64,000 nucleotides of DNA from Verrucomicrobiaceae bacterium (GTDB lineage Bacteria; Verrucomicrobiota; Verrucomicrobiia; Verrucomicrobiales; Akkermansiaceae), in NCBI GenBank assembly GCA_027486655.1, contig JAIXOR010000051.1:124001-188000 (forward strand), given 5' to 3'. The translations under genes were made by a program, and so were the position numbers. Under the pieces are notes generated by a model. The model was given only the letters and a program-made list of their open reading frames with translations. It ran no database searches and was not told where the DNA came from. Below are positions 1 through 64,000 of the stretch, one piece after another. The first letter of the stretch is position 1. The number at the start of each line of letters is the position of its first letter.

Positions 1-101
1 GTGCGGCTACGGATGAAGTCCGGGCCGGGCAACTGGCCAAGGCCAGCCCGTCGATTCGAAGTGAAATCGAAGCCGCCCTGAGGATCACGGAGGAGCCGTA
101 A
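1..101 (+). CDS. 3' end of an unidentified gene (partial)
   Basis: Frame 3 (codons from position 3) is open to a TAA at 99-101 and encodes about 32 residues ending in ALRITEEP. The composition is charged and looks helical. The rest lies outside the window, so no family can be named. It converges with the minus-strand SPF-repeat gene, whose stop begins 5 nt further on. The frame choice rests only on the stop position and plausible protein composition, because another frame is also open over part of this short stretch. Confidence 0.45.
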   Translation, partial: AATDEVRAGQLAKASPSIRSEIEAALRITEEP

Positions 102-106
102 ATCGC

Positions 107-1159
107 TCAACCCAAGCGATTGAGTTCGCGGGCCACGATCATGAGAGTCTCGCGGACCCCCGGTGCGAATCCGCCATCGGTCTGAACGGCGAGCAGTACG
201 CCCCCTTCGCGGATGAATTCGAGGGGTACGGATCCGGCGTAGAGTTTGAGGTTTCCGCTGCCAAATCCGAGATTGGGGAGCAGAGTCTTGATGGCCTCGA
301 TGGTGGCCATTTCGTTGGGGCCCACGCGGGCGATGTTTTTCATTCCGGGCAGGGCCCGGGAGCGCTGGAGGATTTCCTCGCCGCTCATTTCGCGATCCAC
401 GCCGAAGATGGCGCGAAGCTCGAGCTGACGGATCGATGAGGAATCCGAATGCCCCTCGTCATAACTGGAAACCGGCGTGGAAGGTGTCACCGGGGCGGCG
501 ACCGCTTGCTGGACCGGAGCGGCTTGTGGCACGGGCACCGCTTGGGGAGCCGGAGCGAATGCGGAAGGCACTTGGGCAGGGGCGACGGGCTGCGCCTCCA
601 CGACCGGGGCCGGAGCGGCAGGTGCCACCGCAACCTGCGGCGCGGGAGCAGGGGCCGGAGGAGCGGCCGGAGGTTCCTGCCACTGGGTGAATGCGGCGAT
701 GGCCGCCTGCGTGGCTGGCGATGCAGCCTTCGCTGCCTCGGCCACGGCAAATGGCGAGGCGGGCACGGCCTGCGGCGCAGCGGCAAATGGAGAAACCGGA
801 GCCGCCTGGGCCTCAACGGAAAAGGGCGAGGCAGGAACCGCAGCCTGCACTTCAAAGGGGCTGGCGGGAATCGCACGTGCCGGAGCTTCAAATCCGAATC
901 CCTCGCTCGGTTCGGCAACCTGGAAGGGCGAATCCACCTTGCGTTTCTCCGGCAGCCTCACCGGCCTGCCAAACTCGCCGGCGCGCGCCTCGCCGTCATC
1001 CACCACCATGAATGGCGATTCCGCACGCCCCACCGCGGTGAACGGACTGGGGGCGCTTGCCGGCTCCACCGACGGCTCGTTCACCACGGCAAACGGCGAG
1101 TCGGCGCGGGTGCCCGGTTGGCTGGGGAAACTGTCGAAAATACCTCGGTTCGTGCTCAT
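107..1159 (-). CDS. SPF-repeat, Pro/Ala-rich protein with C-terminal roadblock/LC7-like domain
   Basis: The 350-residue product has two parts. Residues 1-240 are low-complexity and Pro/Ala-rich, with eight Ser-Pro-Phe motifs at residues 21, 38, 48, 77, 100, 111, 123 and 135, most followed by a small or aliphatic residue (SPFAVV, SPFTAV, SPFMVV, SPFSVE). Residues about 245-350 look like one compact alpha/beta domain resembling roadblock/LC7 modules, which in bacteria often pair with small GTPases or polarity systems; that assignment is by eye. There is no signal peptide or membrane segment, so the protein is probably cytoplasmic. It lies 99 nt downstream of def on the same strand and may be co-transcribed. 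The regular SPF motifs suggest repeated short binding sites, but the partner is unknown. Confidence 0.8.
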   Translation of the reverse strand: MSTNRGIFDSFPSQPGTRADSPFAVVNEPSVEPASAPSPFTAVGRAESPFMVVDDGEARAGEFGRPVRLPEKRKVDSPFQVAEPSEGFGFEAPARAIPASPFEVQAAVPASPFSVEAQAAPVSPFAAAPQAVPASPFAVAEAAKAASPATQAAIAAFTQWQEPPAAPPAPAPAPQVAVAPAAPAPVVEAQPVAPAQVPSAFAPAPQAVPVPQAAPVQQAVAAPVTPSTPVSSYDEGHSDSSSIRQLELRAIFGVDREMSGEEILQRSRALPGMKNIARVGPNEMATIEAIKTLLPNLGFGSGNLKLYAGSVPLEFIREGGVLLAVQTDGGFAPGVRETLMIVARELNRLG

Positions 1160-1258
1160 TTGGGGGCGGTCGTTTTGAAGATGCAGGCGAGATTCCTCGC
1201 GTCCACATGCGCAAAGAATATCAATTGGTTCGGAAAGTCGAGCTTGTCAGGAAAATTT

Positions 1259-1816
1259 TCACCCCTGCCCGTTCTGGCCGAGCAGACGCTTGAGACGGTT
1301 TTTCATCGACACCTTGGCCACAGGCGCGAGGCGGTCCACGAAGAGCACGCCATTGAGGTGATCGATCTCGTGCTGCAAGGCGCGTGCCAGAAGCCCGTCG
1401 GTCTCGATCTCCAGCACCGAGCCATCCAGTTGAGGCAGGGTGGCCCGCACGGCAGCCGGGCGCCGCACCTCCGCTCGGATGCCGCGGATGCTCAGGCAGC
1501 CCTCCGTGCCGGACTCTTTCTCCTCGCTGTAGGCCAGCTCCGGATTGATGAACACCAGCGGCATGATGGATTCCAGATCCGCGTCCTCACCGTTTACCTT
1601 GAGAAAGGAAATGCATTCCGGATCATGCGAGACATCGATCACGGCAAGCCGGAGATCCACCCCCACCTGGGGAGCGGCGAGGCCCACGCCGTTGGCATCC
1701 ACCATGGTCTCGAGCATGTCCGCCACCAATTGGACGATTTGGTCGTCCACCTCGGTGACGTTGCGGCATTTCTGGCGGAGGACCGGGTGGCCGTATTGAA
1801 CGATGTCGAGGATCAT
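1259..1816 (-). CDS. def: peptide deformylase
   Basis: This 185-residue enzyme removes the formyl group from the N-terminal methionine of nascent proteins. All three family motifs are visible: GVGLAAPQVG (motif 1), EGCLSI (motif 2, whose Cys binds metal) and QHEIDHLNG (motif 3, HExxH, with two His metal ligands and the catalytic Glu). Length is normal for a bacterial deformylase. The C-terminal tail is basic (SMKNRLKRLL). It is transcribed divergently from the glutamate dehydrogenase gene, with a possible promoter in the 107-nt gap. The SPF-repeat gene follows on the same strand. No formyltransferase gene is adjacent. Confidence 0.97.
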   Translation of the reverse strand: MILDIVQYGHPVLRQKCRNVTEVDDQIVQLVADMLETMVDANGVGLAAPQVGVDLRLAVIDVSHDPECISFLKVNGEDADLESIMPLVFINPELAYSEEKESGTEGCLSIRGIRAEVRRPAAVRATLPQLDGSVLEIETDGLLARALQHEIDHLNGVLFVDRLAPVAKVSMKNRLKRLLGQNGQG

Positions 1817-1834
1817 GGTGGAAATTCGGAGGTT

Positions 1835-1863
1835 CTCTTAGACACGCCCGGATGAAAGGTCAA
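1835..1863 (-). promoter_or_regulatory. candidate sigma-70 promoter for def
   Basis: On the minus strand TTGACC (1863-1858) and TAAGAG (1840-1835) are separated by 17 nt and lie about 18 nt before the def start. The -35 matches consensus at five of six positions; the -10 is weak, matching three. It would leave a very short leader. Confidence 0.35.
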
Positions 1864-1923
1864 ACCCAGTGAATGAGAGGATTCGCGGGGTGCAATCCCG
1901 GGGAAAGCGGCTTACATTCCATC

Positions 1924-3186
1924 GTGAAACCATCGCTGCTGCAAAATCCGGTCTTCGCCATGGCGGCGGAGCAGTTTGATCAGGTCGCGGATTTCCTCGA
2001 TCTGGGCGAGGATCTCCGCGAACGCTGCAAGTGGCCCAAGCGCTTCATCTCCGTGACCGTCCCCATCCGCAGGGATGATGGCCGCACCGAGGTTTTCTTC
2101 GGCCATCGCGTGCAGCACCACCTCACCCGCGGCCCCACCAAAGGCGGACTGCGCTACCACCCTGCCGTGGATCTCGGCGAAATCACCGCCCTCGCCATGT
2201 GGATGACCTGGAAATGCGCCCTCATGGACCTGCCCTTCGGCGGCGGCAAGGGCGGCATCGCCTGCGATCCCCGATCCATGTCCGCTGGCGAGCTGGAACG
2301 CCTCACCCGGCGCTTCACCATGGAGATGATTCCCTTCATCGGACCGGAAACCGACGTGATGGCCCCGGACGTGGGCACCAACGAACAAATCATGGCCTGG
2401 ATGACCGATACCTACTCCACCCACATGGGCCACCTCGTCCCGTCGATTGTCACCGGCAAGCCACTCAATCTCCAGGGCTCCGCAGGCCGCACCCGCGCCA
2501 CCGGACACGGCGTCGCCTTCCTCGCTTCCAACGCCCTCCACCAATCCGGCAAAACCGTGGACGGAGCCAGCGCCATCGTCCAGGGCTTCGGAAACGTCGG
2601 CTCCCACACAGTCTCGACCCTCGCCTCCTACGGCGTGCGCATCCTCGGGGTGTCCGACGTCAGCGGCGCGATCTGGAACGACCGCGGGCTCGATGTCCAA
2701 AAGCTGCGCAAACACGTTGCCAGGACAGGCAGCGTCGCTGGTTTCAAAGAGGCGGAGACCATCGATCCCGGCCAGCTCCTCCAGCAGCCCTGCGACATCC
2801 TCGCCCCCTGCGCCCTCGACCGCGTCATCACCGCGGAGAACGCACCGCACCTCCGCTGCTCCATCCTCGCCGAGGGTGCCAACGGCCCCACCACCCCCGA
2901 GGCCGACCGCATCCTCAACGCCCGCGGGGACGTCTTCATCATCCCGGACGTGATCTGCAACGCAGGCGGCGTCACCGTTTCCTACTTCGAATGGGTCCAG
3001 AACTTCCAACACTACCTGTGGACCGAGCGCGAGGTCATCACCCGGCTGGAAACCCTGCTGCAAAAAGCATTCACCCAGGTCACCCGGATGGCAAAACGCC
3101 ACAAGATCCCCCACCGCCTGGCCGCGCAGGCCATCGCCATCCGCACCGTGGCCGATGCAAAGAACTCCCGCGGGCTTTTCCCGTGA
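1924..3186 (+). CDS. gdhA: Glu/Leu/Phe/Val-type glutamate dehydrogenase
   Basis: The product interconverts glutamate and 2-oxoglutarate plus ammonia using NAD(P). The N-terminal substrate domain has the family pattern GGLRYHP followed by the catalytic-lysine segment PFGGGKGG. Residues DVGTNEQIMAWM and the Rossmann segment VQGFGNVGS mark the nucleotide-binding half, and EGANGPTTPEA is also typical. I chose GTG at 1924 (VKPSLLQNPVF), where family-like sequence begins and a GGGGAAAG stretch lies upstream. An ATG at 1873 would add 17 unfamiliar residues. From GTG it is 420 residues, the usual length for hexameric bacterial enzymes. It stands alone between def and tRNA-Pro. Confidence 0.93.
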   Translation: MKPSLLQNPVFAMAAEQFDQVADFLDLGEDLRERCKWPKRFISVTVPIRRDDGRTEVFFGHRVQHHLTRGPTKGGLRYHPAVDLGEITALAMWMTWKCALMDLPFGGGKGGIACDPRSMSAGELERLTRRFTMEMIPFIGPETDVMAPDVGTNEQIMAWMTDTYSTHMGHLVPSIVTGKPLNLQGSAGRTRATGHGVAFLASNALHQSGKTVDGASAIVQGFGNVGSHTVSTLASYGVRILGVSDVSGAIWNDRGLDVQKLRKHVARTGSVAGFKEAETIDPGQLLQQPCDILAPCALDRVITAENAPHLRCSILAEGANGPTTPEADRILNARGDVFIIPDVICNAGGVTVSYFEWVQNFQHYLWTEREVITRLETLLQKAFTQVTRMAKRHKIPHRLAAQAIAIRTVADAKNSRGLFP

Positions 3187-3338
3187 TCCCCTGCCCCCGC
3201 TCTCCGCGCCGTCTCACGAATATTTCCTTGCTCCTCACCCGAGCGCGGACGTAGAACCCGCCCGTCGCCCGCAGGCCCTCCAGCCCGTCGGCGGCATCCG
3301 TCAGCGGCATCGATTCGCATCAGCCGCATCCACCATGT

Positions 3339-3415
3339 CGGGGCGTAGCGCAGTCTGGTAGCGCGCTTCGTTCGGGACGAAGAGGCCGTGGGTTCGAATC
3401 CCGCCGCCCCGACCA
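3339..3415 (+). tRNA. tRNA-Pro (anticodon CGG)
   Basis: A full cloverleaf folds by hand. The acceptor stem CGGGGCG (3339-3345) pairs with CGCCCCG (3405-3411). The D stem is GCGC/GCGC. The anticodon stem CTTCG/CGAAG encloses the loop TTCGGGA, giving anticodon CGG, which reads the Pro codon CCG. The T arm contains TTCGAAT, and the discriminator A is followed by an encoded CCA. Confidence 0.97.
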
Positions 3416-3594
3416 GGTGGGAATCCTCGGGGATCATCCGTCGACGATCCGCCGCGCAGGGTCCGGCATGCTCCCTGCTTGCCAGCCTCGATGCCACCCC
3501 ATTCGCGGAACCCACATGGCTGCCCGGGGTTCGTTCCTGCGACTTGGGAATGCCATCCGCCCCATGCCCGATCGGCCCGCTTCCATCATTACCC

Positions 3595-3621
3595 TTGAAA
3601 TCAAGGGATTGCCGATATTAT
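3595..3621 (+). promoter_or_regulatory. candidate promoter for the Ser/Thr kinase gene
   Basis: TTGAAA (3595-3600) and TATTAT (3616-3621) are separated by 15 nt in an AT-richer patch of a 250-nt gene-free stretch. The -10 is good but the spacer is short. A start near 3628 would exclude the in-frame ATG at 3620 and supports the ATG at 3668. Confidence 0.35.
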
Positions 3622-3667
3622 GTTCTCCGCCTCACCACACCCGCCGCTGCCGCGTCCACCCTCCTCC

Positions 3668-5530
3668 ATGAGCGAATCCACCCCTCCAGCCTCATTCGTG
3701 GCACCGGATCCCGCACAACTCGCCCCCCTCTTTCCGGGGTATGAGGTCGAGTGCCTGATTGCCACCGGCGGAATGGGTGCCGTTTACCGGGCCATTCAGA
3801 AATCGCTGGATCGGAAAGTGGCGATCAAGATTCTCCCGCGCGAGTTCAGCAAGGACAAGGAATTCTGCGAAGGCTTCGAGGCCGAGGCCAAGGCCATGGC
3901 CCGCCTCAATCACCCGAACCTCATCGGCGTCTACGACTTCGGCGAGGTGGACGGCATGCTCTACATCATCATGGAGTACGTCCCCGGGAAATCGCTCTTC
4001 GATTCCTCCCACGGCAAAGCCATCTCCGCCTCGGAAACCATCCGCCTCGTCAGCGGCATCTGCAACGGTCTCGCCCACGCCCACGAGAACCGCATCCTCC
4101 ACCGGGATATCAAACCATCCAACATCCTCCTCGATCTCAACGCGGAGCCCAAGATCGGCGACTTCGGCCTCGCCCGGCCCATCGAGAGAAAGATCCAGGA
4201 AGGCGAACAAATCTTCGGCACGCCTCACTACACCGCCCCGGAAGTGGTGGACCGCCCCCACTCCGTGGACCACCGGGCAGACATCTTTTCCGTCGGAGTC
4301 ATGCTGCACGAGCTGCTCACCGGCAAGCTCCCGGCCGATGATCAACGCCCCGCCTCCGCCATCATCCGCTGCGATCCGCGCTTCGACGCGATCATCCGCC
4401 GGGCCACCAATCCGCTGCCCGACCTCCGCTACAGCCACGCCGCGGAAATCACCCGGGAACTTGCCCAGATCGCAGGCTCTTCCGGCCCACGCGGAGGAAA
4501 CAAGGCACCCGGTCCAGGCCCCAAGCCCGGCGGCCCCAAAATCGGAGCCCCCAAATCCGCTCCCGTCCGTGGCCCCCTGCCTCCCCGCCCGCCCGCCCCC
4601 AAGGCCAAGTCCTCTTCCAGCACGACCGGGATCCTCATGCTGATCGCTGCGATCATTCTCCTGGGTTTCACCCTGGTGAAATATGGCAGCCTCATCCTCT
4701 CGAAGCCCGCCCCGTCCCCACAGCCGCCCCCGCCGCAATCGGCCCCCGCCGCGAAGCCTTCCTCCAAACCCGCGGAACCATCCACCCGCCCTTCGTGGAG
4801 CGAGCCCTCCTCCTCCAACCGGGACTCGGATCGCAGCGACCAAGCCTCAGGTTCTCCCACATGGAAGCCGGACGCCACCACCACGCCGGATAAACCGACC
4901 GACTCCGCCGAATCGGAAACCGACGACTCTCCCGACACCCACTCGTCCGGCCCCGCCATCCCGAAATTCGACGTCCCCGCCTTCCTCGTCCGCGCCGTCA
5001 ACATCATGAAGGAACGCGCGGCCCCCACCCTTGCCGGACGGGAAAAAGCCCTCGGTGAGAACCTCAAATCCTTCGAGCGCGAGGTGAAACGCCTCATCCG
5101 GAAAATCGAATTCCGCGACGATCGCAACGAAGCCGAAGAAGACCTGGCCGGTTTCCTCAAAGCCTGCGAACGAGACGGCTTCCGTTTGCCGGCAAAACTC
5201 GGGCTGCTCCTCCGCGGCATCGATGACGTGGAAGACACCTACGAGGAACACCTGGAGAAACAGAAAACCGTCGAGGAAAACGCGATCGCCTCACTCAACC
5301 AGCTCGCCGCCACCTACATCCTCGGCCTCGAAAAACAAATCGAGCGCCTCAAGGCCGCCAACGACCCCGCCGCAGCCGAACTCCTCGCGGATGAGATCGC
5401 CAAGACCCGCGACCAGCCCACCCATTTCCCCTACCTCATGCTCGGAATCGATCCGGAAGCGGAAAAGCCTGCCGGGGAAAAGGATGACAAGGAACCCGCG
5501 AAGGAGATTCCGCTCAAGCCCTTCGAGTGA
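3668..5530 (+). CDS. membrane-anchored eukaryotic-type Ser/Thr protein kinase
   Basis: The protein (620 residues) starts at ATG 3668; an upstream in-frame ATG at 3620 is less likely. The N-terminal 270 residues form a Hanks-type kinase with glycine loop TGGMGAVY, the ATP-binding Lys in KVAIKIL, the catalytic loop HRDIKPSN, DFG and a PE motif (YTAPE). A Pro/Gly-rich linker leads to one transmembrane segment (TGILMLIAAIILLGFTLV), then a Pro/Ser/Thr-rich stretch and a charged, probably coiled-coil region. The topology predicts a cytoplasmic kinase and an exported C-terminal half. No PASTA, WD40 or other sensor repeats are seen. Substrates are unknown. Confidence 0.93.
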   Translation: MSESTPPASFVAPDPAQLAPLFPGYEVECLIATGGMGAVYRAIQKSLDRKVAIKILPREFSKDKEFCEGFEAEAKAMARLNHPNLIGVYDFGEVDGMLYIIMEYVPGKSLFDSSHGKAISASETIRLVSGICNGLAHAHENRILHRDIKPSNILLDLNAEPKIGDFGLARPIERKIQEGEQIFGTPHYTAPEVVDRPHSVDHRADIFSVGVMLHELLTGKLPADDQRPASAIIRCDPRFDAIIRRATNPLPDLRYSHAAEITRELAQIAGSSGPRGGNKAPGPGPKPGGPKIGAPKSAPVRGPLPPRPPAPKAKSSSSTTGILMLIAAIILLGFTLVKYGSLILSKPAPSPQPPPPQSAPAAKPSSKPAEPSTRPSWSEPSSSNRDSDRSDQASGSPTWKPDATTTPDKPTDSAESETDDSPDTHSSGPAIPKFDVPAFLVRAVNIMKERAAPTLAGREKALGENLKSFEREVKRLIRKIEFRDDRNEAEEDLAGFLKACERDGFRLPAKLGLLLRGIDDVEDTYEEHLEKQKTVEENAIASLNQLAATYILGLEKQIERLKAANDPAAAELLADEIAKTRDQPTHFPYLMLGIDPEAEKPAGEKDDKEPAKEIPLKPFE

Positions 5531-5582
5531 TTCACTGAACTCTTCCGCTGGCGGCGTGGCGATTCGTGGCTAGACTCGCGCC

Positions 5583-8500
5583 GTGCCTTCCAAAGTCTCC
5601 GATTCCATCCGCCTCCTCGGCTGCCGCCAGCACAACCTCCGCAACCTCGACCTCGATATCCCGCTCGGGAAACTCACCGTCGTCACCGGCCCGTCCGGCT
5701 CCGGAAAATCCTCGCTCGCCTTCCACACCCTCTACGCCGAAGGCCAGCGCCGCTACGTCGAGACCTTCTCGCCCTACGTCCGGCAGTTCTTCGACCGCAT
5801 GGACAAACCCGAGGTCGATTCCATCGAGGGCATCCCTCCCGCCATTGCCATCGAGCAGAAGAACCACGTGCGCACCACCCGCTCCACGGTTGGCACGCTC
5901 ACCGAGATCAACGATTACCTGAAACTGCTCTTTCCCCGCCTCGCCAGCGGGCACGATCCCGTCACCGGCGAGGTGATCCGCCCGGACTCCGCCGAGTCCG
6001 CCGCCGCATGGGCCATGGAACACCTGTCCGGCAAACCCGTTCTGGTCACCTTCTCCATCCCGGTCCCGCCGGATACGAAGCCGGCAGAGCTCTTCCCCTT
6101 CCTCAATCAACAAGGCTACCTCCGCATCCTGATCCGCGGGGAAATCGTCCGCACCGACGAAGCCTCCCCGCTCACCAGCCTTCCCTCGCAAATCTCCGTT
6201 CTCCAGGACCGCGTCACCCTCACCAAAGCCAACGCCTCGCGGCTGCTAGAAGCGCTTGAGGCCGCCTTCCATCTCGGCAAGGGCGTGGCCACCGTGCACG
6301 AGGCCAGGACCGATACCTCCAGGACTTTCTCCACCAACTGGACCAATCCCCGCACCGGCTTCACCCTCCGCGCGCCCACCCCCGCGCTGTTCTCGTTCAA
6401 CTCCCCGCTCGGAGCCTGCCCGAAGTGCCGCGGCTTCGGCCGCATCATCGGGCTGGACCTCGACAAAGCCGTGCCGGATCCCACGCTCTCCATCGCCCAA
6501 GGCGCGATCAAACCCTTCCAGGGCGAGCGCGGCGACGAATGCCAGCGCGATCTCCTGCGCAACTGCCGCGAGCGCGGCATCGATCCCAAGACCCCGTGGG
6601 AGGATCTCAGCGACGACGAGCGCGAGTGGATTTATTACGGCGATGGAGCGCTGGCTTCAACCGGCGACACCACCGACATGGACGCGCTCGAAGAACTCTG
6701 GCAGTCCGGTGCCTGGTATGGCGTCAAAGGCTTCTTCGACTGGCTGGAAACCAAGGCCTACAAGATGCACGTCCGCGTCTTCCTTTCCCGCTACCGTTCC
6801 TACACCACCTGCACCACCTGCCGCGGCAGACGACTCCAACCGGAGGCCCTCTGCTTCAAGATCGATGGCAAAACGCTCCCCGATCTTTGGACGCTCCCCA
6901 TTTCCGATCTCCTCCACTGGTTTGCCAATCTTCAATCCACCATCCACCATCCACAGTCCAAAGATCCCACCCTCGACCTCGTCCTCACCGAAATCTCCTC
7001 CCGCCTCTCCTACCTCGATCAGGTCGGCCTCGGCTATCTCACGCTCGACCGCCCCACCCGCACGCTCTCCGGTGGCGAGGTCGAGCGCGTGAACCTCACC
7101 ACCTGCCTCGGTGCCTCTCTCACAGGAACTCTGTTCGTCCTCGACGAACCCACCGTCGGCCTCCACGCCCGCGACATCGAGCGCCTCGTCGGGGTCATGC
7201 ACGGCCTGCGGGACAAGGGCAACACCCTCGTGGTCGTCGAGCACGAGCAGGCTGTGATGCAAGCCGCCGATCACCTCGTGGACCTCGGTCCCGGCGCAGG
7301 CCAGCACGGCGGCCAAATCATCTATCAAGGGAACGCGGCGGAGTTTGCTAGTGTTCAGTGTTCAGTGTTCAGCAAAGAGAAGAAAAAGCGCTCAGACTCT
7401 TCCCTGAAAACTGAAAACTTCAAACTAGGAACTCTCCCTTGGCTCACCGGCCAAAAATCCATCGCCATCCCCTCCACGCGCCGCAAACCATCCGAAAAAA
7501 TCCTCTCCATCAAGGGAGCAAGCCGCCACAACCTGCGCAAGCTGGATGCGGACATCCCGCTCGGACTCTTCGTCTGCCTCACCGGCGTCTCCGGCTCCGG
7601 CAAGTCGACCTTCGCCCATGATGTCATCTATCAGAACGTCGCCCGCAAGCTCGGCATCGAGACCGAGGGTGATCCCGCGCCCATCCGGGAACTCAAGGGC
7701 AGCCAGCACTTATCTGCCGTCGAACTCGTCGACCAATCCGCCGTGGCCCGCACGCCGCGCTCCACACCCGCCGTGTTCCTCGGGGCCTTCGATCCCATCC
7801 GCGAGCTCTTCTGCCTTGAGGACTCCGCCCGGGCGGCGGGCCTCAAACCCGGGTTCTTTTCCTTCAACTCGGGCGACGGCCGCTGCGACCGCTGCGCCGG
7901 CAATGGATTCGAAAAGGTGGAAATGCAGTTCCTGTCCGACCTCTACGTCACCTGCCCGGATTGCCAGGGCCGCCGCTTCAAGCCCTCCACCCTCGATCAC
8001 ACGCTGGAAGGCAAATCCATCGCCGATGTGCTCGATCTCACCGTCGAGGAAGCCATCACCTTCCTCGGCGGAGCGCCCGCCGCCGCCAGCACCAAGAGCT
8101 CCCGCCTCACCCGCCAAGCGGTCAACGCCCTGCAGCCGCTCACCGAGGTCGGCCTCGGCTACCTCAAGCTCGGCCAGCCGCTCAACACCCTCTCCGGCGG
8201 CGAGTCCCAGCGCCTGAAACTCTGCCAACTCCTGTCATCTTCTCTTCCTGAAAGCTCAAACCCGAAATCCGGCAAACTGCTCATCCTGGATGAGCCCACC
8301 ACCGGCCTTCACTTCACCGACATCGAACGTCTTCTAACCGTTTTTCAGAAACTCGTCGATTCCGGCCATTCCCTGCTCGTCATCGAACACAACTTCGAAG
8401 TCATCAAATCCGCCGACTGGATCCTCGACCTCGGCCCCGAGGCCGGCAGACACGGCGGCCAGCTCGTCGCCCAGGGCCCGCCCGAAGAAGTCGCCAAACT

Positions 8501-11315
8501 CAAATCCCCCACCGGCACTTATCTCAGGAAAGCATTGAGGAGTGACGACACTGCACCCCTCCCAACATCCAAACGCGCAGCCACAAGGTCCTCACTTCCC
8601 ACTTCTCACTCGGCACCCGGCACTCAAGCGATCAGCTTGCGCGGTGCCCGCCATCACAACCTGAAGAACATCTCGCTGGACATCCCGCGTGATCAGTTTG
8701 TGGTCATCTCCGGACTATCCGGATCCGGCAAGTCCACACTCGCCTTCGACATCCTCTTCGCCGAAGGCCAGCGGCGTTTCCTCGACTCGATGTCCGCCTA
8801 CGCCCGCCAGTTCGCCGAGCAGTTGGAGAAACCGGAGATCGACCAGCTCCAGGGCCTGCCACCCACCGTAGCCATCGAGCAGCGCGTTTCCCAAGGCGGC
8901 GGCAAATCCACCGTCGCCACCGTCACGGAGCTTTGGAACTTCATCCGCCTGCTCTACTCGAAACTCGGCACGCTCCATTGCCCGGACTGCAAGGTGCCCG
9001 TCGAGAAACAATCGCTCGCCGCCATCGAGAACCGCATCCGCGAGCAGTTGAAAAAAGGCCCCGTCACCCTGCTCGCCCCCGTCATCCGCGGCAAGAAGGG
9101 ATACCATACCGAAGTCGCCGAATGGGCTCTCAAACAAGGTTTCACCCGCTTGTTGGTCGATAAACAATTCCGCGACGCCGAAGGCTTCACCCGCCTCGAA
9201 CGCTTCAAGGAACACGACATCGATGTCGTCGTGGCCGAGATTCAAAAATCCAAAATCAACAATCTTCAATCGGCAATCAACCAGTCACTGAACATCGGCA
9301 AAGGAATCATCAAGCTCTTCACCTCCGACAAGAAGTTCATCCTTCTCTCCATCAAATCGAGCTGCCCGTCCTGCAACCAGTCCTTCGAGGATCTGGATCC
9401 ACGGCTGTTCTCGTTCAACTCGCCCCACGGCTGGTGCCCGGAGTGCCGCGGCCACGGACGCGTGCCGAAACGCCGCTTCCATCTGGACACCTCGCGCTTC
9501 GATTCCGTGCTCGAAGCGGAACTCGATGCGGACCGCGCCATCGAGCGCATGGAGGACACCGAGCTTGTCGCCTGCGGCTCCTGCCGCGGGTCCCGACTCA
9601 ATCCCACCGCCTCCGCCGTCCGCCTCACGGGATCCCGCATTTCAGATTTCGGATTTCAAATCTCCGAACTCTCCAATCTCTCCATCGCCAGCGCTTCCAA
9701 GCATTTCACCAAACTCACCTTCACCGATTCCCGCCAGCAGCTCATCGCCCGCGACATCCTGCCGGAGATCCGCCAGCGGCTGGACTTCCTTCAGGAGGTC
9801 GGCCTCGGATACCTGCAACTCGACCGCTCCGGCAACACGCTCTCCGGCGGCGAATCCCAGCGCATCCGCCTCGCCGCACAACTCGGATCCAACCTGCGCG
9901 GCGTGCTCTACGTGCTCGATGAACCCACCATCGGCCTCCACCCGCGCGACAATGCCGCCTTGCTCAAAACCCTCCTCAGCCTGCGCGATCACGGCAACTC
10001 GCTCGTCGTCGTCGAACACGACGAGGACACCATCGCCGCGGCCGATCACCTCATCGATCTCGGACCGGCGGCGGGAAGGCTCGGTGGAGAAGTCGTCTAT
10101 CAGGGCAAGCCACCGGAAGTTGCTAGTTTTCAGTGTTCAGTTTCCAGCAAGAAAAGAAAGAAGCGCGAAGCCTCTTCCCTGAACACTGAAAACTTCCAAC
10201 TAGCAAACTCTCCGACTCTCCGCGCTCTAACAAACCCACTCATCCACCCCACCCGCGGATCGCGGCGGGAGGTGAAAAAAACCCACCCGTTCCTCAGACT
10301 CACCGGCTGCACGGCGAACAACCTGAAGAACCTGGACGTTTCGATCCCTCTGGGACGACTCACCGTTCTAACAGGAATTTCCGGATCCGGGAAGTCCACC
10401 CTCATGCACCGCTGCCTCGCCTTGGCGGCCAACCGGGAAGCGCGCAAGACGGCCGGGAAGAACCTGCCTTTCCGCAGCGCCTCCGGGTTCGACACCCTCA
10501 AGTCCTGCTACGAGGTCGATCAATCGCCCATCGGCAAGACCTCGCGCTCGTGTCCGGCGACTTATGTGAAGGTCTTCGATCACATCCGCACACTCTTCGC
10601 CCAGATGCCGGAGGCCCGCATGCGCGGATTCGATGCCTCCCGATTCTCCTTCAACACCGAGGGCGGACGCTGCCCGGAGTGCAAGGGCAACGGCCGCGTG
10701 AAACTGGAGATGGATTTCCTGCCATCCACCTGGGTGCACTGCGATTCCTGCAACGGACAACGCTACAACCCGGCCACGCTCGAGGTGTTCTTCCGCGAGA
10801 AAAACATCGGCGAGGTGCTCGCCATGACCATCGATGAAGCCGCCATCTTCTTCGAATCCCAACCACGCATCGCCGCGCCGCTGAAACTCATGGCAGACAC
10901 CGGCCTTGGTTACCTCCAGCTCGGCCAACCCTCGCCCACCCTGTCCGGCGGTGAGGCCCAGCGCATCAAGCTCGTCTCCGAACTCATCAAAGGCCGCTCT
11001 CTCAAATCGCAAATCAACAATCTTCAATCATCTATCGGCAATCTCTATTTGATCGAGGAACCCACCGTCGGCCTCCACCACGAGGACATCCGGCGCCTCA
11101 TCGACATCCTGCACCGCCTCGCCGATGAAGGCCACACCGTCGTCGTCATCGAGCACCACATGGCCATCGCCGCCGAGGCGGACTGGATCCTCGACCTCGG
11201 CCCGGAAGCCGGCGAGGGCGGCGGCAATATCATCGCCGAAGGACCACCGGAGAAAATCGTCACTTCGAAGACCTCCCGCACCGCACCCTTCCTGAAAGCG
11301 GCGCTGGGACGCTGA
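5583..11315 (+). CDS. uvrA: double-length UvrA (two fused UvrA units, four ABC modules)
   Basis: UvrA is the damage-sensing ATPase of nucleotide excision repair, usually about 940 residues. This product has 1910 and holds two head-to-tail units. Walker A motifs lie near residues 36 (GPSGSGKSS), 668 (GVSGSGKST), 1043 (GLSGSGKST) and 1598 (GISGSGKST), with LSGGE signatures near 495, 869, 1420 and 1787. Zinc-type CxxC pairs occur in both halves, but the first half has GHDPVTGE where the second has HCPDCK, so one zinc site appears lost. The start is GTG. Several AT-rich stretches are inserted in frame and listed separately. Covalent fusion of a protein that normally dimerises suggests a pseudo-dimer with specialised halves. 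UvrB and UvrC are not in the window. Confidence 0.95.
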   Translation: MPSKVSDSIRLLGCRQHNLRNLDLDIPLGKLTVVTGPSGSGKSSLAFHTLYAEGQRRYVETFSPYVRQFFDRMDKPEVDSIEGIPPAIAIEQKNHVRTTRSTVGTLTEINDYLKLLFPRLASGHDPVTGEVIRPDSAESAAAWAMEHLSGKPVLVTFSIPVPPDTKPAELFPFLNQQGYLRILIRGEIVRTDEASPLTSLPSQISVLQDRVTLTKANASRLLEALEAAFHLGKGVATVHEARTDTSRTFSTNWTNPRTGFTLRAPTPALFSFNSPLGACPKCRGFGRIIGLDLDKAVPDPTLSIAQGAIKPFQGERGDECQRDLLRNCRERGIDPKTPWEDLSDDEREWIYYGDGALASTGDTTDMDALEELWQSGAWYGVKGFFDWLETKAYKMHVRVFLSRYRSYTTCTTCRGRRLQPEALCFKIDGKTLPDLWTLPISDLLHWFANLQSTIHHPQSKDPTLDLVLTEISSRLSYLDQVGLGYLTLDRPTRTLSGGEVERVNLTTCLGASLTGTLFVLDEPTVGLHARDIERLVGVMHGLRDKGNTLVVVEHEQAVMQAADHLVDLGPGAGQHGGQIIYQGNAAEFASVQCSVFSKEKKKRSDSSLKTENFKLGTLPWLTGQKSIAIPSTRRKPSEKILSIKGASRHNLRKLDADIPLGLFVCLTGVSGSGKSTFAHDVIYQNVARKLGIETEGDPAPIRELKGSQHLSAVELVDQSAVARTPRSTPAVFLGAFDPIRELFCLEDSARAAGLKPGFFSFNSGDGRCDRCAGNGFEKVEMQFLSDLYVTCPDCQGRRFKPSTLDHTLEGKSIADVLDLTVEEAITFLGGAPAAASTKSSRLTRQAVNALQPLTEVGLGYLKLGQPLNTLSGGESQRLKLCQLLSSSLPESSNPKSGKLLILDEPTTGLHFTDIERLLTVFQKLVDSGHSLLVIEHNFEVIKSADWILDLGPEAGRHGGQLVAQGPPEEVAKLKSPTGTYLRKALRSDDTAPLPTSKRAATRSSLPTSHSAPGTQAISLRGARHHNLKNISLDIPRDQFVVISGLSGSGKSTLAFDILFAEGQRRFLDSMSAYARQFAEQLEKPEIDQLQGLPPTVAIEQRVSQGGGKSTVATVTELWNFIRLLYSKLGTLHCPDCKVPVEKQSLAAIENRIREQLKKGPVTLLAPVIRGKKGYHTEVAEWALKQGFTRLLVDKQFRDAEGFTRLERFKEHDIDVVVAEIQKSKINNLQSAINQSLNIGKGIIKLFTSDKKFILLSIKSSCPSCNQSFEDLDPRLFSFNSPHGWCPECRGHGRVPKRRFHLDTSRFDSVLEAELDADRAIERMEDTELVACGSCRGSRLNPTASAVRLTGSRISDFGFQISELSNLSIASASKHFTKLTFTDSRQQLIARDILPEIRQRLDFLQEVGLGYLQLDRSGNTLSGGESQRIRLAAQLGSNLRGVLYVLDEPTIGLHPRDNAALLKTLLSLRDHGNSLVVVEHDEDTIAAADHLIDLGPAAGRLGGEVVYQGKPPEVASFQCSVSSKKRKKREASSLNTENFQLANSPTLRALTNPLIHPTRGSRREVKKTHPFLRLTGCTANNLKNLDVSIPLGRLTVLTGISGSGKSTLMHRCLALAANREARKTAGKNLPFRSASGFDTLKSCYEVDQSPIGKTSRSCPATYVKVFDHIRTLFAQMPEARMRGFDASRFSFNTEGGRCPECKGNGRVKLEMDFLPSTWVHCDSCNGQRYNPATLEVFFREKNIGEVLAMTIDEAAIFFESQPRIAAPLKLMADTGLGYLQLGQPSPTLSGGEAQRIKLVSELIKGRSLKSQINNLQSSIGNLYLIEEPTVGLHHEDIRRLIDILHRLADEGHTVVVIEHHMAIAAEADWILDLGPEAGEGGGNIIAEGPPEKIVTSKTSRTAPFLKAALGR
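6928..6962 (+). repeat. AT-rich in-frame insert in uvrA (CAATCTTCAATC family)
   Basis: A stretch of repeating CAATC/CCATC-like words encodes NLQSTIHHPQSK between normal UvrA segments. It shares CAATCTTCAATC with inserts near 9252 and 11010 and is clearly less GC-rich than the surrounding coding sequence. Confidence 0.6.
7345..7437 (+). repeat. palindromic AT-rich element in frame in uvrA, copy 1
   Basis: The element begins TTGCTAG, carries three GTTCAGT-type words, a purine-rich centre and the complementary words CTGAAAACTGAAAACTT, and closes with AACTAG. It could fold as an imperfect hairpin. It encodes about 31 residues (around ASVQCSVFS to ENFKLGT) in the linker between ABC modules I and II of the first UvrA half. 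A closely similar copy occupies the equivalent place in the second half. Confidence 0.8.
9252..9285 (+). repeat. AT-rich in-frame insert in uvrA (CAATCTTCAATC family)
   Basis: This insert shares the string AAATCAACAATCTTCAATC exactly with the one at 11010. It encodes KINNLQSAINQS in the second UvrA half. Confidence 0.6.
9638..9682 (+). repeat. AT-rich in-frame insert in uvrA (TTTCAGATTTC type)
   Basis: A run of TTTCAGATTTCGGATTTC-type words encodes ISDFGFQISELSN just after the zinc-ligand segment GSCRGSRLNP. It differs in sequence from the CAATC inserts but resembles them in base composition and in-frame position. Confidence 0.5.
10120..10213 (+). repeat. palindromic AT-rich element in frame in uvrA, copy 2
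   Basis: This copy contains a perfect 16-bp inverted repeat: AGTTTTCAGTGTTCAG (10125-10140) against CTGAACACTGAAAACT (10179-10194), with outer GCTAG/CTAGC. It encodes about 31 residues (ASFQCSVSS to ENFQLAN) between ABC modules III and IV, the same relative position as copy 1. The two elements resemble each other far more than the flanking UvrA halves do. Confidence 0.85.
11010..11042 (+). repeat. AT-rich in-frame insert in uvrA (CAATCTTCAATC family)
   Basis: The insert encodes QINNLQSSIGN between the fourth LSGGE signature and the Walker B segment (YLIEEPT). It shares AAATCAACAATCTTCAATC with the insert at 9252. Confidence 0.6.
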
Positions 11316-11323
11316 GAGAGCAC

Positions 11324-12649
11324 TCAACCAATGAGGCCCATCTTCGGATAGTTTGCGCCGAGGATGGGCTTGAGATCCGGGGCGCGGAGCCAGTCGCCGA
11401 GGAGGGAGCCGTAGACGCTGCGGAAATCGACGGTGTGTTTGATGTCGCCTTCGGAGAGGTCGGTGAGGCTGGGGTGCTTGCCGAAGAGCCCGCCCTTGAT
11501 GGCTGGGCCGGCGACGAAGAGGCAGGAGGCCTTGCCGTGGTCGGTTCCGGCGCTGGCGTTTTCCGAGACGCGGCGGCCGAACTCGGAGAAGGTCATCAGC
11601 ACGACGCGCTTGTCGTTGCCCTGCTGTTTGAGGTCGGCGAAGAACGACTTGAGGGCGGAGTCGAGCTGGCCTAACAGGCGGTCGTGGGAATTGACCTGCT
11701 GGTTGTGGGTATCGAATCCGCCGTGGCTGACATAATAGACGCGGGTGGGCATGCCGCCGGCGATCATGCGGGAAACGAGGTTGAGGTTCCGCGCGATGGG
11801 GGTTCCTTCGTAGCGGACGGTGGTTTTGTGTTTGGCGGCGAGTTCGAGGATCTTGGCGGAGGAGACGCGTGCGTCGAGGGCGACGCGTTCGAGGAAGGCG
11901 AGGTTGCTCTCGCCGGTGATGCCGCCGGGTTTGCCGCCCGCGGGCATGTCGATGGAGGCTCCGCCGACGGGTGCGTCCTCGCCATCATCGTCCATGCCGG
12001 CGTGCGGCTGGTTGAGTTCGGCGAAAAATTCCTCGGCTTTGGCCTGCTCTCCGCCGCCGTGGATCCAGCGGTAGAGTTCCGGGGTATTGAGGCAGACGCC
12101 GGGGTTTTTGGCGGCGCCGAAGGCTTCGGGCTGGGTTTTGTTGAAGCTGATGCCGACGGTGGGATCGGAGCCTTCGCAGGCGTTGTCGAAGTAGCGTCCG
12201 AGCCAGCCGGTGGCGGAGCGGTTGTTGGTGTCCCCGGTCTCCCAGATCGAGGTGGAGACGAAGTGGGAGCGGTTGGGATTCGGATAGCCGACGCCCTGGA
12301 CGATGCCGAGGTCGCCCTCCTTGAACATGGATCCGAGGAAGGGCATGGCGGAGTTGAGTCCCACGTAGTCGCTCAGCTTGATGATTTCCTTTTCCTTCTT
12401 GCCGATGCGGGGGCGGGATTTCTGATAGGTGTCATCGGCATACGGGACGAGCGTGTTGAGTCCGTCGTTGCCGCCGGCCAGCTGGAGGACGACGAGGATG
12501 GTGTCGTCCTTGCCGGTGACAGGCTGGATGGCGAGGTCCTTGGCGGCATCGTGAAGCTGGCCGAAGGTGCGCTCGACAAACATCGGCACGGTCCAGGCGG
12601 CGGAGGCACCGAGGACGGTGGAGCGGAGGAATTCACGGCGGGTTTTCAT
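11324..12649 (-). CDS. DUF1501 family protein, Tat-exported
   Basis: The 441-residue protein opens with a twin-arginine signal (TRREFLRS, then a short hydrophobic stretch). It carries typical DUF1501 segments: GGNDGLNTLVPY, NPNRSHF, GFDTHNQQ and FSEFGRRVSENASAGTDHG. The fold is alkaline-phosphatase/sulfatase-like in general layout, but a reaction has not been established for the family. It lies just downstream of a DUF1800 gene on the same strand, a pairing common in Planctomycetes and Verrucomicrobia, so the two probably act together in the periplasm. It converges with uvrA with an 8-nt gap. Confidence 0.93.
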   Translation of the reverse strand: MKTRREFLRSTVLGASAAWTVPMFVERTFGQLHDAAKDLAIQPVTGKDDTILVVLQLAGGNDGLNTLVPYADDTYQKSRPRIGKKEKEIIKLSDYVGLNSAMPFLGSMFKEGDLGIVQGVGYPNPNRSHFVSTSIWETGDTNNRSATGWLGRYFDNACEGSDPTVGISFNKTQPEAFGAAKNPGVCLNTPELYRWIHGGGEQAKAEEFFAELNQPHAGMDDDGEDAPVGGASIDMPAGGKPGGITGESNLAFLERVALDARVSSAKILELAAKHKTTVRYEGTPIARNLNLVSRMIAGGMPTRVYYVSHGGFDTHNQQVNSHDRLLGQLDSALKSFFADLKQQGNDKRVVLMTFSEFGRRVSENASAGTDHGKASCLFVAGPAIKGGLFGKHPSLTDLSEGDIKHTVDFRSVYGSLLGDWLRAPDLKPILGANYPKMGLIG

Positions 12650-12657
12650 GGGAAGAA

Positions 12658-12688
12658 GTTTTCAGTTTTCAATTTTCAACGTTTCAGC
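12658..12688. repeat. AT-rich TTTTCAGTTTTCA element between the DUF1501 and DUF1800 genes
   Basis: The 45-nt gap between these two genes contains AGTTTTCAGTTTTCA followed by similar words. It resembles one arm of the palindromic elements inside uvrA and looks like a half or degenerate copy. Confidence 0.5.
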
Positions 12689-12694
12689 TTTTAC

Positions 12695-14215
12695 CTAACA
12701 AAGCTGATAGTAGGGCGTGCTGAGCATGAGGTGGCAGAGCTCGGCGGTTTCCTTGTTGGTGAAGACGGCGCCTTTCTTGGCGGCGGCGTATTCGATGAAC
12801 GAGCCGCGCGCCTTGTCGGGGATGGGGCCCTGGAAGAAGCGGAAGATGAGGGAGTCCACGAGTTTGTCCGGTTGATCACGGAGCGGGCGCGGGGCGATGG
12901 TTTCGTAGTCGGGGCCCTGCCAGCCCCTGCCGGGGTTTTTCGGGGCCTTGGCCATGCCGGGGACTTTCATTTTCTCGCCGTTCATGGCGTTGCCTGCGGA
13001 TTCCGCGCCCTTGGTGAGGAATCCGGCGAGGTTGTAGCGGGTGAGCAGGGTGTTGGTATTGATCCATGCCTGCCCCCAGTCCCAGCCGGCGACGTTGGGC
13101 GGGAGGAAGAGCGTCTGGCCGAGCTGCTGCTGGGCGGTGATGGGGAAACCGGCGGGCGGGCTGTCCACTTCCAGCTGTTTGAGCATGCCGATGATGAACT
13201 GCAAGGGGCACTTGATCTGCGAGCGGATGGCGGCCTCGGTGTAGAATTCCCGGGAGAGGAATATCTCACGAAGCAGCGGGGCCATCTGATAGTCCGCCTT
13301 GCGCAGCGTTTCCCCGAGAGCCGAGACGGCGGCCTCGGCGGGCTTGTCATACACGAAGAACTCCCAGATTTTCCGCGCCATGAAATCGGCGGGGCGCGGG
13401 GATTCGAAGATCAGGTTGATGACATCGGCGCCCTTGAAGGTGCCGGTTTTGCCGAAGATGGTCTTGGGCGTCTCGTCCCATTGGCGGGCGACGTGGGTGA
13501 CCTTGCCGGTGAAGCGGTTGAGCTGGTAACCGGTGAAGGCGCGCGCGGCCTCGCGGATGTCCTGCTCGGTGTAGTGGCCCTCGCCGAGGGTGAAGAGCTC
13601 CATGACCTCGCGGGCGAAGTTTTCGTTCGGCTTGCCCTTGCGGGAGTTCTGGGTGTCCAGATAGAGCATCATCGCCGGATCCATGAGGATGCCTTGGGTG
13701 AGGTCCTTGAAGCTGCCGAAGGCGTGTTCGCGGAACAACCCGTTCTGCATGAGCATGAGGACCGGCTGGCGGACCTTCTGCACGGAGGTGGCGAAGTGGT
13801 CGTGCCAGAAGAGGGTCATCTTTTCCCGCAGGGGTGCCTTGGAGGACGCCATCCGGCGGAACCACCAACCCTGGCCCTCGAGGGCGTGGCGGCGGCTTTC
13901 CTGCTGTTCCTCGCGCCTTGCCTCGCGGCGGACCTTCTCGGCCTCCTCGGCAGAGAGCCCGCGGGTGGACCGCTGGAGTTCGCGGCGCTGGTCGATCCGC
14001 TGGCGCATGTCGGCGATGGCCTGCTCGGGTGTGGCCCAGGACGGCAGCGGGAAAGCATCGGCATCATCACTGGTGGTGAGCAACGAGTCCACGGCCTTGA
14101 CCCGGCCGAGGGCGTGGAAGGCCTTGATTTCCGCGGGGCTGCCGCCGAAGCCCGCGCGATTGAGCAGGTGGGCGGCCTCGTTGAGGGTCCAGGAGGGTTC
14201 GGCTTGCGGAAGCAT
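12695..14215 (-). CDS. DUF1800 family protein
   Basis: The start is ATG at 14215 (MLPQAEPSWTLNEAAHLLNR), where family-like sequence begins. The frame runs open upstream to 15043, but only as antisense of mnmA. The 506-residue product has the DUF1800 hallmarks HLLNRAGFG near the N-terminus, MTLFWHDHFATS in the middle and NVAGWDWGQAWINT toward the C-terminus. The biochemical function is unknown. There is no clear signal peptide from this start. The DUF1501 gene follows after 45 nt and forms a two-gene unit with it. It is transcribed divergently from mnmA. Confidence 0.92.
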   Translation of the reverse strand: MLPQAEPSWTLNEAAHLLNRAGFGGSPAEIKAFHALGRVKAVDSLLTTSDDADAFPLPSWATPEQAIADMRQRIDQRRELQRSTRGLSAEEAEKVRREARREEQQESRRHALEGQGWWFRRMASSKAPLREKMTLFWHDHFATSVQKVRQPVLMLMQNGLFREHAFGSFKDLTQGILMDPAMMLYLDTQNSRKGKPNENFAREVMELFTLGEGHYTEQDIREAARAFTGYQLNRFTGKVTHVARQWDETPKTIFGKTGTFKGADVINLIFESPRPADFMARKIWEFFVYDKPAEAAVSALGETLRKADYQMAPLLREIFLSREFYTEAAIRSQIKCPLQFIIGMLKQLEVDSPPAGFPITAQQQLGQTLFLPPNVAGWDWGQAWINTNTLLTRYNLAGFLTKGAESAGNAMNGEKMKVPGMAKAPKNPGRGWQGPDYETIAPRPLRDQPDKLVDSLIFRFFQGPIPDKARGSFIEYAAAKKGAVFTNKETAELCHLMLSTPYYQLC

Positions 14216-14314
14216 GGCAATGAAACCAACAGCGCAGGGGGAAGTTGCGGGGCTTGCATGCGGAATCAAGATCCGGGTTGGACGGGCGGGCCGGCATGCT
14301 CCAGAATCCGGCGC

Positions 14315-15394
14315 ATGGCGAAGGTGATGGTGGGACTCTCGGGCGGCGTGGACAGCGCGGTGGCCGCCGCGCTGCTGGTGGAACAGGGGCACGAGGTGGC
14401 TGCCGGATACATGAAAAACTGGATCAACGCGGAGGGAATTCCCGGCGACTGCCCGTGGGAGCAGGACATCGAGGATGCCCGCGCCGTGGCCGCCAAACTG
14501 GGCATCGAGTTCCGGGTGATCGACCTGATCGACGCCTACCGCGGGCGGATCGTGGATTACCTGATCGAAGGCTACCGCTCCGGCGTCACGCCGAATCCGG
14601 ACGTGTGGTGCAACCGGGAGATGAAGTTCGGCGTGTTTCTGGACTACGCGGTTTCGCAGGGCTTCGGGATGGTGGCCACCGGGCACTATGCAAGGAAGCG
14701 GACCTTGGGAGACGGCTCGCCCGCCATCCTGCGCGGTGCGGATCCGAACAAGGATCAGAGTTACTTCCTCTCGCTGCTCACGCGGCGGCAGGCGGAATGC
14801 GCCTTGTTTCCGACCGGGGAGATGCTCAAGCCGGAGGTGCGTGCGGTGGCCGAGAGGTTCGGGCTGCCGGTGGCCGCCAAGAAGGACAGCCAGGGAATCT
14901 GCTTTCTCGGCCAGGTGAGGATGAGTGATTTCCTGAGGCACTACCTTCCGGACACACCCGGCGAAATCGTGGACACGGAGGGTCGTGTGCTCGGCGAGCA
15001 CCGCGGGCTGCACCTTTACACGCTCGGCCAGCGCAAGGGCCACGGCGTGGCCTCGCCCCGCGAGGGCATGGCGTATGTGGTGGTGGGCAAGGACGCCTCC
15101 TCCAACCGGTTGATCCTAGGCTGGGATGATCCGATGTCCGAGGGGCTGTATGCACGGACATGTGTGGTGGGCAGCCTTTCCCCGCTGGATGACTCCCTGT
15201 TCCAACGACACTCCGTGGAGGCCCAGCCACGATACCGCTCGAAGGCGGAACCCGCAGCCATCGAACCCCTCGGAAGCGATCGCGTCCGCCTCGAATTCCG
15301 CACTCCGCAGCGGGCCATCGCCCCGGGGCAGATATGCGCGTTCTATGACGGCGGCAGATTGCTGGGAGGCGGGGTGTTTGAGTCCGCGGTGTGA
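14315..15394 (+). CDS. mnmA: tRNA-specific 2-thiouridylase MnmA
   Basis: MnmA thiolates uridine 34 of tRNAs for Glu, Gln and Lys, using ATP and sulfur relayed from a cysteine desulfurase. The 359-residue product begins MAKVMVGLSGGVDSAV, which holds the PP-loop SGGVDS. Other family segments are TPNPDVWCNREMKFG (catalytic Cys), ATGHYAR, DQSYFL and QGICFLG (second Cys). I started at ATG 14315 because the upstream extension is only antisense of the DUF1800 gene. MnmE, which modifies position 5 of the same uridine, is also encoded in this window. Confidence 0.97.
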   Translation: MAKVMVGLSGGVDSAVAAALLVEQGHEVAAGYMKNWINAEGIPGDCPWEQDIEDARAVAAKLGIEFRVIDLIDAYRGRIVDYLIEGYRSGVTPNPDVWCNREMKFGVFLDYAVSQGFGMVATGHYARKRTLGDGSPAILRGADPNKDQSYFLSLLTRRQAECALFPTGEMLKPEVRAVAERFGLPVAAKKDSQGICFLGQVRMSDFLRHYLPDTPGEIVDTEGRVLGEHRGLHLYTLGQRKGHGVASPREGMAYVVVGKDASSNRLILGWDDPMSEGLYARTCVVGSLSPLDDSLFQRHSVEAQPRYRSKAEPAAIEPLGSDRVRLEFRTPQRAIAPGQICAFYDGGRLLGGGVFESAV

Positions 15395-15565
15395 GCTGCC
15401 TGTGCATCTTGCCAGACGAAGGCCCCTTGATTCATCGCGGCCCGCAAGTGCTTCCGCCGACCGCGAAGGATATCACAAAACTTTTCCATCAAAATGTCTG
15501 GCAGATGAGCTTCATGTCATGCATAAGCCTTCCATACAAACCACGCATTCCGGTTCATTCAATCC

Positions 15566-15892
15566 ATGAAACCCTCCCGCCTCATCTGGATTCCCGTCAC
15601 TTCCATTCTTGTTAGCTCGTGTGGCGAGGATCCTAAGCTCGTTCAAAAACGCGACGAGCAGAAGATGGAGATCATCCAACTCAAGGGAGATGTGGCTCTT
15701 CTCGAAGAGAAGCTGCGGACGATGCCGCCCGATGTGACCGAGGATCTGACCAAGGCCGGGGAGCGCACTGCCGAACTGGATGCGGAGACCGCCAAACTCA
15801 CGGCGGAGATCAAATCACTCGAGTCCCGCAAGCGGGAGATCCAGGCGGAATTCGACAGCTATCGCGCCAAGTATCAAACCAAACAACCCTGA
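15566..15892 (+). CDS. small coiled-coil lipoprotein
   Basis: A 108-residue protein with a signal peptide and lipobox (LVSSC, Cys about 20). The mature part is almost wholly charged heptad-like helix. The C-terminal segment EFDSYRAKYQ is echoed in the next two genes (EFEDYKNEYRAF and EFTAYRAAYQ), so all three appear related and form one operon. The function is not recognised; a role spanning or organising the envelope is an inference. Confidence 0.8.
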   Translation: MKPSRLIWIPVTSILVSSCGEDPKLVQKRDEQKMEIIQLKGDVALLEEKLRTMPPDVTEDLTKAGERTAELDAETAKLTAEIKSLESRKREIQAEFDSYRAKYQTKQP

Positions 15893-15904
15893 CCTCAAGA
15901 TACC

Positions 15905-16816
15905 ATGTCGTTCAGTGATATGATGGAAAGCGGGCGCGGTCCCGGAGTGATAGGCATGCTTCTGGCCCTGGTGGTTCTCGCGGGCTTTGCCCTGCTTTAT
16001 CTCTTCGTGTTCGACGAAGGGATGGCCGGCGGCGGCCGCACCATCGAATCGGTGATCCGCGAACAGGAGACCGAGATCCGGGACCTGCGGCAGACGGCCT
16101 CAAGAATGCGCGGGGACTTGGAGAAAAGCGACAAACGGGAGAGCTCCGCCAGGAAACTTCGGGACACCACCACCCAGAACCGCTTCAAGGAGTCCGAAGT
16201 CAAGGCCCTTGCCGACCGGGTGGTGGCGGTGAACGCTGCCATCACTGCGAAACGCACGGAGTTCGAGGACTACAAGAACGAGTATCGCGCGTTCATCCGC
16301 GGCAAGGCGAAGGGCTCGGAGCTCGACAAGCTCGTGACCCGATCCGGAGTGACCTATCTGTCCGTGAAGGTGCGTGAAGTCACGGCAATCGGCATGCAGG
16401 TCATCCATCAGGACGGGCAGAAGCGCATCCCCTTCGAGGATCTGCCGGCCGATCTGCAGGATCTCTATCAATTCGATGCAAGCCAGAAGGAAGCGGCCGT
16501 CAAGGCGGAGACCGCGGCATTCGAAAAGCACGTCGGGGATACCGAAGAAGCGGTTGCACAGGCGCAGGCGCAGGCCGCGAAACAGGCGGAAACGCGCAGC
16601 ATGGAGGCACGGGAACAAGCCGTCCGCGATCTGCGGGTCGCCAGCGCCAAGCTGACCTCGCTCGACGAGGACATCGTGCGCCTTGAGACCGCCATCCGGC
16701 ATGAATCCCTCAAACGGATCAGCCGGGCTCCGCAGATGAAGCAACAGCTGAGCGCCATGGAAAAGGCCCGCGCCGATCTCCGGGCGGAAGTCGCGCGGCT
16801 CCAATCCCTGCAATAG
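15905..16816 (+). CDS. inner-membrane coiled-coil protein, paralogue of its downstream neighbour
   Basis: The 303-residue product has one transmembrane segment near residues 14-36, a long coiled coil, a compact beta-rich region (VTRSGVTYLSVKVREV to IPFEDLPADLQ) and a second coiled coil. The central region aligns by eye with the next protein (FVTRSGREFEDAVIRRV to IRAGDLQEEY). The gap to the lipoprotein gene is 12 nt, consistent with one transcript. No family is recognised. Confidence 0.8.
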   Translation: MSFSDMMESGRGPGVIGMLLALVVLAGFALLYLFVFDEGMAGGGRTIESVIREQETEIRDLRQTASRMRGDLEKSDKRESSARKLRDTTTQNRFKESEVKALADRVVAVNAAITAKRTEFEDYKNEYRAFIRGKAKGSELDKLVTRSGVTYLSVKVREVTAIGMQVIHQDGQKRIPFEDLPADLQDLYQFDASQKEAAVKAETAAFEKHVGDTEEAVAQAQAQAAKQAETRSMEAREQAVRDLRVASAKLTSLDEDIVRLETAIRHESLKRISRAPQMKQQLSAMEKARADLRAEVARLQSLQ

Positions 16817-16825
16817 GCCCTTTTC

Positions 16826-17788
16826 ATGAGACTCAGGGAGGGCTTGTCCGGAACCGGGATGTTTCTGGCAGGAATGATCCTGCTCATCCTGGGAGGCGTG
16901 GCCCTCTCGCTGCTTGTGGACAGGAGGTTTTCGTTTTCGAAAGGCAAACGGGAGATGGAAGTCGCGATCGCGTCCTCCAAATCGGAGATCGAGCATCTGG
17001 AACTCATCCGCGGCGACTTGAAAGCCAGGCTGGCGGCATTTCCCGAGGATCGGGCATCGAACCCGGCGCGGCTCGAGGAGTTGAGGCGGGAAATCCGGGC
17101 AAAAGAACGCGGTTTGGCGGAGTTGACCTTGAAACAGGCGGACGCCGGCAAACGGATCGGGGAAGTGGATGCGGAGTTCACCGCGTATCGAGCGGCCTAT
17201 CAAAAGCAGGTGCGGGACGCGGCGGCCGGAACCAACCTTGGGACGTTTGTGACTCGCTCGGGCCGAGAATTCGAGGACGCAGTGATCCGGCGGGTCGGAG
17301 AGGATGGCATGGAAATCCAGCACCGCCATGGATCGGCCCGGATCCGTGCCGGGGACCTTCAGGAGGAATACTGGCAGAAGTTTCAATGGGATCGCCCGGA
17401 TGTCCCGCAGCAGGTGGCACCTGCCACTCCAAGCGCCATGCCCGCTGCGGAAAATCGCGAGATCCGGGAGGCGCAGCGCACCCCGGTGAAGCGGCCGACG
17501 GCACCCGCAACGGCGGATTCCGCCGCCGTGGCCAAGGCCAGGAAAGAGGCTCATGCATGGCATCGCAAAGTCCAGGCCCTCAGGGAGGACGCCGCAGTCA
17601 CCCGCGAAAACCTGCGAAGCAGCCCGAATGCCTCGGCGCCGGGATCGTTGGAAACCTGGGCCGCCAGAAATCACCGGATCGCGGTGGAGTTGGCCAAAGC
17701 CCGGGGTGAATGGGTCCGCGCGAGGCAGCGCCTCGAGGATCTGGCCCCGGGTGAAGGGATGGCGGATCCGCTGGGGCCCGAAGACTGA
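16826..17788 (+). CDS. inner-membrane coiled-coil protein, paralogue of its upstream neighbour
   Basis: The 320-residue product has an N-terminal transmembrane segment (residues about 12-32), a coiled coil, the shared VTRSG module and a C-terminal Ala-rich helix. It starts 9 nt after the previous gene. The layout matches its neighbour, so the two could form a heteromer with the lipoprotein. It converges with the GspF-like gene. The function is unknown. Confidence 0.8.
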   Translation: MRLREGLSGTGMFLAGMILLILGGVALSLLVDRRFSFSKGKREMEVAIASSKSEIEHLELIRGDLKARLAAFPEDRASNPARLEELRREIRAKERGLAELTLKQADAGKRIGEVDAEFTAYRAAYQKQVRDAAAGTNLGTFVTRSGREFEDAVIRRVGEDGMEIQHRHGSARIRAGDLQEEYWQKFQWDRPDVPQQVAPATPSAMPAAENREIREAQRTPVKRPTAPATADSAAVAKARKEAHAWHRKVQALREDAAVTRENLRSSPNASAPGSLETWAARNHRIAVELAKARGEWVRARQRLEDLAPGEGMADPLGPED

Positions 17789-17806
17789 GTCGCAGCGCTG
17801 CCCGAC

Positions 17807-18796
17807 TCACTCCAACTCCTTGAGGAGGCCGGAATAATAGCCGTTGAAGAAACCCACGATCTTCCAGGCGACGAAGAGGATGACCGCGAAGTAGGCCACC
17901 CGGGGAATCGTGACGGCCGCCAGGCGGATCGAGGCGGCGGCTTCGGACTGATAGAATTCCGCCCAGTGGTCGAGGTCCTTGTCGAGAGTGCCGGCGGCTT
18001 CGCCCGTGGCGTAGGAAAACGAGAAATCGCCGGGAAAAGCAGGCTCCCGGGAGATGACCGGGCCGATTGGATGTCCCTCGGCGAGGGTGGCGTCGATTCG
18101 TTGCGCGGCTTCCGAAATGAGGCCGCTCTGGGAGGCCCGGGCGGCGGTGGCGAAGGTCTCCCGCATGGGGATGCCGGCCATCAGGCACGTGTGATAAACC
18201 CGGGTGAATCCCGCCATGGCCAGGTGCAGGCGCGCCTTGCCGAGGCAGGGAACCCGGCGCCAAAAGGCATCCACCGTCGGCCGGGTGCGGGCGAGAGCGG
18301 TGAGGCGACGCAGACCCAGATACGCCACAAAAGCCCCGGCATAAACCCCGGCCAGCACGAGGAGAAAATGACCCAGCATCCTCGGCAGGCTGTCTTCTCC
18401 GGACACCATGGCGGTCGGCACCGTGCTGATGAAAATCCCGAGGTGAAGGGCCAGCACCGGGTGGATGAGGCCTCGCAACATCTCCCTGCGGGTGGTGGCA
18501 AGCAGGCCGAAGTAGTCGGCCAGGTGCTTCATGGCAGCGGGCAGGCGGCCACCCTTTTCCCCGGCGTCGAGGATCGAGAGTTCCAGCCGCGAGATGGAGG
18601 CATCCCCGCCGAGCGAGGCAGCGATCGATTTCCCCTCATCCAGCCCGCGCAGCAGGTCGGCGAGCAGGCCCGAGAGTGCTGCGGGTCTGGAGTGCCCCTG
18701 GAGCATGCGGGCAGCCTCGCGGATGCCGAAGCCGGCTCCGAGAAGCTTCGCGAGCTCGAAGTAGAACTGTTGCTTGCTGGCGGGAGAGGCGGGCAT
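17807..18796 (-). CDS. GspF/PilC-like type II secretion system F domain protein
   Basis: The 329-residue protein has two copies of the T2SSF layout. An N-terminal helical unit (FYFELAKLLGAGFGIREA, then ILDAGEKGGRLP) is followed by membrane helices, then a second unit (GFTRVYHTCLMAGIPM, then ATGEAAGTLDKDLD) and a final membrane helix near AVILFVAWKIVGFF. Such proteins are inner-membrane platforms of type II secretion or type IV pilus machines. No ATPase, secretin or pilin gene is nearby, so it is an orphan here. It is somewhat shorter than typical GspF (about 400). Confidence 0.85.
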   Translation of the reverse strand: MPASPASKQQFYFELAKLLGAGFGIREAARMLQGHSRPAALSGLLADLLRGLDEGKSIAASLGGDASISRLELSILDAGEKGGRLPAAMKHLADYFGLLATTRREMLRGLIHPVLALHLGIFISTVPTAMVSGEDSLPRMLGHFLLVLAGVYAGAFVAYLGLRRLTALARTRPTVDAFWRRVPCLGKARLHLAMAGFTRVYHTCLMAGIPMRETFATAARASQSGLISEAAQRIDATLAEGHPIGPVISREPAFPGDFSFSYATGEAAGTLDKDLDHWAEFYQSEAAASIRLAAVTIPRVAYFAVILFVAWKIVGFFNGYYSGLLKELE

Positions 18797-18864
18797 TCCG
18801 AGGTTCCACGCAGGCTAGGCGGTGTGATCCCGCCAATGCGAGCCGATTCCCGCAAAAGCCGCTC

Positions 18865-19194
18865 TCAGGCCCGCCAGGACCCGGCAGGCCTTGTCTGCCA
18901 GCGGTAACTCCACACGTGCAACCACGGATGATGCCCGTGCTCGTCGCTGGCCATGTAGGCCGAGCAGGCGATGCAGCCGAACCACAGGGCCGGCACCACG
19001 AGCAGCGACAGGCCCAGGGTGGCGAAGGCCAGAAGTCCGGCGACGAAGACCACCAGCACGTTGCCAAGGGTCAGAATGCCGAATCCGGCCAGATAGTGGT
19101 GCTTGTAGAGATGACCGAGCCCCGGCACGAGGCTCAGCCCGACGGCGATCGTGTCTCGATCGACCTTTTTCCATGCATCGAGGATTTCTTTCAT
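18865..19194 (-). CDS. small TM2-like membrane protein
   Basis: Starting at ATG 19194 (MKEILDAWKKVDRDTIAVG), the product has 109 residues with the segment PGLGHLYK followed by hydrophobic stretches (GILTLGNVLVVFVAGLLAF and LSLLVVPALWFGCIAC). A Pro-Gly-x-Gly-x-x-Tyr turn before paired helices resembles TM2-domain proteins. The frame extends to 19761, but that part is antisense of the next gene. The function is unknown. Confidence 0.7.
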   Translation of the reverse strand: MKEILDAWKKVDRDTIAVGLSLVPGLGHLYKHHYLAGFGILTLGNVLVVFVAGLLAFATLGLSLLVVPALWFGCIACSAYMASDEHGHHPWLHVWSYRWQTRPAGSWRA

Positions 19195-19284
19195 GGGTTT
19201 GGCAGGTTGAATGAACCAGAGTGAAGATCGCCGCAACGGGCATGAAATGCAAGCGAGCGCTTCCTGCACGGGGGGTTTTGGAGG

Positions 19285-19312
19285 TTGACTGGTTGAGGCG
19301 GATTCATAGAGT
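19285..19312 (+). promoter_or_regulatory. candidate promoter for the capsule-synthesis-like gene
   Basis: TTGACT (19285-19290) and TAGAGT (19307-19312) are separated by 16 nt in the 194-nt gap before the ATG at 19389. The rest of the gap shows no recognisable feature. Confidence 0.3.
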
Positions 19313-19388
19313 CCGGTCCCGGCCGTCCGGGAGGCATCGAAGCGCTGCCGCGGACCCCGGCAAGAAACCTTCCAAGCCGCCGTGAACC

Positions 19389-20723
19389 ATGCGCGCTGAC
19401 ACTCCCTCCTTCCGACATGGCGACCGCGGCGTCGCAGGCGCGGATGCCGGGAAGAAGCGGGGGAAGTCCTCGGTGAAAAACGACAGGAAATCCGGCGGAC
19501 GCCGCATCCTGATCGTCCAAGGCGATTGGGAGGCGGGCATGTCCCTGCTGGCGCAGGACCTCCAGGATGCGGGCCATGAGGTGGGCAAGGTGGTGTTTTG
19601 CGCGCCGGACCTTTTGTTTTACCGGTTGAGGGGTATCGAGACCCACACCTTCCGCCAGCCGATCGAGGAGTTTTACGAGTGGCTGCGTGAACTCGTCCGC
19701 ACCCGGAACTACGATACCTTTTTCCTCTACAACCACTATCGGCCCTACAACCAGGTGGCATGGAAACTCGCCGCGGAAATGAACCTCGGCTGCCAGGTTT
19801 TCGAGCTTGGATTGATCCGCCCGAACTGCGTGATGGTCTTCAGCCGCGACCGGATGCCGATCCGCGAGGTGCCTGCGATCTGGAAGGACGTGCTGGCCGG
19901 GACGCACCAACCGCAGCAGCCGGTGATGCCTCCGGAATTGAGCCAGGTGAGCACGGCGGTGAAGATGTTCCAGTTTTGCGCGAACTATCTGTTCAGCCGG
20001 ATCACCTCGCCCCTGTTCCCCCATTTCGTGGACCAGCGGCAGATGAACCTGTGGCACCATCTCAAACACGGGATGATCTACCTCTGGCGCTTCATCGAGC
20101 GCAGCCGGGACAGCGAATACGACGGGCTCTTCGCCGGTGAGCTTTCCGGCCGCTATTATGCCGTGCCCCTTCAGGTGCACAGCGACACGCAGATCACCCA
20201 GTGCTCGGATTTCCAGTCGATCGAGCAGTTCATCCGCCTGGTAACGCGCTCGTTCCGGAAGCACGCACCGGCGGACACCAAGCTGGTCTTCAAGGTGCAC
20301 CCGATGGACCGGGGCTACAAGGACTACACCGACCTCATCGCCGGACTCGACGACAAGCTCGGCGGTGGCCGCATTTTCTACGTGGACCGCGTGCACCTGC
20401 CCACCCTGCTGGAGCACTCGCGCGGCGTGGTGAACATCAACAGCTCCGTCGGTATCTCCGGCCTGGTCCACCATGCGCCGGTCATCACCCTGGGCACGGC
20501 CGTCTACAACCTGCCGGAACTGACCTATCAGGGAGATCTAGACGACTTCTGGACCAAGGCCCAGGGCCCGGCTCAGGTCCGCGTGAAACAATTCGTCAAC
20601 CTCCTGCTGGAGACCAACCAGGGCCGCGGCACGCTTTCCCAGCGCTGCTTCAACGTGCCCGGCCGCTGCCGCATCCAGTGGCCGCCTCCTTTCCGCAGGG
20701 AGTTCTTCGAAACCACAGACTGA
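19389..20723 (+). CDS. capsular polysaccharide synthesis/export family protein (KpsS-like)
   Basis: The 444-residue protein resembles the Capsule_synth family, which includes KpsS/LipB-type Kdo transferases of group 2 capsules. Supporting segments are ILIVQGDWEAG near the N-terminus, LVFKVHPMDRGYKDY and VVNINSSVGISGL followed by APVITLGTAVYNLPELTY. No signal peptide or membrane segment is visible. The first 35 residues are basic and unlike the family, and a GTG at 19473 is an alternative start. No other capsule genes are adjacent; an FGGY kinase gene follows after 29 nt and may be co-transcribed. Confidence 0.8.
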   Translation: MRADTPSFRHGDRGVAGADAGKKRGKSSVKNDRKSGGRRILIVQGDWEAGMSLLAQDLQDAGHEVGKVVFCAPDLLFYRLRGIETHTFRQPIEEFYEWLRELVRTRNYDTFFLYNHYRPYNQVAWKLAAEMNLGCQVFELGLIRPNCVMVFSRDRMPIREVPAIWKDVLAGTHQPQQPVMPPELSQVSTAVKMFQFCANYLFSRITSPLFPHFVDQRQMNLWHHLKHGMIYLWRFIERSRDSEYDGLFAGELSGRYYAVPLQVHSDTQITQCSDFQSIEQFIRLVTRSFRKHAPADTKLVFKVHPMDRGYKDYTDLIAGLDDKLGGGRIFYVDRVHLPTLLEHSRGVVNINSSVGISGLVHHAPVITLGTAVYNLPELTYQGDLDDFWTKAQGPAQVRVKQFVNLLLETNQGRGTLSQRCFNVPGRCRIQWPPPFRREFFETTD

Positions 20724-20752
20724 GACCCACCCGCTTTCCACGGCTTTTCCTC

Positions 20753-22303
20753 ATGCACCTCGGACTCGATTCATCCACCCAGTCGCTCACCGCTGTCATC
20801 ATCGATCCAGCCAGCGGCACCATCGCCCACCAGCAATCGGTCAACTTCGGCGCGGACCTTCCCGCATGGGGCTGCCCCAGCGGATTCATCCCCGGCGGCG
20901 CGGGCGGCGAGGTGCATTCCCAGCCGTTGATGTGGTTGGAGGCTCTGGACCTCCTGCTGTCCCGCGTGGGAGCTTCCTTCGATCTCTCGAAGATCCGCAG
21001 CATTGCCGGATCCGGCCAGCAACATGGCTCGGTCTATCTGAACGCGTCGTTTGAGACCGTGGTTTCCTCCCTCGATCCCACGGGGGATCTCCGCACCCAA
21101 CTCGCACCCACCCTGTCCCGCAGCACCTCGCCCATCTGGATGGACACCTCCACCGGTGCCGAATGCGCGGAGATCGCCGCCGCGATCGGTGGAAATGACG
21201 AGGTTTGCCGCCGCACCGGCTCGATCATGATCGAGCGCTTCACCGGCCCGCAGATCCGGCGCTTTTACAAGCTCGACCCGGAAGGATACGCCGCCACCGC
21301 ACGGATTCACCTGGTCAGTTCATTCATCGCCTCGGTCATCGCCGGAACATCCGCACCCATCGACTACGGGGACGCCGCGGGCATGAACCTTCTGAACCTC
21401 GAATCGCTGGAATGGGATGCCGGCTTGATGGAGGCCACCGCGCCCGGACTCGCGGAGAAACTGCCACCTGCCGCCGCGGCCACCACCGTGCAGGGGACCG
21501 TATCGGCGTATTTCGTGGCAAAATACGGATTCCGGCCGGATTGCCGCTGCGCGCTCTTCACCGGGGACAATCCCGCCTCGCTCGTCGGCATGGGCGCCAC
21601 GCGCCCCGGCAATGTGGTCATCTCCCTCGGCACCAGCGATACCTTCTTCGCCGCCATGCCGACCGCCAAAACGGACCCCAACGGCTTCGGCCACGTGTTT
21701 GGCAATCCAGCCGGCGGATTCATGTCGTTGATCTGCTTTCGCAATGGCTCGCTGGCCCGCGAGGCCCTGCGCGACCGGCTGGCGCTCGACTGGTCCGCCT
21801 TCGACCGCGAGGCCCTGGCCGCCACCCGGGGTGAGGCAGGACGGAACCTGATGCTGCCATTTTTCGGCCCCGAGATCACTCCGCGCAAGGACTTCGACGC
21901 GCCATTGTTAGAAGGCTCCGAGGCCTTCGAGAGCGGCGCGGATCCCGGGCTGCAGGTCCGGGCGCTGCTGGAAGGGCAGTTCCTCAACATGCGGCTCCAC
22001 TCCATGTGGATGGGCGTGAAAACCGAGCGCCTGCGCCTCACCGGCGGTGCATCGAAAAACGACGGCATCGCCCAACTCGCCGCGGATGTCTTCCAAGCCC
22101 CCGTCGAGCGGCTGGAGGTCTCGAACTCGGCCGCGCTCGGTGCCGCCTTGATCGCCGCCGCCGCGGATGGAATGGACCTTGAGGCGCTGCAGGACATCTA
22201 TTGCCGCAGCTCCGGAGAAGCCACCCTCCGGCCGGACCCGGCGCTCGGTTCGATCTATCAGGACGCGCTCGGCCGCTTCGAGTCCCTGCTTGGCCGGGCT
22301 TGA
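20753..22303 (+). CDS. xylB: FGGY-family carbohydrate kinase, xylulokinase-like
   Basis: The 516-residue protein starts at MHLGLDSSTQSLTAV. It has SGQQHGSVYL and PIWMDTSTGAECAE in the sugar-binding half, then GDNPASLVGMG, LGTSDTFFA and the C-terminal LTGGASKNDGIAQL of the ATP-binding half. These fit xylulokinase of the longer, eukaryote-like kind, which phosphorylates D-xylulose to enter the pentose phosphate pathway. Other FGGY substrates cannot be excluded. No xylose isomerase or transporter is nearby. Longer in-frame extension upstream is only a shadow of the previous gene. Confidence 0.85.
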   Translation: MHLGLDSSTQSLTAVIIDPASGTIAHQQSVNFGADLPAWGCPSGFIPGGAGGEVHSQPLMWLEALDLLLSRVGASFDLSKIRSIAGSGQQHGSVYLNASFETVVSSLDPTGDLRTQLAPTLSRSTSPIWMDTSTGAECAEIAAAIGGNDEVCRRTGSIMIERFTGPQIRRFYKLDPEGYAATARIHLVSSFIASVIAGTSAPIDYGDAAGMNLLNLESLEWDAGLMEATAPGLAEKLPPAAAATTVQGTVSAYFVAKYGFRPDCRCALFTGDNPASLVGMGATRPGNVVISLGTSDTFFAAMPTAKTDPNGFGHVFGNPAGGFMSLICFRNGSLAREALRDRLALDWSAFDREALAATRGEAGRNLMLPFFGPEITPRKDFDAPLLEGSEAFESGADPGLQVRALLEGQFLNMRLHSMWMGVKTERLRLTGGASKNDGIAQLAADVFQAPVERLEVSNSAALGAALIAAAADGMDLEALQDIYCRSSGEATLRPDPALGSIYQDALGRFESLLGRA

Positions 22304-22310
22304 ATCGCGT

Positions 22311-22339
22311 TTGACCGGCGGCAAGCCGGGGACTACGGT
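22311..22339 (+). promoter_or_regulatory. candidate promoter for hisC, near-leaderless
   Basis: TTGACC and TACGGT are separated by 17 nt and end 9 nt before the hisC ATG at 22349. The -10 is weak. If used, the transcript would be nearly leaderless, in keeping with the lack of a Shine-Dalgarno sequence. Confidence 0.3.
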
Positions 22340-22348
22340 GCGCGCGGA

Positions 22349-23455
22349 ATGACGATAGACTCTTACGCGAACCGATTTGTATGCGATCTCGTGGCCTATG
22401 AGCCGGGGAAACCGATTGACGAGACCGCCCGCGAGCTGGGCCTCGATCCCTCGAGCATCGTCAAGGTGGCTTCCAATGAAAACCCCCTCGGCCCCTCGCC
22501 CAAGGCAAAGGCCGCCATGAAGCTGGCTCTCGACGATGCCCACATCTATCCGGACGGCGGCGGCTTCCGCCTGAGAAGCGCCATCGCCGAGTCGGTGGGC
22601 CTCGATCGCTCGAACGTCGTGATCGGCAACGGCTCCAACGAAATCATCGAGCTGCTCTGCCACACCTTCCTCAACGGGCGCACCGGCCTCATCGCAGCCG
22701 AACACGCCTTCGTCGTCTACAAGCTGATGGCCACCCTCTTCGGGGCCAACTACATCGAAGTCCCGGATCCCGGGTTCGTCCACGACCTCGACGGCATGGC
22801 GGACGCCATCGATGAATCCACCCGCCTCGTCTTCATCGCCAACCCCAACAACCCCACCGGGACCATGGTGGACCAGGCCGCCATCGATCGTTTCATGGAC
22901 CGCCTTCCGGATCATGTCATCGCCGTGTTCGACGAGGCCTACATCGAGTTTCCGGAAAACCCGCCGGACACCCTGCGCTACGTCCGTGAGGGTCGGAATG
23001 TCTGCGTTCTGCGCACGTTTTCCAAGCTCCACGGCCTCGCCGCCCTGCGCGTCGGGTACGGACTGGCCCCGGCGCACATCGCGGAGCTCCTCCAAAAGGC
23101 CCGCCAACCGTTCAACGTGAACGCCATTGCCCAGGCAGGCGCCCTCGCCGCGATCAACGACCGCGAACACATGGACCGCACCATCCAGGTGAACCGTGAG
23201 GGCATGGCCTTCTACGAAAAAGAACTCGCCGCCCGCGGCTTGGAATTCGTGCCGAGCTTCGCGAACTTCCTGCTGGTGAAAACCGGCTCCGGCGATCGGG
23301 TTTTCAAGGAAATGCTCGCCCAGGGCGTCATCGTCCGCGCCATGAGCAGCTACAAGCTGCCCGACTGGATCCGCATTTCCATCGGCACACCCGCCCAGAA
23401 CCAGCGCTGCATGGAAGTGCTGGACTCGGTGCTCGCCGCCAGCACCACCGCCTGA
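22349..23455 (+). CDS. hisC: histidinol-phosphate aminotransferase
   Basis: HisC is a fold-type I PLP aminotransferase that forms histidinol phosphate in histidine synthesis; some homologues also act on aromatic amino acids. The 368-residue product has ASNENPLGPSPKA near the start, ANPNNPTGT, the aspartate in FDEAYIEF, the PLP-lysine segment TFSKLHGLAALRVGYG, and PDWIRISIGT at the end. It stands alone, with no other his genes nearby. A tyrA-aroA-cmk operon lies 5 kb downstream, so a role in tyrosine or phenylalanine transamination is also possible. Confidence 0.93.
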   Translation: MTIDSYANRFVCDLVAYEPGKPIDETARELGLDPSSIVKVASNENPLGPSPKAKAAMKLALDDAHIYPDGGGFRLRSAIAESVGLDRSNVVIGNGSNEIIELLCHTFLNGRTGLIAAEHAFVVYKLMATLFGANYIEVPDPGFVHDLDGMADAIDESTRLVFIANPNNPTGTMVDQAAIDRFMDRLPDHVIAVFDEAYIEFPENPPDTLRYVREGRNVCVLRTFSKLHGLAALRVGYGLAPAHIAELLQKARQPFNVNAIAQAGALAAINDREHMDRTIQVNREGMAFYEKELAARGLEFVPSFANFLLVKTGSGDRVFKEMLAQGVIVRAMSSYKLPDWIRISIGTPAQNQRCMEVLDSVLAASTTA

Positions 23456-23474
23456 AGATCATCCCCCGCCGGGT

Positions 23475-23503
23475 TTGACACGGCGTTTCCACCTGCTTAA
23501 TCT
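23475..23503 (+). promoter_or_regulatory. sigma-70 type promoter for the zinc-ribbon protein gene
   Basis: A perfect TTGACA (23475-23480) and TAATCT (23498-23503) are separated by 17 nt in the 72-nt gap after hisC. The predicted start, about 23510, leaves an 18-nt leader before ATG 23528. This is the best promoter match I found in the window. Confidence 0.65.
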
Positions 23504-23527
23504 TCAAGCACTGGTAGCGGTCAATCC

Positions 23528-25252
23528 ATGGCAAATATCGAGACTCCGAGTGACAAGAGGGAATTCCGTTGCGAGCACTGCAACGGGAAAATCCTCATTC
23601 CCAAGGACCTGCCGCCAACCACAGGGCCCTGCCCGCATTGCAACGGGCTGATCACGTCTCCAGCGCTCGAATCCACCCCGGCGGCTCCGTTTCCGATCCT
23701 TCAAACCCCGGTTCCGCTTCCCCAGGCGGCTCCCGCTCCCGTGGTGCAGGCTCCCCTGCCTCAGATCGCCATGCCGCAGCTCGCGGTGTCGCAGCCCGTC
23801 GCACCACCGTCCGTGCTTCCAGAGGTCGCCGCCCCGGCGATGCCGCAGGTCCCGCTCAGCCCGATCGCAGCGGCTCCGCTTGTCCCACAGACTCCGGTCC
23901 CGCTTTCCCAAGCTCCGCTGCCGCATCAGGCGCCTGCTGCCATCCAGGCCGCCGCCCTGGCTCAGGCCCCGCCGATTTCCGAAATCCTGCAATCGCTGCC
24001 ACAGCCAGCCCAGCCGCCCAGCGTGGTGCAGGTCACTCCCGCCCCCCCTCCACCGGCCCATGCCTCGTCGGCGGCCATGCCACCGCCCGCACCTCCGGAG
24101 GTCGCGCCGCCCGCCGCACGTGCCGCCATCCCTGAACCTCCGCCGGTGCCGGCCGCCGCACATCCTTCCAACCGCGTCGCCGCCGAGCCGGCCGGCAAGC
24201 CGGTCGAGGTGCCTCACTCGGACGACCCGTCCCATCACAACAAACGCAAGCACAAGGCCACTCCTCGCAAGGAGGAAAGGCCGAAGAGCACCATTATTCC
24301 GGTGATGCTCGTGCTGCTCGGCATCATCCTCGCGGCCGGTGTCGCCGTCTATTTCGTGACCAAGGAAATGGGCAGGGACGTGCCACCTCCCAACGTCAAG
24401 GCAGAGGTCGGTGATCCTGCCGTGAAGGAAGCGCAATACATCCGCTCCGGCTGGAAAAAGGAGGCCTATCAGGTACTCCGGGACTACATGGCCGCCACCA
24501 GCGCCAAGGACAAACTGCCCCACATCCTCGGTGGCGACACCCTCGGCCAACGGCTCGAGGATTTCTACGGCGGCGGCGTCATCAACGATACGGACACCCC
24601 CGCGGACGCCTTCTCGATCTACGAACTCTCCGAGGAAGACCGCAAACGCGGACTCTTCATGATGATCTACGACCAGCCGCCGCAGTTCGACATGAAGGAG
24701 TTCTTCCGGCCGCTCGCCACCCTCGAAGTCCAACACGGTCTCGATGAGGCCGATCTCCTGCTGAGCACCCTCGCCCGCGTCGGAAACTTCGCCATGGAAC
24801 CGCTCCGTGTGCACGCGTTCTTCAAACGCACCCCCGCCGGCCTCAAGCTCGATTGGGAAGTCTTCGCCCAGACGAAATACCGCACCCTCCAAAGCTTCGT
24901 CGAGCTCCCCGAAACCGGGCAGTCCGGCGTGTTCCGCGTCTTCATCGTTGAGGACGTGCCGGACAAATCCCGCCTCGAAGCCGGCACCCGCACCTACCGC
25001 ATCGCCGATCCCGCCAACACCAGCGACACCGCCCGCGTCAACGTGAAGGTCGATTCCGAAATCGGCCGCGCCCTCTCCATCATCAACTGGCGCGGCACCA
25101 AGGAAAGCCACCCGATCACCCGCACCGCCACCATCGAACTCAAGTGGACGGGCGACCCCGCGAATCCCCAGTTGGAAATCAGCCGCTTCCTCTGCTGGGA
25201 GTTCATGGGCCTCGGCGGTCAGGACTCCAACGCCACCGCCTCGGCGAAGTGA
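23528..25252 (+). CDS. zinc-ribbon, Pro/Ala-rich, single-pass membrane protein
   Basis: Residues 10-45 hold two CxxC knuckles (CEHCNGK and CPHCNGL) forming a zinc ribbon. Residues about 50-225 are Pro/Ala/Gln-rich and disordered. A basic patch (HHNKRKHKATPRKEERPK) precedes a membrane helix near residues 258-280 (VMLVLLGIILAAGVAVYFV). The last 290 residues appear folded and would face the periplasm. The 574-residue protein matches no named family I recognise, though the layout recalls PVC proteins whose N-terminal zinc ribbon is joined to a membrane anchor. Its stop overlaps the mnmE start by one base. Confidence 0.8.
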   Translation: MANIETPSDKREFRCEHCNGKILIPKDLPPTTGPCPHCNGLITSPALESTPAAPFPILQTPVPLPQAAPAPVVQAPLPQIAMPQLAVSQPVAPPSVLPEVAAPAMPQVPLSPIAAAPLVPQTPVPLSQAPLPHQAPAAIQAAALAQAPPISEILQSLPQPAQPPSVVQVTPAPPPPAHASSAAMPPPAPPEVAPPAARAAIPEPPPVPAAAHPSNRVAAEPAGKPVEVPHSDDPSHHNKRKHKATPRKEERPKSTIIPVMLVLLGIILAAGVAVYFVTKEMGRDVPPPNVKAEVGDPAVKEAQYIRSGWKKEAYQVLRDYMAATSAKDKLPHILGGDTLGQRLEDFYGGGVINDTDTPADAFSIYELSEEDRKRGLFMMIYDQPPQFDMKEFFRPLATLEVQHGLDEADLLLSTLARVGNFAMEPLRVHAFFKRTPAGLKLDWEVFAQTKYRTLQSFVELPETGQSGVFRVFIVEDVPDKSRLEAGTRTYRIADPANTSDTARVNVKVDSEIGRALSIINWRGTKESHPITRTATIELKWTGDPANPQLEISRFLCWEFMGLGGQDSNATASAK

Positions 25253-26619
25253 TGCCACGGATGGACCCGCTCCCGCAGTACCCGCCCTCGACCATCGCCG
25301 CCATCGCGACGCCGCCAGGCACCGGTGCGCTCTCGTTGATCCGGCTTTCCGGACCGGATGCAGTCGCCATCGCCGGGCGCGCCACCAATGTGGACGCCTC
25401 CTCCCTGCTGCCCCGCACCGCTCGCCATTGCCGCATCACCGACGAAGACGGCCGCACCCTCGACGACGGCATCCTCACCGTTTTCCGCGGCCCGCGCAGC
25501 CACACCGGCGAGGATTGCGTCGAGTTCACCGGCCACGGCGGCATCCTCGTCACCCGCGAAGTGCTGGGACGCTTCCTCGCCTGCGGCGCCGATCCCGCAG
25601 GCCCCGGCGAGTTCACCCGCCGCGCCTTCCTCAACGGCAAACTCGACCTCACCCAGGCCGAGGGCGTCATGGACCTCATTTCCGCACAGACCCGCCTCTC
25701 GCTGCGCGCCGCACGCGGCCAGCTGGAAGGCAGGCTCGGCCAACGCACCACCGCCGCACGCGACTCGTTGCTGGAAACCCTGGCCCACCTGGAGGCGTGG
25801 ATCGATTTCCCCGAGGAGGACATCGACCCCCAGACCGGCCTCCTCCTGCGCACCCGGGTCCACCACGTGCTCACCGAAGTGGAATCCATGCTGGCCACCG
25901 CGGACCAGGGCCGCATCCTGCGCGAGGGCGTGCGCACCGTGATCTTCGGCGAGCCCAACGTCGGCAAATCCAGCCTGCTCAACCGCCTGCTCGGCTTCGA
26001 ACGCGCCATCGTCAGCGACATCGCCGGCACCACCCGCGATACCATCGAGGAAACCATCAACCTGAACGGCATCCCGCTGCGCCTCGTCGATACCGCAGGC
26101 GTCCGCGAGGCGGCGGATCTCGTCGAGGCGGAAGGCATCCAACGAACCGTCCGCCAGATCGAATCCGCGGACCTTTTGTTAGAGATTGCGGATGCCTCCA
26201 AACCCAGGCCCGCCGAAGCCGTTTTCCCGGCATCCGCCGCCAAACACCTGCTCGTCCTCAACAAGGCCGACCTCGGCGAGCACCCGTCCTGGTCCACCGT
26301 CTCCGCCATCCGTCTCTCCTGCGCCAGCGGCGAGGGCTTCGACGCGCTCTCCGCACAAATCCGCAACTCGCTCCACCTCGCCGAGGTGGACTGGGGCGAT
26401 CACGCCGTGGCCATCAACGCCCGCCATCAGGCAAGCCTCGAACGCGCGCGCACCGCCCTCAAGGCCGCTCTTGCCCTGCTGGATGACACATCCACCGATC
26501 CGGAACTCGCCGCCATCGACCTGCGCGAGGCCCTCGACTCCCTCGGCGAGATCCCGGGCCGCGTGGACTCGGAGGATCTGTTAGGTGTGATCTTCAGCCG
26601 CTTCTGCATCGGCAAGTGA
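25252..26619 (+). CDS. mnmE: tRNA modification GTPase MnmE
   Basis: MnmE works with MnmG to add the carboxymethylaminomethyl group at position 5 of wobble uridine. The 455-residue product has the N-terminal formyl-THF domain (STIAAIATPPGTGALSLIRL), a helical region, and a GTPase with GEPNVGKSSLLNRL, DIAGTTRDT, DTAG and NKAD. It ends in the diagnostic FCIGK, whose Cys is strongly conserved. The start ATG at 25252 overlaps the previous TGA; an ATG at 25261 is an alternative. MnmA, acting on the same nucleotide, is encoded 10 kb upstream. Confidence 0.96.
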   Translation: MPRMDPLPQYPPSTIAAIATPPGTGALSLIRLSGPDAVAIAGRATNVDASSLLPRTARHCRITDEDGRTLDDGILTVFRGPRSHTGEDCVEFTGHGGILVTREVLGRFLACGADPAGPGEFTRRAFLNGKLDLTQAEGVMDLISAQTRLSLRAARGQLEGRLGQRTTAARDSLLETLAHLEAWIDFPEEDIDPQTGLLLRTRVHHVLTEVESMLATADQGRILREGVRTVIFGEPNVGKSSLLNRLLGFERAIVSDIAGTTRDTIEETINLNGIPLRLVDTAGVREAADLVEAEGIQRTVRQIESADLLLEIADASKPRPAEAVFPASAAKHLLVLNKADLGEHPSWSTVSAIRLSCASGEGFDALSAQIRNSLHLAEVDWGDHAVAINARHQASLERARTALKAALALLDDTSTDPELAAIDLREALDSLGEIPGRVDSEDLLGVIFSRFCIGK

Positions 26620-26761
26620 TCCCGGGGACAGCTCCCCGCCCGGTTGGAAAATCCGCAGGTTTTTCCAGTGGAGGAATCGGAAATCCCGGCGATCAATCCA
26701 CCCGTCGCCATCAGGAACCGGTCATCCTCCGGCCCGGCACGCAACCCAAACTGATATCCAA

Positions 26762-27367
26762 ATGAAAGCCAAATCACTCCTCCCCATCGCGATCTGCAGC
26801 CTCGCACTCGCCTCCACCGCCGCGCTTCACGCCAACGCCGCCTCTCCCGTGGCCGCGTCGTCCAAAGCCAAGGCCTCCACCATCACCAAGGCCGAGGTGA
26901 ACGCCGCCCAGCAGGCATGGTGCGACGCACTCGTGGCGATCGGCAAAACCCACGAGGAAGGCGGCGACGCCAAATCCCTCGCCACCCGCGTGCTCACCGA
27001 TGCCTACGATTACGATCAGGGCAAGGTCTTCTTCAAGCCCACCCTCGCCTACGGCAAGAACACCTTCCGCCCCACCAAGGAGGGAGCCCTCGCCTACTTC
27101 GTCGGTGGCAACCCGGACTTCCCCGAAGACAAGGGCTTCGCCCTCAAACCCTGGGTGAAGGCCCGCTACGACAACCTCGGCGATGGCGATGAAGGCATCC
27201 AGATCCACGGTGACATCGCCATCACCATGGGCAACGTCTGGCTCACCGCCAAGGACGGCACCGAGGTCATGGTCGACAAGACCTTCGTCTTCCGGAAATG
27301 CGAGGACGGCAAACTCCGCCTCGTCGTCCACAAGTCCGCTCTCCCGTACTCACCGGAGAAGAAGTGA
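26762..27367 (+). CDS. secreted NTF2/SnoaL-like protein
   Basis: The 201-residue product has a signal peptide (residues 1-26, cleavage near AAS) and a domain of about 155 residues. The segments VNAAQQAWCDALVAIG, GDIAITMGNVWLT and DKTFVFRKCEDGKLRLVVH fit an NTF2/SnoaL-like cone fold, comparable to CaMKII association-domain relatives found in bacteria. No catalytic residues can be assigned. The 142-nt upstream gap contains only a weak TGGAAAA/TTTTCCA hairpin. A strong terminator follows. Confidence 0.7.
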   Translation: MKAKSLLPIAICSLALASTAALHANAASPVAASSKAKASTITKAEVNAAQQAWCDALVAIGKTHEEGGDAKSLATRVLTDAYDYDQGKVFFKPTLAYGKNTFRPTKEGALAYFVGGNPDFPEDKGFALKPWVKARYDNLGDGDEGIQIHGDIAITMGNVWLTAKDGTEVMVDKTFVFRKCEDGKLRLVVHKSALPYSPEKK

Positions 27368-27412
27368 GCCGCACGGCGCTCCGCCGCCACCCGGTTCCCT
27401 CTGGCCACCGCT

Positions 27413-27444
27413 CCGCCCCACATCCGGCGGGGCGGTGGTTTTTT
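27413..27444 (+). terminator. rho-independent terminator after the NTF2-like gene
   Basis: CCGCCCC (27413-27419) pairs with GGGGCGG (27429-27435) across a 9-nt loop. TGG and six T residues follow. It sits 45 nt past the stop and reads in the plus direction. Confidence 0.85.
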
Positions 27445-27500
27445 CGTTCAAGCGCGGCTGCCGATCTAACAAATGCCCCGTTTCTAACAAAAACTCCGGA

Positions 27501-27722
27501 TCAATCCGCCGAAGCCACTCCGAGGATCCTCGCCTGGTCGAAATCAAAGGGCGTAAGCTCCAGCAGCACCTTGTCCGCCACCGCAAAAACCGCCCCGGCA
27601 TCCGCCAGCGGCTTGGAGAGATGGGCGAGGATGGTCTTCCCGTTCGGCAGCTCGACGCGGTAAAGCACCGGCCCTCTGGTTTCGAGGATGGTCCCGTGGG
27701 CATGGATCGTGGCGTCCGGCAT
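27501..27722 (-). CDS. infA: translation initiation factor IF-1 (divergent)
   Basis: The 73-residue product is an S1/OB-fold protein like IF-1, which binds the ribosomal A site during initiation. Matching segments are GTILETRGPVLYRVELPNG, ILAHLSKPL, VADKVLLELTPFDFDQARI. The usual C-terminal basic tail (RITYR or similar) is replaced by ILGVASAD and the protein is fairly acidic, so it may be a second, divergent copy rather than the main IF-1. It stands alone and converges with the NTF2-like gene. Alternatively it could be another small S1-domain RNA-binding protein. Confidence 0.8.
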   Translation of the reverse strand: MPDATIHAHGTILETRGPVLYRVELPNGKTILAHLSKPLADAGAVFAVADKVLLELTPFDFDQARILGVASAD

Positions 27723-27889
27723 GGTGCGGCCGCAGTTTCAGACCAATCCACCCGCCCCGGCAAGCCGCGGATTCACCCGCCGCCCGCAGGACCTTGCTTG
27801 ACGGCAGGCCGCGGACCCGCATCATGGCAGCGCTCCCCCGCCAACGGGCAGCCCTCCAACACCACCGAACCCCTCTGCTCCCAAACGCC

Positions 27890-28351
27890 ATGAAACTTCG
27901 ATTTTCCACGGGAATCGCCGCCCTTGTCTGCGTGCTGCTGGCATCCTGCTATCCCTACGATGAGAATTCCGGCCGCAAGAAGCCCGTCAAAAAACCCGAA
28001 ATGACCGCGGCCGAGCAAGCCAAGGCCAAGGAGGAAGAGGCCAAGAAAAAGGCCGAGGAGGAACTCAAGAAAAAGAAGGAGCAGGCCCAGGCCGGCACCA
28101 CGCCTCCTGAAGGCGGCACCACCACCGACACTCCCGGCGGCACCACTCCTCCGACCGAAGGACCCAAGCCCACCACTCCCGAGCCGAAGCGCAATGACTA
28201 TGCCTTCGCCAACAAGGTGCCCGGCAAGGAAGGCTTCGTCTTCAGCCCCTACAACAACAAGGTGGTGGACGTGCGCGACATCCCCAGCGGCACCCTCGTG
28301 CAGGATCCCACTTACCCCGCTTCCGAGAAAAAATACTTCCGGGTTCCCTGA
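27890..28351 (+). CDS. lipoprotein with Lys/Glu-rich helix and Thr/Pro-rich linker
   Basis: Starting at ATG 27890, the 153-residue protein has a signal peptide with lipobox LLASC. A highly charged single helix (residues about 35-70) is followed by a Gly/Thr/Pro linker (TTPPEGGTTTDTPGG) and a C-terminal segment of about 45 residues (GKEGFVFSPYNNKVVDVRDI). That tail resembles short C-terminal modules in other verrucomicrobial lipoproteins, as far as I recall. The helix and flexible linker suggest a spacer reaching across the periplasm. The function is unknown. Confidence 0.8.
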   Translation: MKLRFSTGIAALVCVLLASCYPYDENSGRKKPVKKPEMTAAEQAKAKEEEAKKKAEEELKKKKEQAQAGTTPPEGGTTTDTPGGTTPPTEGPKPTTPEPKRNDYAFANKVPGKEGFVFSPYNNKVVDVRDIPSGTLVQDPTYPASEKKYFRVP

Positions 28352-28429
28352 AACCCGGATTCTCCCGGCATCCCTTTCGTCAGGAAAACCGACCGGGTCC
28401 GGACCGACTGGACCCGGTTCTTTGTTTCC

Positions 28430-29302
28430 ATGAGCCCTGAGTTTCCGAACATCACCATCCTTGGCGGCGGCCTGCTCGGCGGTTCGCTCGCCCTCGCCCT
28501 CGCCGCCACGGAAAACCCGCCTTCCGTCCGGCTCTGGGCACGCCGCCGGGAAACCGCGGAGCAGGCCCGCGAGCTGGGCATCCACCAGGCCACCGCCGAC
28601 CTCGCCGAAGCCGTGCGCGGCGCGGATCTTGCCGTTCTCGCCGTGCCCGTCGGATCCATGCCGGGCCTCGTCTCGCTCTCCCTGCAGGCCGGTTTGCCCG
28701 CCAGCTGCCTGCTCACCGATGTCGGCAGCGTCAAGCGCGCGCCACACCTCTCGATCGCCCCGCTCCTCGCGGACTCGGGCCTCCGATTCATCGGCAGCCA
28801 CCCGATGGCCGGTTCCGAGCGCAACGGCCTCTCCGCCGTCAGCGCCACCCTCTTTCAAAACGCCGCCTGCCTCCTCACCAACGACGACCTCGCGCCCGCT
28901 CCCCTGGCCGCCGCCCTCGAGCGCTTCTGGCAGGGCGTCGGCTGCAGGACCACCTGGATGAGCGCCGCCGTGCACGATGAACTCGTCGCCCGCATCAGCC
29001 ACGTTCCCCACGTCGTCGCTGCCGCCGCCGCGCGCGTCTGCCTCAAGGACCCCTCCGAGGGCCGCTTCGGCGGCGGCGGACTGCGGGACACCACCCGCGT
29101 CGCCTCCGGAAACCCGGAAATGTGGGCGGAAATCGTCACCGAAAACCGCGAAGCCATCACCGGCCCCCTGCGGGAAATGATCGAGGACCTCTCCACCCTA
29201 CTCACCCATCTCGAACAAGCCCCCCCGCACGGCCAAGAAGCGGCTCGACAATGGCTGGCCGACGCCAAACATCGCCGCGACCTCCTCAATCCACCCTGTT
29301 AG
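28430..29302 (+). CDS. tyrA: prephenate dehydrogenase
   Basis: The enzyme oxidatively decarboxylates prephenate to 4-hydroxyphenylpyruvate for tyrosine synthesis. The 290-residue product has a Rossmann motif (ILGGGLLGGSLALAL), the segment DVGSVKRA and the family signature GSHPMAGSERNG, followed by the helical dimerisation half with SHVPHVVAAA. It is the first gene of a unit with aroA (gap 17 nt) and cmk (overlap). The 78-nt gap upstream shows no clear promoter. Confidence 0.95.
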   Translation: MSPEFPNITILGGGLLGGSLALALAATENPPSVRLWARRRETAEQARELGIHQATADLAEAVRGADLAVLAVPVGSMPGLVSLSLQAGLPASCLLTDVGSVKRAPHLSIAPLLADSGLRFIGSHPMAGSERNGLSAVSATLFQNAACLLTNDDLAPAPLAAALERFWQGVGCRTTWMSAAVHDELVARISHVPHVVAAAAARVCLKDPSEGRFGGGGLRDTTRVASGNPEMWAEIVTENREAITGPLREMIEDLSTLLTHLEQAPPHGQEAARQWLADAKHRRDLLNPPC

Positions 29303-29319
29303 CCCGCCCTCATCCCACC

Positions 29320-30672
29320 ATGTCGGATTTCCGAGTCACCGCCATCTCCAAGCTCCACGCGGAATTCAGCGTTCCGGGCGACAAGAGCATGTCCCACCGC
29401 GCCGCCATCCTCGGCGGCCTCTCCAACGGCGTTTGCACCATCCGCAACTTCCTCCCCAGCGAGGACTGCGTGAACACGCTCAACGCCATGAAAGCCCTCG
29501 GCTGCCAGGTGGAAATCCTCGAAGAACTCCCCGGATACGGCCCCGTCAACCTGCGCATCCACGGGCAATCGATGAAACTCAGCCCGCCCGCCGCCCCCAT
29601 CGACTGCGGGAACTCCGGCACCGGCATGCGCCTGCTCGCCGGTCTGCTCGCCGGCCAGACTTTCACCTCCGAACTCTTCGGCGACGCCTCGCTCTCATCG
29701 CGCCCCATGGGCCGCATCACCGTGCCACTCGCCCAGATGGGTGCCACCATCGAGACTCTCGGTGAAAAACCCGGCTGCGCCCCGCTCCGGATCCATCCGG
29801 CCACCCTTGCCCCCATCCACTACGAGATGCCCATGGCCAGCGCGCAGGTCAAAAGCGCCGTGCTGCTCGCAGGCATGTTCGCCGATGGCAAAACCAGCGT
29901 CACCCAGCCCGCCGTCACCCGCGACCACACCGAGCGCATGCTCGCCTCCTTCCGCGTCAGCACCCGCACCGAGGGCAACACCATCTCGATCTACGGCGGC
30001 CAGGTCCCCGAGTCCTGCGACTTCACCGTGCCCGGAGACATCTCCAGCGCCGCCTTCTGGCTCGTCGCCGCCGCCGCCCTCCCCGGCTCACGCCTGCTCA
30101 TCAAGGACGTCGGCCTCAACCCCACCCGCACCGCCATCCTCAAAGTGCTCACCCGCATGGGTGCCCACATGACCGAGATCGTCCATCAATCCGAGGGCGA
30201 ACCCATCGGCCACATCGAGATCCACGGTGCCGCCCTCAAAGGCACCACCATCCTCGAAAGCGAAGTGCCCAACCTCATCGATGAAATCCCCGTCATCGCC
30301 GTGGCCGCCGCCCTCGCCGAAGGCACCACCTCCATCCGCAACGCCCGCGAACTCCGCGTCAAGGAAACCGACCGCATCACCACCGTCGTCGACAACCTCC
30401 GCGCCATGGGTGCCGAGGTCCAGGAATTCGAGGACGGCATGGACATCCAGGGCGGCGCCAAACTCCACGGTGCCGTCATCGACAGCTTTGGCGACCACCG
30501 CATCGCCATGGCCTTCGCCATCGCAGGCCTCTTCGCCAAGGGCGAAACCGTGATCCGCAACACCGAGTGCGTGAACACCTCCTACCCCGGATTCGCCCAC
30601 CACCTCCAGGCCGTCCTCGCCCACCGCTCACAACCCGCCGATTTCAACCTGCCAACCGTCAGCCGCGCTTGA
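29320..30672 (+). CDS. aroA: 3-phosphoshikimate 1-carboxyvinyltransferase (EPSP synthase)
   Basis: EPSP synthase joins phosphoenolpyruvate to shikimate 3-phosphate. The 450-residue product has PGDKSMSHRAAILGG, the phosphate-binding DCGNSGTGMRLLAG, RPMGRI and RVKETDRI, plus the late segment DHRIAMAFAIAG. The start is ATG 29320; the frame is open further upstream but that part belongs to tyrA in another frame. The segment NSGTGMR has Gly at the position where class II, glyphosate-tolerant enzymes often carry Ala, but class cannot be settled by eye. Confidence 0.97.
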   Translation: MSDFRVTAISKLHAEFSVPGDKSMSHRAAILGGLSNGVCTIRNFLPSEDCVNTLNAMKALGCQVEILEELPGYGPVNLRIHGQSMKLSPPAAPIDCGNSGTGMRLLAGLLAGQTFTSELFGDASLSSRPMGRITVPLAQMGATIETLGEKPGCAPLRIHPATLAPIHYEMPMASAQVKSAVLLAGMFADGKTSVTQPAVTRDHTERMLASFRVSTRTEGNTISIYGGQVPESCDFTVPGDISSAAFWLVAAAALPGSRLLIKDVGLNPTRTAILKVLTRMGAHMTEIVHQSEGEPIGHIEIHGAALKGTTILESEVPNLIDEIPVIAVAAALAEGTTSIRNARELRVKETDRITTVVDNLRAMGAEVQEFEDGMDIQGGAKLHGAVIDSFGDHRIAMAFAIAGLFAKGETVIRNTECVNTSYPGFAHHLQAVLAHRSQPADFNLPTVSRA

Positions 30673-31328
30673 ACCCGTCCCCCCATCCCCACTTCGCCAT
30701 CGCCATCGACGGGCCCGCCGCCTCCGGCAAGAGCACCCTCGCCCGCCACCTCGCCCAGCGCCTCGGACTGGTCATGGTCAACTCCGGCGCCATGTACCGC
30801 GCCATCACCTGGAAAACCCTCCAGCAGGGCATCGATCCACTCGACTCCCCCGCCATCATCGCCCTGCTCGACCGCCTCGACATCCAGTGCGGCAGCGATG
30901 GCACCATGTCCACCCTCACCATCGACGGCATCGATCCCGGCGACGAACTGCGCTCCGAGGCCGTGAATGCCAACGTCTCCGCCGTCTCCGCCATCCCCGA
31001 GGTCCGCAAGGTGCTCATCGACCTCCAGCGCGGCTACCTCACCCACTCCAGCATCGTCATGGAAGGCCGCGACATCGGCTCCGTCGTCTTTCCGGACACG
31101 CCTTACAAAATCTACGTCGATGCCGCCGAGCACGTCCGCGCCGCCCGCCGCGGCAACGATGGCGAGGTGGACTCGATCGCCCAGCGCGACGCCGCGGACA
31201 GCCAACGCAAGACCGCCCCGCTCATCGTCGCCGATGGCGCCACCATCCTCGACAACTCGGACCACACCATCGAGTCCGGCGTCGAGGCCGCCATCGAGAT
31301 CCTCCGCTCCCAAGGCCTGCCAGTCTGA
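30669..31328 (+). CDS. cmk: cytidylate kinase
   Basis: Cmk phosphorylates CMP and dCMP. The 219-residue product has the P-loop GPAASGKST, the CMP-binding NSGAMYRAIT, MEGRDIGSVVFPD and RDAADSQR. I chose TTG at 30669, whose last three bases overlap the aroA stop (TTGA). The family-like sequence (HFAIAIDGP) begins 7 residues later and no ATG is close. Longer in-frame sequence upstream is a shadow of aroA. It ends 4 nt before the hsdM stop of the opposing defence island. Confidence 0.94.
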   Translation: MNPSPHPHFAIAIDGPAASGKSTLARHLAQRLGLVMVNSGAMYRAITWKTLQQGIDPLDSPAIIALLDRLDIQCGSDGTMSTLTIDGIDPGDELRSEAVNANVSAVSAIPEVRKVLIDLQRGYLTHSSIVMEGRDIGSVVFPDTPYKIYVDAAEHVRAARRGNDGEVDSIAQRDAADSQRKTAPLIVADGATILDNSDHTIESGVEAAIEILRSQGLPV

Positions 31329-31332
31329 CCCC

Positions 31333-32820
31333 TCAGGGCCGGGCACTCACCAGCGCGGCCGCCACATTGCGGAAACTGCTCAGACCCGCCTCGATGTTTT
31401 CGATAATCTCGTCGGCGAGGTCGGCGGGTTCTGGCAGGTTGTCGAGGTCTGCGAGGCTGTCGTCCTTGAGCCAGAAGAGGTCGAGGCTGGTCTTGTCGCG
31501 GGAAACGAGTTCGTCATAGCCGAATTTCCGCCAGCGGCCTTCAGGGTTTTTCTCGGCGTGCCAGGTTTGTTTGCGCTTGTGGCGGTTCGCCGGGTTGTAA
31601 CAGGTGATGAACTCCCGCAGATCCTCCAAGCGGAGCGGACTGCGCTTGAGAGTGTGGTGGATGTTGGTGCGGTAGTCGTAATACCAGACTTCCTTGGTGG
31701 CGGCAGCCTTGCTGGCGGGGCGGTTGTCGAAGAAGAGGACATTGGCCTTCACGCCTTGAGCGTAGAAAATGCCGGTCGGCAGGCGGAGGATGGTATGAAG
31801 CTCGGTGGTTTCGAGGAGCTTCTTGCGGACGGTCTCCCCTGCCCCGCCTTCGAAGAGCACGTTGTCCGGCAGCACCACGGCGGCCTGCCCGGTGGTCTTG
31901 AGCATGGAGCGGATATGCTGAAGGAAGTTGAGCTGCTTGTTGGAGGTCGTCGCCCAGAAATCCTGGCGGTTGTAGGTGAGGTCGTCCTTCTCCTGCTCCC
32001 CTTCCTCGTTGGTGAAGGTCATGCTGCTCTTCTTTCCGAAGGGCGGATTGGCGAGCACGTAGTCCACCGTCTGCGAGGGCTGCGCCACGAGGGCATCCGC
32101 GGAGGAAACGCAGCTCTCACCATCGATCTCGCCGATGTTGTGGAGAAACAGGTTCATCAGGCAGAGGCGGCGGGTGCCCGCGACGATCTCATTGCCGTGG
32201 AAGGTCTTGTTTTTAAGAAAGGCTTTGTCCTGCTTGTTGAGTGGGTGGGTTTTCACCAAGTAGTCATAGGCCGCGAGAAAGAACCCGCCGGTGCCGCATG
32301 CAGGATCGGCGATGGTTTTGCCGGGTTCCGGGGCGACACACTCGACCATCGCGGCGATCAGGGCGCGGGGCGTGAAATACTGACCTGCGCCGGATTTGGT
32401 GTCCTCCGCGTTCTTTTCGAGGATGCCTTCGTAAATGTCGCCTTTGACGTCGGAATCGAGCATCACCCAGTCGGTGGCGTCCACCATTTCAATCAGCCGC
32501 GCTAGTTTGGCGGGGTCGGTGATCTTGTTCTGCGCCTTGGTGAAGATTTGGCCGAGCATGCCCTTCTCCGTGCCGAGCGCCCGCAGGGTCTCGACGTAGT
32601 GGACTTCCAGCTCCGCGCCCTTGAGCGGTCTCAGCGTGGCCCAGGAAAACTTCTTCGGCACGCCGACATCGCGCTTGTAGGGCGGACGGCCGTATTCGTC
32701 GGCCATCTTGAGGAAGATCAGGTAAGTGAGCTGCTCCAGATAGTCGCCGTAGCCCACGCCGTCGTCGCGGAGGGTGGTGCAGAAACTCCAGACTTTGGAG
32801 ATGATGGTGTCGGTGGTCAT
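31333..32820 (-). CDS. hsdM: type I restriction-modification DNA methyltransferase subunit
   Basis: HsdM methylates adenine in the target chosen by HsdS and is needed for both modification and restriction. The 495-residue product starts at MTTDTIISKVWSFCTTLRDD, has the N-terminal helical domain, AdoMet motif DPACGTGGFFLAAYDYL and the catalytic motif NPPFG. It is the last gene of the island in transcription order, separated from hsdS by the Xre-ImmA and DUF4411 genes. It converges with cmk. Confidence 0.96.
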   Translation of the reverse strand: MTTDTIISKVWSFCTTLRDDGVGYGDYLEQLTYLIFLKMADEYGRPPYKRDVGVPKKFSWATLRPLKGAELEVHYVETLRALGTEKGMLGQIFTKAQNKITDPAKLARLIEMVDATDWVMLDSDVKGDIYEGILEKNAEDTKSGAGQYFTPRALIAAMVECVAPEPGKTIADPACGTGGFFLAAYDYLVKTHPLNKQDKAFLKNKTFHGNEIVAGTRRLCLMNLFLHNIGEIDGESCVSSADALVAQPSQTVDYVLANPPFGKKSSMTFTNEEGEQEKDDLTYNRQDFWATTSNKQLNFLQHIRSMLKTTGQAAVVLPDNVLFEGGAGETVRKKLLETTELHTILRLPTGIFYAQGVKANVLFFDNRPASKAAATKEVWYYDYRTNIHHTLKRSPLRLEDLREFITCYNPANRHKRKQTWHAEKNPEGRWRKFGYDELVSRDKTSLDLFWLKDDSLADLDNLPEPADLADEIIENIEAGLSSFRNVAAALVSARP

Positions 32821-32946
32821 GGGTAGGATTGACTGGAGGGAAATGGAGTTATTACATGTGGCGCACTCCGATGAGCCGAAGCCCAATGCACCGCATCGGG
32901 TATGCAAGTAGGCTCAGAGGAGTGTTTTTGCCTTTCGGTGTGATGA

Positions 32947-33450
32947 TTAAAGTTTCCAGCCCTCGCGCCTCATCAGTCCCAGTAGGTTGATGCATGGCAC
33001 GCCAAGTTCCCGGCATACATCGGGAACAAAGAGCTCTCGCTTGGGTTTGCGTTTTTCGGCGGCAGGTGTTTCCGACGTGACCACGATACCATCACGTTGC
33101 TGGGCAAGGGCGATGACGTAGGCATCCGCCTCTTCATGCTCCGCTTTGGGATCGAGCAATCCGGGAAACCGGGATTGGATTTCGAGGGCACCAGCCAAAA
33201 TCTCGGCATTCGGGACCCAGATGGATTTGCGTTCGTCGGCCCATGCGCTCAGTTCGCCTGTTCCGACCACATCCAGTTCTTCGTGAACGAGTGCCGGTGA
33301 AATGCAACGACCTTCGCCGATCAAGTCATCGATCCGTGCGACGAGTGATTCAAACACATCCGTGGGATAGTGGCGGGCCTGCCAGTCCATGTAGATGTTG
33401 GTATCGACCGCATAGGTCCGCTTCTGCCCGACACCGTCACTCATCGGCAC
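32947..33450 (-). CDS. DUF4411 family, PIN-like putative toxin
   Basis: The 167-residue product has the layout of PIN-domain ribonucleases: an early Asp in YAVDTNIYMDW, acidic residues in HEELD, the segment EEADAYVIALAQ, and a late IVVTSE. This matches the DUF4411 family, which I recall being encoded beside Xre proteins carrying a zinc-peptidase domain. Its start overlaps the end of that gene by 14 nt (an ATG 6 nt later is possible), indicating translational coupling. Role as an RNase toxin is inferred from family and position. Confidence 0.8.
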   Translation of the reverse strand: MPMSDGVGQKRTYAVDTNIYMDWQARHYPTDVFESLVARIDDLIGEGRCISPALVHEELDVVGTGELSAWADERKSIWVPNAEILAGALEIQSRFPGLLDPKAEHEEADAYVIALAQQRDGIVVTSETPAAEKRKPKRELFVPDVCRELGVPCINLLGLMRREGWKL

Positions 33451-34633
33451 CTCCTATTCCTGGCCGCGCCCGCAGCGCGTCCTTGAGCTTGCCGAAATGC
33501 TCGAATTTTAGATCGAGGTGGCGTGACGCCTGATCCGACGTGATCCGGTTGGTGGACATCGCATCCAGGACGATCCGTGTGAACGGCTTGCCCGCCCGGC
33601 CCAAGGTCTTGCCCACGGGGGTCGAAAATCCGCCACTGCGCGGTTTGAGTCTCGCGACATGGGCGTCCCACTCCTGTTTCCAATGCCGGTAAAACGCCCA
33701 ATCAAAGTACCCCGAGGCACGGAGTCGCGTCGCCATGGCAAGGGGGGTGATGCGAAACTTCTTTGCCAACTTGCGGACACTGGCCAAATCCCAGTCCTGT
33801 GCGGATTGATTCGAGGAGGAGACCATCAGCGCCAATGCCCGTTCCGGCACCAGCACGTGGCTCGCTGTTTCTTCGGCGAACCGCTCCACCGTTTCCCAGT
33901 CGGAGCCGCGACGGTTTTCCTTGGCCGCCGGCAGTTCCTCATGTCCGGCAGCCAGCATGAGGTGCACCACTTCATGGATCAGGGTGAAGCTCCTCGATTC
34001 CGGGGACATTTCCTTGGAGTTGACCGCCGCCACAGGCAAAGGCCAGCGGAGGAGGGAAACTCCCCGTGCTTCTTCCAACGCCACTTTGGGAAACTGGAAC
34101 ACCAACACGCCGATCTCTTCGACCGCCGCACGCCATGAAGCCCATGCCTCCCACTCGCTGGCCCAGCCCAGTTGGGACTCCACCGGCAGATTCAAGGCAG
34201 CCCTCAGGCGTTCGGCCACGGTTTCCGGTTTCTCATCGAGATGGGCGGCCAAACCGAACACCGGGACGGTCTCGCCGAGCTCTTCCAACAGCTCCACCAT
34301 CATTTCCCGCCGGTTCGACATCTTCCTGACGGCAAGCCGGAGTTCGGGCGACTCGTGACCGGGAGTCACTCCTGGCAAGCGCCGGTATTCCGTGGCCAAT
34401 GGCGCCACCATCGGCGGCTTGGGCCGGAAAAAAATGCCCAGAGGACGGTGGTAAAGCTTCGCCAGCTCCTCGATCTGACGCATGGTCGGCACCCGTTCAC
34501 CCGATTCCCACTCCGATACCCGCTCGGGTTTCACACCGAGCCGCTTTGCCACCCGCTCGGGATCATAGCCACTCTCAACCCTCGCCCAAACGAGGACGGA
34601 GCTTGTTGGGGCGACTGGTGCGACTGCGGCCAT
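33437..34633 (-). CDS. Xre-family regulator with ImmA/IrrE zinc peptidase domain
   Basis: The 398-residue product starts at MAAVAPVAPTSSVL. Residues about 20-75 form an HTH (VAKRLGVKPERVSEWESGERVPTMRQ, shown here in part as RVSEWESGERVPT). The middle carries a gluzincin-type HEVVHLML motif with further His and Glu downstream, typical of the M78 family. The C-terminal part resembles longer members of this group. With the overlapping DUF4411 gene it forms a likely toxin-antitoxin pair in which this protein is the antitoxin and autoregulator. It lies 31 nt after hsdS. Confidence 0.88.
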   Translation of the reverse strand: MAAVAPVAPTSSVLVWARVESGYDPERVAKRLGVKPERVSEWESGERVPTMRQIEELAKLYHRPLGIFFRPKPPMVAPLATEYRRLPGVTPGHESPELRLAVRKMSNRREMMVELLEELGETVPVFGLAAHLDEKPETVAERLRAALNLPVESQLGWASEWEAWASWRAAVEEIGVLVFQFPKVALEEARGVSLLRWPLPVAAVNSKEMSPESRSFTLIHEVVHLMLAAGHEELPAAKENRRGSDWETVERFAEETASHVLVPERALALMVSSSNQSAQDWDLASVRKLAKKFRITPLAMATRLRASGYFDWAFYRHWKQEWDAHVARLKPRSGGFSTPVGKTLGRAGKPFTRIVLDAMSTNRITSDQASRHLDLKFEHFGKLKDALRARPGIGGADE

Positions 34634-34664
34634 GATTGAATCTACGTTCTCGCCCCCATTCCCG

Positions 34665-36047
34665 TCAACGCCCGCGCCGCTCCCGAATCGGACGGCGGCC
34701 TTTCTCAACGGTTTTGCGGTTCCCGGATGCTGTCTCCCGCTCTTTCCGGATCCGCTCCAGCAGGGCGGAGGCGGGTTCGTCGGTGGGGTCTTGGGGGACG
34801 AGCTGGCCGGTGAAGGCCTTTTTCAGGATGGACTGGCGCAGGGCGGCGCTGCGCTTCAAGGCGGCGTCGAGCTCACGCTCGTTCTGCTCGATCACCGTGA
34901 ACTGCTCGTCGAGGAGGCGGACAATTTCGCGTTGCTCGGGGAGGGAGCAGAGGGGGACGGGCAGACGCTGCACTTTCGAAACACTCAGGGTGTGCAGGCC
35001 GGAGGTGGATGCCGCCTGCTTTTCGATCAGCTCACGGCCATGTGGTGACAGGAGGAACATCAACACAAAGCCAGGATCTGCGATCTCGTTGCAACGAGCC
35101 CGAATCAAATGGTTCTGGTGGCCGCAGTCCGGGATCGAACCATCCCACATGGCGACACGACCAATTTGGTCGAGGCTGCCATTGCCTTCGACGATCAGCA
35201 GATCGCCTTTAGCGAGCCTGACCTTCTTCGCTTCCTCGGGTGTCACGCCGATGTCCTTGATTTCGTCGAGCCGAAGCTCGTTCGCGTAGACGTTGGCGAC
35301 GCGGAGATAAGGGATACGCGTTGGAAAAATCTCGCGCTTTGAGTTCTTCGTGAGGCCGCCGGTGACGGCTGCGATGTCGTGGAGCGTAAGCCAGGACCAG
35401 TTTTCAACTAGATCGGCGTGTCGTTTGCGCCATGGGGCGGTGAGCTTGCCCTCGAAGGCTTGTTTGAGGAGGGACTGGCGATAGACGCCGAGTTGCCGCC
35501 GCGCCCGCCGCAGACTCTCCTCCCCGGCGTCGAGTTCGGAGAAGAGCTCTTCGATCTTCGAAACTATCCGCTTCTGCTCGGCGAGGGGCGGGAGGGGGAG
35601 ACGTAGGGCTGCCAGTTTCGTGCCGTTCACATTTGGCTGTCCTATGCCACTGGAACTGTCGCTGATCTGACGCCAGTAATCGCCCGATTGAAAAAAGTAG
35701 TAGGTGAATTGAGGTGCCAAAGCGGCTGTGAGCCGAACACGTATGAGGTAAGATGCGAAAACGCTTTTCGGGATCTCACCTCTGATCAAAAAACTCTTAC
35801 CGACAGTCGCGCCTGTTCGGGCAAATACGAGATCATCTGTGATCAGGCCATATTTGGCGATGTCTCGATGATCTATGCTGCAATAAGGCACGGTAGACCA
35901 ATCAACACCTCCATCTTGAATGTCAGTGATCCGCAGAAAATGCGGTCCTATGTTTTCGCTGCTCGATTTCGCCGTATGACCATACTGGATGGAATCTGCG
36001 ACCTGTCCGAGTTCGGTTTCAATCCAACTGCTCGGAATGCCACTCAC
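34665..36047 (-). CDS. hsdS: type I restriction-modification specificity subunit
   Basis: HsdS recognises the bipartite target. The 460-residue product has two target-recognition domains, each followed by a conserved helix: LAEQKRIVSKIEELFSELD after the first and LPEQREIVRLLDEQF after the second. I chose GTG at 36047 (VSGIPSSWIETELG) because GGGGAGG lies 7 nt upstream, an unusually clear ribosome binding site here. The first recognition domain (about 35640-36000) is near 49% GC against about 65% nearby, suggesting domain exchange with foreign DNA. A tandem repeat block lies immediately upstream. Confidence 0.94.
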   Translation of the reverse strand: MSGIPSSWIETELGQVADSIQYGHTAKSSSENIGPHFLRITDIQDGGVDWSTVPYCSIDHRDIAKYGLITDDLVFARTGATVGKSFLIRGEIPKSVFASYLIRVRLTAALAPQFTYYFFQSGDYWRQISDSSSGIGQPNVNGTKLAALRLPLPPLAEQKRIVSKIEELFSELDAGEESLRRARRQLGVYRQSLLKQAFEGKLTAPWRKRHADLVENWSWLTLHDIAAVTGGLTKNSKREIFPTRIPYLRVANVYANELRLDEIKDIGVTPEEAKKVRLAKGDLLIVEGNGSLDQIGRVAMWDGSIPDCGHQNHLIRARCNEIADPGFVLMFLLSPHGRELIEKQAASTSGLHTLSVSKVQRLPVPLCSLPEQREIVRLLDEQFTVIEQNERELDAALKRSAALRQSILKKAFTGQLVPQDPTDEPASALLERIRKERETASGNRKTVEKGRRPIRERRGR

Positions 36048-36067
36048 GCCGCCACCTCCCCAACAAG

Positions 36068-36400
36068 TTCCTGAATCCGCGCGACAGCGCCCCATCCGTG
36101 CAATCTGTGCAATCCGTGGTTAAGAAATCTTCTGACCACAGAGTGCACGGAATACACTGAATGAAGAAGAGTTTTGGGTTCCCGAATCCGCGCGTCAGCG
36201 CCAACTCCGTGCATTCTGTGCATTCCGTGGTTAAAGAATCTTCTAACCACAGAGTGCACGGAATACACGGAATGAAGAAGAGTTTTGGGTTCCTGAATCC
36301 GCGCGGCAGCACCCACTCCGTGCATTCTGTGCATTCCGTGGTTAAGAAATCTTCGAACCATAGAGTGCACGGAATACACGGAATGAAGAGGAGTTTTCAT
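36068..36400. repeat. three tandem 111-bp units, each able to form a hairpin
   Basis: Units begin at 36068, 36179 and 36290 and differ by only a few bases. Each contains CCGTGCATTCTGTGCATTCC-like sequence, then GTGGTTA, about 10 nt, TAACCAC and GTGCACGGAATACACGGAAT, so it is an imperfect palindrome. Since 111 is a multiple of three, one minus frame reads through with peptides such as NHGMHRMHG. I do not consider that a gene. The block separates hsdS from the GxxExxY gene; there are no CRISPR-like unique spacers. Confidence 0.95.
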
Positions 36401-36401
36401 G

Positions 36402-36764
36402 TCAGTTGGAGACGCGTTTGATCTGGAGGCTGGCGTATTTGAAGTTGAGGAGCAGGGCGGTTTTGAGACCGGTGATGTTGAGGTAGCCGAGCATCTGGGC
36501 GAGGTGGCTGTCGTTGAAGCCGGTGACAACCTTGGTATCAACGATGACGAGGTCATTGACGATGAGGTCAGGAATCAGGGAGCCGATGTGCTGGCCGTCG
36601 TAACGGACGATGAATTCCCGCTGAACATCGCATTGCAGGCCCTGTTTGGTGAGTTCGATGACGAGGGCGCGTTCATAGAGCTTTTCATCAAGGCCTGGCT
36701 TGAGGGCGAAGAGCACCTTGTGGGCGGCGCCGATGATCTTTTCGGTGAGTTCGTTCAGGTCCAT
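36402..36764 (-). CDS. GxxExxY protein (PD-(D/E)XK nuclease-fold family)
   Basis: The 120-residue product matches the GxxExxY family: the signature lies in PGLDEKLYERAL, followed by DVQREFIVRYDGQHIG, IPDLIVNDLVIVDTK and QMLGYLNITG. The family belongs to the PD-(D/E)XK nuclease superfamily. The usual E-x-K, in motifs like VVELK, is here D-T-K, a change at a likely metal ligand. Cellular role is unknown. The gene is bracketed within 10 nt on one side and 2 nt on the other by copies of the same repeat, so gene and repeat may move as one unit. Confidence 0.9.
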   Translation of the reverse strand: MDLNELTEKIIGAAHKVLFALKPGLDEKLYERALVIELTKQGLQCDVQREFIVRYDGQHIGSLIPDLIVNDLVIVDTKVVTGFNDSHLAQMLGYLNITGLKTALLLNFKYASLQIKRVSN

Positions 36765-36772
36765 ATGAAAGA

Positions 36773-36813
36773 GTTTCTAACCACAGAGCGCACGGAATAC
36801 ACGGAATGAAGAG
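36773..36813. repeat. partial copy of the 111-bp repeat upstream of the GxxExxY gene
   Basis: TTTCTAACCACAGAGCGCAC followed by GGAATACACGGAATGAAGAG matches the second half of each 111-bp unit in the same orientation, with one or two changes. With the block at 36068-36400 it brackets the GxxExxY gene. Confidence 0.85.
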
Positions 36814-36834
36814 GAGAATTGGGTTTGGGAAAAG

Positions 36835-37257
36835 TCATGCGGAGAATTCCCAAGGGTTTTCGATTTCCACGCCACAGGCGGCGAAGTGGGTGGTGTTTCG
36901 AGTGGCCACGGTGAGTTGGTGGACTTTTGCGGTGGCGGCGATGAGGGAGTCCTCCACCGAGGTGCCGTGGGCAGCGCGGAAGTCGGCGGCGAGTTCGGCG
37001 ACGGAGCGGTCCACATCGAGAATTCGGAACCGCTGCGGTTGTGCGATGAGTTGGGCATACCATTGCCCCAGGATGGCCGCGAAAGGCTCGTCCTTGCGCT
37101 TCACCATGCGCATGCCGTAGCGGAGTTCATTCAGCGTGATGACGCTCAGCCAGACATCCCCGACATCCTGTTGCCAGAGCGCGAAGGCCGGATGCATGCG
37201 GCGGGCATCCCGGCGCAGTTCCGAGACGGCCACCGTATCGAGCAGGTAGCGCGTCAT
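36835..37257 (-). CDS. vapC: VapC-type PIN domain ribonuclease toxin
   Basis: The 140-residue product begins MTRYLLDTVAVSELRRD, with the first catalytic Asp in LLDT. SVITLNELRYG supplies the conserved Glu, SVEDSLIAATAKVH the third acidic residue, and TRNTTHF the late motif. PIN toxins of this family cut RNA, often tRNA. Its start overlaps the upstream vapB stop by 4 nt (ATGA), as expected for an antitoxin-first operon. The module sits between hsdR and the GxxExxY gene. Confidence 0.93.
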   Translation of the reverse strand: MTRYLLDTVAVSELRRDARRMHPAFALWQQDVGDVWLSVITLNELRYGMRMVKRKDEPFAAILGQWYAQLIAQPQRFRILDVDRSVAELAADFRAAHGTSVEDSLIAATAKVHQLTVATRNTTHFAACGVEIENPWEFSA

Positions 37258-37517
37258 GGGGCGTCAGGTTCGAAGCTGAACTCGCGGTGTTTGCTTTCGC
37301 TGCGATCCGGCAGGGGAAATTCCTTCTCATAAAACCAGTCCGGCGCGTCCGGCAGTCTCATGGCCTCGGCCAGGGTTTGCCGAGGCCTTGCCGCCCGCTG
37401 TTTCAGACGCTCTTCCAAGAGTTGCGCGACCAGTGCCGAGAGGGAGGTGTGTTCGTCGATGGCCAAGTGCCGGGCCTCGCGGACGGTTTCGTCGGGGAGT
37501 TTGAGGGTAACATTCAT
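37254..37517 (-). CDS. vapB: VapB-like ribbon-helix-helix antitoxin
   Basis: I start at ATG 37517 (MNVTLKLPDETVREARHLA), giving 87 residues. The N-terminus is a ribbon-helix-helix DNA-binding domain (VTLKLPDETVREAR, then TSLSALVAQLLEERL). The C-terminus (LPDAPDWFYEKEFPLPDR) looks like a toxin-binding tail. It should neutralise the adjacent VapC and repress the promoter. The frame is open upstream to 37691, but that stretch is made of inverted repeats and is unlikely to be coding. Confidence 0.88.
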   Translation of the reverse strand: MNVTLKLPDETVREARHLAIDEHTSLSALVAQLLEERLKQRAARPRQTLAEAMRLPDAPDWFYEKEFPLPDRSESKHREFSFEPDAP

Positions 37518-37584
37518 GGCTTTTGTGATTTCGTGCTGCACGATTGCACGGGAACACGGCTTGCTCAAGCTGGAAAGTGGGGCG

Positions 37585-37621
37585 TTTGTGGTGCATTCAG
37601 AGCCCGTTTGTACACCACAAA
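37585..37621. repeat. inverted repeat upstream of vapBC
   Basis: TTTGTGGTG (37585-37593) and CACCACAAA (37613-37621) are perfect 9-bp arms around 19 nt. It lies between hsdR and vapB, where VapBC autoregulation would be expected, but operator function is only a guess. Confidence 0.5.
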
Positions 37622-37655
37622 AGGCCTTGAGGCGCATTCGTGTCGGACAAAGGGC

Positions 37656-37692
37656 CTTGTCGTGTACGAAAGGCGGTTTTGTACACGACAAG
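37656..37692. repeat. perfect 12-bp inverted repeat after hsdR
   Basis: CTTGTCGTGTAC (37656-37667) and GTACACGACAAG (37681-37692) flank a 13-nt loop, 15 nt past the hsdR stop. There is no T-run, so it is not a standard terminator. It may be an operator or a mobile palindromic repeat. Confidence 0.6.
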
Positions 37693-37707
37693 CGAAGCTT
37701 CGGGGGA

Positions 37708-40497
37708 TCAGGCGACCAGCTCCCCGTTGAGTTCCTCGATCAGCGCGTCCATCTGATCGCCGAAGAGCTGGTGCATTTTGCCGAGGCCGCCTTGGGCGTC
37801 GAAGGGGGCGTAGTCGAGGTCGTCGCGTTCGAAGCGGAAAGAGGTCATGACGTGGTCGCGGATAAGCTGGAGGAAGGCGGTTTGGGTTTCGGTGAATTTC
37901 TTTTCGGTGGGGACACCGGCGTGTTTGGCCATGATCCAGGTTTGGAAGTTGCGGCGGACGGTTTCGGGGAAGGGCGTGAGCTTGCCATCGATGCCGCAGG
38001 CGCGGCGGATGAGGGCCATGAGGGCGGTCAGCTCGGTGAGCGGGGCGGCGTTTTCCGGCAGGGCGTCGAGGCGGGCGTAGGCTTCCCAGACGCGGAGCGG
38101 GGCGAGGCGCGGGGCGGCTTGCTTGAGTGCGGCGAGCACGTCCTTGATCTGGGCGAGGGTGACTTCCTGGCGGCGTTGTGGTTGCTGGTAGAAGAGGGTG
38201 AGGGCGTCGAGCCGGTCCTGATGCTCGCGGCAAAAGGTTTCGAAGTCGGCGACGAAGGCCTCCGAGCGTTCGCGGGCGTCGGCATCCCACTCGGCGCGGA
38301 CAAGGGTGTCCTGGGTATCGAGATCGATGGTCTGGAGATTGGCGGTGCAGGTCTCGACGATGAGCTTCACGGCGGCTCCGGTGAGGGGAGCGACGGCGGC
38401 GGCGACGAGTTGCTGCTGGGCTTTTTCGCGGGCGAAGTCGCCGGGTTCGCTGCCGGGCTGCTGGCCGGTGAGTTCGAGGGCTTTCTGCTCGATGGCCTCG
38501 CCGTCGATGGCGTGGAAGAGATTTCTAACAAGCGTGCTGATGGCGGTGCCGCCGAGTTTTTCCGCGACGGCATGTTTCTGCTCATCGGTGAGCATGCGCT
38601 CGATGCGGGCGAGGCGTCCGGCGAGGGAGGAAATGGTGTCGGCATCGGTGGCCCCCATGACAACTTCCATGGCGAGGTCCTTGAAAGGCACGGAGGGCTT
38701 GGTGATGGGCGGGCGGCTGGCGGTCTTGAGCGATTTGGTGACGCCGATGGCATCGACAATGACGTAGTGGGTCTTGGCGGTCTTGGCGGCGGGCGAGGCT
38801 TTGCGCAGCCCATCGTGGTCGAGCGTGCGGGTGCCGCGGCCTTTCATCTGCTCGAAGTAGCCGCGGGATTTCACGTCGCGCATGAAGAGCAGGCATTCAA
38901 GCGGTTTCACATCGGTGCCGGTGGCGATCATGTCCACGGTGACGGCGATGCGCGGGTGGTATTCGTTGCGGAACTGCTGGAGAACGGACTTGGGGTCTTC
39001 CTCGTTCTTGTAGGTGACCTTTTTGCAGAAGGCGGAGGATTCGCCGAACTCCTCGCGGACGATCTGGATGATGTCGTCGGCGTGGGAATCGGTCTTGGCG
39101 AAGATGAGGGTTTTGGGGACTTCGTATTCGCCATCGGAGCCGTTGCGGTCGGGGAAGATTTCCGGGAGCTTGTCGCGGAAGGTTTTCACGACCGTACGGA
39201 TCTGCGAGGGATTCACGATGTCGCGGTCGAGGGCGTTGTTGGAATAGGCTTCGTCCTCGTCCTGCTGTTCCCAGCGTTTGGCGCGGGTGAGTTTCTCGCG
39301 TTTCTCGACGAGGCCTTTGAGGACGGTGCCGCCGTTCTGGGTGACCTCGGTTTCGATCAGGTAGATCTCGCCCTGGACGTTCACGCCATCGGCCACGGCG
39401 TCCTCGTGGGTGTATTCGGAAACGACGTTCTGATTGAAGAAGGCATAGGTGCGGGCGTCCGGCGTGGCGGTGAGGCCGACGAGGAAGGCATCGAAGTAGT
39501 CGAGCACCTGCCGCCAGAGGTTGTAGATCGAGCGGTGGCATTCATCGATGATGATGAGGTCGAAGTGTTCGATGGGGACTTTTTCGTTGTAGGCGACGGG
39601 CAGCGGTTCCTTGCGGGATGAGCTGCGCTCGCCGGGGTTTTCGTCTTCGGCGGATTCGTCGAGCTCCTTGCCCTGGAGGATGGAATACATCCGCTGGATG
39701 GTGGAGATGCAGACCTCGGCGTCTTTCGGGACATGGGAGGAGGTGAGTCGCTGGACGGTGTAGAGCTCGGTGAACTTGCGGTTGTCGTCGGAGGGCTGGT
39801 AGGCGAGGAACTCCTGCTCGGCCTGCTCGCCGAGGTTGCGGGTGTCGACGAGGAAGAGGACGCGTTTCACCCGGGCGCGCTTGAGCAGGCGGTAGATCGA
39901 GGTGATGGCGGTGAAGGTTTTCCCGGAGCCGGTGGCCATCTGGACGAGGGCGCGGGGCTTGGCGAGCTTCAGGGATTTCTCGAGCTCGGTGATGGCGGTG
40001 ATCTGGCAATCGCGGAGATTCGCCGGGGCCAGGGATGGAAGATCGAGCAGCCGGGAGCGGAGGGATTTCTCCTGGGAGAGGAGTTCGCGGAGGGTTTCCG
40101 GGCGGTGGAAGGAGAAGACCTCGCGAGAGCGGGGCTTGGGGTCGCGCTGGTCGGTGAACCGGGTAAGAACCCCGGTGGCTTCGTAAAGGAATGGAAGAGG
40201 AACGCCGGTGTGTTGGACCCATTTCAGCTTCGCATCAGCGTAATCCTTGGTCTGGTCCTCGACGGTGGTGATGTTCTGGCCGAGGGTTTCCTTTTTCGTC
40301 TCGATCACGCCGACGGGTTTGCGGTCCACAAACAGGACATAGTCAGCGGGTCCGGAATCGGTGGTGTATTCGCGAACGGCCTGGCCAGCGCCCTCCAACG
40401 GGTGATACGAGTCCTTGTCCTGCACGGACCATCCAGAAGCACGAAGCTGCGAATCGATCTGATCGCGGGCGATTTGTTCCGGGTTTTGATTGCGCAT
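37708..40497 (-). CDS. hsdR: type I restriction endonuclease/translocase subunit
   Basis: HsdR cuts unmodified DNA after ATP-driven translocation. The 929-residue product starts at MRNQNPEQIARDQIDSQLR, with GGGAG 8 nt upstream as a ribosome binding site. The nuclease site is D52 with E66-x-K68 (VGVIETKKE). Walker A is MATGSGKTF (residues about 187-195), the DEAD-box variant is DECH (318-321), and later helicase motifs include TATPDA and QMKGRGTR. The C-terminal helical part would bind the methylase core. It is the first gene of the island in transcription order. Confidence 0.96.
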   Translation of the reverse strand: MRNQNPEQIARDQIDSQLRASGWSVQDKDSYHPLEGAGQAVREYTTDSGPADYVLFVDRKPVGVIETKKETLGQNITTVEDQTKDYADAKLKWVQHTGVPLPFLYEATGVLTRFTDQRDPKPRSREVFSFHRPETLRELLSQEKSLRSRLLDLPSLAPANLRDCQITAITELEKSLKLAKPRALVQMATGSGKTFTAITSIYRLLKRARVKRVLFLVDTRNLGEQAEQEFLAYQPSDDNRKFTELYTVQRLTSSHVPKDAEVCISTIQRMYSILQGKELDESAEDENPGERSSSRKEPLPVAYNEKVPIEHFDLIIIDECHRSIYNLWRQVLDYFDAFLVGLTATPDARTYAFFNQNVVSEYTHEDAVADGVNVQGEIYLIETEVTQNGGTVLKGLVEKREKLTRAKRWEQQDEDEAYSNNALDRDIVNPSQIRTVVKTFRDKLPEIFPDRNGSDGEYEVPKTLIFAKTDSHADDIIQIVREEFGESSAFCKKVTYKNEEDPKSVLQQFRNEYHPRIAVTVDMIATGTDVKPLECLLFMRDVKSRGYFEQMKGRGTRTLDHDGLRKASPAAKTAKTHYVIVDAIGVTKSLKTASRPPITKPSVPFKDLAMEVVMGATDADTISSLAGRLARIERMLTDEQKHAVAEKLGGTAISTLVRNLFHAIDGEAIEQKALELTGQQPGSEPGDFAREKAQQQLVAAAVAPLTGAAVKLIVETCTANLQTIDLDTQDTLVRAEWDADARERSEAFVADFETFCREHQDRLDALTLFYQQPQRRQEVTLAQIKDVLAALKQAAPRLAPLRVWEAYARLDALPENAAPLTELTALMALIRRACGIDGKLTPFPETVRRNFQTWIMAKHAGVPTEKKFTETQTAFLQLIRDHVMTSFRFERDDLDYAPFDAQGGLGKMHQLFGDQMDALIEELNGELVA

Positions 40498-40673
40498 GAC
40501 GAACTCCCGACGGCAAGTCGAACGAGGTTGAGTTATCATGACCAAACCGGATTCACAAGAACCGATCACCCGACTCACAGCAAAAGCGGATTGCCACTCT
40601 AACCACGGCTAGTGCCGGGGTAGAGGGTTAGGGAAACACCATGAATTCGAGGGAGCCTTGCCCGCCCAGGCCC

Positions 40674-41489
40674 TCAGGGGACGCGCGGGAACTTGGAGAA
40701 ATCCGGTTTGCGTTTCTCGACGAAGGCTTGTTTGCCCTCCTTGCCTTCCTCGCTCATGTAGTAGAGCAGGGTGGCATTGCCGGCGAGGTCGAGCAGGCCG
40801 ATCTGGCCGTCGCAATCGGCGTTGAGTGCGGACTTGAGACAACGCAGGGCGAGGGGTGAATGGACGAGCATCTCGCGGCACCACTTGAGGGTTTCGGTTT
40901 CGAGTTCGGCAAGCGGCACCACGGTGTTGACCAGGCCCATGTCGAGCGCCTGTTGCGCGTCATACTGGCGGCAGAGATACCAGATCTCGCGGGCCTTCTT
41001 CTGACCGACGATGCGGGCGAGATAACTGGAACCGAGACCCCCATCGAAGGAGCCCACCTTGGGACCGGTCTGGCCGAAGCGCGCGTTGTCCGCGGCGATG
41101 GTTAGATCGCAGACCACGTGGAGGACATGTCCACCGCCGATGGCATATCCGGCGACCATGGCGACGACGGGTTTCGGCAGCGAACGGATCTTTTTCTGGA
41201 GGTCCAGCACGTTGAGGCGCGGGATGCCGTCCTCGCCGATGTATCCGGCGTGGCCGCGGACCTTTTGATCGCCGCCGGAGCAGAACGCGAGATCGCCGGC
41301 CCCGGTGAGGATGATCACGCCCACCTGCGGATCCTCGTGGGCGAGGTCGAAGGCTTCCAGCAACTCCTTCACCGTCTTCGGGCGGAAGGCATTGCGCACT
41401 TCCGGGCGGTTGATGGTGATCTTGGCGATGCTGCCCTCATCCGTGGTTTCATAACGGATGTCCTCAAAAGTACGAACGGTGGTCCACAT
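40674..41489 (-). CDS. menB: 1,4-dihydroxy-2-naphthoyl-CoA synthase
   Basis: MenB closes the second ring of menaquinone by a Dieckmann-type reaction. The 271-residue product is a crotonase-fold protein with MenB-specific segments: [54 protein letters not shown] and [14 protein letters not shown] start at [11 protein letters not shown] (41489); earlier in-frame residues are unlike the family. No other men genes are nearby. The 176-nt gap on the hsdR side holds no recognisable feature beyond the hsdR ribosome binding site. Confidence 0.95.
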
Positions 41490-41570
41490 GCGCGGGACTC
41501 TGGACGATCTCCCGCTGCCGGGCAACCCGGGATATGTTTCCAAAAGGTCGGAAACGCCACAGCTGCGATC

Positions 41571-42359
41571 TCAGGGCATGTCGTAGCGGTGATTGACCGT
41601 CTGGCTGCCGCCCTGGACCACGCATGAGCGGGCAATCGTGGCATCCAGCGCGATTGGAGCGCTGTTGCCATTGACGAAGATCTCACAGTCCGTGACCAGG
41701 TTCGCGGCGATGCCGGAGCCGGTGGTCTGCTGCACGGTGCAGTTGTGGACACGGCCTTCGGCAAAGGTCGGCCAGCTTCCAACCGAGATGCCGCTTTGTC
41801 CGTCGCGGACCATGCAGTTGCGGATGACGATCGAGGATTCCGGCCAGTAAAACACAATGCCGTGGCGGCAACCGATGACCTGCACGTCCTCGACCAACAC
41901 GTTGAATCCCTGCGTGGGCATGTTGAACCCACCCTCGATCCCGGCTTCGAAACCGCCGCCGGCGAGGTTGGCGGAGTCATTGTAGAAATTGCTTTTGATG
42001 CGCCCGTTGCGGACGATGACATTCTTGGAAAGGATGAAAATGCCGCGGTAGGGCCCCGCGGAGCCCGGGGCGGTGGCGGTGGTGGCGATGGTGAATCCGT
42101 TGAGGTCCAGCGTGACGTCGTCCGCCTCGATGCGGATGCCGTCGATGTCCGGCACGGTGATGTCTCCGGCGAGCACATAGTTTCCCGGCTGGGAGATGAC
42201 CCGAGTGGTGGTGCCCCCCGGGAGCACGACGCGAGGCTCGATCTGGGCCAGGGTCTTCATCACCGGCGCAGGCGGACCCGGAGGGGTGAGCGGACCCTGC
42301 GCGGCGGCGTGGACGGCGAGAGCGGCGGAGACCGCAATGGGGAGGAAGCGGGGATTCAT
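41571..42359 (-). CDS. secreted right-handed beta-helix protein
   Basis: The 262-residue product has a signal peptide (residues 1-20, ending AAAQG). A Pro-rich segment is followed by repeated strand-turn units such as GNYVLAGDITVP, IEADDVTLDLNGFTI, NVIVRNGRI, NVLVEDVQVIG and IVIRNCMVRDGQSG, typical of parallel beta-helix proteins. Such folds often bind or cut polysaccharides, but no catalytic residues are evident. It follows 8 nt after the next gene on the same strand, forming a pair. Confidence 0.82.
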   Translation of the reverse strand: MNPRFLPIAVSAALAVHAAAQGPLTPPGPPAPVMKTLAQIEPRVVLPGGTTTRVISQPGNYVLAGDITVPDIDGIRIEADDVTLDLNGFTIATTATAPGSAGPYRGIFILSKNVIVRNGRIKSNFYNDSANLAGGGFEAGIEGGFNMPTQGFNVLVEDVQVIGCRHGIVFYWPESSIVIRNCMVRDGQSGISVGSWPTFAEGRVHNCTVQQTTGSGIAANLVTDCEIFVNGNSAPIALDATIARSCVVQGGSQTVNHRYDMP

Positions 42360-42367
42360 GGCGGAAT

Positions 42368-43267
42368 TCAGGGTTGGAGGGGTTTGAGGGCGAGCACCCG
42401 GAAAAAGCGGCGGGGCCCGGTGGGGAACTTGATGAGCCGGGACGTCGTGGGCCCCGCATCCGCGACAAAGGTGCCCTCATCCGAGGGCGACCACGGCGGC
42501 AGCAGGTCATTCGAGGACTCGATCTGATAGAGCCGCGTCGGCCGGCTGGTGAAGGTCAGGAAAACCTTCGAATAGGCATCCAGATAGTCATGACTCACGA
42601 TGCGGAGGCGGTCCTGGGGATCGTTCGGATCGGTATCCGCCGTGGATTCGTCCAGATCGGAAACTCCGTCTCCATCGCTGTCGGTGGTGGCATCGGCGGT
42701 CTTGAGCGAGGAGAAATGCAGGTTCTCGTAGGCGTCCGGGATGCCGTCGCCATCGCTGTCCGGACGGCTGATGGAAGCGGTAACGAGCGAGGACTCCGGG
42801 GTTTCCAACTCGATCCAGCCGATGTTGGGAGCCCACACATGGCCGGTCAATCGCCCGGTGAGGCGGTCGAGCTTCGGGTTTCCATAGGTGGACTCGAAGA
42901 CGATCCAGCCGATGTTGGGCGACCAGGCGTGGCCGGTGAGCTGGCCGCCTTCCTCCAGGTTCACGCCGAAGTCCCCGGCGGAGGTGTTCGAGTAGCGGTG
43001 GCCGTTGTCCGGCGTGCCATCACCAAAGAGGACCCAACCGAAATTGGCGGCCCAGGCGTGACCTGATAGATAGGTTTCCGTGACGACCACGCCGTCCACG
43101 GGGCTCGGTCTCCAGTCGATCCATCCGGCATTGGCGGCATGGGAATACCGGGCGCCGGTGGAGATGGTGGACTGCGCGTGGAGCCACGGTGAAACAGCGA
43201 GCCCGCACCCTGAAAGGGCGCAGGCAGCACGGAAGAAAACCAACGAACGGAGCGGGAGGGGGTGCAT
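42368..43267 (-). CDS. secreted GHAW-NxGW repeat protein with calcium-binding motifs
   Basis: The 299-residue product has a signal sequence (residues about 1-31). Repeats follow: SHAANAGWIDW, GHAWAANFGWVLF, GHAWSPNIGWIVF and GHVWAPNIGWIEL. Two calcium loops of thrombospondin-3 type come next (DSDGDGIPDAYE and DSDGDGVSDLDE). The C-terminal module (FTSRPTRLYQIESSNDL to FFRVLAL) resembles repeats common at the ends of verrucomicrobial secreted proteins. It is probably extracellular and structural; the ligand is unknown. Confidence 0.8.
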   Translation of the reverse strand: MHPLPLRSLVFFRAACALSGCGLAVSPWLHAQSTISTGARYSHAANAGWIDWRPSPVDGVVVTETYLSGHAWAANFGWVLFGDGTPDNGHRYSNTSAGDFGVNLEEGGQLTGHAWSPNIGWIVFESTYGNPKLDRLTGRLTGHVWAPNIGWIELETPESSLVTASISRPDSDGDGIPDAYENLHFSSLKTADATTDSDGDGVSDLDESTADTDPNDPQDRLRIVSHDYLDAYSKVFLTFTSRPTRLYQIESSNDLLPPWSPSDEGTFVADAGPTTSRLIKFPTGPRRFFRVLALKPLQP

Positions 43268-43350
43268 GGGTATGCGTTCCGGACGATCCTAGATATGACG
43301 ATCGCCCACCTGCTGCCAAGCCCATAAATCACGGGCGCACCCGGGGAGAC

Positions 43351-44025
43351 TCAAGACGCGTTGTCATCCTCGATGCGGCCGTCGCGCATTTTCACCGTGC
43401 GGTCGCAGCGGCGGGCGAGGTCCGGATCATGAGTGGCGAGCACCAGCGTGCGGCCGCGGGCACGGACGAGGTCGAGCAGCAGGTCGAAGACTTTTTCCCG
43501 ATTGCTTTCATCGAGCGCGCCGGTCGGCTCGTCGCAGAGCAGCAGCTCGGGATCATTCATCAGCGAGCGGACGAGCGCGCCGCGCTGGCGTTCGCCGCCG
43601 GAGAGTTCGCGCACGCGCTGGCCGAGACGGTGGGCGACGCCGGTGGCCTCGGCGAGTTCACGCAGCCTGGCCATGCCCGCGTTGCGGTCGCCGCCGGTCG
43701 CGACCAGGGGCACGAGGCAGTTTTCCTGAAGCGTGAGGTCCGGCATCAGATGATGAAATTGGAACACATATCCGATGTGATGGCGGAGCAGGTCGATGCG
43801 CGTGGACTCGTTGACCACATCATGCCCGGAGACGCGGACCTTGCCGCGGTCCACTTCCTCCAGGCCGGAGATCACATTCAGCAGGGTGGACTTGCCACAG
43901 CCGGAGGTTCCGCAGAGCGCGACGATCCCGCCCTTGGGCACCTTGAGCGAAACGCCCTTGAGCACCTCGATGCGCCCGCGGTCGAAGCTCTTCCACACAT
44001 CCTCCACCAGCACCTGCCTGTCCAT
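43351..44025 (-). CDS. ABC transporter ATP-binding protein (LolD/MacB type)
   Basis: The 224-residue ATPase starts at MDRQVLVEDVWKSF, with AGGAGG five bases upstream, one of the best ribosome binding sites in the window. It has Walker A GTSGCGKST, the Q-loop FQFHHLMP, signature LSGGERQR, Walker B LLLCDEPTGALD and the switch His in ATHDPDLAR. These features fit the LolD/MacB/FtsE group. It lies 14 nt after its permease. The cargo could be lipoproteins, peptides or drugs and cannot be told from sequence. Confidence 0.93.
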   Translation of the reverse strand: MDRQVLVEDVWKSFDRGRIEVLKGVSLKVPKGGIVALCGTSGCGKSTLLNVISGLEEVDRGKVRVSGHDVVNESTRIDLLRHHIGYVFQFHHLMPDLTLQENCLVPLVATGGDRNAGMARLRELAEATGVAHRLGQRVRELSGGERQRGALVRSLMNDPELLLCDEPTGALDESNREKVFDLLLDLVRARGRTLVLATHDPDLARRCDRTVKMRDGRIEDDNAS

Positions 44026-44039
44026 GGATTCCTCCTGTT

Positions 44040-45152
44040 TCATTCGAATCTCAACGCCTCCGCGGGTTTGAGCCTGGCGGCGTACCAGGCGGGATAAAGC
44101 GCGCCCATCAGCGCGGTGAGGACGGCCAGCGTCATCGCGCCGGCCACTTCCTGCCAGCCGATCCGCGGCTCGACGTAACCTTGGAGCATCGGCACCCGCG
44201 CCAGCAGGTAGAGGCCTGCCGAACTGAGCGCCCAACCGGCAATGGTGCCGATGGCGGATACCAGCAACGACTCGCCGAAGATCATGCGCGCGACCTGGCC
44301 GCGGGAAAAGCCGCAGACCCGTGCGATGGCGATCTCCTTGATGCGGCTGAAGACCGATAGGATCATCGTGTTGGTGACACTCAGCCCGCCTAACAGAAAT
44401 GCGCAGCCACCGACCACCCAGGCCGTGGTCTTCATGATCCGGAACTGCGAGTAACCGCGGCTGAACTCCTCGTTTTCCAGCGCGGTGAGGCGCGGGTGGC
44501 GGGTGGCCATCCAGTCCTTCACTTCGGAGGGCTGGCTTCCCTCGGCCAGGGCCACGGTGACCACCGAGCAGACGCCCTCCTTGTGGAAGGCCTTCTGGCA
44601 GGCGAGCAAAGGCATGAAGACCCCGCCGTTTTCAAAGCCGTTTTCCATGCGCACCACACCGACGACCGGATAGAGGCCCTGTCCGAGCTCGATGTCCCCG
44701 CCGACGCGGGCATTGAGGAAATCCGCCGCGCGCTCGCCGAGGACCACGCCGCGGCCGTCATCGGTGAAGTCCGCGGCCTTGCCTTGCAGCCACTCGCCCT
44801 TGCGCAGGCGGCCGTCCCCGGCGCGGATGCCGAAGCAGGTGACCACCGGCCGGTCCGGGGCGGCGATGATGGTGAAAAGCACCGGCTGCGCCTCGCGGAC
44901 GAAGGATTGTTTCTCAAGCTCGTCGGCAAGATCCACCGGGACGTTGCTGAAGAACAGGTCCGAGACGTTCTTTTCGAAAACCACCATCTCGGCATCGCTG
45001 CGGAGGATGCGCTCGAACATCTTCACCGCACCGCCGAGCAGGCCGACCACGCTGAGCATGGTGGCGACGCCGAGCGCGATGCCGGTGGCTCCGATGGCGG
45101 TGCGCACCCGGTGCCGCCGCAGGTTGGTGAGGATCATCCGCCAGAGACTCAT
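44040..45152 (-). CDS. ABC transporter permease (MacB/FtsX family)
   Basis: The 370-residue protein has an N-terminal membrane helix after RRHRVRTAIGATGIALGVATM, a periplasmic MacB-type core domain of about 200 residues, and three C-terminal helices (TTAWVVGGCAFLLGGL, LLVSAIGTIAGWALS, VAGAMTLAVLTALMG) ending in the family-like ARLKPAEALRFE. It is partner to the ATPase immediately downstream. The 159-nt gap upstream contains only short inverted repeats (GGAAAAC/GTTTTCC and CGTAAC/GTTACG). Confidence 0.92.
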   Translation of the reverse strand: MSLWRMILTNLRRHRVRTAIGATGIALGVATMLSVVGLLGGAVKMFERILRSDAEMVVFEKNVSDLFFSNVPVDLADELEKQSFVREAQPVLFTIIAAPDRPVVTCFGIRAGDGRLRKGEWLQGKAADFTDDGRGVVLGERAADFLNARVGGDIELGQGLYPVVGVVRMENGFENGGVFMPLLACQKAFHKEGVCSVVTVALAEGSQPSEVKDWMATRHPRLTALENEEFSRGYSQFRIMKTTAWVVGGCAFLLGGLSVTNTMILSVFSRIKEIAIARVCGFSRGQVARMIFGESLLVSAIGTIAGWALSSAGLYLLARVPMLQGYVEPRIGWQEVAGAMTLAVLTALMGALYPAWYAARLKPAEALRFE

Positions 45153-45311
45153 GCCGAAGGGTGGAAGGCGCGGCGCATTTGTCGAGACCCGCGTCGTTCC
45201 GGGCCCACGGAAAACCCACGGGTGCCCGGTCGCAAGTGTTTTCCACGGAACCCAAGGGCCTTCCCCGTAACGGAGCGGTTACGCGGCGGACGCTCTAACA
45301 GGCTGTTGGCT

Positions 45312-47741
45312 TCATTCGTCCTCGATCTCCAGCCGGCGCGGACGGTTCAGCGGGATGGCCTCTTCGGTGCCATCGAGGTCCAGGCTGTCCAGCACGTTGG
45401 TGCGGCGCCGGATCAAGCCGGGCTCGGTGGTGGTGGCGGCGAAGCTCGGCAGCTCGGTGTGGTAGGGATCGTCCCCTAACAGAACAGGTGCCTTCGGCCG
45501 GACCGGCACGGCGTCCAGCGCGGGCAGGTTGAGCAGCGGGGATTCGTGCTGCGGTCCGTCACCCGCGACGCCGGAGTGGATGCCGCAGAAGGGCAGTTTC
45601 TCGGTGCCCTTGCGGAAATACTCCGGGATGCCGGTGGAGCGGGAGCGCACGACGCCGGTGGAGGGATCCTCGGCATATTCCTGGCAGAACTGGGTGGCGC
45701 GCTGGCCGGAGACCGAGCAGATCGGCACCTGCACGACGTTGTCCGGCGGAGCAAGGCTGCCCCCGCCGAAACCCGGAGCCGCGGCATTCATGGCAGCCTG
45801 CCAGACGGGCATGGCGAGATCCCGGCTGAAGGCCCCGGGGTAGATGGGATCGCCATTCGCGTTGAGAAAGCCGGTCCACACTCCGCAGGTGATGCGGCGG
45901 TTGTAGCCGAGGAACCAACAATCGGCGAAATCATGAGTGGAGCCGCCTTTGCCAGCTCCGGTGAAGGGTTTCTCGATAAGTCCGTCCAATGCGCCCTTCG
46001 AGCTGCCGCGATAAAGCGAGCCGGCCATCATGCTGTGGATCTGCCAGGCGGTGGCGGGATCGACGACCGGCTTGTGGGTCACCGGCGGACGCGGGCGGCG
46101 GTAAACGATGCGCCCGGTGGGACTTTCCACGCGGTCCACGTAGACGAGATCCTCCGGCCCGAGGTGGCCGCCGAGCGGGAAAGCCGCCATCGCCCGCACG
46201 GCCTGCTTGAGCGAGACTTCCTCGAAGCCGACCGCGACACGGCGAAGCAGCTCGGCTTTCTGGAGCGGAAAACCGAAGGCACAAGCGGTATCCACCACGC
46301 GCTGCAGGCCGATCTGATCGGCAAAGCGAACGGTCGCGCCGATCTTCGAATGCTCGAGCGCCTCGCGGGCCGGGATTTTCCCTTCGTAGACGGGCGAGGC
46401 GACCTCCATGCCCCACTCGCCGAGGATGCCCTCGCGGCCGCCCACCATCACCGAGCGGTTGTCCATCGCCTCGTCCTCCACGATCGTGGCCGGAGTAAGT
46501 CCGTTCTCCAGGCCGGCGGCATAGATGAAGGGGAAGAAGGCGGTGCCGAGCGGACGCTTGCCGAGCTCGATGAAATCGTAGGGCACCTGGGCGTAATCGC
46601 GGCCGCCGACGTGGGCGAGAACCTCTCCCGATTCGTGATCGATCATCAGGCATGCGCCCTGAAGGTATTCGGCGGGTTTGGTGGAGTTGCTTTTACGATA
46701 GTCCTCGTACTTCTGGCGTTTGTATCCGGTGCGGTTCTCCGCGCGGTTGAGGCTTTCCAGCAGGGACTGCTGGGCGGCCTCCTGGGCCTCGGCGAGAATG
46801 GTGGTGTGAACCGTGAAGCCACCGGAGGCCAGCGCGTCCTCACCAAGCGCACGGCCGACGGCTTCCGCGACGCGTTCGTAGAGGTGGGTGGTGCCGCGGC
46901 GGAGCGGCTTGGGATTGAGGGTGAGCGGCAGCGCCTTGAGACGGGTGAGCTCCGCACCATCGATGAAGCCCTCCTCGCGCATGCGGCTGAGCACGTAGTT
47001 CCGCCCGTCCCGGTTCACCTCCGGATTGTTGAGCGGGGAGCGGAGCGTGGGGTTCTTGATCAGGGTGACGAGAGAGGCGCACTCCTCGGCTGTTAGATCC
47101 ATCGGCTCCTTGCCGAAGTAACCGAGCGAGGCGGAGCGGATTCCATAGAAGCCGCTGCCGAAATAGATGCGGTTCAGATAGAACTCGAGGATCTCGGATT
47201 TCTTGTAGCGTTTCTCAATGCGCATCGCGAGGAACATCTCCACGAGCTTGCGCTGGATAGTGCCTTCCTTGCGCTGCACGGCCTCTTCCTTGAGGTTGTA
47301 GGCGTTTCTCGCGAGCTGCTGGGTGATGGTGCTGCCGCCCTGGGCATTGCCCTCCGCGGTGAATTTGAGGGCGCGCATGGTGCCCACGTAGTCCACCCCT
47401 CCGTGGCTGAGGAAGCGCGAGTCCTCACCGGCGCGCAGGGCCTTGATGAAAATGTCCGGCACTTTGGAGATAGGGATCACGCTGCGGTTCTGCACGAAGA
47501 TCCGGCCGATCTCCTTGCCGTTGCGGTCCACGATGATGCTGGGGATTTCCAGGTCGTTGATGCGGTCCAGATCGTAAGTCGCGGCCCGCAGTCGGTATTC
47601 GCGGGTGTATCCCTCGACGAAGATCCATCCGGCCAGGCCGGTGATCACACCGAGCAGCAGCAGCGTGAGCCAGAAGCCTTTGCGCTTGTAGAACCGCGGG
47701 GGGCGGGTCTTCCTTCGGTTCGTATTCTGAATGGTGGCCAT
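45312..47741 (-). CDS. class A penicillin-binding protein with intact GT51 but degenerate transpeptidase motifs
   Basis: The 809-residue product starts at MATIQNTNRRK, with a membrane helix near residues 24-43. The GT51 glycosyltransferase looks active: the catalytic Glu in GEDSRF (E106), GGSTITQQLARN and SEILEFYLNRIYFG. The transpeptidase domain (about 360-640) keeps its frame but not its motifs. The expected S-x-x-K is TAFF (T400-F403) in KRPLGTAFFPF, S-x-N is SKI (465-467), and KTGT is KGGST (598-602). It should therefore polymerise glycan but probably neither crosslinks nor binds penicillin. Its start lies 19 nt from the divergent MidA-like gene. Confidence 0.9.
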   Translation of the reverse strand: MATIQNTNRRKTRPPRFYKRKGFWLTLLLLGVITGLAGWIFVEGYTREYRLRAATYDLDRINDLEIPSIIVDRNGKEIGRIFVQNRSVIPISKVPDIFIKALRAGEDSRFLSHGGVDYVGTMRALKFTAEGNAQGGSTITQQLARNAYNLKEEAVQRKEGTIQRKLVEMFLAMRIEKRYKKSEILEFYLNRIYFGSGFYGIRSASLGYFGKEPMDLTAEECASLVTLIKNPTLRSPLNNPEVNRDGRNYVLSRMREEGFIDGAELTRLKALPLTLNPKPLRRGTTHLYERVAEAVGRALGEDALASGGFTVHTTILAEAQEAAQQSLLESLNRAENRTGYKRQKYEDYRKSNSTKPAEYLQGACLMIDHESGEVLAHVGGRDYAQVPYDFIELGKRPLGTAFFPFIYAAGLENGLTPATIVEDEAMDNRSVMVGGREGILGEWGMEVASPVYEGKIPAREALEHSKIGATVRFADQIGLQRVVDTACAFGFPLQKAELLRRVAVGFEEVSLKQAVRAMAAFPLGGHLGPEDLVYVDRVESPTGRIVYRRPRPPVTHKPVVDPATAWQIHSMMAGSLYRGSSKGALDGLIEKPFTGAGKGGSTHDFADCWFLGYNRRITCGVWTGFLNANGDPIYPGAFSRDLAMPVWQAAMNAAAPGFGGGSLAPPDNVVQVPICSVSGQRATQFCQEYAEDPSTGVVRSRSTGIPEYFRKGTEKLPFCGIHSGVAGDGPQHESPLLNLPALDAVPVRPKAPVLLGDDPYHTELPSFAATTTEPGLIRRRTNVLDSLDLDGTEEAIPLNRPRRLEIEDE

Positions 47742-47760
47742 GCCGGATCCGGATTCAACA

Positions 47761-48939
47761 ATGCCCGCTCGGGGGAGAAATCGTTCACAGGAGTATCCGA
47801 TCGGAGCGCCTCCCGCAACCCCTTCGTTGGAGGGCATCCTGCGCGGGAAAATCCACGCCGCGGGGCCGCTGACCTTTCCGGACTACCTGATGGACCACCT
47901 CTATCACCCGGAGCTCGGCTACTATGCGAACGCCGTGCGGAAAATCGGGCGCGGCGGGGATTTTTTCACCAGCGTGAGCGTGGGCCCGTTGTTCGGGGAG
48001 CTGCTGGCGCGGCGGTTTCTCCGCCATTTCCGGGAATCCGGCAGCCCGTCCCGCTGGCGGCTGATCGAGTGTGGAGCGCACGATGGATCGCTGGCGGCCG
48101 ATGTGCTGAGAGCACTCCGCCGACTCGACGCCACGGCCTTCTCCCGCCTCGAATATGTGATCGCCGAGCCGCTCGCCGCCCTCAAACGGGCGCAACAGGA
48201 TCGCCTGGCGGAGTTTTCCGAAATCGTGGCTTTTCCGGATTCATTGGCGGATGCGGCCCGCGCTCCCCTTCCCGGTGCGGCGTTTGGAAACGAACTGCTG
48301 GATGCCCTGCCCTTCCACGTCGTCGAGCGGAGGGACGGCCGCTGGCTCGAGTGCCGCGTGGGCATCGGGTCCGGGGACGAGCTGGCCTGGCAGACGGCCG
48401 AAATCGATGATCCCCGTTTGGCCGCGGAGCTAGAAAAGATCGGCGGGGACTTTCCCGATGGCTACCGGACCGAGCTGCGCACCTGCTACGGAGACTTCCT
48501 CGCACCGCTGGCAAGCGCGCTGGACCAGGGATTGATGATCTGGCCGGACTATGGATTCGCGCGGGCCGACTACTATCACCCGGACCGCCGGGCGGGCACG
48601 CTGCGCACGTTTCTGGACCACCGGGCCGGCGAGGATCCCTTCGTTTCACCGGGCGGCTGCGACGTCACCGCCCACGTCGACTTCACCGCGGTGGCGGAGG
48701 CCGCCATCGCGCTGGGGGCGCGCGTCCTGGAATTCGAACGGCAGGGTGCCTGGCTCACCAGCCTTGCGCGGGAATGGTTGATGGCCCAGGAGGGACGACC
48801 GGATGCCGCAGCGCTGAGGCAGTTCCAGACACTCACCCACCCGGCACATCTCGGCGGGGCTTTCCAGGTCATCGAACTTTCATGGCGTCCGGGCACCGTG
48901 GCGGATGCGGAAACCGCCGCACGGCGATTGTGGGGCTGA
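47761..48939 (+). CDS. MidA/NDUFAF7-like SAM-dependent methyltransferase
   Basis: The 392-residue product has GPLTFPDYLMDHLYHPELGYY and GDFFTSVSVGPLFGELLA, the hallmark of the NDUFAF7/COG1565 family, then the AdoMet segment LIECGAHDGSLAADVL and FGNELLDALPFHV. The mitochondrial relative methylates an arginine of complex I; bacterial substrates are unproven. The start is uncertain: ATGs at 47731 and 47740 would overlap the divergent PBP gene, so I use 47761. Confidence 0.88.
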   Translation: MPARGRNRSQEYPIGAPPATPSLEGILRGKIHAAGPLTFPDYLMDHLYHPELGYYANAVRKIGRGGDFFTSVSVGPLFGELLARRFLRHFRESGSPSRWRLIECGAHDGSLAADVLRALRRLDATAFSRLEYVIAEPLAALKRAQQDRLAEFSEIVAFPDSLADAARAPLPGAAFGNELLDALPFHVVERRDGRWLECRVGIGSGDELAWQTAEIDDPRLAAELEKIGGDFPDGYRTELRTCYGDFLAPLASALDQGLMIWPDYGFARADYYHPDRRAGTLRTFLDHRAGEDPFVSPGGCDVTAHVDFTAVAEAAIALGARVLEFERQGAWLTSLAREWLMAQEGRPDAAALRQFQTLTHPAHLGGAFQVIELSWRPGTVADAETAARRLWG

Positions 48940-48990
48940 GGAAAATTGCGTTCTTGCCCGCCCCCATGCCGCCGCTAGATTCCCGCCCAG

Positions 48991-49072
48991 GCCGGGATGG
49001 CGGAATTGGTAGACGCGCCAGATTTAGGTTCTGGTATCGAAAGGTGTGCAGGTTCGAGTCCTGTTCCCGGCA
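48991..49072 (+). tRNA. tRNA-Leu (anticodon TAG)
   Basis: The acceptor GCCGGGA (48991-48997) pairs with TCCCGGC (49065-49071), with discriminator A at 49072. The anticodon stem CCAGA/TCTGG holds the loop TTTAGGT, giving anticodon TAG. A long variable arm (TATCGAAAGGTGTG region) marks it as class II. CCA is not encoded, unlike the tRNA-Pro in this window. Confidence 0.96.
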
Positions 49073-49114
49073 CTTTTGGGCGGTTGGCTCGCGGTTCTTT
49101 CCGGCGATTCGCGC

Positions 49115-49205
49115 CTTGCACCGCCCTGCCTGGCGAAAGAAGTCGGAACGGGGCATCGCAGCGGGCAAGATCGCGCGCAGTGCCTTGCCGGCCCGAAGGT
49201 GCAAG
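49115..49205. other. gene-free stretch with distant inverted repeat
   Basis: The 264-nt gap between tRNA-Leu and the beta-helix gene holds no coding frame I believe. CTTGCACC (49115-49122) and GGTGCAAG (49198-49205) are perfect 8-bp complements enclosing GC-rich sequence, so a structured RNA leader is possible but unsupported by any known family. Confidence 0.3.
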
Positions 49206-49236
49206 CGGCCCGGGGTGGGATAGCGCGACGCGTTTC

Positions 49237-49264
49237 TTGCTTTTCGGGCAGGATTTCCTATCTT
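49237..49264 (+). promoter_or_regulatory. candidate promoter for the duplicated beta-helix gene
   Basis: TTGCTT (49237-49242) and TATCTT (49259-49264) are separated by 16 nt, about 70 nt before ATG 49337. Each hexamer matches consensus at four of six positions. Confidence 0.4.
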
Positions 49265-49336
49265 TGAAGGGGTCCGGATGGCTGCGTCACCTTCAGTTCT
49301 GCGGACACCCTGTCTTCTGCTTTCACCTTCACCCTT

Positions 49337-51664
49337 ATGAATCACCCGTCCTTTTCCGCGCTGATGCGCGGCGTGCTGGCCTCCGCCCTTGTCGTGGGGA
49401 TGGCTCCGGTCCTTGCCGCGGCCACCTTCACCGTCACGCCGTCGTCCAACCCGGTGAATTCCTCGTATACCAAGTACACCACCTACAACAGCTACACGAA
49501 GCAGTATTACATGCTCCGGTCCTATCTGGAGAAGCTGGAGGCCTCCGGGGGCGGGACCCTGAATCTCTCGAAAGGCACCTACACCGTGCCCTCGACCCTG
49601 TATGTGTCGGGAAAGGTCACGATCAACCTCGCCGACGGTGTGGTTCTGGCCAAGGGCAACAACACCGGCACCTCGAAGTTCACCGCCAGCCGCAGCCTCT
49701 TCCAGTTTGTTTCCACCGCACGTTCCCTGAAGACCGCGGCGGCCAAGGGCTATGGCGGCGAGTCCGGCATCCGCATCTACGGCAAGGGCTCCGCCACCAT
49801 CGATATGAAGAACGTCAATGGCAGCGTGGCCATGGTGTTCGGAAACAACTCGGACGTCATCGTCAAGGGCATCACCTTCCGCAACATGTATGACGGCAAC
49901 TACATCCGGATGTCCGCATGCAGCAATCTGCGCATCCTGCGAAACCGCTTCCTTGCGGCCAAGCCGACCGCCTCGCTGAACAATCCCGCCATCCTTCTCT
50001 GCGTGCCGGACGCGGTGACCGACAACTTCGCCTACGCCTGGAGCGCCGCGGACAAGACCCCCAACACCGGCATCACCATCAGCGGCAACACTTTTGACGG
50101 TGTGGAGCGGGCCATCGGCAGCAATGTTTACACTCCGGCCGTCTATCACAAGGCCGTCACCATCCGCAACAACACCATCCGCAACACAGGCTCCGACGCC
50201 ATCCGGGCGATCAACTGGGAAGGCGTCGTCTTCACCGGCAACACGCTCGAAAACATCCGCCCCGGCGAGGATTTCCGCGGTCTTCTCGGCAGCGGGGTCC
50301 GCGGCATCACCGCCTCGGGAAACATCTTCCGCAACCTCGGCCGGCCGATGCAGTTCATGCCGTACCGGAATCTGAGCGTGGGATCGAGCTACCCGGTGAC
50401 CTACAACGTGCTCGGAGATGCCGACCGGGAGTCGTTCAAGGACAACCAGGCCACGGACTGCCGCGAGGAATTCGTGCGGATCAACAAGGTGTTTGAGGAG
50501 TTCGAAAAGGAAACCGACTACGTCTATGTGGGTCCGGAAAGCAACAACCTCGTGATCAATCCGGATTCGAGGAACTACAAGGGGGCTTACCAACATTCGG
50601 AAACGAACACCTATCAGACGCGCCACTATTTCCTGATCCGCTCGTGCATGGAGGCTCTGGAGCGGCAGGGCGGAGGCACGCTCGTCCTTGAGGCCGGCAT
50701 CTACCGCCTGAGCAACTCGGTGGCTGTGCCATCGAATGTCACGATCACCTTCAGGGATGGCGTCGTGGTCCGCAAGATCATGGAAACCGGCACCCCCAAG
50801 TTCGACGAGGCGCTGACCATGTTCGAGTGCATCAGACCGTCGCGGGCGACCACGGCCGGCATTTACTCGCGCTACAACGGCGAGACCAACATCCACTTCA
50901 AGGGCGAGGGGAACGCGAGGATCGACCTCGATTCCGCCCTCGAGGCCATCGCCATCACCTGCGGTCACAACACCAACATCTCGGTGTCCGGACTCCGGTT
51001 CACCAACAGCAACAAGGGGCACTTCATGGAGGTGGATGCCACCAGCGGCATCGTCATTTCCGGAAACACCTTCGAGGGCTCCATCGCCTCGCCCAAGCAG
51101 AACGACGAGGCGATCAACCTGGACACTCCGGACCTGAGAACCCAGGGCTTTGACTACGTGTGGACCACCTATGACTCGACGCCGAACCGCGACGTGCTCA
51201 TTGAAAACAACCTGTTCCGGAACCTCGACGTCGCCGTGGGGACTCACATGTATTCGCAGGACAAGTTTCACACCAACGTGGTCATCCGGAACAACACGAT
51301 GAACACGACCCGGCGGGAAGCCATCCGGATGCTGAACTGGAAGGACGCCATCATCGAGAACAACCTGATCATGAACGTCGCGGACAAGCCGGACGGCACC
51401 CAGAACCGGGGCATTCTCGCGAGCGGCGTGAAGAATCCGATGATCCGCGGCAACACCTTCAGGAACATGTCCAGACCCATCCAGTTCATGCCCTTCCAGG
51501 ACGGGAAAACCGGGTATCCGCCGACCTACAACCGGATTTTCGCCGCCAACCGCCAGGCGCTGCAGACCAATACGCTGGTGAACGTGGTGGAGACCTTTGT
51601 CCGGATCAACACGATCCTCGGCGAGTTCTTCGCCGGGACGGAAAAGATCGAGATCGGCAACTGA
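49337..51664 (+). CDS. secreted beta-helix protein with two tandem copies of one domain
   Basis: The 775-residue product has a signal peptide (residues 1-29, ending LAAATF). Two homologous halves of about 370 residues follow. The first opens QYYMLRSYLEKLEASGGGTL and the second HYFLIRSCMEALERQGGGTL. Both then repeat the order NVTITFRDGVVV-like strand, SGNTFDG/SGNTFEG, VVIRNNTMN-like, and a closing RPMQFMPY/RPIQFMPF. The fold is a right-handed parallel beta-helix, seen in polysaccharide lyases and depolymerases. No lyase catalytic set is recognisable. It converges with the oxidoreductase gene with a 1-nt gap. Confidence 0.88.
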   Translation: MNHPSFSALMRGVLASALVVGMAPVLAAATFTVTPSSNPVNSSYTKYTTYNSYTKQYYMLRSYLEKLEASGGGTLNLSKGTYTVPSTLYVSGKVTINLADGVVLAKGNNTGTSKFTASRSLFQFVSTARSLKTAAAKGYGGESGIRIYGKGSATIDMKNVNGSVAMVFGNNSDVIVKGITFRNMYDGNYIRMSACSNLRILRNRFLAAKPTASLNNPAILLCVPDAVTDNFAYAWSAADKTPNTGITISGNTFDGVERAIGSNVYTPAVYHKAVTIRNNTIRNTGSDAIRAINWEGVVFTGNTLENIRPGEDFRGLLGSGVRGITASGNIFRNLGRPMQFMPYRNLSVGSSYPVTYNVLGDADRESFKDNQATDCREEFVRINKVFEEFEKETDYVYVGPESNNLVINPDSRNYKGAYQHSETNTYQTRHYFLIRSCMEALERQGGGTLVLEAGIYRLSNSVAVPSNVTITFRDGVVVRKIMETGTPKFDEALTMFECIRPSRATTAGIYSRYNGETNIHFKGEGNARIDLDSALEAIAITCGHNTNISVSGLRFTNSNKGHFMEVDATSGIVISGNTFEGSIASPKQNDEAINLDTPDLRTQGFDYVWTTYDSTPNRDVLIENNLFRNLDVAVGTHMYSQDKFHTNVVIRNNTMNTTRREAIRMLNWKDAIIENNLIMNVADKPDGTQNRGILASGVKNPMIRGNTFRNMSRPIQFMPFQDGKTGYPPTYNRIFAANRQALQTNTLVNVVETFVRINTILGEFFAGTEKIEIGN

Positions 51665-51665
51665 C

Positions 51666-53153
51666 TCAGACCTCCGCGGCAGGAGGAACCACGAAGGGCT
51701 CGCGGTAGGATCGCACCAGATACTCCGCAGCCCGGGGTTGCCGTGGGAGCGGGTTCTTGAGGTCACCGGGCTCCAGGACTTCTCCCAGAAGGATCGGATC
51801 CGTCACTCCGTTCTCGTCCAGGTTTCCGCGCAGCGCGGCCAGCCGCTCCAGCACGAGGGCGGGCGCGCCGAGCTCCCTGAAGCGGTCCTGGATCTCCGGG
51901 TCCGTGGCAGGCCTGGCCATCCGGTACGAGATGTTTCCGAAGTGACACAGGTCGCTCGACACGATCCCCTCGACAAGGTCACCCCTCACCTGGGCCGGAT
52001 CCTCGTTGCGGACCGCATCGAGGAAATTCTGATAGTGATTGAGCTGGCGGCCGGGAAAGCGGCGGACCTCCTTGCCCTCGGTATCATAAAGCGTGGCGAA
52101 CCCCGCCTGATAGATGATGCGGCCCTTGGTGCCGTGGAACACGATGCCATTCTCGATGCCGAGGTAGGGATCTGGCTTGAGGCCGAGCACATCCTGCAGC
52201 ACCCAGATTTTTCCGAAGCGGTGGAGCGTGAGCATGTTGTTGGGCGTCTCACCGCTGTCCGGCGGGCCGAAGCGTCCTCCGCAGCTGAGGACGAGGTCGC
52301 CATAGCCCTTGAGGTCGAGGGCGATGCGCACGGCGTCGATGCGGTGGATGCCGTTGTTTCCGAGCGCGCCGTTGCCGAATTCCCACTGCCAGTGCCAGTG
52401 GTAGTGGAACTTGGCCCGGGTGACCGATGACTTCTCCGCAGGGCCGCACCAGAGGTCGAAGTCCACGCTTTCCGGCACCGGGCTTGCCGCGGCAAAGCCG
52501 ACGGGCGGGCGGTCTTTGTGGGTGAGGCACTGGACCAGTTCGATCTCGCCGATGCCGCCATTGCGCATGAACTCGCCTGCGGCGGCCAGCGATGTGTTCG
52601 AGCGGAGTTGGGTGCCGGACTGGACGACCTTCCCGTATTTCCTGGCGGCGGCGATCACGCTCGGCCCCTCGGACCAGGTGTGGGTGATCGGCTTCTCGAC
52701 GTAGACGTGCTTGCCGGCCTTCAGCGCCCAAATGGTGGCGAGAGCATGCCAGTGATGGGGAGTGGCGATGGCAATCGCATCCACCAGCGGATCCCGGAGC
52801 ACGGCGCGGAGATCCTGGACGACCTTGGGTTTCCTTCCCGTGGCTTTCTGGATCGCGGCGGCGGCGGCCGCACCGCTTTTCAAATCGACATCGCAGACGT
52901 GGGAAATCGTGCAATCCCTCAGCTTCATGAAGGCCTCGATGTGTTTCTTGCCATGCCCGCCCACTCCGATGATGGCGACGTTGAGGGGCATCCGGGCCAT
53001 GAGCAGGGAGACCTTGCGCTTGAGCTCGGCAATCTCCCGCTCAAGGTCGGCACGCGAGACGGGATCGGCACCGGGTGCCTTCGGAGCTTCGGTTTCACCA
53101 AGACGCCTGCGAACCCATCGCAGGGACTTTCGGATGGAGCGTTGGAGAATCAT
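51666..53153 (-). CDS. Gfo/Idh/MocA family oxidoreductase
   Basis: The 495-residue product starts at [19 protein letters not shown], followed by a coiled-coil stretch ([16 protein letters not shown]) before the Rossmann domain ([17 protein letters not shown]). The family motif EKP appears in [11 protein letters not shown], and the second domain has [16 protein letters not shown] with a likely catalytic His. Such enzymes oxidise or reduce sugars using NAD(P). There is no Tat signal, unlike many PVC relatives; the N-terminal basic helix is unusual. It is separated by 185 nt from the divergent acetyltransferase gene. Confidence 0.9.
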
Positions 53154-53338
53154 ATCAGTCGATGGGGTTGCACGTTGCGCAAGGAAACCGGCGGAACCTT
53201 CCCAGGCTGTCGACTCAAACAGAAAAGCATCCCGGATCCATTCAAAAAACCGAAACCGCCGGACCACCCGAACGCCGCTTGCCATCACCGGCAAAGCTCC
53301 TAACATCGGGCCTGCCCTCCGAAGGGAAGCCCACGCTC

Positions 53339-54145
53339 ATGATTAGCGACAGCCATCAAAAGGCCTTGTTGAAGGCCGGTTTCAAAGCTCCCGGCGGAGC
53401 CACCATCCGCAAGTCGGTGGCCCTCCGCTTCGAAGCCCCGGTTCTTATTCTGGACCATCTCGACATCAAGAGAAGCACCACCATCGGGGCTTACACCTAT
53501 TTCCGTGACGGCAAGATCGGCAGCCTGGCCAGCATCGGCCGATATTGCAGCATCGGCCCTTCCGTGCACATCGGCGAATTGAACCACCCGCTGGATTGGC
53601 TCAGCTCGAGCAGCTTCCAATACGAACGCAAGCGCTTCAGCTGGTTTGAGGACTACAAGGGTTTTGCCGACACTCCACGCACGGCGGAGGAATCGGCACG
53701 CATCCTCCGGTCCGCGCCGGTCATCGGCAACGACGTCTGGATCGGAGCCGGCGCCCACATTCTCCGCGGTGTCACCATCGGCGATGGTGCCGTGGTCGCC
53801 GCAGGCGCAGTCGTGCACCGCGATGTGGCACCCTACGCCATCGTCGGCGGCGTGCCCGCCCGGGTGATCGGCCATCGTTTCGATGAGGCGATCCGGGCCG
53901 AGCTGATCGAGCTCCAGTGGTGGCGCTACCTCCCGAACGACCTGTCCGGCGTTCCGTTCAGGGACATCCGCGAGGCGATCGATGAAATCCGCCGCCGCCA
54001 GGAGTCCGGACAAATCGAGGTCCGCCCGCCGGTGTGGAAAATCTATGCCGATGGTGAGATCACGGATTTCGGCTACGGTGGCCCCCCGACGGAAGCCGCC
54101 CCGCCGGTGGCCACGGGTGACGAGGAACCGCCGGCCGGGTCCTGA
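53339..54145 (+). CDS. CatB-like hexapeptide-repeat acyltransferase
   Basis: Starting at ATG 53339 ([14 protein letters not shown]), the 268-residue product is a left-handed beta-helix transferase. Hexapeptide turns include [20 protein letters not shown] and [17 protein letters not shown]. The His in [10 protein letters not shown] sits where the catalytic His of CatB/Vat-type O-acetyltransferases lies, and [12 protein letters not shown] is the usual closing motif. Substrate is probably a sugar given the polymer genes downstream. A 172-nt gap with a possible promoter separates it from gpsA. Confidence 0.88.
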
Positions 54146-54241
54146 TTTGGCCTCGGCGGAGTCCGGGGAATCGAGCGGTTTCAGGGGCTTGGCGACCCCG
54201 GAAGCCGCCCCTCCCATGCCTTGCCGGGGCGGTGAATTGCT

Positions 54242-54270
54242 TTGACATTGCCGCCGCTGGTCCCTGAAAA
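54242..54270 (+). promoter_or_regulatory. candidate promoter for the gpsA-tagD operon
   Basis: A perfect TTGACA (54242-54247) is followed after 17 nt by TGAAAA, a weak -10, 47 nt before gpsA. Confidence 0.35.
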
Positions 54271-54317
54271 TCCGCGAGAGGAGGTCACTCCCGGACCCCC
54301 CCAATCGAACTGACGAA

Positions 54318-55340
54318 ATGACTTTTCGGAACATCACGATCCTCGGAGGCGGAGCCATGGGCACTGCTCTGGCGATCAATCTTGCGAAGAAGTCACAAAT
54401 CACCCTGGTCTTCCGCTCCGAAGAGGACGCCGCGAAAGTCCGCGAAGGCCGCATCAACCAGCGCTACCTGCCGAAGGCGGTGATTCCGGACGAGGTTCGG
54501 ATCGAGTCGGACCTCGCCGCAGCCCTCGCTGGGGCGGATCTGGTGCTCATCGCCACGCCGGTCAGCGCCTTCGGGGAGATGCTCGGCCAGGTCGCGCGAA
54601 TCCGCACGGACATCCCGGTGATCTGGGGCTGCAAGGGCCTTTGCCCGGTCTCCGGTGAGCCTCTTTCCGTGGCCGCGGAACGCATCCTCGGTCCGGAGGC
54701 CTGCTTTGGAGTGCTTTCCGGGCCCAGCTTTGCGGAAGGACTCGCCGCCAATGACCCCACCGCGGTGGTAGTCTCCACCAACAAGGACCACCGGACCGAC
54801 CTGCGGGTGGCATCCGGCCTTTCGAACAGAACCCTGCGGGTTTACGCAAACTCCGACCTCGTCGGCGTGCAGATCTGCGGGGCGATCAAGAACGTGTATG
54901 CCATCGCGGCCGGCGTCATCGACGGCTGCGGATGGAGGGAAAACACACGCGCCGCCATGATCACCCGCGCCGTGGCGGAAGCCCGTCGCTATCTCAAGGC
55001 CCACCGCTCGAAACGCTCCACCCTGATGGGACTCTCCGGCTTCGGCGACATTTACCTCACCTGCGGCAGCCGCACCTCCCGCAACTACCAGGTAGGCATC
55101 GGCCTGGCCGCCGGAACCCCGCTCGAGACTGTGCTCGGCAACCTCGGCCACGTGGCGGAAGGTGTGAACGCCGCCCGTTTGATCCTCAAGCGCGCCGCTC
55201 TGCTCGGCGTGGAGATGCCCCTGGTGGAGGCCGTCAATGACATCCTCGACGGCAGGAAGACCCCCCAGGAATGCGCGACGGCGCTGATGACCCGCGAGAT
55301 CAAGCACGAAAAGGCGGGCCTCAAGCAAAGTGTGGCTTGA
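54318..55340 (+). CDS. gpsA: NAD(P)-dependent glycerol-3-phosphate dehydrogenase
   Basis: GpsA reduces dihydroxyacetone phosphate to sn-glycerol-3-phosphate, normally for phospholipids. The 340-residue product has the Rossmann motif ILGGGAMGTALAINLA, WGCKGL, SGPSFAEGLA, the catalytic Lys in CGAIKNVYAIAAG, and LSGFGDIYLTC. Standing directly before a CDP-glycerol-forming gene (39-nt gap), this copy probably feeds the surface polymer pathway; whether another gpsA serves lipids cannot be seen here. Confidence 0.95.
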   Translation: MTFRNITILGGGAMGTALAINLAKKSQITLVFRSEEDAAKVREGRINQRYLPKAVIPDEVRIESDLAAALAGADLVLIATPVSAFGEMLGQVARIRTDIPVIWGCKGLCPVSGEPLSVAAERILGPEACFGVLSGPSFAEGLAANDPTAVVVSTNKDHRTDLRVASGLSNRTLRVYANSDLVGVQICGAIKNVYAIAAGVIDGCGWRENTRAAMITRAVAEARRYLKAHRSKRSTLMGLSGFGDIYLTCGSRTSRNYQVGIGLAAGTPLETVLGNLGHVAEGVNAARLILKRAALLGVEMPLVEAVNDILDGRKTPQECATALMTREIKHEKAGLKQSVA

Positions 55341-55379
55341 ATTCCGGGCCCCGAGCGTGAAGTCTCCCTCCCATCCCTC

Positions 55380-55781
55380 ATGCGCACCGTCATCACCTAC
55401 GGAACTTTCGATCTTCTCCACATCGGCCACATCAACCTGCTGAAACGTGCGAGAAACCTGGGTGACCGCCTCATCGTCGCCGTCTCGACCGATGAATTCA
55501 ACCTGCGCGAGAAGGACAAGGTCTGCACCCACACCTACGAGGACCGCAAGGCCATCCTGGAAGCCCTGCGCTTCGTCGATCTGGTTATCCCGGAGGAAAA
55601 CTGGGAGCAGAAATCCACCGACGTCGACAAACACGGGGTGGACGTCTTCGTCATCGGGGACGACTGGGAAGGACGCTTCGATTTCCTCAAAGAGAAATGC
55701 GAGGTCGTTTACCTGCCGCGCACCGCCAACATCTCCACCACCGAGATCAAGAAGCAGATTCTCACCGGATCATGTACTTGA
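55380..55781 (+). CDS. tagD: glycerol-3-phosphate cytidylyltransferase
   Basis: The 133-residue enzyme makes CDP-glycerol from CTP and glycerol-3-phosphate. It begins MRTVITYGTFDLLHIGHINL, with the HIGH nucleotidyltransferase motif, and has VIGDDWEGRFD and the second signature RTANISTTEIKK. Length and motifs match TagD of Gram-positive wall teichoic acid synthesis closely. The LicD gene starts immediately after its stop, so the two are co-transcribed. In a Gram-negative-type genome it implies a CDP-glycerol-using polymer pathway. Confidence 0.95.
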   Translation: MRTVITYGTFDLLHIGHINLLKRARNLGDRLIVAVSTDEFNLREKDKVCTHTYEDRKAILEALRFVDLVIPEENWEQKSTDVDKHGVDVFVIGDDWEGRFDFLKEKCEVVYLPRTANISTTEIKKQILTGSCT

Positions 55782-57155
55782 ATGGGATCTCTCCTCATGG
55801 CGAAAGGGATGAACGGAAGCCCCGGCGCTCGGGAGGCGTTTGATACGCTCCGCGTGCTGACCCGGGAGGGTGGTTTCCGCATCTTCAAAGTCTGGCTCCA
55901 CAAGCTCTTCTGCGACCGCGGCGGCTTCCGCCCGTGGATTTCCTGGATGGCTCTGCGGGCCGAGTTTCTCTGGTCGAGTGGAAATCACGACGAACTGAGA
56001 AGCCTGGCCACCTATCTGGCCCAGGAACATTCATCCACCCTCGGCTGCTACTACCTCGCCCAGGCCGCCCACATCCGCGGTGAACTCGATGAAGCGCTCC
56101 GCTGGCTGGACCGCCTCGCCAAGCTGAGCCCGGACCACTCGGACGGACTCCTGCTCAAGGCCACCTGCCACGCCGAACAAGGCGACCGCGAACAAGCCTG
56201 GGACATCCTCTCCAAGATCGTGGTGACCCGCCCCCGCATCAAGGCGTGGCAGCAATTGGCCAATCTCGTCGATTCACCCGCCGGGTTTTCCCGTCTGGAA
56301 ACCCTGCGCGAAAAGGCCGCCGCCGCCGGGATCATCAGCGCGGGCCGCACCGATGTGCTCAACCACGTGGCCCTGGGTGCCATGCGCGCCGGAGACTACG
56401 AAGCCGCCAAATCCATCTGGCGCACCATCCTCAAGGCGCGGGCCTCGACGCCGGGCCGCAAGCGCATGCGCCGGCCGAAGATCGACATCTACTCCAGGGG
56501 CCGTGCGGAGAAAGCCCTGCTCGATCTCAACCGGGTGCTGCGGGATGCGGGCATTTCCATGTTTCTCGTCAGCGGCACCCTCCTCGGCTGCGTTCGCGAA
56601 GGACGTCTTCTCGGACACGACAAGGACATCGACGTCGGCGTGAACGCCGACACACCGCTCGACGAGCTGCTCGGCGCCGTGCGCCAAAGCGGCTTGTTCC
56701 TCATCATCCCCTCCCGCTCGCCCGAGATCATCCGCCTGCGGCACGTCAATGGCATCCCTCTCGACATCTTCTTCCATTACGACGAAGGCGGCATCCGCTG
56801 GCATGGCGGCGTGAAGATGCGCTGGCACAACAGCCCCTTCGAGCTGATCGGGCGGGACTTCCTCGGCGATGTCTTCCTGGTCCCGGCAGATCACGATCGC
56901 TACCTCACCGAAAACTACGGCCCGGACTGGCGCACGCCGCAGCCGGACTTCGACTCCGCCTTCGACACCCCGAACCAGCAGATCATCCAGCCGGACGAGA
57001 TGCGGATCTACGCCTTCCGCCAACTGCACACCTACCTCAGCTCGGGAAACCAGGCGAAGGTGGAGATCTACCTGAACCGCCTCGTCGAACTCGGCGAGGC
57101 CGACCTGGCCGGGGAGATCCGGAAGGCGGCAGGGCATCCGGACCGCGCGGACTGA
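55782..57155 (+). CDS. TPR protein with C-terminal LicD-type transferase domain
   Basis: The 457-residue product has TPR-like helical pairs over residues about 45-225 (for example YYLAQAAHIRGELDEALRWL). The C-terminal LicD/nucleotidyltransferase-fold domain has GTLLGCVREGRLLGHDKDID with acidic residues D280, D282 and D284, then PLDIFFHY. LicD enzymes transfer phosphocholine or related phospho-groups to glycans. It begins on the base after the tagD stop (an ATG 18 nt later is possible). The domain order is mirrored, with changes, in the last gene of the operon. Confidence 0.88.
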   Translation: MGSLLMAKGMNGSPGAREAFDTLRVLTREGGFRIFKVWLHKLFCDRGGFRPWISWMALRAEFLWSSGNHDELRSLATYLAQEHSSTLGCYYLAQAAHIRGELDEALRWLDRLAKLSPDHSDGLLLKATCHAEQGDREQAWDILSKIVVTRPRIKAWQQLANLVDSPAGFSRLETLREKAAAAGIISAGRTDVLNHVALGAMRAGDYEAAKSIWRTILKARASTPGRKRMRRPKIDIYSRGRAEKALLDLNRVLRDAGISMFLVSGTLLGCVREGRLLGHDKDIDVGVNADTPLDELLGAVRQSGLFLIIPSRSPEIIRLRHVNGIPLDIFFHYDEGGIRWHGGVKMRWHNSPFELIGRDFLGDVFLVPADHDRYLTENYGPDWRTPQPDFDSAFDTPNQQIIQPDEMRIYAFRQLHTYLSSGNQAKVEIYLNRLVELGEADLAGEIRKAAGHPDRAD

Positions 57156-57174
57156 GCCGACGACCGCATTTTCC

Positions 57175-60100
57175 ATGGCAGAAGAAACTCCAGGCGAATC
57201 CCCCCAAGCCGCTGCCCGCATCAAGCGGTGCTGGATCCACGTCGGCATGCACAAGACCGGCAGCTCGTCGATCCAGCAGACCCTCGCCGCCCTCGGCAAG
57301 GGCCCGGATTGGAAACTCCTCAGCGTCGACAAGAACCCGAACCTCGGGAAGGCGATGTACGCCATGTTCGGCAAGAACCCGGAAAACTTCATCTGGTTCG
57401 CCAAACGCGGGGAGACTGCCGAACAACTGGCCAAGAAGCGTGAGCTCATGCGCCGCCGCTTCGAGCTCCTCATCCGCAAGAGTCCCGAGGAAAACCTGAT
57501 CCTCTCCACCGAGACGCTTTCCATCATGGCCAGCGAGGAAGTGGCCGCGCTCAAGGAGTTCCTCGCCCCGCTCTTCGACGAGATCAAGGTGATCGGATAC
57601 GTCCGGCCTCCCTCCGCGTTCAAGACCTCCTGGTTCCAGCAACTCGTCAAACACGGCGAGAACAAGCTGGACCCGAACCGCATCAAGGCGTCCTACCGCA
57701 AGCGCTTCGGCAAGTTCGACCGCATCTTCGGCAAGGCCCATGTGAGCCTCAAGCTCTTCGATCCCGCCGGTTTTCCTAACAGCTGCATCGTCACCGACTT
57801 CCTGACCCGCATCGGGGTGGCTCCCCTGCCTCCCGAGAAGATCCTGCGGGTGAACGACAGCCTGTGCCGCGAGGCCTGCGCCATCCTCTTCGCCTACCGC
57901 AAGCTGGGCCCCGGCTACGGGGTTGGCAAAACCGTGGTCACCGAGAATCTCAAGCTCATCGCCCCGCTGCTGGAAATGAAGGGCACGCGCCTCAGGCTCG
58001 CGCCGGAGCTGCTCGCCCAAAGCCTTTCCAACGAATGGGAGGACATCGCCTGGATGGAGCGTCGCCTCAAGACCTCCTTCCGGGAAACCCACGAATCCGA
58101 CGGCAGCCAAGTCCGCAGCGAAGACGATCTGCTCACGATCCCGCGCGCGGCCTGCCTCGATTATATCCGCAAGTTCCATGAAGTGCACGGCATCGAGGTT
58201 TCGGAAGACATCGTCCCAAGTGCCGATCCCGTCCCCCCCGCCGAGGTCGCGGCAATGGTCGAACATTGCAGGGATTTGATCCGCAACGCGGACGCTCCCG
58301 AACCAGCCGCTGAGGATGACGCCGGGGCCGAAGCGCCCAAACGGCTCTGGATCCACATCGGCATGCACAAGACCGGCACATCGTCCATCCAGACCAATCT
58401 CGCGAGGATCGGCAAAGGCGAAGGCTGGCGCTATCTCAAGCTGGACGGTGCCAACATGGGAAAATCGCTCCACGCGATGTTCGGGACCAATCCCGCGAAC
58501 TTCCACCTCTATGTCAAAGCCGGCGACACCCCGGAAGAGATCGCACGCCGTGGCGCCACACTGCGCCGCAAACTGGAGTTGATGATCCGCCGCAGCGGCA
58601 GGGACACGCTGATCATCTCCTCCGAGATGCTATCCAACATGTCCGCCGAGGAAGTCACCGCCTTCCGCGACTTCCTGGCCCCGCTTGTGGACGAAATCCG
58701 CATCATCGGCTACGTCCGCCCGCCCTCCGGCTTTGCCGTCTCCTGGTTCCAGCAGGCCGTCAAACAAGGATCCGGCGAGCTCGACCTTGCCAAGCTCAAG
58801 CCCAACTACCGCAAACGCTTCGAGAAGTTCGACCGGATCTTCGGCCGCGACCGCGTGAAGCTTTGTTTCTTCGATCCCGCCGCCCTCACCCGCGGCTGCA
58901 TCATCGCGGATTTCTGCGAACAGACCGGCATTCATCCGCCGGACCCCGGCTCGATCACCCGCGTCAACGAAAGCCTCGGCCGCGAGGCCTGTGCCATCCT
59001 CTTCGCCTACCGCAAACTCGGCCCGGGCTTCGGCGTGGGACCGGATGTCCTCACCGAGAACAACCGGCTCATCCGCCCGCTCATCGCCATGGGCGGCACC
59101 AAGCTGCGCTTTTCCCAATCGCTCCTCGACCAACTGTGCCAGCGCAACCTCAAGGACATCGAATGGATGGAAAAACGCATCCGAATGAGCCTGCGCGAGG
59201 AAGTCCAGTCCGACGGAAGCGAGGTCGGTGACGAAAGCGATCTGCTGAACATCCGCAACCAGGACTGCGCCGAATTTCTCGCCAAGTTCCAGGAAGTCCT
59301 CGGCATCGAGACGACACCGGACCTGCTGCCTTCAGCCGATCTCGTGGATCCCGCCGACGTCTCGGCCATGGTCGAGCGCTGCCGCGAACAGATCCGCTCC
59401 CAGATCGCCGCGGAAAGATCCACCGCGGCAGCCAATCCCGATGCCAAGCCGCTCAAATGCCTGTGGCTCCACATCGGCATGCACAAGACCGGCACCTCGT
59501 CCATCCAGGCAAACCTTTCTCAGGTCAAGAACCCGCAAGGCTGGCGATACCTCAAGCTCGATGGACCGAACATGGGAAGGTCCCTGCACGCGATGTTCGG
59601 CAAGGACCCCCAGAACTTCCACCTCTATGCCAAGGCCGGCGACAGCGCCGAGGAAATCGCACGCCGCGGAGCCGCCCTCCGCCGCAAGCTGGAGCTCATG
59701 ATCCGCCGCAGCGGGGATGACACGCTCATCCTCTCCTCGGAGATGCTCTCCAACATGTCCAAGGAGGAAATCACCGCCGTGCGCGATTTCCTCGCTCCAT
59801 TGGTCGACCGGATCCAAGTCATCGGTTACGTCCGTCCGCCGGGGGGCTTCGCCGTCTCCTGGTTCCAACAAGCGGTCAAACAAGGCTCGGGCGAACTCAA
59901 TCTCGACAAGCTCAAACCCAACTACCGCAGGCGCTTCGCGAAGTTCGACGAAGTTTTCGGCAAGTCCGCGGTGAAGCTTCGCATCTTCGACCCCGCCACC
60001 CTCGCCAAGGGCTGCATCGTCGCGGATTTCTGTGAGCAAACCGGCATCCAGCCGCCCGCCCCGGAATCGATCGTCCGCGTCAACGAAAGCCTCAGCCGCG

Positions 60101-61800
60101 AAGCCTGCTCGCTTCTTTTCGCCTATCGCAAGTATGGCCCGGGCTTCGGTGTGGGGCCCACCGTGCTCACCGAGAACACACGCCTCATCCGCCCGCTCAT
60201 CGCGATGCAGGGCAGCAAGCTCCAGTTTTCGCAGTCGCTTCTCGACGAGATCCGCACCCGCCATCTCAAGGACATCGCATGGATGGAAAAGCGTCTCCAA
60301 CTGAGCCTCAGGGAAGAGATCCGTCCGCTTGGCACCGAGGTCAATGGGGAGGAAGACCTGCTGGACATCCGCCGCGTCGATTGCACGAACTTCCTCAAAC
60401 AATTCCGGGACGTTCTCGGACTGGATCCCACCGATGACCTCCTTCCGGCATCCGACCCGGTCCCACCTCTGAAGGCCGCGGCCATGGTCGAGTCCTGCCG
60501 CGCACTGATCCGCCGGGACATCCTCGAAAATTCGGAATCCGGAGAGGAAGTGCACATGAAGTGCCTCTGGCTGCACATCGGCATGCACGAAACCGCATGC
60601 ACGACCCTCCGGGACAGCCTCACCCGCAGCCCGCTGCCCGCGAACTGGCGCATCCTCAACACGGGAGGCAAGCCCAACATGGGACAGGCCTTGCAAGCGA
60701 TGTTCGGCGAGAAGCCGGAAAGCTACGTCTGGTTCGCCCGCCGTGGCGAAACCGCCGAACAACTCGCCGCCCGCAGGATCGAACTCCGCAAGGACTTCGA
60801 AAACGAGATCCGATCGTCCACCGAAAGCAACCTGATCGTCTCCTCCGAGACCCTTTCCATCATGACCGCCGGCGAGATCAGCGCGCTGTATGAGTTCCTC
60901 AGGCCGATGATCGACGACATCCGGGTGCTGGCTTACGTCCGCCCACCGGAGTCCTTCCTCGGAGCTTGGTTCGAGAGGCAGGTCCGCATGGGAACCGGCG
61001 ACTTCCAGGCTTCCAGCCTGAAGACGAGCTATCAGTTCCGCCTGCGCAAGTTCGACACGATCTTTGGCAGGGAGAAGGTCGTGCTGCGTCTCTTCGACCC
61101 CGCCTTGTTTCCCAACCGGGATGTCGTCGCGGACTTCAGGGCCGTCGTCGGACTTCCCGCACTGGAGACGCCTTCCGCCATCGAAGCGGAAACCCCGATG
61201 TCCAGGGAAGCCCTCGGCATGCTTTTCGCGTATCGGAAATTCGGCCCGGGTTACGGAGTCGGGCGCAGCGTCGTCGAGGAAAACAACCGCTTGATCCAAG
61301 CCGCCCTGGCCCTCAAGGGACCGCCGGTCCGCTTCGCCGCCACATGGATCGAGCAAGCGCTTGAAAGCCAGGCCAAGGACATTGCATGGGTCGAGAAACG
61401 CCTCGGCATGAGCGTCAAGGAATCACCACCCACGGAAGGATCCGAGATTGCCGACGAATCCTCGCTCCTGAGCATCCGCATGTCCACCTGCTGGGACTTT
61501 GCCGATCAATGCCGCAGCCTGTTCGGCATCCGGGTCACCCCCGCATTTCCGCGCTCCGCAGAGATCGTGCCGCCGCAACAGGTCGCAGCGCTGGTCGAGC
61601 AGTGCCGGGAAGCCATCCGCGAGACGCTGGAACCCTCGGGCATGGTCCGCAGACTCAAGCGCTTCGTTGCGAGAAAACGGCGCGCACTTGGCACCTTGCT
61701 GGCTTCCCCATCGGAAAGCTCCGCTGCAAAACGCAGTCCGAAGAAACCCTCTTCGCCGAAGCAGGGTCGTGTTTCGGAAGATGATGGAGCCGTTCGCTAA
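57175..61800 (+). CDS. four-unit tandem sulfotransferase-like protein
   Basis: The 1541-residue product contains four homologous units starting near residues 18, 390, 762 and 1130. Units 1-3 carry the 5'-phosphosulfate loop GMHKTGSSSIQ or GMHKTGTSSIQ (K27, K399, K771) and the 3'-phosphate site in YVRPPSAFKTSWFQQ-like segments (R144, S152 in unit 1). Unit 4 has GMHETACTTL and RPPESFLGAWFE: Lys to Glu, Gly to Ala and Ser to Ala, so it is probably inactive. PAPS-dependent sulfation is inferred from the motifs. There is no signal peptide. The C-terminus is basic. It lies 19 nt after the LicD gene. Confidence 0.88.
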   Translation: MAEETPGESPQAAARIKRCWIHVGMHKTGSSSIQQTLAALGKGPDWKLLSVDKNPNLGKAMYAMFGKNPENFIWFAKRGETAEQLAKKRELMRRRFELLIRKSPEENLILSTETLSIMASEEVAALKEFLAPLFDEIKVIGYVRPPSAFKTSWFQQLVKHGENKLDPNRIKASYRKRFGKFDRIFGKAHVSLKLFDPAGFPNSCIVTDFLTRIGVAPLPPEKILRVNDSLCREACAILFAYRKLGPGYGVGKTVVTENLKLIAPLLEMKGTRLRLAPELLAQSLSNEWEDIAWMERRLKTSFRETHESDGSQVRSEDDLLTIPRAACLDYIRKFHEVHGIEVSEDIVPSADPVPPAEVAAMVEHCRDLIRNADAPEPAAEDDAGAEAPKRLWIHIGMHKTGTSSIQTNLARIGKGEGWRYLKLDGANMGKSLHAMFGTNPANFHLYVKAGDTPEEIARRGATLRRKLELMIRRSGRDTLIISSEMLSNMSAEEVTAFRDFLAPLVDEIRIIGYVRPPSGFAVSWFQQAVKQGSGELDLAKLKPNYRKRFEKFDRIFGRDRVKLCFFDPAALTRGCIIADFCEQTGIHPPDPGSITRVNESLGREACAILFAYRKLGPGFGVGPDVLTENNRLIRPLIAMGGTKLRFSQSLLDQLCQRNLKDIEWMEKRIRMSLREEVQSDGSEVGDESDLLNIRNQDCAEFLAKFQEVLGIETTPDLLPSADLVDPADVSAMVERCREQIRSQIAAERSTAAANPDAKPLKCLWLHIGMHKTGTSSIQANLSQVKNPQGWRYLKLDGPNMGRSLHAMFGKDPQNFHLYAKAGDSAEEIARRGAALRRKLELMIRRSGDDTLILSSEMLSNMSKEEITAVRDFLAPLVDRIQVIGYVRPPGGFAVSWFQQAVKQGSGELNLDKLKPNYRRRFAKFDEVFGKSAVKLRIFDPATLAKGCIVADFCEQTGIQPPAPESIVRVNESLSREACSLLFAYRKYGPGFGVGPTVLTENTRLIRPLIAMQGSKLQFSQSLLDEIRTRHLKDIAWMEKRLQLSLREEIRPLGTEVNGEEDLLDIRRVDCTNFLKQFRDVLGLDPTDDLLPASDPVPPLKAAAMVESCRALIRRDILENSESGEEVHMKCLWLHIGMHETACTTLRDSLTRSPLPANWRILNTGGKPNMGQALQAMFGEKPESYVWFARRGETAEQLAARRIELRKDFENEIRSSTESNLIVSSETLSIMTAGEISALYEFLRPMIDDIRVLAYVRPPESFLGAWFERQVRMGTGDFQASSLKTSYQFRLRKFDTIFGREKVVLRLFDPALFPNRDVVADFRAVVGLPALETPSAIEAETPMSREALGMLFAYRKFGPGYGVGRSVVEENNRLIQAALALKGPPVRFAATWIEQALESQAKDIAWVEKRLGMSVKESPPTEGSEIADESSLLSIRMSTCWDFADQCRSLFGIRVTPAFPRSAEIVPPQQVAALVEQCREAIRETLEPSGMVRRLKRFVARKRRALGTLLASPSESSAAKRSPKKPSSPKQGRVSEDDGAVR

Positions 61801-61815
61801 CCCAACTTCCCCACC

Positions 61816-64000
61816 ATGAGACCGTCCTCCCTGGTTTACTACACAGCGTTTGCCGCTGAGAAATCCGGCCTCTCCGGCTTCGCGGAGAATTCCTACCGGT
61901 TCGCCGCGGAAAAGCTCGGCGATCCGGATGCCTGGTTCCGCCTCGGCCGACAGGCCTTTCAAAAAGGTGCGTGGGTCCAGGCCGCCACCTTCTTCGGCAA
62001 TTCCTCAAAACTCCGGCCGGACCACGCCGAAAGCCATTTCAAGACCGGCCTCTGCCTGCTCAAGCAATCCAAGTGGGTCGAAGCCGAGGCCGCCATCAGC
62101 ACCGCCATCAAACTCGATCCCGGCCAAGCCCAATGGCGGGTGCAACACCAGCAGGTCCTCGAAAAGATCGGCAACGCCCCCACCGCCACGCACGAGATTT
62201 ACCAGTCCCTTAAGGATATCTCCGGACTCGTCGGAGTCCTCAAGAGCCTTACCCTCGGAGAGGATTTCGCCTCATTCGACACCATCCTTCAAACCATCCA
62301 CACCACCTATGGCCAGGACATGCCCGCACTCGATGCGAGGCTCGCCTTGATGGAATTGGAACGCTTCGCCGCCGCCGGCCTCCACGATCGCGGCCGCGAA
62401 ACCGTGAAACAGATGCTCCCGGACACCCTCCGCTCCGACATCGGCAAAGGCCTGCTGGCCTTTTCGGAGGGTCGCTACAAGGAGTGCGTGAACCGCCTGG
62501 AAGGCCACGGGGATGAATTGATCCGCGACCAACCCGCCGTCCGCCTCTTCGCAAGAGCGGCGAGATTCGCAGGCCTCGACGAACTCGGGCTCTCGGTGAT
62601 TCTCGAATTCCTCGACACCGGCGGTGACTCGATCACCTGGAAGGAAGCCTCGCTGCTGGTCAAAGATCGCAAGGGACTCAACCAGCTGCTGCGAACCTGG
62701 GACCGCTACCGCCGCGGAAGAAAGACCACCCCCCACCTCCTCAAGGTGGCCGGTTACGTCGCGGCTGCCGCGCTTCGTGCCGACAATACCAGCGAAGCGG
62801 AGCGGATCCAGTGCTCGAACATCCTGCTGTTCGGCAAGAAAAAGACCACCCGCCCACCCGCGCTCTTCGATCCGGCCACCCACCCGGACTATCAGAACCT
62901 GCCCTTGATGACCAACCCGCTCAAGGGTGTCTCCATCGCCTCGCTGGAGCGGGTCGCCCCACGCTACTTCCGGGCGCTCGGAGCCGTATCCTCGATTCTC
63001 GAAAGCAAGGGCTTCAACCACTCCGCCATCCGCAGGACCGTGGCCTTCGCCACCCTGCCGAAACTCGTGCCCGGCCTCGACGACACCGTGGACATCGGCG
63101 TGATCGGAGCGGACCGCCTCGATGAAGTGAATGCCCTCCTTCACAAGTCTCCCGACTTCCACGCCTCCGCCAACCCCGAGGCCGATGGCGGGATGATCTC
63201 TTTCCAACACGCCAATGGCATCACCCTGCGGATCTTCCTCATGAAGGCCGGCGATGGCGCTTGGACCCACGGATCGGATGGAGTGGAATGGAAAAACCGG
63301 ATCTTCCAGACCACCCTCAAGGACGTCCACGGCACGATGGTCCGGCTTCCGGAAGACGCCGCAGCGCACCTCGCCGAGTTCACCGAAGTGCCGGCGAAGA
63401 GAGCGACCGAAACCGACTACCTCGTTTCCGATCGCAACACCCGGGTCAGCGACTCAGGCCGCTTCATCTTCCACCTCCGCTCCCACCTCATCCACCTCAT
63501 GGCCTCCGGCGACGAGGAGGGAGTGCTGCGTTGCGTTCACAAACTCTCGGATCTCGGAGACACCGGCTTCGTCCGCGAGTTCCATGGTTCCTATCCCAAC
63601 TACGTGGATGCCAACCTGCCCCAGCTCCTCAAGGACAAGCCCCAGGTCATCCTTTATCTCTCCGGTCTGGAGGACGTCGCCTATCAGGGCAACATGTGGA
63701 TCCCCGTGCTGGAGAAACTGGATGCCCGCTGCGCCATCGCCATCCGCGAACGCCGCATCGCCCCGGGGCTGCTGCCAACCTCGATGCCGGTCTATTACTT
63801 CGACTCGATGCGCGACCTCGAATTCATGGAGGAATGCGGCGTGCGCACCATCCTCTATCCGGCAAACACCGCGAAGAACACCAACTCGCTGCGCTTCTTC
63901 AAGATCAACCACTTTTTCATCAACCACGGGGAAAGCGACAAGGTCGTCAACCAAAGCAAGTTCCTCATGGCCTACGACAAGCTCCTCGTCGCCGGGCCGC
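61816..64000 (+). CDS. TPR / LicD-like / CDP-glycerol glycerophosphotransferase fusion (3' end beyond window)
   Basis: The frame opens at ATG 61816 and stays open to the window end (728 codons). Residues about 5-120 form TPRs (AWFRLGRQAFQKGAW and SHFKTGLCLLKQSKW). Residues about 400-530 resemble the LicD domain two genes upstream, but its DKDIDVGV is DDTVDIGV here (residues 422-429), losing one acid. From about 600 the sequence fits TagB/TagF-type glycerophosphotransferases: YPANTAKNTNSLRFF and FINHGESDKVVNQSKF, with the likely catalytic His704. It starts 15 nt after the sulfotransferase gene and would use the CDP-glycerol made by TagD. Confidence 0.85.
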   Translation, partial: MRPSSLVYYTAFAAEKSGLSGFAENSYRFAAEKLGDPDAWFRLGRQAFQKGAWVQAATFFGNSSKLRPDHAESHFKTGLCLLKQSKWVEAEAAISTAIKLDPGQAQWRVQHQQVLEKIGNAPTATHEIYQSLKDISGLVGVLKSLTLGEDFASFDTILQTIHTTYGQDMPALDARLALMELERFAAAGLHDRGRETVKQMLPDTLRSDIGKGLLAFSEGRYKECVNRLEGHGDELIRDQPAVRLFARAARFAGLDELGLSVILEFLDTGGDSITWKEASLLVKDRKGLNQLLRTWDRYRRGRKTTPHLLKVAGYVAAAALRADNTSEAERIQCSNILLFGKKKTTRPPALFDPATHPDYQNLPLMTNPLKGVSIASLERVAPRYFRALGAVSSILESKGFNHSAIRRTVAFATLPKLVPGLDDTVDIGVIGADRLDEVNALLHKSPDFHASANPEADGGMISFQHANGITLRIFLMKAGDGAWTHGSDGVEWKNRIFQTTLKDVHGTMVRLPEDAAAHLAEFTEVPAKRATETDYLVSDRNTRVSDSGRFIFHLRSHLIHLMASGDEEGVLRCVHKLSDLGDTGFVREFHGSYPNYVDANLPQLLKDKPQVILYLSGLEDVAYQGNMWIPVLEKLDARCAIAIRERRIAPGLLPTSMPVYYFDSMRDLEFMEECGVRTILYPANTAKNTNSLRFFKINHFFINHGESDKVVNQSKFLMAYDKLLVAGP

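Follow-up and report, generated by a model that had tools for sequence, protein, structure and literature searches.

We identified a single open reading frame in a Verrucomicrobiaceae bacterium that encodes four homologous sulfotransferase units in one chain; units 1–3 keep the residues of the cofactor site, and the fourth has lost several of them. The frame lies on the forward strand of the 64,000-nucleotide stretch of DNA under study (the window), where it begins at an ATG and continues for 1541 amino acids without an internal stop (57175–61800). We propose, with moderate confidence, that the chain is a fused array in which units 1–3 act catalytically on a capsule-like glycan, with unit 4 as a pseudo-sulfotransferase that serves as partner or anchor.

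Table 1. Features of the four-unit chain and its neighbours, in window coordinates (G010 is a MAG of the same genus)
Feature	Position	Strand	Basis or remark
NAD-dependent glycerol-3-phosphate dehydrogenase	54318..55340	+	Pfam
Cytidylyltransferase, TagD-like	55380..55781	+	Pfam CTP_transf_like; homolog directly upstream of two G010 genes
TPR and LicD-family domain	55782..57155	+	Pfam
Four fused sulfotransferase units, 1541-aa ORF	57175..61800	+	open frame; units 305–543 bits to each other
Unit 1 (aa 14–385), cofactor motifs intact	57214..58329	+	motifs; model pLDDT 95.4; Z 15.7 to 3rnl
Unit 1 P-loop (5'-phosphosulfate motif) GMHKTGSSSIQ	57244..57276	+	
Unit 1 3'-phosphate motif YVRPPSAFKTS	57598..57630	+	
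Unit 2 (aa 386–757), cofactor motifs intact	58330..59445	+	motifs; 70% identity with unit 3
Unit 2 P-loop GMHKTGTSSIQ	58360..58392	+	
Unit 2 3'-phosphate motif YVRPPSGFAVS	58711..58743	+	
Unit 3 (aa 758–1125), cofactor motifs intact	59446..60549	+	motifs
Unit 3 P-loop GMHKTGTSSIQ	59476..59508	+	
Unit 3 3'-phosphate motif YVRPPGGFAVS	59827..59859	+	
Unit 4 (aa 1126–1541), putative pseudo-sulfotransferase unit and basic C-terminal tail	60550..61797	+	residues lost; model aa 1126–1500 pLDDT 93.5; Z 15.1 to 3rnl
In-frame ATG, at the position where both G010 single-unit genes start	60556..60558	+	
Unit 4 decayed P-loop GMHETACTTLR (K to E, G to A, Q to R)	60580..60612	+	
Unit 4 3'-phosphate motif YVRPPESFLGA (Ser to Ala, Arg kept)	60934..60966	+	
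Unit 4 EAE replacing RVN	61183..61191	+	other units: Asn in 100/100, Arg in only 53/100
Basic C-terminal segment MVRRLKRFVARKRRALGTLLAS	61642..61707	+	G010 single-unit genes likewise end in basic tails
TPR, decayed LicD-like part (62962–63609) and Glyphos_transf (TagF-like), 957 aa	61816..64000, on past the window end to 64689	+	

Four homologous units with a predicted sulfotransferase fold

The motif GMH occurs at aa 24, 396, 768 and 1136, giving spacings of 372, 372 and 368 residues, and YVRPP recurs at aa 142, 513, 885 and 1254. BLASTP between different units gave 305–543 bits, whereas 100 shuffled units reached no more than 27.7 bits; therefore, the repeat did not arise by chance. The four-unit chain with this spacing, as described in the original prediction, was thus borne out, and the self-comparison proposed there revealed units homologous to one another. 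Together with these scores, the open frame also rules out a misread frame. Units 2 and 3 are 70% identical, units 1 and 2 54%, and units 1 and 3 49–50%, while unit 4 shares 41–44% with the others. An assembly artefact from collapsed or misjoined copies is unlikely, given that 30–59% of residues differ between units and that the ORF is internal to a contig of 216 kb.

Units 1 and 4 were modelled with AlphaFold2 at mean pLDDT values of 95.4 and 93.5 (the latter for aa 1126–1500), and over residues 1–293 both matched solved sulfotransferases, the closest being 3rnl (unit 1: Z 15.7, rmsd 3.8, 219 aligned; unit 4: Z 15.1, rmsd 3.7, 215 aligned), NDST1 (Z about 15) and the 3-OSTs (14–15). As modelled, units 1 and 4 are sulfotransferase folds, which disposes of the earlier concern that the units might fold otherwise; units 2 and 3, which are 54% and 50% identical to unit 1, would on that basis share the fold. 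The structure alignments comprised 60 rows, made up of the four units themselves, two from locus L025 and 54 of 69 candidates. Searching solved structures with a single sequence produced no match at E 1, and a profile of the family found 3rnl by sequence with E 1.1e-7. PF17784 (Sulfotransfer_4, cut-off 22.8 bits) matched the whole chain at 28.7 bits and unit 1 alone at 18.1 bits, with units 2–4 not listed. PF00685 (Sulfotransfer_1) had no match in the ORF, and its one match in the genome (E 0.001) is on another contig. On their own, Pfam and NCBIfam yielded names that were weak or misleading and were not used to file the units, PF17784 being borderline and PqqF-like and DUF2255 falling below cut-off.

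Cofactor-site residues in the four units

Units 1–3 carry GMHKTG[ST]SSIQ and YVRPP...S, with the Ser at Arg+8, and so contain the P-loop Lys and 3'-phosphate Arg...Ser that mark membership of the superfamily; the catalytic P-loop Lys, the Gly and the 3' Ser, which likewise mark membership, are absent from unit 4. The original prediction had read the kept motifs and the Lys-to-Glu, Gly-to-Ala and Ser-to-Ala changes correctly. Beyond these, we found that unit 4 has also lost the P-loop Gln and an Asn, so that its substitutions comprise K14E, G16A, Q21R, S139A and N214E.

Conservation was scored in units of at least 100 bits and at least 200 aa; loci that are pieces of the ORF itself were excluded, and the dead unit of a 732-aa paralog in the same genome was added by hand. 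The 106 sequences became 105 on removal of one duplicate, and exclusion of one without a P-loop (L118) left 104 scorable for K14. Among the 100 other units, which include the live unit of the 732-aa paralog, and counting those with a letter at the position, K14 and G16 are each kept in 98 of 99, Q21 in 99 of 99 and N214 in 100 of 100. All four residues are kept in units 1–3 and none is kept in unit 4. S139A is by itself not diagnostic as a sequence change; Ala occurs there with an intact P-loop in 4 of the 100 other units. Across all scorable units, K14 is lost in three (3/104): unit 4, the dead unit of the 732-aa paralog and a gene belonging to a Vreelandella array.

Unit 4 retains S98, E100, N43, R131 and Y161, which are 96–100% conserved in the family, as well as T15 and the 3'-motif Arg, and it keeps 27 of 39 conserved columns (33–35 in units 1–3). 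Glu occupies four of its site positions (14, 142, 212 and 214), and is also found at 142 in 3/100 and at 212 in 7/100 other units. Within the P-loop and 3' motif, columns in which the other three units agree are changed in 1/43 cases in units 1–3 and in 10/24 in unit 4.

The P-loop Lys of NDST1, Lys614, is described as both a PAPS ligand and the catalytic acid (PMC3733922), and K14 would by its motif be the equivalent residue. Units 1–3 are predicted to be catalytic and would transfer sulfate from PAPS; a gene for APS kinase, the PAPS-making step, is present in the same genome. Because of K14E, G16A and S139A, together with Q21R and N214E, we file unit 4, on its sequence and model, as a fold relative of the PAPS sulfotransferases and do not count it among the enzymes of that class. 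It is presumably unable to bind PAPS and, as judged from sequence with models that contain no ligand, does not appear to rebuild a PAPS site from other residues.

Gene neighbourhood and relatives

A GDPD gene lies near the ORF on the same strand as the glycerol-3-phosphate dehydrogenase, cytidylyltransferase, LicD and TagF-like Glyphos_transf genes, and a second Glyphos_transf gene lies nearby on the opposite strand. Approximately 9 kb downstream of the ORF is a Capsule_synth match (PF05159, 194.5 bits; L023 10860–12908), KpsC-like by family. The locus has features of a transporter-dependent or teichoic-acid-like capsule cluster, with CDP-glycerol-type genes, a TagF-like polymerase domain and a KpsC-like linker enzyme. 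Its size and context suggest that the TagD-like protein is a glycerol-3-phosphate cytidylyltransferase, and the neighbouring genes point to a glycerol-phosphate-containing, capsule-like glycan as the most likely acceptor. Of 80 named loci, only 2 have homologs of the glycerol-phosphate genes beside the family member (single-sequence phmmer, E 1e-4, flanks of at most 6 kb); therefore, the family at large probably serves other glycan clusters. The operon contains a second decayed duplicate, namely the LicD-like stretch (E 2e-10) within the TagF-like protein.

At the equivalent place in the G010 MAG, two separate genes of one unit each come directly after a cytidylyltransferase gene, and Glyphos_transf and Capsule_synth genes lie nearby. 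The 732-aa paralog in the window's own genome has a dead N-terminal and a live C-terminal unit, and in the Vreelandella array (L039) the dead unit is the middle gene. All three units that have lost K14 are thus in arrays or chains (3/3; chance 0.027, in a test devised afterwards and with two of the three from this one genome). Chains of the same family were seen only in this genome. The four-unit chain was not found in other genomes in our searches, in which the family matched 7/195 relatives (E 1e-10), 6/73 genus genomes (E 1e-12) and, at E 1e-15, 9/260 family, 3/384 class and 6/387 phylum genomes, in overlapping sets that each include the genome itself. On rescanning 21 loci (13 of them new), the 20 with a match had one unit per ORF. 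Scanning genome contigs with the whole chain found no relative, and scanning them with the unit alignment found 119, of which the best 80 were retained. Among plasmids, 77 records matched; the best of the 20 listed covered 83% of the query, but as four pieces over one place of ~1 kb, i.e., a single unit matching all four.

Comparing units across relatives, as had been suggested at the outset, yielded the separate genes of G010 but did not fix where unit 4 branches. Units 1–4 grouped together with 68/33 in the clade with the G010 genes, and the topology joining units 1–3 to the G010 genes with unit 4 outside had an AU p of 0.391; therefore, we make no claim about the order of fusion versus split. 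(The large tree, of 103 rows, is a quick tree, as the careful search did not finish.) The relatives suggest that a gene array became fused and that one member turned into a non-catalytic partner, with the direction presumably from array to fusion.

The role of unit 4 and comparison with known systems

In the mechanism we favor, PAPS-dependent sulfotransferase genes of one unit each, arranged in tandem within a capsule-type cluster, would have become a fused chain. In each of units 1–3, the P-loop Lys and the Arg/Ser pair of the 3'-phosphate motif would bind PAPS, and the unit would transfer sulfate to the cluster's glycan, which is most likely a capsule polymer that contains glycerol phosphate (teichoic-acid-like). 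Unit 4 would have retained the fold, lost PAPS binding and become, most likely, a structural partner of the adjoining unit, and its basic C-terminal tail most likely ties the chain to the membrane or to an assembly complex. Compared with shuffles, the amphipathicity of this tail was borderline (p 0.055), and two G010 tails gave p values of 0.014 and 0.28.

Unit 4 may instead be an acceptor-binding module that holds the growing polymer for units 1–3, possibly processively, a reading we consider unlikely. The fold and the five highly conserved residues that it retains are consistent with such a role, as is the presence of polysaccharide sulfotransferases among the top-ranked folds. However, processivity is not readable from sequence, and unit 4 is less basic than any of the others (net charge over 360 aa of −1, versus +9, +3 and +10 in units 1–3; pI 6.5 versus 8.5–9.3); this low positive charge and the four Glu therefore mildly disfavor binding of an anionic glycan. 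We are similarly doubtful that unit 4 is an early-decay passenger, carried along without any role after its fusion and the loss of its PAPS site through drift. In a small tree of 18 chosen rows its end branch is the longest (1.06 vs 0.19–0.51), and it is changed in 52 of the 162 columns in which units 1–3 agree, with changes not clearly concentrated in the cofactor site. They were not concentrated in the two pre-named motifs (10/24 vs 42/138, p 0.34); including the 210–218 segment, which was added after being seen, gave p 0.009, and testing by column conservation gave p 0.013 at 75%, 0.32 at 90% and 0.58 at 95%. Enrichment of changes to acidic residues in the site was only borderline (4/16 vs 2/36, p 0.064). 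Against a passenger, the frame is open through unit 4, its model is of high pLDDT, over two-thirds of the conserved columns are kept, its third-position GC (0.82) resembles that of units 1–3 (0.81–0.86), and the genome holds a second dead-live chain. Because synonymous distances are near saturation in the dN/dS comparison, selection on unit 4 is not proven.

We consider it very unlikely that translation also starts at the in-frame ATG (60556) and yields unit 4 as a separate protein, acting as a free partner or regulator. This ATG falls where the G010 genes begin (MKCLW in unit 4, MKRCW in G010), Met is absent there from units 2 and 3, and the codon may be a relic or an internal start. However, upstream of it is only a 4-base Shine-Dalgarno-like match, and among the 579 internal ATGs of the scanned ORFs, 159 reach a score of 4 or more; the starts of the five adjacent genes score 0–3. 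Least probable of all is continued catalysis by unit 4, using a different donor or a PAPS site that has been rearranged. The 3'-motif Arg, T15 and the S98/E100 pair are kept, but Glu has replaced the P-loop Lys, and the conserved Gly, Gln, Ser and Asn have all been lost together.

Dead enzymes are known to act as scaffolds, switches and allosteric partners. Pseudo-sulfotransferases have already been named as a class, in a passing mention (PMC9539457), and our literature searches turned up no dead unit incorporated into a sulfotransferase chain of several units. With the dead unit in one chain with three intact ones, its effect on live neighbours is testable by removal. The locus brings glycerol-phosphate-type genes together with sulfotransferases in a member of the Verrucomicrobiota, and it would help to explain how bacteria produce the sulfate patterns of their surface glycans. 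In a further reading, which we also consider unlikely, pseudoenzyme duplicates could be a design rule of glycan assembly in this bacterium, with catalytic units fused to dead copies of themselves that act as built-in scaffolds or allosteric partners and set the pattern of capsule sulfation and glycerol phosphate. The cases that such a rule would cover are the present chain of four units, the dead-live chain of 732 aa and the intact LicD beside the decayed LicD in the TagF-like protein.

Among solved structures, 3rnl from Alicyclobacillus acidocaldarius shares the fold over residues 1–293, a profile match from the 3' motif through R.NES and a similar P-loop (GAAKCGTSSL). In contrast to the chain described here, it is a 311-residue chain of one unit with 15–16% identity by structural alignment, and our units have an extra C-terminal helical part (about residues 300–360) outside the matched range. 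The heparan sulfate sulfotransferases NDST1 (sulfotransferase domain) and 3-OST-1/3/5 are similar in fold (Z 14–15) and act on polysaccharide acceptors; these are animal enzymes with 8–13% identity, and the likeness is one of fold. The capsule of Cobetia marina KMM 1449 contains sulfate and glycerol phosphate, and its cluster, like ours, combines Kps-type capsule genes (kpsSC) with a sulfotransferase gene (PMC11766843). Glycerol phosphate is attributed there to WcbQ, annotated as an LTA synthase, whereas CDP-glycerol-type genes are present here, and that account, as far as it was available to us, describes no fused sulfotransferase chain (PMC11766843). Within the same phylum, Pontiella produces a sulfated glycosaminoglycan-like exopolymer and has candidate sulfotransferase genes; these are described with PF13469, and a four-unit chain does not figure in the portion of that report consulted (PMC7356697). 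TagF-like capsule polymerases of Gram-negative bacteria similarly combine a TagF-like (Glyphos_transf) part with TPR in a capsule setting (PMC5974469); unlike those described there, the TagF-like protein here stands beside sulfotransferases, carries a decayed LicD-like part mid-protein and belongs to a Verrucomicrobiota host.

Architecture of the four units and fold of units 1 and 4

In the four-unit ORF, GMH falls at aa 24, 396, 768 and 1136, giving spacings of 372, 372 and 368 residues, and YVRPP at aa 142, 513, 885 and 1254; the motifs, coordinates and repeat lengths of the original prediction were correct. Unit-versus-unit matches within the ORF scored 305–543 bits, against a maximum of 27.7 for 100 shuffled units.

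We modelled units 1 and 4 with AlphaFold2 (alignments of 60 rows each). Mean pLDDT was 95.4 for unit 1 and 93.5 for unit 4, and helix/strand order was near-identical. For both units, the best Foldseek matches included sulfotransferases and P-loop kinases. Under VIA-align, with structural matches spanning residues 1–293 (ahead of the C-terminal helices), sulfotransferases ranked top for both: 3rnl led (unit 1, Z 15.7, rmsd 3.8, 219 aligned; unit 4, Z 15.1, rmsd 3.7, 215 aligned), followed by NDST1 (about 15) and 3-OST structures (14–15), with adenylate-kinase rows lower at 8–9.5. 3rnl was also recovered by sequence with the family profile (E 1.1e-7), the matched stretch running from the 3' motif through R.NES. 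Structure prediction thus bore out the claim that the last unit, like the first, has a sulfotransferase fold. Because the models hold no ligand, the PAPS site was judged from its residues.

Donor-site residues in unit 4

We aligned 105 units (100 once those of the four-unit ORF and the dead unit of its paralog are set aside) and numbered columns by unit 1, counted from aa 14. In these 100 other units K14 and G16 were each kept in 98 of the 99 with a residue at that column, and Q21 in all 99 such units; S139 was kept in 96 of 100, N214 in all 100. All five are present in units 1–3 and none in unit 4. The predicted losses of Lys, Gly and Ser (K to E, G to A, S to A) are confirmed, with Q21R and N214E in addition; H9, G11, M12, T15, N43, S98, E100, R131 and Y161 are retained. 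Lys614 of NDST1 is described as both a PAPS ligand and the catalytic acid (PMC3733922), and K14 would be its equivalent by motif.

Using columns where the remaining three units agree, changes in the P-loop and 3' motif numbered 1/15 in unit 1, 0/14 in units 2 and 3 alike, and 10/24 in unit 4; judged from these residues, the cofactor-site protection seen in units 1–3 is gone from unit 4. Unit 4 changes were not enriched in these two predefined motifs relative to elsewhere (10/24 versus 42/138, p 0.34); with the 210–218 segment added post hoc, the comparison became 16/30 versus 36/132 (p 0.009). Four site changes were to Glu (K14E, Q142E, R212E and N214E; enrichment versus elsewhere, p 0.064), a residue found at 142 in 3 and at 212 in 7 of 100 other units.

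Relatives, arrays and gene neighbourhood

A scan of a genome contig collection gave 119 relatives. The best 80 of these came chiefly from Proteobacteria (Rhodobacteraceae, Methylococcaceae, Halomonadaceae and others), a few belonging to other phyla. Within the genus, 6 of 73 genomes matched at E 1e-12, the host genome counted. Across 120 sequences, 137 ORFs matched (10 from the loci of the four-unit ORF or its paralog). Only two of these, both in the host genome, were same-family chains in which more than one unit was clear, namely the four-unit ORF and its 732-aa paralog. A 391-aa ORF in L068 was a single unit split over two matches, and the two 650–660-aa ORFs of L064 and L068 gave weak partial matches only. 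A later rescan of 21 loci (13 new) found one unit per ORF. Fused sulfotransferases are not unique per se, because chains in L029 and L044 join another sulfotransferase family (Sulfotransfer_3 and Sulfotransfer_2, respectively). Family proteins are also joined to LicD in L043, to a capsular polysaccharide synthesis domain in L118 and to an MFS protein in L064 and L071; the LicD and capsular partners are consistent with surface-glycan work. A further five of the ten long family proteins scanned yielded only weak partner domains or none that was clear.

It is common for a single locus to carry several separate family genes: of the 78 named loci in which a family gene was found at 50 bits, 13 held more than one, mostly adjacent (2.9 kb apart in L032). 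A same-genus MAG, G010, carries two overlapping single-unit genes immediately 3' of the equivalent cytidylyltransferase. In our trees (a large quick tree and a small one of 18 chosen rows), these two genes grouped with units 1–4 (100/99); inside that clade units 2 and 3 were sisters (100/99), and unit 4 took no firm position. In Candidatus Uabimicrobium amorphum, four family genes lie apart from one another within 8.4 kb, and in the first the 3' Ser is replaced by Ala. A divergent sulfotransferase-like type (GxGKTG ... Y[LA]GLM; 51–58 bits against the family profile) occurs in four genera just upstream of a family gene, in L043 with a cytidylyltransferase in between; it is fused with LicD in L043 and with Sulfotransfer_3 in L029. 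Of 77 plasmid records matching the family, 55 were Phaeobacter; eight Phaeobacter plasmids among the matches listed were 68–70 kb, the match covering ~0.7 kb under a hypothetical-protein gene, and in two Phaeobacter rows it also lay under a glycosyltransferase annotation.

Coordinates of the four-unit ORF, its neighbours and related loci (L numbers, genomic loci with family genes; L023 runs past the window end)
Feature	Location	Strand	Remark
Beta-helix protein	window 49337-51664	+	775 aa, right-handed
NAD-dependent glycerol-3-phosphate dehydrogenase	window 54318-55340	+	
Cytidylyltransferase	window 55380-55781	+	
TPR-LicD	window 55782-57155	+	directly before four-unit ORF
Four-unit ORF	window 57175-61800	+	1541 aa, no internal stops
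TPR/Glyphos_transf (TagF-like) protein	61816-64689, running past the window end at 64000; L023 1817-4690	+	957 aa, directly after four-unit ORF
LicD-like part of TagF-like protein	window 62962-63609		residues 383-598
GDPD gene	L023, outside window		downstream of TagF-like protein
Second Glyphos_transf	L023, outside window	opposite	
KpsC-like Capsule_synth gene	L023, outside window		
Own paralog, 732 aa	L022 7481-9679, host contig C86	-	P-loop missing from the N-terminal unit; C-terminal unit intact
Vreelandella glaciei dead gene	L039 4643-5914		middle of three-gene array, P-loop GMPQTDASSIQ, both flanking genes intact
Ca. Uabimicrobium amorphum genes	L054 1071-9466		four genes
GxGKTG-type genes	L029 4001-5938; L033 4872-5954; L039 2325-3350; L043 2985-5495		

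Gaps of 0–39 bases separate the plus-strand genes from the glycerol-3-phosphate dehydrogenase through the TagF-like protein, which probably form an operon. By known pathways, the neighbouring genes would fit the supply of CDP-glycerol and the making of a capsule-type polymer of TagF-like kind. The APS kinase gene, required for PAPS, lies on a separate contig of the host genome (5.33 Mb, 98.5% complete). We place the host in the Akkermansiaceae (Verrucomicrobiota), since one contig of its same-genus relative G010 shares 13,068 identical bases with the public record JAAURL010000048.1 (Akkermansiaceae bacterium RU_1_3). The two halves of the beta-helix protein are 35% alike over 362 residues (E 3e-79).

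Of the 104 scorable units, 3 no longer have K14: unit 4, the Vreelandella glaciei gene and, in the host's own paralog, the N-terminal unit. All three sit in arrays or chains, versus 32 of 104 units overall (chance 0.027, in a test devised post hoc); the paralog's dead unit and unit 4 may not be independent, since they share a genome. Beside the paralog are a 391-aa sulfotransferase-like gene (63 bits against the family profile), a glycosyltransferase/Capsule_synth protein and a GDPD-like gene recognised by eye. The LicD-like part of the TagF-like protein matched the LicD domain before the four-unit ORF (24% over 222 residues, E 2e-10) and has itself decayed, GTLLG reading RTVAF and HDKDIDVG reading LDDTVDIG; we take these to be the catalytic LicD motifs, and a Lysobacter LicD (L043) has GTLLG and HDDDID at equivalent places. 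The intact LicD lies two genes upstream of the decayed copy.

Function of the fused chain and published parallels

Our best reading is that an array of sulfotransferase genes fused into one chain, in which units 1–3 would be catalytic, sulfating a glycerol-phosphate-containing surface glycan, and unit 4 would be a non-catalytic partner. Because its fold is kept while its donor-site residues are lost, dead–live pairing recurs, and its basic tail resembles that of the single-unit G010 genes (a parallel for which the tail test was borderline), we suggest that unit 4 serves as a structural partner or anchor. The original prediction had offered acceptor binding instead, which is disfavoured by charge, unit 4 being the least basic (net −1, versus +9, +3 and +10 for units 1–3). 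The open frame and retained core argue against mere decay, but selection on unit 4 could not be demonstrated.

Within the open-access literature, we found no tandem sulfotransferase or pseudo-sulfotransferase chain of this kind. The class itself is not new, since a list of known pseudoenzymes already names pseudosulfotransferases (PMC9539457). Deleting the TPR part of one TagF-like polymerase is reported to have made it monomeric instead of oligomeric (PMC5974469). The closest published parallel that we found to the system proposed here is the capsule of Cobetia marina, which is described as bearing sulfate and glycerol phosphate and whose cluster combines kpsSC with sulfotransferase genes (PMC11766843).
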